From: a virus
Strand: one strand, 5' to 3'
Virus record (IMG/VR): IMGVR_UViG_3300042465_002291
Location: 1 to 25,962 of that record
Length of the DNA stretch: 25,962 bases
In this document: positions 1 to 25,962 of the stretch, piece after piece
Numbering within the stretch: position 1 is the stretch's first letter
Layout of the letters: every line of letters starts with the position of its first letter
The notes under the pieces: model-generated
What the model saw: the letters and a program-made list of their open reading frames with translations, nothing else
Databases searched by the model: none
What the model was told of the DNA's origin: nothing
Made by a program: the position numbers and the translations under genes

Positions 1-229
1 TAAGAACACCATCGTTCGATATAAGCGTTCCATCAATATCTACGATTACAGCAAGTGGTCCAGACTCAATACGCTCACCACCAACTTCAATGTCCTCAGC
101 GATAGAAACTGCAACCATCTGATCTATGGCATCCTGTTTAGTTGTATGGCAACCGATTACTTCGCCATCATCTTTGATAGTTGCCCATCCAGAACAACCC
201 TCTGCTTTATCTGTGATGAAGTATGGCAT
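1..229 (-). CDS. HAD-family phosphatase-domain protein, N-terminal part (cut by window edge)
   Basis: Open reading frame that runs off the left edge; 76 residues are visible. The first ~53 residues form a small domain (CSGW near residue 12, GCHTTK at 26-31, GGER at 50-53) resembling a short domain found near prohead protease genes in actinophages. Then comes VIVDIDGTL with D64 and D66, the DxDGT nucleophile motif of HAD phosphatases, as in the polynucleotide kinase 3'-phosphatase domain. The start is the ATG that overlaps the stop of the preceding 92-aa gene as TAATG, so translation is probably coupled. It lies just after portal, where a head maturation or nucleic-acid end-processing role is plausible. 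The C-terminal part and any second domain, such as a kinase, are not visible. Confidence 0.7.
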   Translation of the reverse strand, partial: MPYFITDKAEGCSGWATIKDDGEVIGCHTTKQDAIDQMVAVSIAEDIEVGGERIESGPLAVIVDIDGTLISNDGVL

Positions 230-507
230 TAGTCCTGCTTAACCACTAAAACGTGCAAAGCCACAGTTCCAGTCTCACCAGATATTGCCCAGAGATCGTC
301 ACCCGCCCCAATCGTAATCATAGATGTTTGTGTAGCAACTGCGTGTATTCCTGTGCTTGTTGTAACAGTAGAGTTGCCAATAAATATTTCTTTGTTTAAC
401 GAGTGTTCGTGGTTGTGAATGCAAACGTGCTGACTCATAACATCTGGCGCGACTATACGTTGTCGCACTCCTGTTGCTAATGTAAATTGCGCGGTTGTTA
501 TCGCCAT
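229..507 (-). CDS. Small head-region protein, 92 aa, unknown function
   Basis: A 92-residue protein following the portal gene with a TAATG stop-start overlap, and itself overlapping the next gene the same way. It is rich in Thr, Val, Ile and Gly with alternating hydrophobic residues (for example TSMITIGAGDDLWAI), which suggests a beta-sandwich or beta-barrel. No catalytic motif is seen. Position between portal and the partial HAD/maturation gene suggests a minor virion or head-stabilising protein, but that rests on position alone. Confidence 0.75.
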   Translation of the reverse strand: MAITTAQFTLATGVRQRIVAPDVMSQHVCIHNHEHSLNKEIFIGNSTVTTSTGIHAVATQTSMITIGAGDDLWAISGETGTVALHVLVVKQD

Positions 508-1862
508 TACTTAACCCCATAAACGGATTCAGGATCGGCAGGATCAATCTGCGCAATCGCTTGTAGTTGCGTTGACGGTAGGCCTGTATGGCTGATAGAG
601 GGCAAGCCTAAGGCTGTTAGAACGCCCGCAGGATCGAAACCACTTAGGATCAGTTTCTGCGCCATAGTGACCCGCTTATCGGTTTCGACAAGTGAAGCAG
701 CACCCAAGTCCACGTTAGCCAAAGGAACACGATAAACGTCACCGCCATCGACAGGTTGCAAATCCTCGAACCCACGAATGTCATTAACTGATAAAAACCC
801 CGCTTGTGAACCAATTGAATACCCGTTCATTCTTGTAGCGAAATCACCACGCAGTAATCCATCAACATTGAATCTAATGAATGCGCCGTTCGGTAGCAAC
901 GTGCTGTAAGCATCTTCCATTTTTGCAATGTATGGTCGCAACGTATGAGTAACAAAGTTTATGTTTTGTTGCTCAACGGAATTGTAGGACATACCGCCAG
1001 TAGTGATTCCTAGCATCGGTGGTGGAACGCGGAAAATTCTAGCGATTTGTTCAACCGCAAACTTTTGCGAATCAAGCATTTGTGCTTCATCTGGATTAAC
1101 GCCTGTACGAACAAACTTCGCACCGCCAGTTAGGATTCCAGTCTTATGTGCTTTGCGGAATCCCTTATGACGAGAATCAAAACCGTCAACTAATTCTTTC
1201 GCCTGTTCACGATTTAATCCGTTAGGGGTTTCAATAACTCCTGATGTTGTTGCGCCTTGTCCAAAGAATCTAGATGCAAAGGATTGCAGCGCGCTTGCTA
1301 AACCAAGATTGTCTTTTAGTTCGGTCACGCGACTTATGCCACGCAGTTCGCCTGCCTTGCGCATTTCCGTCATATGCAACATATCTTGCGCTGTTACTGG
1401 ATATTGATTGTTCTCATCAATTATGTAAATCAGTTCGCGTGTTACAGGTGCGCGGGTAATCTTTACTCTGTTAGGATCAAGGACAACAAGGTTTGCGATC
1501 TGTCCCGTTGTATCTCTAAAAATTCGAACGAACGCATTGCCATCTAACAATAACGAAATAAGAACTTGCTGATAATGTTCTGTGCGCAGTAGATCAACAT
1601 CTGGTCTTTGAATCCACGCTGGCTGAGGTCGATAAGGAACACGGTTGCCATCGATACGTTGAAAAGCATCTACTGGCAAAGTAGAAATAGTGTCAGAAAT
1701 TAAAAGCACACAAGCGTAGAAAGCATTAATGCGCATAGACGTAATCTGATCTATGTTCGTTCCTGCTTCGGTTGTAAACGCAAACGAATCGCCCGAACCC
1801 CAAATGGATTGGTAACTTATTGCGCGATCCTCTTGCTTGTTACTGCTCAAACGATTAAGCAT
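507..1862 (-). CDS. Portal protein (HK97 family)
   Basis: 451 residues, a normal length for HK97-type portals. The portal forms the dodecameric ring at one capsid vertex through which DNA enters and leaves and to which the neck attaches. Supporting features are the N-terminal segment AFYACVLLISDTISTLP (about residues 47-63), a typical portal helix before the wing domain; LLLDGNAFVRIFRD near 106-119; and the stem/clip region with FRVPPPMLG around 277-285 followed by SVEQQNINFVTHTL, both hallmarks of the family. It follows the large terminase and a 46-aa membrane protein, and its ATG overlaps the stop of that small gene as TAATG. The C-terminus is Pro/Ala-rich and probably flexible. Confidence 0.95.
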   Translation of the reverse strand: MLNRLSSNKQEDRAISYQSIWGSGDSFAFTTEAGTNIDQITSMRINAFYACVLLISDTISTLPVDAFQRIDGNRVPYRPQPAWIQRPDVDLLRTEHYQQVLISLLLDGNAFVRIFRDTTGQIANLVVLDPNRVKITRAPVTRELIYIIDENNQYPVTAQDMLHMTEMRKAGELRGISRVTELKDNLGLASALQSFASRFFGQGATTSGVIETPNGLNREQAKELVDGFDSRHKGFRKAHKTGILTGGAKFVRTGVNPDEAQMLDSQKFAVEQIARIFRVPPPMLGITTGGMSYNSVEQQNINFVTHTLRPYIAKMEDAYSTLLPNGAFIRFNVDGLLRGDFATRMNGYSIGSQAGFLSVNDIRGFEDLQPVDGGDVYRVPLANVDLGAASLVETDKRVTMAQKLILSGFDPAGVLTALGLPSISHTGLPSTQLQAIAQIDPADPESVYGVK

Positions 1863-2002
1863 TAATCATTCCCTCTTTCAAATGCTAAACCTACAAGAAC
1901 GCAACTAACGCCTGCTGCAATGATTCCTAAAGGCAAACTGAATAAACCTAGCCCGACAGAGATGAAAGTTAATCCAACTAATTGTAAAATTGTGGCGATC
2001 AC
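1862..2002 (-). CDS. Small membrane protein, 46 aa
   Basis: A short frame in the gap between large terminase and portal. GTG start at 2002, preceded by GGGAG at good spacing inside the terminase stop region; the TAA stop overlaps the portal ATG as TAATG. The product is almost wholly hydrophobic with two likely membrane helices (about residues 2-22 and 25-41) separated by a Leu-Pro turn, and ends in charged ERGND. Tiny membrane proteins occur at this place in some actinophages; the function is unknown. An alternative is that it serves only as a translational bridge to portal. Confidence 0.65.
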   Translation of the reverse strand: MIATILQLVGLTFISVGLGLFSLPLGIIAAGVSCVLVGLAFERGND

Positions 2003-2011
2003 AAACACTCC

Positions 2012-3526
2012 CTAAAAACTAAAGAACTGTGGCACAACGGGTTCATCACGCGAAACAGTTGCCCTATCAAATCCAATGATACTAGCAACGGCCGCATCTA
2101 TCTTGCGTGGCGATCCACGGTGTTCTTTAACAATACGTGGTCCGATGCGATCTGTCTTAACAACGGCGTTCTGTAAGTGCCTTGTCAGTAAAGGATTTCC
2201 ATCGTGAGTTAGTTTCGCAGATACAACGGCATCATAGAATTTCGCACAGGCTGGCACCATACGCGCTGGTGAAGTTGACGGCCACTCAACAATAGGAAAA
2301 CCAGCATCATCTAAGACTTGCATTGTTCTTTGCCAACGGAACGGATCGCAAGCAATCTCTCGCACATTATGACTTCCACAAAATTCAATGATTGTATTTT
2401 CAACATCTAAAATATCTACGCGCCAATCATCTTGATCGTCAGGTTGTTTTTCCCAAGCCTTAACCATAAAGACATACGGCTCATCCTCACAAGTAACTCC
2501 AATGATTACGGAAGTATCGCCAGAGAAAGAACCATCGAAACCAAGAATGACTGGGGTGTCAGGATCAAGTACGCGTTCAATTGCTAATGGTTCCCACGAT
2601 CCGTTAGGTAGCCAAGACAACTGAGAACTTACCCATTGATTACATCGTTTGGTTCTAAACTCTGCCTCTGGCGTTCTCTTAACCATTGCTGCAAAGTCTG
2701 CTGGATCATTTAGATCGCCGAATGCGGGGTTGGCTGCTTTCCAAGTTTCCTCGATTGTATGGTCTGCTTCATTCTTTGCTTCCCACCAAGCCATAAAGAA
2801 AGTTGGATCATTAACTTCACCAGATGCAACTCTCTTGCCGTATTGGTACAAAGCGTATGCAGTTGAGTCTTGCCCAGTTGAATCCGATTTAACACCAGCA
2901 GTTGTAATAGCAATTGCCATAGGTTCTCTACGCGCACCCATACCTAGCAGCATCGTGTCCCAGAGTTCTCGATTCGGTGCGGCGTGTAGTTCGTCAAAGA
3001 TAACCATCGTTGGTGACAAACCCTCTTTGGTAAATGCCTCACTTGATAGAACGCGGTAAACAGAACCAGTTGTTGGTACTTCAATTGCATCGCGGTAGAC
3101 ATTACAAAGTTCGGCAAGTTCAGGTTCGGCCTCAATCATTTTCTTAGCATCGCCGAAAACAATTCGTGCCTGATCTTTATCGGCGGCACAAGAATAAACT
3201 TCGCCACCCTGCGCGCCCATAATTAAAGACCACAAACCGATCCCCGAACCAAGCGCGCTTTTCCCGTTCTTTCTCGCCATTCCTATTAGGGCTGTTCTAT
3301 GTTTGAATTTGCCCGCGCTAGTAACGGCAAACAAGTTATTCAAAAGTTCGGATTGCCACGGCCGCATTTGCATAGGATCGCCAGAGTAACCCGCAACAGT
3401 TTCTTTTGTTTGAATTGCAAACGTGTTAATAAAATCCGTAACCTCAAGGCCACGTGTTTTTCTAAGCGCAACTTTATTAACAGGCGTTATTAGACTTGGT
3501 GGCCACGAATCAATTTTGGCTGGCAC
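2012..3526 (-). CDS. terL: Terminase large subunit (HK97-type)
   Basis: 504-residue packaging motor with ATPase and nuclease domains. The ATPase domain shows a Walker A variant MARKNGKS (residues 83-90) and Walker B MVIFDE (174-179); a Ser/Thr motif III lies near AITTAG (206-211). The nuclease domain begins with the acidic pair context GFDGSFSGDTS (D331, D337), with late acidic residues in KIDAAVA near the C-terminus, the RNase H-like arrangement of terminase nucleases. It translocates DNA into the prohead and cuts concatemers. It starts at a GTG, overlapping the small terminase end by 17 bases, so the two are probably translated together. The C-terminus DEPVVPQFFSF is short and tail-like. 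Confidence 0.96.
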   Translation of the reverse strand: MPAKIDSWPPSLITPVNKVALRKTRGLEVTDFINTFAIQTKETVAGYSGDPMQMRPWQSELLNNLFAVTSAGKFKHRTALIGMARKNGKSALGSGIGLWSLIMGAQGGEVYSCAADKDQARIVFGDAKKMIEAEPELAELCNVYRDAIEVPTTGSVYRVLSSEAFTKEGLSPTMVIFDELHAAPNRELWDTMLLGMGARREPMAIAITTAGVKSDSTGQDSTAYALYQYGKRVASGEVNDPTFFMAWWEAKNEADHTIEETWKAANPAFGDLNDPADFAAMVKRTPEAEFRTKRCNQWVSSQLSWLPNGSWEPLAIERVLDPDTPVILGFDGSFSGDTSVIIGVTCEDEPYVFMVKAWEKQPDDQDDWRVDILDVENTIIEFCGSHNVREIACDPFRWQRTMQVLDDAGFPIVEWPSTSPARMVPACAKFYDAVVSAKLTHDGNPLLTRHLQNAVVKTDRIGPRIVKEHRGSPRKIDAAVASIIGFDRATVSRDEPVVPQFFSF

Positions 3527-3959
3527 GTGCTTTTAATTCCTCAAGTTTAGATTGTCGCTTAACTTCGGCAACACCTAGTCGTGTTCGATCTGTTGGCGTG
3601 AATCCTAGTAAGGAAAGATTTGCGACAAGTTGCCGATCTAGTTCACGCAACCCTTTACGCTCATCGGCGCGATTATTTTGCATTACTTGAATACGCAAGT
3701 TCCAGCGTTCATCTAATAGTTCGCAAGTCATAAGTAATAAATCTACGTCAGTTGTTGGACTAATCCAAGTCTGACCCATTCCCCATACGCGTTCCCATAA
3801 TTGTTTACCCGCGGTTAGTAAAGGTCTATGCGGTTCTGGAATCTCGTAGGCAGACGGCAACAAAACCATCTCGCCTTGTTTTGGTAATGCCCGCTTGCCA
3901 GGATTGCCAGTAATCCTTTTTTGTTCGGTTGGCTTAGGTGGTCTGCCGCGTGTCGCCAT
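3510..3959 (-). CDS. terS: Terminase small subunit (P27 family-like)
   Basis: 149 residues, highly basic N-terminus with the signature GRPPKPTEQKRITGNPGKR typical of phage P27-family small terminases, which recognise the packaging site and hand DNA to TerL. The rest is charged and helical (for example LWERVWGMG, LLLMTCELLDERWNLR), consistent with an oligomeric coiled helical core. ATG at 3959 is preceded by GAGG. It overlaps the cytosine methyltransferase end by 26 bases and TerL by 17 bases, so the modification module and the packaging genes are one translational chain. Confidence 0.9.
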   Translation of the reverse strand: MATRGRPPKPTEQKRITGNPGKRALPKQGEMVLLPSAYEIPEPHRPLLTAGKQLWERVWGMGQTWISPTTDVDLLLMTCELLDERWNLRIQVMQNNRADERKGLRELDRQLVANLSLLGFTPTDRTRLGVAEVKRQSKLEELKARASQN

Positions 3960-5022
3960 TTATAACCTCAAAAATTTCTTTTAACATTACATCACCCACT
4001 GCTTTATACATTAGCGGTGGAACTGATCTGCCAATTCTTTCTACTCTCTGAGCATACGATCCCGTGAGGATAAAGTCTTGCGGAAACGATTGGAATGCCC
4101 GTAATTCTTTTAGATTAAATTTTCTTTTTTCCGTAGGGTGACAAACCGATGCCGCGCCTACAACGCCTGCTGTTGCGGTAATTGTTCCAACGGGTTTATC
4201 TAATGCGGGTTTAACAAGTTGGAAATACTTTTCGGAACTCGATCCAATATTTGTTTTATCCCATTCATTGCCTACCGCGTAACGATCGAGAGATATATCA
4301 AATCCAGTTTCCTCATCTATGAAAACATTATTCTGTTCTATGATTTCAAGAACTGTGAACCTGCGGTTTTCTCTATTTGGAAATACTGGCTTAACATTAA
4401 ACTTTTCTACGAGATCATTTCGAACTCCCATAAAGATTAGCCGTTGCCTACCTTGCGGCACTCCTAAGTAACTTGCATCTAGTAACTTTGCCTCGACTTG
4501 ATAGCCGTTAGATTTAAGATCACGAATGATCTCTTTGAAATATCCAATGGCTTTTCCTTTTACTAATCCCGAAACATTTTCGGCAATAAATACTTTTGGA
4601 TATAACTCATTAACCAATCGGGAATACTCAAAAAATAAATCATCTGATCTTTGCGTTGAGTCTGAATATGTCTTGACTCTGCCCCAACCTTTTTCAACAA
4701 GGCCTGCGGTCGAGAAAGATGAGCAAGGTGGCGATCCCTCTAATAAATCTAGTTCGCCACGTTCCATCTTTATGTCTTTGAGAATGTCCGCGCCCGATAC
4801 GGTTCTAATGTCCTCGCCTGTAAGGATTACCCCGTTATGATTTTCGGCATAGGTATCTCGTGCGGCCTCGATAAATTCGTTTGCCCAAAGTACGTCATAG
4901 CCCGCCATCTCTAATCCAAGACACGCGCCACCGCAACCAGAGAAAGTAGAAACAACTTTGATTCCGTTAGTGCCTTTAACCTTTTGAATGTCAGCCATAG
5001 ACATTACAGAGTAGGTTGACAT
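3934..5022 (-). CDS. Cytosine-C5 DNA methyltransferase with Asn-to-Arg change in motif X (candidate carboxymethyltransferase)
   Basis: 362 residues with all core C5-methyltransferase motifs in order: motif I STFSGCGG (about 25-32) for cofactor binding; motif IV GSPPC with catalytic Cys100; motif VI ENV with Glu148; motif VIII QGRQR (190-194); motif IX around RAFQSFPQDF (308-317); motif X at 330-335. The family's motif X is normally GNSVP; here it is GRSVP with Arg332 (codon at 4029-4027, AGA). In M.HhaI the equivalent Asn304 lines the cofactor pocket near the transferred methyl, together with Gln82 and Tyr254; by my alignment those two positions are Ser101 and Thr284 here. An arginine beside the transferred group could pair with a carboxylate, so Cx-SAM may be the true donor. 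The target recognition region (about 200-280) gives no predicted site. It starts 1 base after the CmoA-like gene. It may instead be an ordinary or impaired methylase. Confidence 0.93.
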   Translation of the reverse strand: MSTYSVMSMADIQKVKGTNGIKVVSTFSGCGGACLGLEMAGYDVLWANEFIEAARDTYAENHNGVILTGEDIRTVSGADILKDIKMERGELDLLEGSPPCSSFSTAGLVEKGWGRVKTYSDSTQRSDDLFFEYSRLVNELYPKVFIAENVSGLVKGKAIGYFKEIIRDLKSNGYQVEAKLLDASYLGVPQGRQRLIFMGVRNDLVEKFNVKPVFPNRENRRFTVLEIIEQNNVFIDEETGFDISLDRYAVGNEWDKTNIGSSSEKYFQLVKPALDKPVGTITATAGVVGAASVCHPTEKRKFNLKELRAFQSFPQDFILTGSYAQRVERIGRSVPPLMYKAVGDVMLKEIFEVINGDTRQTT

Positions 5023-5023
5023 T

Positions 5024-5719
5024 TTATTTAATGCCGATCCACGCTGCGAAATTTAGATTCCGCCAGTAGCACTCTATGTGTTTGAATCCCGCTTGCTTTA
5101 GCATCTCAACATTCCAGTCTGCGGTTACGGGAACTAAGACACCCTCAAGTGATCTGCGCTTTGCCGTGATCTGATCTGTGCTGTATCCGTTCTCACCCTT
5201 GCGGTCATAATAAGTTTCGACTAGTAACCGATCACTAAAGGCATCTGCGCCTAATACTTTTTCAACTAATAAGAACGCACCGCCATCGATCGTATTGTCA
5301 TAGGCATTCTGGATAATTCGTTGACGATACTCAATCGGAATGAATTGCAAAGTTAGAACGGACAGAGTTACGGATGCTTGAACATTCGGATATAAATCTC
5401 TTAAATCCAAATCGACTATTTCGGCCTTGCCAGTTAATTCTTTTAACGCTGCCGCCCGCATTGGTTCGCTAACTTCAATGCCCAAAAAATTTAATTTCTT
5501 TTTAGTTGCTTCGATAATCGGCTTTAGTGCCGCGCCACGGGAGCAACCAAGATCAACTACATAAGTTCCATCCTGAATAAATCTCAAAGCCAACTCAGTT
5601 GTAGTTCGCCGCATTCCAAAGTAATCTGGGATCGATCGTTCTAACATATCGTCAAAGACAGCCGTGACTTCATTATTGAATTCCCATTTACCAATCGGCA
5701 TCGTTCGATCAGTAGGCAT
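5024..5719 (-). CDS. CmoA-like carboxy-SAM synthase homologue (class I SAM fold)
   Basis: 231 residues from the ATG at 5719, which overlaps the ParB-like stop as TAATG; a frame 7 codons longer exists but lacks a better start. It matches E. coli CmoA along its whole length: an N-terminal segment like GKWEFNNEVTAVFDDML, SAM motif I VVDLGCSRGAA (about 54-64), LTLQFIPIEYRQ (122-133), GGAFLLVEKV (146-155), NGYS (177-180), AKRRSLEG (186-193) and a C-terminal NLNFAAWIGIK. CmoA converts SAM plus prephenate into carboxy-SAM for tRNA wobble-uridine modification by CmoB. Arg188 aligns with CmoA Arg199, which contacts the Cx-SAM carboxylate. No CmoB partner is present; the adjoining gene is a DNA methyltransferase. 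It could also be a plain methyltransferase that has kept the fold. Confidence 0.85.
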   Translation of the reverse strand: MPTDRTMPIGKWEFNNEVTAVFDDMLERSIPDYFGMRRTTTELALRFIQDGTYVVDLGCSRGAALKPIIEATKKKLNFLGIEVSEPMRAAALKELTGKAEIVDLDLRDLYPNVQASVTLSVLTLQFIPIEYRQRIIQNAYDNTIDGGAFLLVEKVLGADAFSDRLLVETYYDRKGENGYSTDQITAKRRSLEGVLVPVTADWNVEMLKQAGFKHIECYWRNLNFAAWIGIK

Positions 5720-6219
5720 TATCGTGCCGCGCCATTCCATTCATAAGAACACTTAGGGCATTGAAACTTTGTTTCATCCGTATCATCGAAACTTGGAAAG
5801 TCTTTAAGCGGTGATTGTTCCTCTGTTGGCGGGTGCAGGGACTCAAAACCGAACTCTGAAAGTTCCCAACCGTTGGCATCTAATTCCAAAAGTTGTTCTT
5901 TCAGAATCTCTGTATCCCATTCGGCAAGTTCCGCGGTTCGATTATCCGCTAATGCGTAGGCCTTAATTTTTTCAAAATCCCAACCGACAGGTGTTCTTGT
6001 AATGACAATCTCTTGCCAACCAAGATTTAATGCGGCCTGTAAAGTTCCGTTGCCAGCAATAACAAAATTATCAGGCGTGACAATAATCGGTTTACGTTGT
6101 CCGAATAACTTTAGTGAGCCAGCAATTGCATCTAGGTTTTTCTTGTCGTGCTTTCTAGCATTGCTTGGATCAAGTTTCAATGTTTCAATTTTTACGGATT
6201 CAATACGCAGTTCATTCAT
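5719..6219 (-). CDS. ParB-like N-terminal-domain protein with C-terminal zinc ribbon
   Basis: 166 residues. The ParB/sulfiredoxin-fold domain is clear: LDPSNARKHDKKNLDAI (about 16-32), GQRKPIIVTPDNFVIAGNGTL (about 40-60) and ALADNRTAELAEWD (88-101). Such ParB-domain proteins are common beside phage DNA methyltransferases and may act as CTPase clamps, nucleases or DNA-binding targeting factors. The C-terminus has CPKC followed by an aromatic residue, half of a zinc ribbon. It is the first gene of the ParB-CmoA-methyltransferase module and starts 6 bases after a TATGCT -10-like element, so it may be translated from a leaderless mRNA, which is common in Actinobacteria. Confidence 0.85.
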   Translation of the reverse strand: MNELRIESVKIETLKLDPSNARKHDKKNLDAIAGSLKLFGQRKPIIVTPDNFVIAGNGTLQAALNLGWQEIVITRTPVGWDFEKIKAYALADNRTAELAEWDTEILKEQLLELDANGWELSEFGFESLHPPTEEQSPLKDFPSFDDTDETKFQCPKCSYEWNGAAR

Positions 6220-6392
6220 AAATGGAGCATACAGGAAATCCGTTATTTTCTAATTACAAACAAAACCCCCGTTAAATAAGGCTTTTTCCAAAACTCCGAA
6301 TTTCGCGGGGATGCATACAAAAGTGGGGTCGGGGTGGAGAGCAGCAGGCTATATAAGAAAAACACCCACCCCCCGTGCAAGCGTATGGGTAT
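6220..6392 (-). other. Intergenic spacer with G/C-tract hairpin; possible cos or packaging region
   Basis: About 170 bases without a supportable gene, one of the few such gaps in this compact genome. It holds the longest G/C homopolymer tracts of the window (CCCACCCCCCG at about 6366-6376 and GGGGTCGGGG near 6326-6335 on the plus strand). On the minus strand a GGGGTGG segment can pair with CCACCCC about 28 bases further on. A smaller element, CCCCGCG...CGGGGG, lies nearer the ParB-like gene and is followed by T-rich sequence. Its position upstream of the terminase operon fits a cos site, but I cannot see cohesive ends directly. Confidence 0.3.
6226..6253 (-). promoter_or_regulatory. Candidate leaderless promoter for the modification/packaging operon
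   Basis: On the minus strand TTAGAA (6253-6248) and TATGCT (6231-6226, fits TAnnnT) are separated by 16 bases, and the ATG of the ParB-like gene begins 6 bases after the -10. That distance puts the transcription start at or next to the ATG, giving a leaderless mRNA; there is no ribosome binding site upstream. The -35 is weak. 5' end mapping is needed. Confidence 0.35.
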
Positions 6393-6710
6393 CTATGGAT
6401 TTGTGATTGGTTTGTTTCCTCGTGAGGCATTACATCTTGCGTGAGCAGGCATAAGGACAGACCCCTTGACCCCTGCAAGAACGTGGTCTGCTTGGATCTC
6501 AGATCGATCTGTAAACGGTTCGTTGCATAACCAACAATGTGTTGCAAACTCTTTAATAAGTTTTGCTTGTCGTTTGTAACTAGAGTCATAAAGAGTTCTT
6601 TGCGCTTTACGTGCCGCCACCTTGCTATCTACTATGGCTTGATGCTTTTCGCATCGTGATCCAAGTCTTGTTAGTTCACCGCACTCTAGGCAAGGTCTTT
6701 GGAACCCCAC
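6393..6710 (-). CDS. HNH endonuclease, small phage type
   Basis: About 105 residues from a GTG at 6710 that overlaps the stop of the Ntn-hydrolase gene as TAGTG and has GGAG 6 bases upstream; a 14-codon longer frame from an ATG exists but has no such site. It contains CLEC and a later C..H (zinc-type knuckle), then CWLC followed by ADHVLAG, and PAHARCNASRGNKP, the HNH beta-beta-alpha metal core (His of DH, Asn of CN, His of AH). HNH proteins beside terminase genes often assist genome end cutting during packaging. It is the last gene before the intergenic spacer that precedes the ParB/terminase operon. Confidence 0.85.
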   Translation of the reverse strand: MGFQRPCLECGELTRLGSRCEKHQAIVDSKVAARKAQRTLYDSSYKRQAKLIKEFATHCWLCNEPFTDRSEIQADHVLAGVKGSVLMPAHARCNASRGNKPITNP

Positions 6711-7264
6711 TAAGGACTCCGATAGGTACGGCCTGTGTGATCCGAAATCCATCTATCGATAGTGCCGCGTGTATTAGGATCGTGCATACTTGCTACCTGT
6801 GCCGCGTGTACCGCAGATAGATCGTGGTTCTTATACCAGTCAGGGTTGTATTGACTATGCGCTAGAACTCCAAGTGCTAAGTCTGCGCCTGATCCAATTG
6901 CCCAATAAGGTTCGGCAGATAACACGGATAGATTCTCGCTAACTAAGAATGACTTGCCGTGCGTTACAAGTAGGCACTCTGCATCCATCTCTGAGTCTTT
7001 GATCGTATCGTCAATCAACGTAATAACTTTAGTTACTATCCACTTCAACCATTCGCCAGACTTAACTACTTCAACTGGTGGCTTAGGGTATTCGATTGAA
7101 TACTGTAACTGATCGCATACTCTTGCGTTACCTGCGACACCGATTAACCAATTGTCTTGCTGAACTATCTTTGGCATATCAGGATGGATTAAGTCGCTTG
7201 TGATTCCACGGTCTGCAACTAAGGTTGCCGTGTTGTTTCCCGTAGTCGTGATGATCGTAGTCAT
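6710..7264 (-). CDS. HslV / proteasome beta-like Ntn-hydrolase
   Basis: 184 residues with the layout of HslV and proteasome beta subunits. Removal of Met1 would expose Thr (MTTI), the N-terminal nucleophile; Asp18 in VADRG corresponds to mature Asp17 of HslV; Lys32 (MPKIV) lies where HslV has Lys33; then IGVAGNA (41-47) matches the GxAG turn, and AIGSGADLALGVL (122-134) matches the GSG loop whose Ser/Gly help the active site. The length is close to HslV (about 175). There is no propeptide and no HslU-type ATPase in the window. Its role is unknown: it may work with a host unfoldase, process a virion protein, or be a non-proteolytic relative. It lies between two HNH genes and follows a 38-aa conserved-looking small gene. 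No clear ribosome site precedes it. Confidence 0.75.
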   Translation of the reverse strand: MTTIITTTGNNTATLVADRGITSDLIHPDMPKIVQQDNWLIGVAGNARVCDQLQYSIEYPKPPVEVVKSGEWLKWIVTKVITLIDDTIKDSEMDAECLLVTHGKSFLVSENLSVLSAEPYWAIGSGADLALGVLAHSQYNPDWYKNHDLSAVHAAQVASMHDPNTRGTIDRWISDHTGRTYRSP

Positions 7265-7273
7265 ACGGTTAGT

Positions 7274-7390
7274 CTAATCAGAACGTAGGCTTGTCTTATC
7301 TATTGACACGTTGGCTGCCTGTAAGCATTCCCAATAACTCTCGTGATCTTGCGTATCGCAACCTGATCGGCAGATTCCGTTCGGCTGCAT
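7274..7390 (-). CDS. 38-aa Cys-containing small protein
   Basis: Short frame whose ATG overlaps the HNH stop as TAATG and which ends 9 bases before the Ntn-hydrolase ATG. The product begins MQPNGICRSGCDTQDH and continues with YWECLQAANV; this Cys-Gly-Cys and ECLQAAN pattern recalls a small protein widespread in actinophages that is usually longer. Here it stops after SLRSD. Three cysteines (C7, C11, C22) and one histidine could bind a metal. Function unknown. Confidence 0.6.
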   Translation of the reverse strand: MQPNGICRSGCDTQDHESYWECLQAANVSIDKTSLRSD

Positions 7391-7671
7391 TAATCATCCC
7401 AACTGTTCTTAAGAAATCCCTCTGCCTTACCCTGCGCGGGGTTCTGCGTGATAAAGGTATGACAAGGCCGACAAAGCAACGCTAGGTTCTCACGATCCGT
7501 AATGCTCCCGCCTCTAGCGCGGGTTTTAATCTCGTGAACATCCGTCGCGTAGGCCGTAGCGCAACGCTGGCAGGCAGGGAAATCTCGCAGTAGTTCGGAT
7601 ACCAACTTGCGCCGTTCGGTCGCGTAGAGTGCCGCTCTGCGCTTAGATCGGAATGGGATCGGTTTAGACAT
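7390..7671 (-). CDS. HNH endonuclease, McrA-like
   Basis: 93 residues. The basic N-terminus (FRSKRRAALYATERRK) is followed by CQRC (34-37), DVHEIKTRARGG (45-56) and RENLALLCRPCHTFIT (60-75): the HNH motif with the His-Glu pair, the Asn, and the second CxxCH that completes the zinc/metal site. This is the compact HNH type common in phages. It overlaps the upstream zinc-ribbon gene by 8 bases and the downstream small gene by TAATG. It could nick phage or host DNA, or act in recombination with the nearby RusA and Rad52-like proteins. Confidence 0.88.
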   Translation of the reverse strand: MSKPIPFRSKRRAALYATERRKLVSELLRDFPACQRCATAYATDVHEIKTRARGGSITDRENLALLCRPCHTFITQNPAQGKAEGFLKNSWDD

Positions 7672-7921
7672 TAAATACCGTGTCCCGAATTATCGCCTCG
7701 CACCGTAGTTTCATTACGTCCATTCCCAACTTCTCGCTTGGATCGTCATAAGGAATATCTAGTGCGGCGATCCGTTCGAGTAGCGTGTCGCGGTACGCGT
7801 TAAGACTTACGTTCCGATAGCAACGCGGGCAAAGGTAGTAGTGGCGTTGTAACTCTATTACTTCCCACCACCCCTCAGTTTCTTTTGATTCCCGCTTACA
7901 AGAGTTGCATTTACTTTTCAT
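7664..7921 (-). CDS. Zinc-ribbon protein, 85 aa
   Basis: 85 residues with two CxxC pairs (C5/C8 in CNSC and C31/C34 in CPRC), about 23 residues apart, which is a zinc-ribbon arrangement. The rest is helical and charged. The ATG at 7921 lies inside the end of the preceding 48-aa gene (11-base overlap). The family is unknown to me; nucleic-acid or protein binding is plausible. Confidence 0.7.
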   Translation of the reverse strand: MKSKCNSCKRESKETEGWWEVIELQRHYYLCPRCYRNVSLNAYRDTLLERIAALDIPYDDPSEKLGMDVMKLRCEAIIRDTVFNV

Positions 7922-8057
7922 ACACTTTCATCTCCTCAATACCAAGTATGTTTTCTAATTCCTTTGCCCATACCTGACTACTATCAAGATTGCTTTTCAT
8001 TCTTGCTATTACTTCGACTATTGCGTGATACTGCGGTTCTAGTATTTCAGGATTCAT
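7911..8057 (-). CDS. Small helical protein, 48 aa
   Basis: Frame from the ATG at 8057, overlapping the end of the 63-aa membrane protein gene by 11 bases. The sequence is helical and charged, with VWAKELENILGIEE near residues 29-42, a C-terminal pattern I associate with small actinophage proteins. No catalytic motif. Both ends overlap neighbours, which supports translation within the operon. Confidence 0.6.
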   Translation of the reverse strand: MNPEILEPQYHAIVEVIARMKSNLDSSQVWAKELENILGIEEMKVYEK

Positions 8058-8238
8058 AACCATACTCACGATTCATCTTGGAATAGATCGGTGTACCTGA
8101 TAAATGATCCTCAAGTGTTAATTCTTGAAACCATCTGAGGTCTTGTATCTCTCTGTGGTAGTTGGCTAACCAATAACCGAATCCGAAAGAACCTAATGTG
8201 ATTACTACTGTTAGTGCTATTACAACGAACTGATACAT
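8047..8238 (-). CDS. Small membrane protein, 63 aa
   Basis: 63 residues with one N-terminal transmembrane helix (about residues 3-26, FVVIALTVVITLGSFGFGYWLA) followed by a polar cytoplasmic or periplasmic tail. It sits between SSB and a 48-aa gene in the early operon. Function unknown; single-helix early phage proteins sometimes act on host membranes. Confidence 0.6.
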   Translation of the reverse strand: MYQFVVIALTVVITLGSFGFGYWLANYHREIQDLRWFQELTLEDHLSGTPIYSKMNREYGYES

Positions 8239-8262
8239 TCTTTTTCCTTTGTTAGTTGTGAC

Positions 8263-8628
8263 TTAAAGCCACGGATCGTCTGTTGGGTTTGTTACGGCTT
8301 TCTTTCCTTTAACAACTGCGGCGATCTCATCTGCAAGAATTTCTACACTTTGCTTTTCTGCGCCGTTCTTGTCCTCGTACTTACTAATCTTGACTTTGCC
8401 TACTACGAGAATGCTCTGGCCTTTTTTGAAGTTATCGCCTGCGGCATCGGCTAATCCGCGCCAGACAATAATGTCAAAGAAAGATGTATCGCCATCGACC
8501 CATTCGCCGTCTTGTTTCTTTCGTTCGTTACAAGCAATACGCATTTTGCATCGGCTGATCCCGTTTGCTGTTACTCCGAAATCTGGTTCGAAAACCAGAT
8601 TGCCTATCGCCGTGATTGTTGGTAGTGC
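8263..8628 (-). CDS. ssb: Single-stranded DNA-binding protein
   Basis: 121 residues from the ATG at 8628, chosen because AGGA sits 7 bases upstream; a GTG 11 codons earlier would overlap the WhiB gene. OB-fold SSB features: TITAIGNLVFEPDF at the N-terminus, SFFDIIVWRGLADAAGDNFKKG in the middle, then a strand like LVVGKVKISKYEDKNG. The C-terminus DDPWL is an acidic tip comparable to the DDIPF tail that recruits partner proteins. It coats ssDNA during replication and Rad52-like annealing; both partner classes are encoded in the same operon. Confidence 0.93.
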   Translation of the reverse strand, partial: ALPTITAIGNLVFEPDFGVTANGISRCKMRIACNERKKQDGEWVDGDTSFFDIIVWRGLADAAGDNFKKGQSILVVGKVKISKYEDKNGAEKQSVEILADEIAAVVKGKKAVTNPTDDPWL

Positions 8629-8635
8629 CATTTCT

Positions 8636-8962
8636 TTATCCTGCTTCCCTTTGTCGTTCACGATAACTTCGTGATCGCTTTGCTTCTGATGTTTCTGCTT
8701 GAAACATATTCTTGTATTGCTGATCTATCCTTACTGGTTCGATATGAAAAAACTTTCTTAATCTTTCGCGTTCCGTTTCATTCGTACCCGCCCAATAACC
8801 GCTCACCTTGACGTGTAAAGCGTATTCCAAACATTGATCCATTATGGGGCAATTCATACAAATTCTTTTTAATGTCTTTGCAATCTCTTGCTTCATTTCG
8901 CCTACTGGAAAAAATAACTCTGGATCAAGACTTGTGCAGTTTGCTTGTTCGGTATTAAACAT
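8636..8962 (-). CDS. WhiB-family iron-sulfur transcription factor (second copy)
   Basis: 108 residues from the ATG at 8962, which overlaps the RusA stop by 8 bases. WhiB proteins bind a 4Fe-4S cluster through four cysteines; here they are C9, C35, C38 and C44 (CMNCPIMDQC). The acidic-aromatic start LDPELFFP and the turn GYWAGTNETERERLR follow the family pattern (usually GVWGG). The C-terminus is basic and Arg-rich (SYRERQREAG), as in DNA-binding WhiB tails. Phage WhiB proteins, such as the TM4 one, bind the host sigma factor region and dampen host WhiB control. The presence of the gene implies an actinobacterial host. Confidence 0.9.
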   Translation of the reverse strand: MFNTEQANCTSLDPELFFPVGEMKQEIAKTLKRICMNCPIMDQCLEYALHVKVSGYWAGTNETERERLRKFFHIEPVRIDQQYKNMFQAETSEAKRSRSYRERQREAG

Positions 8963-9365
8963 ATTCTTTGACAACTAACACTTGACAGCCCGCTTGCATT
9001 CCAACTGGCGCGTATTGCTTAGTTGCCGTGATCGCAATAATCAAAGCATCATCTGCGTATAGCCCGCCAGTCTTTAGTCCGTCACAAGTCGATCTGATTA
9101 GTTTGTCGAGATCAGGCTTAACGCTTGGAAACTCTCTCTTTACGCTTTTAGGCCGTGGCAAGTAAAAAGATAAACAAAGTTCGATCGGCTCAGTTATTGT
9201 TTCCCACCGCTTACTCTCTTTCTCTTGCGCTGTCGTAGCGTGTACGGCTGCGCGCCACGGCTTAACTTTCGCTGACGATTCCCACATCACCACGCGCCCG
9301 TTTACTACGCGCCCTGTCTTAGAACCTTGTGGTGCGGGTTCGCCTGTTATAAAGAAACTGCCCAT
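8955..9365 (-). CDS. RusA-like Holliday junction resolvase
   Basis: 136 residues. RusA features: N-terminal FITGEPAPQGSK, the central FYLPRPKS, and the catalytic block KPDLDKLIRSTCDGL followed by GGLYADDALI, with the aspartates (PDLDK, the D of CDGL, DD) that bind metal. RusA dimers cut four-way junctions symmetrically. It is placed with the annealing protein and SSB, which supports recombination-dependent replication or branch removal before packaging. ATG at 9365 is preceded by GAGAAAG and lies within the end of the previous small gene. Confidence 0.9.
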   Translation of the reverse strand: MGSFFITGEPAPQGSKTGRVVNGRVVMWESSAKVKPWRAAVHATTAQEKESKRWETITEPIELCLSFYLPRPKSVKREFPSVKPDLDKLIRSTCDGLKTGGLYADDALIIAITATKQYAPVGMQAGCQVLVVKEYV

Positions 9366-9562
9366 AACACTTTCTCGATTTCGTTAACCGTTGCGCAAGG
9401 TGATTCTATTTCGCAAGTAGGACAATGATCGTGTTCGCACGGAATGTGCAAATCGAGAATTGCCATAAGCGCGTGTTTCATTGCAAGTCTGCGTTCTACG
9501 TTTGAATAGAAAACATCGTGGTCGACCTTGATTAGATTCTTATTCTTTTTTTTCTTTGACAT
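9347..9562 (-). CDS. Small Cys-rich protein, 71 aa
   Basis: Start chosen at the ATG at 9562, which has AGGA a few bases upstream and leaves an 8-base gap to the previous stop; a longer frame begins at a GTG at 9598. The N-terminus is strongly basic (SKKKKNKN). The centre has CEHDHCPTC and then a further Cys (IESPCATV), a zinc-finger-like cluster of four cysteines plus histidines. Family unknown. Confidence 0.65.
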   Translation of the reverse strand: MSKKKKNKNLIKVDHDVFYSNVERRLAMKHALMAILDLHIPCEHDHCPTCEIESPCATVNEIEKVLWAVSL

Positions 9563-9570
9563 TAGTTTTC

Positions 9571-9942
9571 CTATTCCTTGTGTCCGCAGTTCGAACACGT
9601 ATGTTGTTTTTTACTTCGGTGCGGCGCGGTTTCTCGATCGTTAACGTACTCAGGCAATACATAAACTTGATGCCTGCCGCGCTTAGTAACTAACCGTTCT
9701 ACGAATCCACCCTCGTGCAAGATTGACGGAATAGATGAATAGGTCTGATGCTCAAAGTTATGCAAGTGACCCCACTCACGCGCCGTTAATCCGTCAACGC
9801 CCGTAAATAATAAATCTGACATAAATAACATTTGGTTCTTTGAAGTTAAACCAGATTCATCGTTAGACATTGCGCGTTCGTAACTTGTCTGCGATCCTGA
9901 CCAACCTGATGTGCCTGCGTAAGGCAAGTACGCGCTAGTCAT
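9571..9942 (-). CDS. Winged-helix-like DNA-binding protein with C-terminal CxxC
   Basis: 123 residues. The middle (FTGVDGLTAREWGHL, then TYSSIPSILHEGGFVERL and RGRHQVYVLP) has the helix, recognition helix and beta-wing pattern of winged-helix proteins such as MarR-like domains. The end CSNCGHKE could be half of a zinc site. The start ATG overlaps the upstream 46-aa gene by 8 bases. A regulator or replication accessory role is possible; this is pattern-based only. Confidence 0.65.
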   Translation of the reverse strand: MTSAYLPYAGTSGWSGSQTSYERAMSNDESGLTSKNQMLFMSDLLFTGVDGLTAREWGHLHNFEHQTYSSIPSILHEGGFVERLVTKRGRHQVYVLPEYVNDRETAPHRSKKQHTCSNCGHKE

Positions 9943-10075
9943 TTGAATCTACGATTCGCAAAGTCGCGTTAGTTTCTTTTGGCAATTGATCCCTAACGGA
10001 AATCGCAAGCGATATAATTAACATTCCAAAGAACCCGCCTAGTAAAAACAAAACCGAACCTAGTATGAATGTCAT
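9935..10075 (-). CDS. Small membrane protein, 46 aa
   Basis: Frame from the ATG at 10075, which overlaps the Rad52-like gene stop as ATGA; its stop overlaps the next ATG by 8 bases. The first ~27 residues form one hydrophobic helix with glycine motifs (LFLLGGFFGMLI), followed by a polar tail. Function unknown. Confidence 0.6.
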   Translation of the reverse strand: MTFILGSVLFLLGGFFGMLIISLAISVRDQLPKETNATLRIVDSND

Positions 10076-10635
10076 TCGCCTAACTCAACTTTCTTGTTAT
10101 CGAAAATGATTCGCAAGTTTCGCTTTTCGCTATCGGTGTATGTTGCGTTCTGAATTAACGGAACTACTTGCGAGAGTTCTACAAGGCTGCCAGCGTTCTT
10201 GATTCGTTCGATCATAGACATAACTTCGGGTGAAGTAGGTTCTGGCTTATTGTTCTTTGGCAATTCGGTTTCAGGTGCTTCCTTTGCCCAAAGATCAAGA
10301 GCAACGCCGAAACGCATTGCGGCGTTTCTCATCGCGTTACCAATCGCCGATTTTTTCTGATCGTACTTATCCCGCGTTGCGGGTTCGCCGTAGCCGTAAC
10401 GGGTAACGCCGCAAACAGTTAACTTAATCCATAGACCGCCGTTATCGTCAAACTTTGGTAAACCAGATTCATCGAATGCTACTGGCTCCCAATTCCAAGT
10501 CGGATCAACTTGCAGTAATCGATCTGTCACCCAAGCGTGGCTAACGTAATCTAATTGCAAACCGCCAGTTGGTAGTTTCTGGATTTTCTCTTTTGCGAAT
10601 GGAGCGCGTAACGCATCCTGTTGTTCTTGTTTCAT
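10072..10635 (-). CDS. Rad52/Sak-like single-strand annealing protein
   Basis: 187 residues. The N-terminal domain has LDYVSHAWVTDRLLQVDPTW (about 28-47), a Gly-rich middle, GYGE, and KKSAIGNAMRNAAMRFGVALDLW (about 93-115), which follows the Rad52 core pattern (start helix, beta sheet, then the A-x-K-x-A-x-T/N-DA-x-KRA-like helix). The C-terminal ~60 residues are Pro/Glu-rich and then helical, like the protein-binding tail of Rad52-type annealases. It would anneal ssDNA coated by the phage SSB and feed junctions to RusA. It overlaps the upstream 73-aa gene by 4 bases and has an AAGG-type ribosome site. Confidence 0.75.
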   Translation of the reverse strand: MKQEQQDALRAPFAKEKIQKLPTGGLQLDYVSHAWVTDRLLQVDPTWNWEPVAFDESGLPKFDDNGGLWIKLTVCGVTRYGYGEPATRDKYDQKKSAIGNAMRNAAMRFGVALDLWAKEAPETELPKNNKPEPTSPEVMSMIERIKNAGSLVELSQVVPLIQNATYTDSEKRNLRIIFDNKKVELGE

Positions 10636-10853
10636 CCTTGATCCTTTTCCCTTTGTATTTTTGCAATCGATCTTTTTAAGTCGATCACATCTTGCCTACT
10701 TAACTTTTTACTATCGAACGGTTTGCCAAGTATCGCTGCCATAAATTCGACTTGTGCCGCGGGGTGCGTGATTCCTAAATGTGCAAGCATCTTTCTAACC
10801 TGATGCTTTTCGTCAAGTCGCGCATACTCTGCTGAGAACGGAACGAATCCCAT
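10632..10853 (-). CDS. Small helical protein, 73 aa
   Basis: 73 residues, charged and helical, with LDEKHQVRKMLAHLGITHPAA near the N-terminus and a C-terminal basic helix (LKRSIAKIQREKDQG). ATG overlaps the upstream stop as TAATG and the end overlaps the Rad52-like gene. This immediate linkage suggests a partner or accessory of recombination, but no family is recognised. Confidence 0.65.
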   Translation of the reverse strand: MGFVPFSAEYARLDEKHQVRKMLAHLGITHPAAQVEFMAAILGKPFDSKKLSRQDVIDLKRSIAKIQREKDQG

Positions 10854-10975
10854 TAGTTACCACCTAACGCGAACCAAGTTCCAACGAACAGAACCCAACC
10901 GATTCCGAGAACGGCAACGGCCTGTAACAGCGTTCCGATAAATCTAGCGCGTGGTGTCCAGTTCCAGTTACGCAT
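10853..10975 (-). CDS. Small membrane protein, 40 aa
   Basis: Very short frame with one transmembrane helix (about residues 13-37, tryptophan-rich at both ends). ATG at 10975 overlaps the upstream gene end by 8 bases; TAA overlaps the next ATG as TAATG. The N-terminus RNWNWTPRAR is basic and aromatic. Overlaps on both sides favour real translation. Function unknown. Confidence 0.55.
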   Translation of the reverse strand: MRNWNWTPRARFIGTLLQAVAVLGIGWVLFVGTWFALGGN

Positions 10976-11174
10976 CTTGCATCCTCATTTCCTCAACGTA
11001 TTCAAATGCGCGTGCCTTTGCTTGCGCGTATGAAAGACCAGTATCAATAGTTTCGGCTAGTTCTGCATCGAACACGTACCAGCAACAACGGCATTCGTTA
11101 AACCGCGCCCAGATGATCTCTGTTCCCCAAACGCGATAACCACCGATTGGATCTCTAACTGCTTTGATTTTCAT
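10968..11174 (-). CDS. Small protein, 68 aa, unknown
   Basis: Start at the ATG at 11174, which overlaps the preceding stop as TAATG and has AAGGAAG 7 bases upstream; a longer frame starts further back but conflicts with the previous gene. The product has a basic beta-like N-terminus (MKIKAVRDPIGGYRVWG), CRCC near the middle and a helical C-terminus (SYAQAKARAFEYVEEM). The cysteine cluster may be redox-active or metal-binding. Confidence 0.6.
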   Translation of the reverse strand: MKIKAVRDPIGGYRVWGTEIIWARFNECRCCWYVFDAELAETIDTGLSYAQAKARAFEYVEEMRMQDA

Positions 11175-11356
11175 TAGGCAACTTCCTTTTTGATTACCGA
11201 CCACTTGTGCATTCCATACAAAGATTTTTTTGTCTTTGCGATCCCGCCCTGTGCGCGGGTATTTAGAAAACCGCTCCAGCCGCATTTGCAATTTGCTCCG
11301 ACCGACTCTGCTCTAAGTGGCGCGTGGTTAAAAACTACTTTGTGTGCGCTTTGCAT
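11174..11356 (-). CDS. Small NCKCGWS-motif protein, 60 aa
   Basis: 60 residues starting at an ATG that overlaps the upstream stop as TAATG. It contains NCKCGWSG near residues 22-29, the same motif as in the gene at 11646-11813, plus a basic C-terminus. The CxCG motif could be part of a metal knuckle. The two genes flank a 95-aa gene and may be diverged paralogues. Function unknown. Confidence 0.6.
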   Translation of the reverse strand: MQSAHKVVFNHAPLRAESVGANCKCGWSGFLNTRAQGGIAKTKKSLYGMHKWSVIKKEVA

Positions 11357-11643
11357 TATGCACCGACCTTTGTTGAGTCATAATGAATAACTTGTTCGTC
11401 AGCGTTACCTGTGTATGCCCATTGAAGTTCGGCATTGACTTTTTGGAATCCGCCGAATCCTACAACTGCAACTGGTAGATCGCTTGCCCAACCTTTGCTT
11501 TGTGTATGAACGGTTACATCGAATGTCTTTCCATCTTTCGCCCAAGATGCAAGATATGAAATAAGTTCCATTGCTTGTTCTGGTGTAACGCTGAATGCGA
11601 TTCCGTTTGTTGCTGGAAGTTTAACTTCTGTATTAGTAATCAT
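11356..11643 (-). CDS. Small early protein, 95 aa, unknown
   Basis: 95 residues. The N-terminal part (AFSVTPEQAMELISYLASWAKDG) is a predicted helix, and the rest is beta-rich (DVTVHTQSKG, VAVVGFGG, LQWAYTG). No known motif. It ends in STKVGA, close to the end of the upstream 55-aa gene (AFVKVGA), and lies in the tight early operon. I do not recognise its family. Confidence 0.65.
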   Translation of the reverse strand: MITNTEVKLPATNGIAFSVTPEQAMELISYLASWAKDGKTFDVTVHTQSKGWASDLPVAVVGFGGFQKVNAELQWAYTGNADEQVIHYDSTKVGA

Positions 11644-11645
11644 TG

Positions 11646-11813
11646 TTATGCACCAACCTTTACGAATGCATCGTGTAGTTCAGTAAGTTCGATTTCACTT
11701 GTTTCTGTTGCGATGGTGTAATCCTTTGACCATCCGCACTTGCAATTTGCGTTTACGCGGTACATCTTTGCGATGTAGTCGAATCTAACTTTATGATCTT
11801 GTTGTGTATTCAT
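11646..11813 (-). CDS. Small NCKCGWS-motif protein, 55 aa
   Basis: Start set at the ATG at 11813 with AAAGGAAAC about 7 bases upstream; the open frame extends 24 codons further back without a start signal. The core VNANCKCGWSKDYTIATET includes the same NCKCGWS motif as the 60-aa gene at 11174-11356, and the rest is an acidic helix (EIELTELHDAF). Probably metal-binding; possibly an interaction adaptor. No family recognised. Confidence 0.6.
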   Translation of the reverse strand: MNTQQDHKVRFDYIAKMYRVNANCKCGWSKDYTIATETSEIELTELHDAFVKVGA

Positions 11814-11948
11814 TTTGTTTCCTTTGATCCTAGAACCGCGTTGTGCGATTCGCTTAAGATCGACTTTACGGTGATCAACCGACAATTTCTCACATTTGAT
11901 CTGTTTCGTTTATAACATTTTGATAACAGGAAAATCCCTATAAATCCG
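11814..11948 (-). promoter_or_regulatory. Intergenic region with leader resembling other phage leaders
   Basis: About 135 AT-rich bases between WhiB and the 55-aa gene, an unusual gap here. It ends in CTAGGATCAAAGGA before the ATG, resembling the leader CTAGGACAAAGGAG at 14465-14483. The segment CAAAATGTTATAAACG is AT-rich and could hold a -10 element, but I cannot match a convincing -35/-10 pair. No hairpin terminator is seen. Confidence 0.3.
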
Positions 11949-12290
11949 CTAACTAAGCCAAGCGGTGATACGCAGGTGTTTGCGCCTCTCTAAGCGATCC
12001 TTAGGCAGTTTCGGGGACTTGGCTAGGGTAAACCTATCCTCTGGCGTTAGCCCACCCCAAACACCGTATTTTTCGTTGATCCCGATTTCTAGGCAAAACC
12101 CGATTACGGGACATTGCTCACAAACCTTTTTCGCAATCTCGAATAAATGCGGCTCATCGTTTTCTGGAAAACAAAGATCAGGATCGTGATCAATACACGC
12201 TGCGTGATGCTGCCACGTATCCGTTGGCGAACAGATTAGACACATTCCTGAATCTAACCATTCCTCGTGCGCACAATCTTTTATTGCCAT
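11949..12290 (-). CDS. WhiB-family iron-sulfur transcription factor (first copy)
   Basis: 113 residues with the four cluster cysteines C32, C57, C60 and C66 (VCEQCPVIGFC), the DPDLCFPEN motif after the first cysteine, and the turn GVWGGLTPEDR (76-86), which is the canonical family signature. The C-terminus is very basic (RLERRKHLRIT), the DNA-contact region. It also has an N-terminal extension with C6, H8, C17 and C20 that could form an extra zinc site, not usual in WhiB proteins. It probably binds the host primary sigma factor to redirect transcription. It sits just after the putative helicase loader. Confidence 0.95.
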   Translation of the reverse strand: MAIKDCAHEEWLDSGMCLICSPTDTWQHHAACIDHDPDLCFPENDEPHLFEIAKKVCEQCPVIGFCLEIGINEKYGVWGGLTPEDRFTLAKSPKLPKDRLERRKHLRITAWLS

Positions 12291-12297
12291 CCAAACA

Positions 12298-12639
12298 TTA
12301 TGACGGCAGTAAACCGCGTTTAACTAATTCGGCGCGCACGTTCTCTGGCATTCCCTGACCTCTTTTAGATTCAAGTTGTCGCGCAGTTGATTCTTTTTCT
12401 TGCCTGTAACGCTTTTCAGATTTCCACGGAACGGAAATATCTGCGGGCATAATTACTTCCGACTTGTTCTGATAATGCTTTTTCAAACAATCGATCGCAA
12501 ACGCAAGCGGCAACTCTGAATCAAGAATCCCGTTCCACGCATCTGCCATAGCGGATTTCTCGCCATCTGTTCTACGAGATACCCGCGGATCAATTACCGA
12601 TGCCATTGCTAATAGTTGCAAAATCTCTAATCGGTTCAT
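12298..12639 (-). CDS. Putative helicase loader / replication accessory protein
   Basis: 113 residues from the ATG at 12639, which overlaps the initiator stop as ATGA. The N-terminal helix pattern LEILQLLAMASVIDPR, then MADAWNGILDSELPLAFAIDCLKKHYQ and IMPADI, is like small phage proteins placed after the initiator and annotated as helicase loaders or G39P-like replisome organisers. The C-terminus is basic and helical. No Walker motif, so it is not a DnaC-type ATPase. The functional call is from position and helical pattern. Confidence 0.5.
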   Translation of the reverse strand: MNRLEILQLLAMASVIDPRVSRRTDGEKSAMADAWNGILDSELPLAFAIDCLKKHYQNKSEVIMPADISVPWKSEKRYRQEKESTARQLESKRGQGMPENVRAELVKRGLLPS

Positions 12640-13340
12640 TGTTCGATTTCCCATTGTGTATCGGTTTCTTGGTTTATGAGTTCGACCCAACTCTGCGCTG
12701 GCGATTTCTTTTTATCGTGCCGCGACTTTTCCGCAAGTAGCCAAGTGTATGAACTTGCAAGATTCGCGTGACCACTTGCCGCGCAATCCTGGGCTGCTAG
12801 TAATAACAACTCTGGGTTCTTATCCTCTAGCAACAATTGCTTGGCATCCTTAGCGATGCGGCCGATCGATCGCGTGGGTGCTTTCTCGCCAAGATAGTGC
12901 TGGTATGAATCCACGTATTCGGCAACGATCGTAGATGCGTTTGTTTCGCTTGGCGTAATCTCTACTTGTTCTAAGTTCTTGTTATATAGTTCTTTTAATA
13001 GAGTCGACTTTTCCGAGGTCGGTTCAACCGAAGTCGGTTTTCCGAACGTCGGTTTATCGTAAACCAGAGAATCTGAAACCCAATGTCCCTGTTCGTTTTG
13101 GTACTTTATGCGCTCCAAGTAACCAATAGTTTCAAGTTCTTTTAAGGCCGTTAGGATCGCGCCTCTGCCCTCGATTGATTCATTGGCTAGTGACTCTGCG
13201 TTAGTTCGCCAATTATCAGGCCTGCTCAGAATGCTTACTAAGATTCCCCGCGCCCGAAAAGATAGCCGATCATCTCGCAGTATGTCATTTGAAAGAACCG
13301 TGAAGTTGCTTTGCGGTCTTGGCGTTCTTTTGATTGTCAT
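12636..13340 (-). CDS. Replication initiator-like winged-helix protein with iterons in its gene
   Basis: 234 residues from the ATG at 13340, which overlaps the upstream stop as ATGA. The N-terminal domain (about 14-85) is a winged helix: LSNDILRDDRLSFRARGILV, then WRTNAESLANESIEGRGAILTALKEL and IGYLER, similar to phage replication initiators (RepA_N/DnaD-type N domain). A linker at about 95-117 consists of 5-residue repeats of the type K/E-P-T-x-x, encoded by 15-bp DNA repeats. The C-terminal part (about 125-234) is helical (LLLLAAQDCAASGHANLASSYTWLL), resembling a DnaD-like partner-binding domain. The lambda O protein has the same plan, with origin iterons inside its own linker. Confidence 0.8.
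   Translation of the reverse strand: MTIKRTPRPQSNFTVLSNDILRDDRLSFRARGILVSILSRPDNWRTNAESLANESIEGRGAILTALKELETIGYLERIKYQNEQGHWVSDSLVYDKPTFGKPTSVEPTSEKSTLLKELYNKNLEQVEITPSETNASTIVAEYVDSYQHYLGEKAPTRSIGRIAKDAKQLLLEDKNPELLLLAAQDCAASGHANLASSYTWLLAEKSRHDKKKSPAQSWVELINQETDTQWEIEQ
13003..13057 (-). repeat. Four 15-bp iteron-like direct repeats, candidate replication origin
   Basis: On the plus strand GTCGACT begins at 13003 and GTCGGTT at 13018, 13033 and 13048, an exact 15-base period. On the minus strand the unit is AAACCGACnTCGG with variants. Units contain small dyads, for example TCGGTT-C-AACCGA at 13019-13031. An AT-rich stretch (about 12970-13002) lies directly beside the array, like a DNA unwinding element. 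The repeats sit inside the initiator gene. The alternative is that they only encode a repeated peptide linker. Confidence 0.6.
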
Positions 13341-13627
13341 AGATTTTCTTGAATCTCGATAGTTCCCCAATGAATCTTTAGTGCCTCAAGAATTGCAATC
13401 TTGTCTTGCTGCGGCAATAGTTCCGCGCTAAATAGATCAAAGTCTGACTCACCATCTAGGAATCCTAAGAACTGAATCATTACCATTTGATCTACGGTGT
13501 AATGATGCACCTCGATCTTTTCCCAAATCTTTTCCCAATCTAAGGGTTCGACTGAATCGTGATTTCTAAAGATTCCCTCATCGTTCATCCAAGTTGTTTG
13601 GACTAATACCTCAGTTGCCGTTCTCAT
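13337..13627 (-). CDS. Acidic small protein, 96 aa, unknown
   Basis: 96 residues from the ATG at 13627, chosen because AGGAG is 8 bases upstream and the ATG overlaps the ribbon-helix-helix gene stop as ATGA; a longer frame reads back through that gene. The protein is acidic (DWEKIWEKIEVHHYTVDQ, FLDGESDFDLFSAELL) and probably helical. It lies just before the initiator. No family recognised. Confidence 0.65.
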   Translation of the reverse strand: MRTATEVLVQTTWMNDEGIFRNHDSVEPLDWEKIWEKIEVHHYTVDQMVMIQFLGFLDGESDFDLFSAELLPQQDKIAILEALKIHWGTIEIQENL

Positions 13628-13782
13628 TGCTTTGCTCCTGTCATTAGTTCGATTGCCGATCTGATTACTTGACTTATGTTTGCATCGTGCTGATGCGCCC
13701 ATTGCTTAACGGCCAACATCTGTTCGTTGTTTAGCCGCAGCGCGATTAGGTTGTCTTTATTTTCTTTCGGTGTTGCTTCCAT
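13624..13782 (-). CDS. Ribbon-helix-helix (Arc/CopG-like) DNA-binding protein, 52 aa
   Basis: Short frame with ATG at 13782 overlapping the upstream stop as TAATG and AGGG upstream. The product has a basic N-terminus, a strand with alternating residues (NLIALRLN, about 11-18), helix A (EQMLAVKQWAHQHD), a turn, and helix B (ISQVIRSAIELM). That is the ribbon-helix-helix plan; such proteins bind short palindromes as dimers. It is near the first early promoter, which carries a 7-bp dyad (14527-14551), so autoregulation of the early operon is plausible but unproven. Confidence 0.75.
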   Translation of the reverse strand: MEATPKENKDNLIALRLNNEQMLAVKQWAHQHDANISQVIRSAIELMTGAKQ

Positions 13783-14075
13783 TATGATTTCCCTACCATC
13801 TGAAATGGGATTGCGAATATCGCTTGTTCTTTTGTTGCGTACTGCAAGAACTCCCCTAGTGTTTCGATCGAACCGTCTGGCATTGCTTCGCGGATCGTGT
13901 AGCCACGTTCTGTTCGGTTAAAGTTGTCCTCGCTGGTTATAAAGAACTGCCGACCTGCAACTGTGTAGAGTTCAGGGTAAACCTTTGAACCGAAAAAGGC
14001 TAGTGTGTCCCTACTAAAGAAATGCTGGCCTTTGTCCTTATTTGCTTTCTTGACTTCTGTGATGTTGTTAAACAT
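13782..14075 (-). CDS. Conserved-type small early phage protein, 97 aa
   Basis: 97 residues from the ATG at 14075, overlapping the upstream stop as TAATG; the open frame extends further but lacks a start signal. Segments such as MFNNITEVKKANKDKGQHFFS, FFGSKVYPELY, FFITSEDNF and YTIREAMPDGSIETLGEF recall a small protein family frequent in actinophages and other phages with a beta-rich core. Function not known. Its place at the start of the early operon fits a host-takeover gene. Confidence 0.7.
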   Translation of the reverse strand: MFNNITEVKKANKDKGQHFFSRDTLAFFGSKVYPELYTVAGRQFFITSEDNFNRTERGYTIREAMPDGSIETLGEFLQYATKEQAIFAIPFQMVGKS

Positions 14076-14257
14076 TATGAGTTTGCCTTTTCCATAAATC
14101 TTTCGTAATCGAAATTCGGATTTGCTTTGGCTATTGCCGTTGCAAGATTCTGTGCGTACAAATAGATCGTGCCGTTGACTGTCCAATCGCTGCCATCGTA
14201 TTTGTCTTGCATCTCGGATAGAACTGTTGCAATTAGTTCGTAATCTTTTTTAGTCAT
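14075..14257 (-). CDS. Small early phage protein, 60 aa
   Basis: 60 residues starting MTKKDYELIATVL and ending NPNFDYERFMEKAN, a pattern I have seen for small phage proteins of unknown function. Helical, mildly acidic. It overlaps the next gene's ATG as TAATG. No catalytic motif. Confidence 0.7.
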   Translation of the reverse strand: MTKKDYELIATVLSEMQDKYDGSDWTVNGTIYLYAQNLATAIAKANPNFDYERFMEKANS

Positions 14258-14262
14258 TGTTA

Positions 14263-14463
14263 TTAACCAACCTTGCTTAGTAGGAAGTGTGCGTTGCCAA
14301 CTGTGATTAGTTTTGAACCATCGCGCAGAACGTAACGAACGAATGTGCCGAACGGTAGAACTTCGCTTGTGATGCTATCGACCGTGTATAGTCTGCCCTC
14401 GACCATTCCTTGTGCTTTGACATTTGCCTTTAGAATGTCCCCGATGTTGAATGTTGTTCCCAT
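14263..14463 (-). CDS. Small early protein, 66 aa, beta-rich
   Basis: First gene after the early promoter. It has an SH3-like beta pattern: FNIGDILKANVKAQG, EGRLYTVDSITSEV, FVRYVLRDGSKLITVG. The leader carries AAGGAG at 8-9 bases before the ATG. Its first-gene position suggests high early expression. Function unknown. Confidence 0.7.
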   Translation of the reverse strand: MGTTFNIGDILKANVKAQGMVEGRLYTVDSITSEVLPFGTFVRYVLRDGSKLITVGNAHFLLSKVG

Positions 14464-14499
14464 TGCTTGCTCCTTTGTCCTAGCGGATTTTTCCGCGAT
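14461..14499 (-). promoter_or_regulatory. 5' leader with GCGGA/TCCGC hairpin and strong ribosome site
   Basis: The minus-strand leader forms a short stem GCGGA-AAAA-TCCGC (14496-14483) followed by CTAGGACAAAGGAGCAAGCA and then the ATG. A 26-base stretch (14461-14486) matches the leader of the gene at the right edge (25935-25960) at 21 of 26 positions, so it appears to be a repeated translational or promoter module. Confidence 0.6.
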
Positions 14500-14505
14500 A
14501 GATTC

Positions 14506-14535
14506 ATAATAGGGTGTATGTATAACAGTTGTCCA
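14506..14535 (-). promoter_or_regulatory. Early promoter (sigma-70-like)
   Basis: Minus-strand TGGACA (14535-14530) and TATTAT (14511-14506) are separated by 18 bases, close to consensus TTGACA/TATAAT. It lies after the terminator at 14590-14621 and before the 66-aa gene, in a 170-base gap. It would drive the early/replication operon. A 7-bp dyad overlaps its -35. Confidence 0.65.
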
Positions 14536-14551
14536 GCGTATTTAGACAACT
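14527..14551 (-). promoter_or_regulatory. Dyad operator over the early promoter
   Basis: Perfect inverted repeat AGTTGTC (14527-14533) and GACAACT (14545-14551) with 11 bases between, centred about 28 bases upstream of the -10 and overlapping the -35. This is a plausible repressor or activator site; the phage ribbon-helix-helix or WhiB protein could bind it. Confidence 0.5.
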
Positions 14552-14580
14552 AATTTACCTAGTCAATAAAGGGTTTTTCG

Positions 14581-14621
14581 GCAAAAGTAAACCCACCGCA
14601 CAAAGGATTAAGCGGTGGGTT
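14581..14621 (-). terminator. Intrinsic terminator after the late/lysis-side operon
   Basis: Minus-strand stem AACCCACCGC (14621-14612) pairs with GCGGTGGGTT (14599-14590), 10 base pairs with a 12-base loop, followed by TACTTTTGC. It sits 19 bases after the end of the 73-aa gene at 14640 and before the early promoter, so it separates two transcription units. Confidence 0.85.
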
Positions 14622-14639
14622 CACGGTTTTAGGGATCGC

Positions 14640-14861
14640 CTAAAGTTGCGCAAGTCTTGAAAGTCTAGCGCGCAGATGCGCCAGATACACAATCGCATCA
14701 TCGATCTCTTCAATTGTTTCTTTAACGATTAACGCGCCTGACTTTGTTTCGATCGATTGCTGATCGCCATTTGAATATTGTTCGTTGCCAGTTCCAAGTA
14801 TTCGACTGCGTAGAGATTCGACACACTCAGAAACTTGGTTTGCTAATTCCTCACTAGTCAT
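14640..14861 (-). CDS. Small phage protein with EEIDDAIVYLAHLRARL helix, 73 aa
   Basis: 73 residues; helical and acidic. GNEQYSNGDQQSIE in the middle and EEIDDAIVYLAHLRARL at the end resemble a small phage family and loosely recall the helical ExxD segment of MazG-type nucleotide pyrophosphohydrolases, but the other MazG motifs are missing. Function unknown. It is followed by the terminator and is the last gene of the tail-lysis transcription unit. Confidence 0.65.
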   Translation of the reverse strand: MTSEELANQVSECVESLRSRILGTGNEQYSNGDQQSIETKSGALIVKETIEEIDDAIVYLAHLRARLSRLAQL

Positions 14862-14958
14862 TAAAAATCAACTCAGTTAGTTCACACTTGCGACAAACTT
14901 TGTAATCACCCTCAGTTGATTTAACAAACAACATATCGTGTTCACAAGATTGCAACAT
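14854..14958 (-). CDS. Zinc-ribbon microprotein, 34 aa
   Basis: Very short frame from the ATG at 14958, overlapping the metallophosphoesterase end by 17 bases and the next ATG by 8 bases. It has C5 and H7 near the start and CRKC (22-25) after a beta-hairpin-like segment, enough ligands for one zinc ion. Tiny zinc ribbons of this pattern are common in phages. Confidence 0.55.
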   Translation of the reverse strand: MLQSCEHDMLFVKSTEGDYKVCRKCELTELIFND

Positions 14959-16132
14959 CTTGCCACCATCCTTTTCCAACTAACATTGTGAGCATTCCCG
15001 CAGGTGCTTCCTGCCCGCTTGAATTCGAATACCAAGTGCTGCCGCCATCAAGCGCGGGTGCTTGCATCCAAGTCTTACGGCCTGACTGCTCAATGCGCAA
15101 ATGATGATAGTGACCAGTTAACAACAAAGTTGCCTCGCCGATATCTTGCTGACCGTGCGCCATATTTTTCCACCAGTCGATTGCTTTGCCGCGGCATTGG
15201 TGTCCGTGCGCTAACCCGACAACAGTTCCGCAAATATCTAACGTAACTGTCAAGGTGTCGTACTTTGGAAATGTAAAACTAACGTGCTGATAATCGGGAT
15301 GATCCGCAAGCGCATCTGCTACCGCTGAGGCCGCATCTAACGCAAATGAATCCGTGTAAGTAGTGGCCATTGAATTACCGACACGGACTGCTTCATCGTG
15401 GTTGCCAGGAACGCAAGGCACGACAACGCGTGGAGCGTATGGCGCAAAACTTTTAACCATATGCAAAAGTAATCTGCGGTAAACCCGAATCTGGGAAGTT
15501 AAATCAAGATCAGTTCGCCAGATATGCTTTCCACCTTGGCTATTCATTCCCTCGATGCAGTCACCTAATTGCGGCAAATGAATCTCATCGATCTGCCGAC
15601 CATTCTTTTGTAATTCCTTTAGTCGGTTAACGGCCTCATCGATCTTTTGTAATACATTCTCAATAATGGCCTCAGAACCCCCGCCATCGATCTTTCCAAT
15701 CTGGGTGTCCGCTAGCACGACAACGTACGCGAAACCGCCTGAGGATGCCTCTACGGGCTTTCTAGGGGCATTCTTAGGTTTCCACTTACTAACTACCGCC
15801 AGCAGATCGTCAATCGGTATAACACCCGCCGCACTCTGCGGGGTAAAGGTTGCCCGAAAACTCTCAAGCCATTCGCCATCCCATCGCTGCCACTTGCTGC
15901 GGCGTAATCCCGTGATGCGCCACTTAGCGGGATCAAGTTCAAATTCGGCTAAGAGTTCGGCGTGATCGGGTTCATCGCCAGCGGTTCGCGGGACTGAGGT
16001 TAGAGTTCCACCGCGGGCATCGTATTCAATTGCTGGCTCCCAACCTTTAGGAATGTCCTTTGCAATTCGCTTGCGTTGAGCATCGTCACCTAACGCGGAA
16101 AGATCATCTTTTAACGTCACGGGCAAACACAT
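14942..16132 (-). CDS. Calcineurin-like metallophosphoesterase with N-terminal extension
   Basis: 396 residues. The phosphoesterase domain (about 134-396) has the family's metal ligands: ADTQIGK (D142, with Q144 in place of the usual H), LGDCIEG (D191, E194), PGNHDE (242-247), LAHGHQ (H309, H311) and TGHYHH (H341, H343). D-x-Q instead of D-x-H is an unusual first motif. This fold includes Mre11/SbcD nucleases, so a DNA processing role is likely. The N-terminal ~125 residues are of unknown function, with a Trp-rich segment (KWRITGLRRSKWQRW). The upstream HTH gene overlaps by 16 bases; a GTG at 16120 that overlaps the HTH stop is an alternative start. Confidence 0.88.
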   Translation of the reverse strand: MCLPVTLKDDLSALGDDAQRKRIAKDIPKGWEPAIEYDARGGTLTSVPRTAGDEPDHAELLAEFELDPAKWRITGLRRSKWQRWDGEWLESFRATFTPQSAAGVIPIDDLLAVVSKWKPKNAPRKPVEASSGGFAYVVVLADTQIGKIDGGGSEAIIENVLQKIDEAVNRLKELQKNGRQIDEIHLPQLGDCIEGMNSQGGKHIWRTDLDLTSQIRVYRRLLLHMVKSFAPYAPRVVVPCVPGNHDEAVRVGNSMATTYTDSFALDAASAVADALADHPDYQHVSFTFPKYDTLTVTLDICGTVVGLAHGHQCRGKAIDWWKNMAHGQQDIGEATLLLTGHYHHLRIEQSGRKTWMQAPALDGGSTWYSNSSGQEAPAGMLTMLVGKGWWQDVAIL

Positions 16133-16359
16133 CCGATTTCTTTTTGGCCACGCAGTCTATGGCGGGTGAGGGTTTTACGGCTTATATCGTGACCGTGCGT
16201 AAGTAGGACACGAGAGAGCATTGTCATTGAGGTTGCTTTGTTATCAATAACTTTGAGTAATGCTTCTGATTCTTTATCGGGCAAAGACTTTAATAACTTT
16301 GCAACTGAGCATTCGTTTTTATGTTCGCGGATCGTAGTGAGGTCATTTAGCAGGGACAC
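16117..16359 (-). CDS. Small helix-turn-helix protein, 80 aa
   Basis: 80 residues with GTG start and a strong AAAGGTGG ribosome site 6 bases upstream. The helix-turn-helix pattern is in SMTMLSRVLLTHGHDISRKTLTRHRLRG (about 44-71): positioning helix, turn and basic recognition helix. The C-terminus ends CVCP. In actinophages a protein like this often precedes a metallophosphoesterase; the two may form one DNA-processing unit. Confidence 0.7.
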   Translation of the reverse strand: MSLLNDLTTIREHKNECSVAKLLKSLPDKESEALLKVIDNKATSMTMLSRVLLTHGHDISRKTLTRHRLRGQKEIGCVCP

Positions 16360-16402
16360 AATAGACCACCTTTCATCAGGATCAGTCTAGGTTATACAGA
16401 GA

Positions 16403-16684
16403 TTAAGCCTGTTGTTTTTTTGCGCGTGTCGCGGGTTTTGTTACAAGGTTTTCTACGGCGATTAAGCGATCATCAACATCGTGCAGTGTCGATTCGATTC
16501 GATTAACCGTATTCGCAACATCTGCGAGAGATCGACCACCATTTGATTCGGGGTGAATCGGATACGTTGCCTGATCGATATAAATCTTGATTGGCTTTAC
16601 AACTGCCCACTTTATGAACAGTCCAACCGTTCCAGCGATCGTTGCAATTGCGGCAGCGTATTGCGCAATAACAAGAATAGACAT
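16403..16684 (-). CDS. Membrane protein, possible second holin, 93 aa
   Basis: 93 residues with one N-terminal transmembrane segment (about 3-28, ending in IKWAVVKP) followed by a soluble helical tail with NGGRSLADVANTV and an amphipathic helix (IESTLHDVDDRLIAVENL). The KPIKIYIDQATYPI and NGGRSL motifs match a recurring actinophage membrane protein of the lysis region. It overlaps the upstream stop as TAATG. It may be a holin, a pinholin partner or an anchor. Confidence 0.65.
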   Translation of the reverse strand: MSILVIAQYAAAIATIAGTVGLFIKWAVVKPIKIYIDQATYPIHPESNGGRSLADVANTVNRIESTLHDVDDRLIAVENLVTKPATRAKKQQA

Positions 16685-17079
16685 TATGGAATAGCCAACT
16701 TTGTTTCCCGTGTAGTCACGGTTGCTTTGCCATTGGCTTTGACCATAAACACAACAGGCTGACCCTTAATCGCTTGAAACATCCAGACATCTTTTACGAA
16801 AGTCGTGCCACCTTTTTTCAAAGACTTTGTTTCGTAACCAGTTGCATCGTTAATACCAGCAGGATCACGAACCCATCTGATCACTAACTCATCTGCGCCA
16901 CCGATCTTAGGTGAGTCGATGTTCAGGTAAGCAGACCAAAATGCACCAGTCTTACTTGACTCTGTTGGAACTAACGGCATCTTGCCTGATGCTTCGATTA
17001 CTGTCCAGACACCTGCCTTTAGAACTTGTGTTGGTGGCTTAGATTTTGCATCCGACTTACGGCTTATGTATTGACTCAC
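16684..17079 (-). CDS. Lysis-cassette protein of unknown function, 131 aa
   Basis: Start set at the GTG at 17079, which overlaps the endolysin stop as GTGA and has AGGTGG 8 bases upstream; a GTG 4 codons earlier gives a longer frame with no ribosome site. The protein is basic and beta-rich (WTVIEASGKMPLVP, ELVIRWVRDP, VVFMVKANGKATVTTRETKL), like a carbohydrate-binding or virion domain. No catalytic motif. It follows the endolysin directly and precedes a membrane protein, so it may help cell-wall binding or be a minor tail component. Confidence 0.7.
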   Translation of the reverse strand: MSQYISRKSDAKSKPPTQVLKAGVWTVIEASGKMPLVPTESSKTGAFWSAYLNIDSPKIGGADELVIRWVRDPAGINDATGYETKSLKKGGTTFVKDVWMFQAIKGQPVVFMVKANGKATVTTRETKLAIP

Positions 17080-17501
17080 GCCTTTAACCACCTTTGAGGA
17101 TTAACGTGCTTGCGTGGATTCCAAGTGCGCGTGGAAAGAATCTGAAAGTGTAAATGCGGCGCAGTGCTGTTTCCTGTATTACCTGACCAACCGATCAAGT
17201 CACCTTTTGCAACTCTCTGACCTACGGCCAAAGCAACCTTAGATAAGTGACAGTAACCTGCCCATAATCCTGCATCGCCATCTTTGAATTTATCGTTATC
17301 GATGATGACGTGAATTCCAAATGCAGTTCCCCAACCTTTACGAAACTTGTGTACGCCTGAGTGAACTACTACACCAGCAACAGATGCGTAAACGGGTGTG
17401 CCAATTGCGGCTCTGCCGTCAATCCCTTTATGGATCGTGCCGTTTTTGTATTTAACGCCGTAAGGAAAAGTTGTGTGCCAAGCCTTAAGTGGGTAAGCCA
17501 T
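17076..17501 (-). CDS. M23-family endopeptidase (endolysin)
   Basis: 141 residues, the LytM/peptidase M23 fold with the zinc ligands HKGID (H24, D28) and HLHF (H116, H118), plus CHLSK (H85). GTPVYASVAGVVVHSG and VGQRVAKGDLIGWSGNTG are typical of the family. M23 enzymes cut peptide cross-links in peptidoglycan. There is no cell-wall-binding or signal domain, so export would depend on a holin. It starts with a TAATG overlap after the holin-like gene, forming a holin-lysin pair. Confidence 0.93.
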   Translation of the reverse strand: MAYPLKAWHTTFPYGVKYKNGTIHKGIDGRAAIGTPVYASVAGVVVHSGVHKFRKGWGTAFGIHVIIDNDKFKDGDAGLWAGYCHLSKVALAVGQRVAKGDLIGWSGNTGNSTAPHLHFQILSTRTWNPRKHVNPQRWLKA

Positions 17502-17716
17502 TATTCATCCACGCCTACGTCAGTTCCAAAGCGTGTATCAGCAGGGTTCAACCAAGACACAAGAACGGGCAATGAAGATGCTAGTGCGATACAAACAGCA
17601 GGGTGCAAGTTTAGATCGTTAGCATTAAGGATTACCCAACCCAAAAGTCCTGCGCCAAATGTGCGTAAGAAAGATGCGATTGGGGATGTTGCGAACCAGA
17701 TTTGTAGTTGTTCCAT
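17501..17716 (-). CDS. Holin-like membrane protein, 71 aa
   Basis: 71 residues with two predicted transmembrane segments (about 14-30 and 38-55, separated by a short polar turn) and a charged C-terminus (NPADTRFGTDVGVDE). Small two-helix proteins directly before an endolysin are typical holins, which form pores at lysis time. The pattern HPAVCIALASSLPVLVSWLNP matches an actinophage holin type. Its stop overlaps the endolysin ATG as TAATG. Confidence 0.75.
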   Translation of the reverse strand: MEQLQIWFATSPIASFLRTFGAGLLGWVILNANDLNLHPAVCIALASSLPVLVSWLNPADTRFGTDVGVDE

Positions 17717-17725
17717 AGGAACAGT

Positions 17726-17941
17726 TTACAGCGCAGAAATTTCTGCTTGTGTCAAACCTAATGCTTTAAGTTTTGCAAGTGCAGATTCACGCGCAGCAAC
17801 TTTAGCATTGGCTTCTGCTTGTTGTGCTTCTGCTTCTGCTTGCATAACTTCACGTTCAGCAATTTCATCTGCTGTTAGTGGTCGCTCTGTTACTTCACCA
17901 GTTGCAGCATCAACAATGACTGCCTTTAATGTTTCGCTCAT
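17726..17941 (-). CDS. Ala/Glu-rich coiled-coil tail-region protein, 71 aa
   Basis: Start at the second of two tandem ATGs (17941), 7 bases after AAGGA; the first ATG (17944) would overlap the previous stop. The protein has a beta-rich N-terminus (LKAVIVDAATGEVTERPLT) then a long Ala/Glu-rich helix with heptads, ending in LKALGLTQAEISAL. This end is common in small tail-associated phage proteins. Probably a tail fibre chaperone or minor tail component. Confidence 0.65.
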   Translation of the reverse strand: MSETLKAVIVDAATGEVTERPLTADEIAEREVMQAEAEAQQAEANAKVAARESALAKLKALGLTQAEISAL

Positions 17942-18675
17942 CATGCGTTCCTTAATCCATAGACTTTTAGTATTCCAGTTATGCTTCCTGAAGTTACTAA
18001 CAAAGTAAAACCGTCAAACAATGTGGATGAATTTATAGTTCCAGCCATAGATGCCGTCAATACGTTTACTCCAGAGTGGTTAAAAGCATTTGTTGCTGTG
18101 ATGGGTTTCCAAGTGTCGGAAGTGAATGGTCTAAAGACGTTGATTGTTGCAGCAGATGGCCTAGCATTACCCAAGCCAAAAGTCGTAGTGATAGAAGTTG
18201 CATTTGTTGCTGATGCGTTTGATGCTGTCGGGGTCGAGCCATTAGCGTATAAACGCTGTGCAACTGTTTGATAACTTGCAGAAGTTACATCTGTTCCGCT
18301 TGCTCTAAATCTAAAAGCAACGTCAAGATCAGCAGAGGATGTACCAGTTACCGTAATTATGTAATTATCATATGTTGTTGTAAAAACATTATTTACGCTG
18401 ATGCTTGATGCCGTTGTAAATGTAGAAGCGTTAAGCAAAGTCATTCCGTATGGAGTCTGCCACGCTGAACCTGTGTAAGTTTCGATCTGTGGGATCGTTG
18501 CTGTACCAGTTGTCCCAATGTAGGTAGTCATACCTGTTGTCGGTGTAGCAATAGCAGATGAACGTGCAGCAGTTCCCGCAAAGTTCATTACCGTTTGATC
18601 CATCAAATAATTCTGAACATCACTAGCCGTAAGAACATCACCAGCCGTGAATACTTTTCTGCCTAAGCCTGCCAT
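17941..18675 (-). CDS. Tail fibre-like / minor tail protein, 244 aa
   Basis: 244 residues with the N-terminal module GDVLTASDVQNYLMDQTVMNFA (about 12-33) found in phage tail proteins, then a repetitive Thr/Ser/Ala-rich beta region (for example STFTTASSISVNNVFTTTYDN) typical of receptor-binding fibres. Strong AGGAG site before the ATG. Probably contributes to host recognition. The low-complexity part could be fast-evolving. Confidence 0.75.
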   Translation of the reverse strand: MAGLGRKVFTAGDVLTASDVQNYLMDQTVMNFAGTAARSSAIATPTTGMTTYIGTTGTATIPQIETYTGSAWQTPYGMTLLNASTFTTASSISVNNVFTTTYDNYIITVTGTSSADLDVAFRFRASGTDVTSASYQTVAQRLYANGSTPTASNASATNATSITTTFGLGNARPSAATINVFRPFTSDTWKPITATNAFNHSGVNVLTASMAGTINSSTLFDGFTLLVTSGSITGILKVYGLRNA

Positions 18676-18709
18676 TGTTTTACTCCTGTGTTGTTTCTAA
18701 GTTTACTTG

Positions 18710-19246
18710 CTACGCGGATTCATAAGTAAGACCGACATAAATAACATCGTTTGTGTTAAAAGTTGCTGGCGTAGTTCCAGTCAAGTCGTTAAACACACCA
18801 TAAACACCATTGGTTACAATTGTTTTAATTGTTATTGTTGTGCCAGTCTTTCCAACAAAACCTAATGGATACAAGTTACCAGCAATGGAGCAGTAAATGT
18901 TTCCATTAACCTGCATTGCACTATTGAAAGCAGTCAAAGGTAATGTTAAGTCAGCACCAGCACCTTTAGTTGTTGTGCTTCCAATAATAAAGTAGGCAGA
19001 AACGTGAACTGTTTTACCAATAAGGACATAACGGGCTGTCCAAACTCCATTGCCATTTGCCCAACCACTTGAAAGAACTGGTGACCATGCAGTCCAAGCA
19101 TTTACAGCAGGAACTAAAACAGTTTCAATTGCTTCAATGGCATCATTAGCGTTTGCGTGTTGTGCTGAATGACTAGGGCTGTTTAGTGAGTCATTAGATA
19201 CAGGGTTGGTTAAAACATCAACGCTAGTTGGAAAGTTAGTTGCCAT
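18710..19246 (-). CDS. Tail fibre-like / minor tail protein, 178 aa
   Basis: 178 residues from the ATG at 19246, with AAGGA upstream; a TTG one codon earlier is also open. The N-terminal module SPSHSAQHANANDAIEAIETVL (about 23-44) is a common fibre attachment motif; the rest is a beta-rich fold with VHVSAYFIIGSTTT and NDVIYVGLTYE near the C-terminus. With the next gene it would form the distal host-recognition device. Confidence 0.75.
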   Translation of the reverse strand: MATNFPTSVDVLTNPVSNDSLNSPSHSAQHANANDAIEAIETVLVPAVNAWTAWSPVLSSGWANGNGVWTARYVLIGKTVHVSAYFIIGSTTTKGAGADLTLPLTAFNSAMQVNGNIYCSIAGNLYPLGFVGKTGTTITIKTIVTNGVYGVFNDLTGTTPATFNTNDVIYVGLTYESA

Positions 19247-19255
19247 CAAGAATCC

Positions 19256-20563
19256 TTAGTATGCGAGAACGTAGCCAAATTGCTCTGACCCGTCATAGTT
19301 TATCAGTGGTGCATCGTATGCGGTAGTAGACGAATCGTAGACAGGTAACGAGCCACCTAGTCTGCCATAGATCGGATTGTCAAGAATCAATGGGAATGCA
19401 GATACAGAACCTAAGTCAAAGGTTAATTCGTGACGGTCAATGCCAATGTTGTTTCTTATGCCTGTCACAATTGCGTACTGATCTATGGGTGCGCCTACTT
19501 GGTTAGGTGTGAAGATAACCTGAACTACATCAGCGATCTCAATGTTCAGTAAGTTATCAACCTGCGCTGGTGTCTTGTCGTGCAGGTTTACTGTAATTGA
19601 GTTGATGCGCAGTTCTGGTTCGTCATACAAACCCACCAGGTATTCGGCAAGTGCTAGTGCTTCTGCATCGGTAGTTAGTAGAACCCCGTCAATCGAATAA
19701 GCGGCAACGCCATAAAGGTTCTGTGATGCTAGTGAGTCGGCAACCTGCGGTGTTCCACCTGCTCTAGTAATCGTTACGCGGTTGTAAAGATTTTCTGAAC
19801 CATAAACAACGCCAATGTTTGTATAACCAATTGCGTTAGCCGTTGTATCATCAGCAAACGTAACAGTTGTTGTAAGCGGTGGAATAGTCAAACGATTCTT
19901 AAAAGTTAATGCGCCTGATCGATCAATAAACAATCGACCATTCTCTGTGGTTTCTACAAGTTGTAAATACTGCAACACGTTGGCGTTCTCTGGTACTACG
20001 TCAGCCTGCAAAGTTGTTAAGCCTGTTGAGATAGATCGGTTGGCTATCGGCCAATTCACTTCTGGGCGATTTAGGATTGCTGTTACACGATCGGAACTTA
20101 ATTGACTTGTTGCTGTAAACGAATCTAGTTCAGCAGCAGATAAACGTAGAAAACCATCGACAGCAGAAACACTTGCAAATGATTTACCTGAAACATCATA
20201 GGTCAAATCCCAATCGTCAATAAATCCCGTAAAGACACGATCACCATTTGTTTCAATAGCAATTGGTTTGCGTGGCAAAATTTGCGAATAGTAAATGCTC
20301 GAAGCATTGAAAGGATCAAAGATGCGCGAATCATTATGCAAGGTTACAGATGCGTTGCCTGCGGTGTAACGATCTAGTTCACGCGACTTGCCACGACTAA
20401 CGGAAACAGATGCAACATACTCAGTTACATCGGTTAATACATCGCCACCAAGAACATAGATCGAATCAAGTTTGCCTTTAACCGTGTCATTAAGTGTAAA
20501 AAGATTGCCACCAGATGCGGCTAGATCGAAACCAATAAAAACTTTAGTGTCTGGTACAGCCAT
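19256..20563 (-). CDS. Minor tail protein / baseplate hub-like, 435 aa
   Basis: 435 residues directly after the tape measure, with a TAATG overlap. The order (tape measure, then this) and the beta-rich sequence (for example VTEYVASVSVSRGKSRELD and NASVTLHNDSRIFDP near residues 45-85) match distal tail/baseplate proteins of actinophages. GFIDDWDLTYD and later ITVNLHDKTPAQVDNLLNIEIADVV resemble a phage hub domain. No enzymatic motif is seen. Confidence 0.85.
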   Translation of the reverse strand: MAVPDTKVFIGFDLAASGGNLFTLNDTVKGKLDSIYVLGGDVLTDVTEYVASVSVSRGKSRELDRYTAGNASVTLHNDSRIFDPFNASSIYYSQILPRKPIAIETNGDRVFTGFIDDWDLTYDVSGKSFASVSAVDGFLRLSAAELDSFTATSQLSSDRVTAILNRPEVNWPIANRSISTGLTTLQADVVPENANVLQYLQLVETTENGRLFIDRSGALTFKNRLTIPPLTTTVTFADDTTANAIGYTNIGVVYGSENLYNRVTITRAGGTPQVADSLASQNLYGVAAYSIDGVLLTTDAEALALAEYLVGLYDEPELRINSITVNLHDKTPAQVDNLLNIEIADVVQVIFTPNQVGAPIDQYAIVTGIRNNIGIDRHELTFDLGSVSAFPLILDNPIYGRLGGSLPVYDSSTTAYDAPLINYDGSEQFGYVLAY

Positions 20564-22692
20564 TAGGCACTCGCAAAGACTGGTCCACTGACACGTTCAT
20601 AACGCTTAATTATGTCTACAATCTCACGACCGATTTGGTTTCCATCTGCGCCCATTCCAGCATTAACAGTTAAGTTAATTGTGTTGCCAGTTGGTGTGTT
20701 GTTTCGGTTTAACGGTACAACTGCTTCTGGTCCACTCTCGCCAATTAAAGCAAGTGTTGGTTTGCTTACAATTCCACCAGCAGCCATCGCAGGAATTTCT
20801 ACACCTAAAGATTCGGCAAGATCGCTGATGGATTTTTTCTCACCCTTAGTAACCTTTGCGCCACCCTTAGACTTTTTAGTTTTGGCTTTAGCGAGTGCGG
20901 CATTAACTTGATCGATTGCTTTTTGATTTATGACAATACCCTCGGCATTAACTGCGAATCCAGCAGCAGCGATCGCAGCCTTAACGCCATCCACTAATGC
21001 CTGACCTGCTGTAACACCTGCTGCATAGAACTGATCAGCAGCCGATGTACCTACTGCATCTGCAACTGTTTGTGTTGCCGTGATCAGGCTGTTTACTTGA
21101 TTAACAACCGTTGCGCCACCAGCGATAATTTCGTCAGCGATCTTTGTTCCTGCGTCAGCACCAGCAGCAAGTACCTGACCAATTGCCGATTCAGATAATC
21201 CCATCGACAAAAGTTGCTGAACCTTAGAACCAAAGTTGGCAGCCTTAGCAGCCTGAGCAACTAGATTCTCGATGAATGATCCTGTTTCAGCAGTAGCAGC
21301 AGCACCGAAATCTAGGATTCCATTTAACGTATCTGCAACGCTTGACTTGAAACTTGCGTATGCTTCTCTAGCGTTATCAAGAACACCATTGGCTTTACTT
21401 AGTTGATCTGTAAATGCGGCAATTTGTTGCTTCGCATACTTAGCAGCATCGCCAATAGCGTCAATACCTTTTCCTGCTTTTTTACCTGACTTACCAACCG
21501 AATCAACAGTTGGCAAAACAACATCTTTGTAGACTTTTGCATCTTCCAAAATTCCGTCAGGGGCAATCTCGATCTTAGGTAAGTCCGCAACATTTTTTTG
21601 ATATTGATTTACAACCGCATTAACGCCAGCAAGAACTGCTGTAACGGCAGCAACACCAACAGCAGCACCAGCGATACCAGCACCAACAGATAAGCCACCA
21701 GATGCAAATGCGGAAGCAGTAGCAGCCAAAACCGCAGCAGTTTGTAGTGCGCGATAAACAACAATTACACCCTTAATAATTGCAACGATTGCAGATGCGG
21801 CAGCAGCAATTTTTGCAACTGCAAACACGCCGACAATGACAGCACCGAACGCAACGATCTCGCCACGATAGTTAATAACAGTTTGGAATACTGCGCGGAT
21901 TGTATTACCCCAATTTAATGCAGTCTGCTCAGATTGACTTAATGAACTTGAAACACTTGTCTGACCAGTTAGTGCATTAACAAATACTTCAATAGATGGC
22001 ATTACATCTTTAAGAACCTTGTCTGCAAATTTAGTAAGAACGGGAATAAGCGCACCGCCAAGGGTTTCTTTTACTTCACCCATTCGTTCCCCAAGAATGG
22101 CTAACTTTCCCTCATAAGTACCCGCGGCAACTGCTGCTTGACCGCCAAATAATTCGTTTAAGTATTCCTGAACCTTGCCAAAGTCTTTTGACTTTTTAAT
22201 GTTGTCAGGAATGACAATTCCTAAACGCTGCAATGCGGTGAACTGTCCACCCTGTGCTTTTGCTAAGGCTAGGGAAATGCTTTCAAGATCGCGCCCTGAG
22301 CCAGCAGAAACATCAAGGCCAAGTTTTAATAATCCCTGAGCCTTAGTTACGTCACCAGTTGCGCGAATTAAAGTTTCTAATGCTGGTCGTAGTTGGTTGT
22401 CAGATACACCTGTTGCAAATTGTTGCGCAGTAATAAATTGCTCTGTTGCTGCGATTGCTGAATCTGTCGCACCTGTGACGTTCTGTAAAGTTTTTGCTAA
22501 CTTGAGTTGTGCTTTCTGATCGGCAGCAGCAGCCTGGACTGCATCAACACCAAACTTAGTTGCGGCTATGCCTAAAACACCAAATGCAATAGCACTTGTT
22601 TTAGCAACACCATTTAATCCTTTGAATGCTCTCTGTGCCTGATTAACACCAAGAGCATTAAAGGTTGAAAGGATAGGAAAAATTACAGCCAT
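20563..22692 (-). CDS. Tape measure protein
   Basis: 709 residues, the longest gene in the window, between the tail assembly region and the minor tail gene. It is Ala-rich and helical, with a large hydrophobic segment (about 280-360, for example VGVFAVAKIAAAASAIVAI) that may reach the membrane during DNA injection, and coiled-coil parts. The C-terminal end carries SKPTLALIGESGPEAVVPLN, a motif typical of the tape measure C-terminus. Length scaling of about 0.15 nm per residue predicts a tail near 100 nm. AGGTG precedes the ATG. Confidence 0.93.
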   Translation of the reverse strand: MAVIFPILSTFNALGVNQAQRAFKGLNGVAKTSAIAFGVLGIAATKFGVDAVQAAAADQKAQLKLAKTLQNVTGATDSAIAATEQFITAQQFATGVSDNQLRPALETLIRATGDVTKAQGLLKLGLDVSAGSGRDLESISLALAKAQGGQFTALQRLGIVIPDNIKKSKDFGKVQEYLNELFGGQAAVAAGTYEGKLAILGERMGEVKETLGGALIPVLTKFADKVLKDVMPSIEVFVNALTGQTSVSSSLSQSEQTALNWGNTIRAVFQTVINYRGEIVAFGAVIVGVFAVAKIAAAASAIVAIIKGVIVVYRALQTAAVLAATASAFASGGLSVGAGIAGAAVGVAAVTAVLAGVNAVVNQYQKNVADLPKIEIAPDGILEDAKVYKDVVLPTVDSVGKSGKKAGKGIDAIGDAAKYAKQQIAAFTDQLSKANGVLDNAREAYASFKSSVADTLNGILDFGAAATAETGSFIENLVAQAAKAANFGSKVQQLLSMGLSESAIGQVLAAGADAGTKIADEIIAGGATVVNQVNSLITATQTVADAVGTSAADQFYAAGVTAGQALVDGVKAAIAAAGFAVNAEGIVINQKAIDQVNAALAKAKTKKSKGGAKVTKGEKKSISDLAESLGVEIPAMAAGGIVSKPTLALIGESGPEAVVPLNRNNTPTGNTINLTVNAGMGADGNQIGREIVDIIKRYERVSGPVFASA

Positions 22693-22700
22693 TTTTACAC

Positions 22701-23216
22701 CTATCTTTTCAATCTCTTGTTGTAATCATTTTGCAGTTTTCTAATTGTATCGCGCACAGATTTTTCAATAGTTGGCAATTCTCTAAGGGCAACTGGATAA
22801 ACAAATCTTGAAGCACGATTTATAGTGTTTAATTTTCTAATCATCGCCTTACCAGATCGAGTATTGCCACTTGATGTTTTGCCAGACATATCTGCAATCT
22901 GAAATGCCGCCGACCCTCGAACAGATTTTCCCCTTGTACCAACAACAACCGATACAAGTTGAAATCCTTTTTTTTCTGCTTTTTTTGAAAAGTTAGTTCT
23001 TGTTGTTACTTTTACCGCAGAGGAATCCCATCCAGTTCGACCAGCGTGTTGCATACCAATTAATGGTGATTCTGATGGAATATTAGATTTAATTGCACGG
23101 ACCATTGGCTGTGCCGCAGTTCGCAAATCTCTACGCGCCTGCTTCACAATATCGTTGTCGATGTCTTTTAATACTCTAACAACTTCTGCCATTCCAGTAA
23201 CTTTAATTGAAAGCAT
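22701..23216 (-). CDS. HK97 gp10-like tail/neck protein, 171 aa
   Basis: 171 residues, very basic. The N-terminal part (MAEVVRVLKDIDNDIVKQARRDLRTAAQPMVRAI, about 9-42) has the helix pattern of the HK97-gp10/tail completion family, which joins head and tail. It starts with a TAATG overlap after the stop of the -1 frame extension of the chaperone gene. Finding this family between the chaperone and the tape measure is not the usual place, where it precedes the major tail protein. Confidence 0.7.
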   Translation of the reverse strand: MLSIKVTGMAEVVRVLKDIDNDIVKQARRDLRTAAQPMVRAIKSNIPSESPLIGMQHAGRTGWDSSAVKVTTRTNFSKKAEKKGFQLVSVVVGTRGKSVRGSAAFQIADMSGKTSSGNTRSGKAMIRKLNTINRASRFVYPVALRELPTIEKSVRDTIRKLQNDYNKRLKR

Positions 23217-23616
23217 TAGTTCCCCTGACTATTTCGCCAGCGCAGATACATACCCATTGTATAAAGCATACGTTCAGATTCATCCATTAGAACTGACGGA
23301 GCAATGCCAGTTTCAACGGATAGATAAGCAAGATACCAATGTTGGGATGAGTCACCCAACCCAACTATTTTGGGGCTTGCTCACTCGCTTCGATCGTATC
23401 GACTTCATCGCACCATTCGTCAAAATCTTTCTTTGTCTTATCTTGACGATGTAGCCAATGCCACGCTAACCACAAAAGATCGGTTATGCGGAAATCAGTT
23501 TCTAAAGATGCAACAGACTTTGTAAACTTGTCCTCGAATGCAACAAGGTCACGAGCAGTTGCGCTAACTTCCTCAACCGTCTTGTCATTAAAAGTAACGC
23601 GCAGGTTGATCTTCAT
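23216..23616 (-). CDS. Frameshifted tail assembly chaperone, 133 aa (G-T-type fusion)
   Basis: The zero-frame product is extended by a -1 ribosomal slip at CCCAAAA (23374-23368). Reading then continues from the codon ATA at 23368 through 50 more codons to TAA (23218-23216), which overlaps the next gene's ATG. The extension includes HWYLAYLSVETG and ESERMLYTMGMYLRWR, an Arg-rich helical end similar to other chaperone extensions. The fused and unfused forms, in a fixed ratio, guide tape measure and tail protein assembly in lambda-like phages. Confidence 0.85.
23340..23374 (-). other. Programmed -1 frameshift signal with downstream hairpin
   Basis: The slippery sequence C-CCA-AAA (23374-23368) is read in the zero frame as ..C CCA AAA before TAG. 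After a 7-base spacer, GTTGGG (23360-23355) can pair with CCCAAC (23346-23341) with an 8-base loop, a suitable stimulatory stem. The -1 frame is open for 50 codons. Confidence 0.85.
23365..23616 (-). CDS. Tail assembly chaperone, zero-frame product, 83 aa
   Basis: 83 residues; the ATG overlaps the major tail protein stop as TAATG. The sequence (LRVTFNDKTVEEVSATARDLVAFEDKF) matches the lambda gpG-like chaperone plan, a small acidic domain after the major tail protein. The stop TAG follows directly after the slippery heptamer, so some ribosomes read on in the -1 frame. Confidence 0.88.
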   Translation of the reverse strand: MKINLRVTFNDKTVEEVSATARDLVAFEDKFTKSVASLETDFRITDLLWLAWHWLHRQDKTKKDFDEWCDEVDTIEASEQAPK

Positions 23617-24023
23617 TAGGCAGTTGCTCTAGTAACTGTGCCAGATGTAGGCCACGTCACGCTGAATGTTGCAATGTCGCCAACAGATGATGCGTGTGGT
23701 GAATATGAGTTAACTAAGCAGGCTGCGGTGTATGACGGATTTGTTGCAGATACAGTTGCGGAAGTTGGAACGATAACAACGGTTGCAACGGTATTGAACA
23801 ATGGGAACAGAGTTGCATCTACTGATGCTGCTCCGAAGTCTTGCATAAATTGAAGTGTGATTGAACCTGTCTTAAGCCCGCCGATGCGCTCACGAAACGT
23901 GCCACCAAAAGCGGTTGTTTCAAGATCGTCACTTTCAAGTGCTAGTTCAACACTATTTAAGTTTGTAGAAAAGTTAGTACCATTCACGGTTACTTTGTAA
24001 TCCGTTGCTGCGAATTTTGGCAT
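23616..24023 (-). CDS. Major tail protein
   Basis: 135 residues, located directly before the tail assembly chaperone. It is beta-rich with TDYKVTVNGTNFSTNLNSVELAL at the N-terminus, ETTAFGGTFRERIGGLKTGSITLQF (about 36-60) and a C-terminal immunoglobulin-like strand set (VGDIATFSVTWPTSGTVTR). This is the short tube-protein type that polymerises into the tail tube around the tape measure. AGGAG before the ATG suits high expression. Confidence 0.88.
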   Translation of the reverse strand: MPKFAATDYKVTVNGTNFSTNLNSVELALESDDLETTAFGGTFRERIGGLKTGSITLQFMQDFGAASVDATLFPLFNTVATVVIVPTSATVSATNPSYTAACLVNSYSPHASSVGDIATFSVTWPTSGTVTRATA

Positions 24024-24035
24024 TGCTTATTGCTC

Positions 24036-24443
24036 CTAGTCTGAGTAACAAAGTATGATGAACTCTGCTGAGAAATAGTTTACATCACCAGCGGACACTT
24101 CACCATAATTGCGAACTTCTGACACTCTCACGTCATATGCTTTGCCGCCAAGTGTCTTATCTGATTCTATGGCACGTTTGATTGAGTTCGATCCCGTAGA
24201 TGAAACCCACGAATCGAGGCTATCTTGTCCCGTTCTTTCTGAAACTCTGCTAACTAATAACAGAACAGAAAAACTATATGTTGTCATACCGCCGTGAAAG
24301 GCCTCATCATAAGTTACAGATTGCGGTAAAACAATTGCAACTGGTGGCTTAGGATCGTCAGGAACTTTCGCCGCAGTTCTTAGTCCCGTAATCGTTGCAA
24401 GGTTAGTTGCCAGTCCCGTTCTTAGTTCCGCTACTGATGCCAT
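24036..24443 (-). CDS. Tail terminator-like / neck protein, 135 aa
   Basis: 135 residues between the head-tail connector and the major tail protein. It has an N-terminal helix (VAELRTGLATNLATI), a beta sheet (AIVLPQSVTYDEAF, YSFSVLLLVSRVSERTGQDSLDSWV) and a C-terminal strand (AEFIILCY), the alpha/beta fold of tail terminator proteins that cap the tail tube at the neck. The ATG overlaps the connector stop as TAATG. Confidence 0.75.
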   Translation of the reverse strand: MASVAELRTGLATNLATITGLRTAAKVPDDPKPPVAIVLPQSVTYDEAFHGGMTTYSFSVLLLVSRVSERTGQDSLDSWVSSTGSNSIKRAIESDKTLGGKAYDVRVSEVRNYGEVSAGDVNYFSAEFIILCYSD

Positions 24444-25048
24444 TATGCAAAGTTTCTTGTGGATCGATACGGCGCAATCAATTGCTCTACATCGGGGTCA
24501 AGGTAACGGCTAACGCGTACCGCGCCCATATCGCCAAAGCCTGCAACGCCCAATGGTGAATCTAAACGCTTAAACAAACGTGAGGATTGAATTACACAAG
24601 CCTGCGTGATTGCGATCGGGACAGCAGGCCATCCAAAAACAGCAGTTAACTTTATTAAGTTCTGCCCGCCTGCAACTGGAAAAAGATAATCCTCAACGGC
24701 GCGAATGCGCGTGTAAGGAACAGAAAGACCATCTGTGTATCCGTTGCTTGGTTCTAGTTGGTAATCGGTAACTTTGAAAGTTGTATCGAATACGCCGTCA
24801 GCAGCAGATGAGGTTTGTAAGGTAATTGCAGTTCCAGCAATATCATCGGTCTGCACAACATAAGAATCCTCTGCCGCGTAATAACGCGTTGCAGTTCCAG
24901 ATGAGTAGAAAGAACGCATTGCGAATCCATCGATTGCGCGTGAGGCAGATTCAACCGCCATCTCGATTAAAGTATCATCGAGATTGTCCGTGATCCGCAT
25001 CGCAGATTTTACTTGTGCCAATGTTGCATAGCCATTTGTGATTGCCAT
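24443..25048 (-). CDS. Head-tail connector (gp6-like)
   Basis: 201 residues. The N-terminal region (ATLAQVKSAMRITDNLDDTLIEMAVESASRAIDGFAMRSFY, about 7-47) matches the helical connector family of HK97 gp6, which attaches below the portal and stays in the neck. The C-terminal part is beta-rich with a hydrophobic end (WPAVPIAITQACVIQSSRLF). GGGAG precedes the ATG. It is the first gene after the terminator at 25095. Confidence 0.88.
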   Translation of the reverse strand: MAITNGYATLAQVKSAMRITDNLDDTLIEMAVESASRAIDGFAMRSFYSSGTATRYYAAEDSYVVQTDDIAGTAITLQTSSAADGVFDTTFKVTDYQLEPSNGYTDGLSVPYTRIRAVEDYLFPVAGGQNLIKLTAVFGWPAVPIAITQACVIQSSRLFKRLDSPLGVAGFGDMGAVRVSRYLDPDVEQLIAPYRSTRNFA

Positions 25049-25083
25049 TTTGCTCCCTGAGTCTTTACCTATTCTATGACAGA

Positions 25084-25112
25084 CAAAAAGAAAACCCCCG
25101 ATAAATCGGGGG
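25084..25112 (-). terminator. Intrinsic terminator between the 269-aa gene and the connector
   Basis: Minus-strand stem CCCCCGA (25112-25106) pairs with TCGGGGG (25101-25095), with a 4-base loop TTTA, followed by the T-rich run TTTTCTTTTTG. It lies 16 bases after the end of the 269-aa gene and about 47 bases before the connector ATG. A full stop here would need a new promoter for the tail operon; a -10-like TAGAAT lies just beyond it, but the -35 is poor. Confidence 0.9.
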
Positions 25113-25127
25113 CTGTCTTTTCTCTCT

Positions 25128-25937
25128 CTAGTATGTATTGTTCTTGATTCTTTTCTGAACCCTTTTTTCTAGTTCTGCAAGGATTGTTCCTACTGACAAG
25201 TGACGCTTTTCGGAAAGTGCGATTGCTACTCTTTCCATATCGTTGCGAACCTTTGCGCAACCCTCTGTTCCCCAATCCTTTGAGTAGTAATCCTTGGTTA
25301 ACTTCTCGCCCGCTTCTGCGAACCAAAGTTCTGCGGCGCGTTCTGTCTTTAGTTCCTTGTTCTGGCTGATGTGCCAAAGTTCTGAAACGATTAGTTCTGA
25401 TCCGTCTGCGGTTGGTCGCTTTGCAATCTTTTCTGCTTTCTTAGCATCGCGCTCTGCTTTTGCTTCTGCCTTTGCGATCTTGTCTGCGGTAACGATTGTT
25501 GATGGTCGGTTAAGAACATCGGCTGGTGCTGATGGGTAGCAAACGGTGCAAGCGGTATTTCCTGCGGCCTCAACGATTGTTGTTTCTGAATCTGATGAGT
25601 AATCGACTAACCAATCAAACTCTGTTGTTGGGAAGCAAGTGTTGCAATCCATAGTCTTGTGTACGTGACCGCCATTGTTCTGAACTAAGAATGCGCGGTT
25701 CCAGTTATGCAGTTTGTAGATTTCGTTAAGTGGTGCGATCTCTGCGTTTACTGCTTTGATCTCGAACTGAACTTGGTCGATCTTGATTTCGTATTCTGCC
25801 TTGGTTAGATCGTTTGACCAACGGCTATTGATTGTGTTGCGGTACATCGAAATCTTTTGCATTAGTTCTAACTTGATTGAATACAAGCGAGCGATTTCTG
25901 TATCTGTCTTGACTGCTAGTTCTTTTAGTTCGTTCAT
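25128..25937 (-). CDS. Zinc-ribbon / coiled-coil phage protein, 269 aa
   Basis: 269 residues with AGGAG before the ATG. The N-terminal ~85 residues form coiled helices (LAVKTDTEIARLYSIKLELMQ). Next comes a compact motif block RAFLVQNNGGHVHKTMDCNTC (in two parts, about 91-111), TTEFDWLV, and ACTVCYPSAP (about 134-143): CNTC plus CTVC with nearby His is a treble-clef or zinc ribbon. Then an Ala/Lys/Glu-rich helix (about 155-175) and a C-terminal helical region. This block recurs in many actinophage proteins of unknown function. It is followed by a terminator, so it is at the end of its own transcription unit. Its leader is nearly the same as that of the early operon. Confidence 0.8.
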   Translation of the reverse strand: MNELKELAVKTDTEIARLYSIKLELMQKISMYRNTINSRWSNDLTKAEYEIKIDQVQFEIKAVNAEIAPLNEIYKLHNWNRAFLVQNNGGHVHKTMDCNTCFPTTEFDWLVDYSSDSETTIVEAAGNTACTVCYPSAPADVLNRPSTIVTADKIAKAEAKAERDAKKAEKIAKRPTADGSELIVSELWHISQNKELKTERAAELWFAEAGEKLTKDYYSKDWGTEGCAKVRNDMERVAIALSEKRHLSVGTILAELEKRVQKRIKNNTY

Positions 25938-25962
25938 TTGATGCTCCTATTTCCTAGCGGTT
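25938..25962 (-). promoter_or_regulatory. Leader of the right-edge gene, repeat of the early leader
   Basis: The bases before the ATG read AACCGCTAGGAAATAGGAGCA and then TCAA, which repeat the CCGCTAGGA...AGGAGCA leader at 14464-14486. The promoter that would drive it lies outside the window. Since the window ends inside this repeat, the edge may be where an assembly stopped. Confidence 0.55.

Follow-up and report, generated by a model that had tools for sequence, protein, structure and literature searches.

The window, i.e. the whole 25,962-base stretch of DNA analysed here, is the entire virus record IMGVR_UViG_3300042465_002291, and the genes identified in it lie on the minus strand. The features under study are a three-gene cassette and the packaging gene that follows it:

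5719-6219, minus strand: first cassette gene, for a ParB-like protein (166 aa) that ends in a CPKC tail (best E 1.6e-35 among PHROG ParB-like families; TIGR00180, weak)
5024-5740, minus strand: CmoA-like protein, a putative carboxy-SAM (Cx-SAM) synthase, 238 aa long or 231 aa with the start at 5719 (4gek; TIGR00740; phrog_4752, 4.6e-72)
5156-5158, minus strand: codon of CmoA Arg195, aligned to E. coli CmoA Arg199 (4gek alignment; PMC3663124)
3934-5022, minus strand: CmoX-like protein, a putative DNA cytosine C5-carboxymethyltransferase of 362 aa (PF00145; 8yf3; fold of the AlphaFold2 model)
4723-4725, minus strand: codon of the catalytic Cys100 in SPPC, an invariant alignment column
4027-4029, minus strand: codon of motif-X Arg332, equivalent to SpCmoX Arg350 and M.HhaI Asn304 (alignment; PMC12783734)
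3510-3959, minus strand: terminase small subunit (PF25673, 1.1e-08)

A preliminary description made from the sequence alone had proposed a tight operon of ParB-domain, CmoA-like and C5-methyltransferase genes; all three frames are present on the minus strand as it had placed them, and both junctions that it reported can be seen in the sequence. The CmoA-like gene has an alternative in-frame ATG at 5719, which creates a TAATG junction with the ParB-like gene, and the methyltransferase starts at 5022, one base beyond the stop codon of the CmoA-like gene. The last 26 bases of cmoX are shared with the gene for the terminase small subunit, and the packaging genes follow directly downstream of the cassette. 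On the upstream side, 6710-7264 (minus strand) encodes an HslV/proteasome-like peptidase (phrog_1040, 6.9e-21). The strengths of the matches and the neighbourhood survey described below rule out chance.

The methyltransferase carries the PF00145 domain over its length (E 1.7e-55). Of all solved structures, it matches 8yf3 best (6e-63, residues 20-351 aligned), far ahead of HaeIII in second place (2.9e-22), and it is homologous over its full length to SpCmoX, with 39% identity. An AlphaFold2 model, for which the input alignment combined the window protein with related loci, has a mean pLDDT of 88, and a fold search with this model again ranks 8yf3 first (Z 38.7, rmsd 2.4 over 319 residues), with the next chain at Z 32.2 and M.MpeI (4dkj) at Z 27.5. 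The catalytic residues Cys100 (GSPPC), Glu148 and Arg192/Arg194 are present. Motif X reads ERIGRSVPP, placing Arg332 where the usual residue is Asn; the GRSVP of the preliminary description is confirmed, and in the alignment Arg332 pairs with Arg350 of the CmoX structure 8YF3. Covariation of the Glu of ERxGR with the Arg was considered and rejected, as many Asn-type members keep ERxGN.

PDB 8YF3 is SpCmoX with Cx-SAM, where Arg350 contacts the carboxylate at the place of M.HhaI Asn304 (PMC12783734). This enzyme belongs to a natural CmoA-CmoX system of the Synechococcus phage S-B43, described by Yang et al. (Nat Commun, 7 December 2025; PMC12783734). Purified SpCmoA makes Cx-SAM; purified SpCmoX, of which the wild type accepts Cx-SAM as its only cofactor, writes 5-carboxymethylcytosine (5cxmC) in GC motifs, and DNA so modified resists HhaI in vitro; SpCmoY, an ATP-dependent amide ligase, then joins glycine to 5cxmC to give 5gcxmC (PMC12783734). 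The DNA of S-B43 itself contains the glycine amide only and no 5cxmC, and this amide is the only end product proven in a natural phage (PMC12783734). The same study considers that the system might also deplete SAM, and reports 5,615 CmoX candidates from IMG/VR, UniProt and MGnify, a collection filtered for the Arg, on whose contigs there are 4,257 CmoA, 2,251 ligases and 1,660 ParBc proteins (PMC12783734). It also names M.MpeI N374K as the engineered parallel of CmoX and states the equivalence of the two positions, as the preliminary description had supposed for the engineered M.MpeI pocket (PMC12783734). That description knew the activity only from engineering, and here it has been overtaken by the publication of S-B43, to which a literature search lying mainly outside subscription journals and preprints added no second paper on a natural case. 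Its pathway from Cx-SAM to 5cxmC has been demonstrated in the homologous S-B43 system, where, however, 5cxmC is converted further to the glycine amide by CmoY, the gene of which is absent from the window. By analogy with S-B43, the pathway reading is probably right, but it is not new.

The CmoA-like protein is matched over its full length by E. coli CmoA (4gek, 7e-31) and over nearly its whole length by Haemophilus YecO (1im8). Its TIGR00740 score (2.1e-43, 148.7 bits) falls below the equivalog cut-off of 193.3, which was set for the bacterial tRNA-pathway enzyme, and we claim no membership in that equivalog. In the 4gek alignment Arg195 occupies the column of E. coli CmoA Arg199, which holds the Cx-SAM carboxylate by a salt bridge (PMC3663124); the similarity to CmoA that had been noted from the sequence, including the carboxylate-binding Arg, is borne out by these matches. 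SpCmoA, whose activity has been proven biochemically, is likewise a divergent phage enzyme, and the window protein is homologous to it over its full length (31% identity). SpCmoA and a relative (L023:4437-5132, L026:5306-6001) have no Arg199 equivalent in the alignment, SpCmoA carrying a Glu, and the activity of SpCmoA is reported to exceed that of E. coli CmoA. Arg199 as a strict requirement was rejected, because the proven SpCmoA aligns Glu in that column. As for CmoB, which the preliminary description had found missing, PF08003 has no match in the record (G000), in its twin genome (G001, 31,536 bases) or in the relative G005.

The linkage of CmoA and CmoX, adjacent in the window with a one-base gap, is kept in relatives. 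Searches with single proteins yielded too few loci for a test (13 and 8), and the survey relied instead on profile searches that could not see motif X: loci were gathered from viral contigs and from one genome per prokaryote species with queries and patterns that leave out motif X, and profiles for CmoX, CmoA, CmoY and ParB were then run on all of their frames. For the main count, loci were dereplicated at 90% identity and had to be flanked on each side by 2.5 kb or more; those found through CmoA were excluded. In this set CmoA is a neighbour in 61 of 62 Arg-type loci and in none of the 25 Asn- or Met-type loci, and the lack of co-occurrence that would have counted against the preliminary description is not seen. 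The lone Arg-type exception (L234) has a ligase and no CmoA within 8 kb. When loci found through CmoA are included the counts become 62/63 and 0/25 (Fisher p 4e-21, a value that ignores kinship among the loci). With this correlation, likely users of Cx-SAM and likely users of SAM in the CmoX family can be told apart by sequence.

A quick tree, built with the motif-X column left out, places a clade of Asn-type phage enzymes within the Arg-type family, with moderate support. Its members, including L181, L184, L169, L157 and L121-L132, have no CmoA and have kept ParB. The position of this clade suggests a return to SAM use accompanied by loss of CmoA. Changes in motif X and in CmoA agree in the two to three independent pairs where CmoA differs, which is too few for a significant pairs test. 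A sister clade from Bacillota and Bacteroidota (L236-L261, L263, L265, L267 and L268) has Met in motif X (GMSVPP); ParB is often its neighbour, CmoA in no case. Bacterial genomes, too, hold Arg-type CmoX together with CmoA, namely L228 (Hymenobacter), L197 (Nonomuraea), L212 (a Scytonema plasmid) and L205-L225 (Verrucomicrobia MAGs). Where inspected, the neighbours of these loci are phage-like (in L228, for instance, CmoX is followed by a terminase-like gene), and the loci are therefore probably prophages.

The ParB-like protein shows a different distribution. It is found beside Arg-, Asn- and Met-type enzymes alike, and for this reason was rejected as a marker of carboxymethylation. Of 153 ParBs encoded next to methyltransferases of the CmoX family, 150 end in a CPxC tail, whatever the motif-X residue. 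Judged from these neighbourhoods, the ParB-like protein is a partner of the methyltransferase family and not of carboxymethylation as such. The CPxC tail (window 5719-6219, L004, L213, L246 and others) resembles half a zinc ribbon.

The window encodes two WhiB-family regulators (PF02467; 8636-8974 and 11949-12290, both on the minus strand), and WhiB proteins are typical of actinobacteria and their phages. Among isolated phages the terminase is closest to that of Pontimonas phage phiPsal1 (MG835450; 55.5%), and Pontimonas is a member of the Microbacteriaceae (PMC6106888). The host is likely to be an actinobacterium of the Microbacteriaceae, an assignment made from this nearest phage. CmoA is absent from 149 of 150 genomes of this family, and the single positive genome is a Microbacterium MAG that itself holds a CmoX; its CmoA is 52% identical to that of the window. 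In this MAG (L199/L272) CmoX and a ligase are on one contig and CmoA on another. With CmoA missing from nearly all genomes of the likely host family, the phage would have to bring one itself.

We consider it very probable that the cassette is a CmoA-CmoX DNA carboxymethylation system of an actinobacterial phage. Its genes and residues, the modelled fold and the co-occurrence are observed directly, and both activities are assigned by analogy to S-B43. The CmoA-like enzyme would convert host SAM and prephenate into Cx-SAM. The CmoX-like enzyme would flip a cytosine out of duplex DNA, Cys100 would attack its C6, Arg332 would bind the carboxylate of Cx-SAM, and transfer of the carboxymethyl group to C5 would yield 5cxmC at a short motif. 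As the phage has no amide ligase, the end product is probably 5cxmC itself, and the modified base would protect the phage DNA from host nucleases.

It is possible, if rather doubtful, that the pair makes 5cxmC as an intermediate only, and that a ligase encoded outside the record, by a missing piece of the phage or by the host, turns it into an amide. Such a route would resemble S-B43, whose DNA shows the amide alone, and the relatives L004, L042 and L044 do carry a ligase in the cassette, and the relatives G002 and G003 have a PF00733 ligase. In L004 and L044 it is encoded between ParB and CmoA, two genes that overlap in the window. Against such a route, PF00733 (the asparagine-synthase-type ligase) matches nothing in the window, the 31.5-kb twin G001 or the relative G005. 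A tblastn search with six ligases found no remnant either, although ligases of other families would escape this test. The twin is near-complete but not closed, and includes the protease, capsid and glycosyltransferase genes that the window lacks; compared with the complete phiPsal1 it has the same order from glycosyltransferase to capsid and seems to lack just a short piece at the glycosyltransferase. Furthermore, 38 of the 62 flanked Arg-type loci (about 60%) have no ligase nearby, and published counts also leave more than half of CmoX candidates without one (PMC12783734); the ligase-free form of the Arg-type cassette is common. As CmoY is not found in the window, we do not file it as a 5gcxmC system. 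The glycosyltransferases of the twin were considered as hypermodifying enzymes and judged unlikely, phiPsal1 having such genes there without CmoX. At L032:8076-9797 the twin also encodes a Peptidase_S78 prohead protease, the N-terminal part of which weakly resembles HAD phosphatases (4.9e-6). On balance we lean slightly towards the joint proposal that in this phage lineage 5cxmC, with its free negative charge, would be the finished base and not a handle for an amide, and that the Asn-type clade would have reverted and lost CmoA, so that the cofactor switch would have run in both directions.

Very little weight is given to the view that the methyltransferase is an ordinary SAM-dependent enzyme, and that the CmoA-like protein serves tRNA or lowers host SAM. 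The C5-methyltransferase domain is typical, the CmoA-like protein scores below the TIGR00740 cut-off and SAM depletion has been raised as a side effect (PMC12783734), all of which this view would accommodate; but Arg332 lies at the Cx-SAM-binding place, and wild-type SpCmoX, which has this Arg too, works with Cx-SAM alone (PMC12783734). Nor is CmoA ever found beside the Asn- or Met-type relatives, and a role in tRNA is hard to reconcile with a phage that has no CmoB and a likely host family that has no CmoA. That the cassette is decayed or inactive is more improbable still, given that its three frames are intact and its catalytic residues present. Moreover, CmoX and CmoA of the twin are 98-99% identical to those of the window, against 82-95% for DNA elsewhere in the two genomes, and this higher conservation suggests selection for function.

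If the favoured reading of the cassette as a carboxymethylation system holds, its presence in an unrelated small actinophage supports the view that phage 5cxmC systems are widespread and do not require a host CmoA, and there would be no simpler natural source than the ligase-free cassette for 5cxmC DNA and for a DNA carboxymethyltransferase that uses Cx-SAM. Its closest functional model is the CmoA-CmoX-CmoY system of S-B43, with which it shares neighbouring CmoA and CmoX homologues, the motif-X Arg and the association with ParB, noted in PMC12783734 for 1,660 contigs. The two differ in that S-B43 has CmoY and the window has no such ligase, in that a ParB-like gene heads the cassette only in the window, and in their genomes, that of the window phage being small (about 31 kb) and actinobacterial and that of the cyanophage S-B43 214 kb. 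The target-recognition region of the window CmoX also differs from that of SpCmoX, and thus a GC motif cannot be assumed for it. Streptomyces phage TurkishDelight (NC_073473) resembles the window in having ParB, CmoX (46% identity), CmoA and an actinobacterial host, but its CmoX and CmoA genes are separated by one for a glutamine-amidotransferase/asparagine-synthase-type ligase. The phage phiPsal1 (complete, 31,069 bp) has a similar gene order to the window but no ParB-CmoA-CmoX cassette. M.MpeI N374K shares a basic residue at the same motif-X position and the use of Cx-SAM (PMC12783734); it is an engineered CpG enzyme with Lys, whereas the window enzyme is natural, has Arg and comes with a dedicated CmoA. 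With the bacterial CmoA/CmoB pathway for tRNA cmo5U the window shares a Cx-SAM synthase homologue and the Arg199 equivalent, but it has no CmoB, and the carboxymethyl group would go to DNA.
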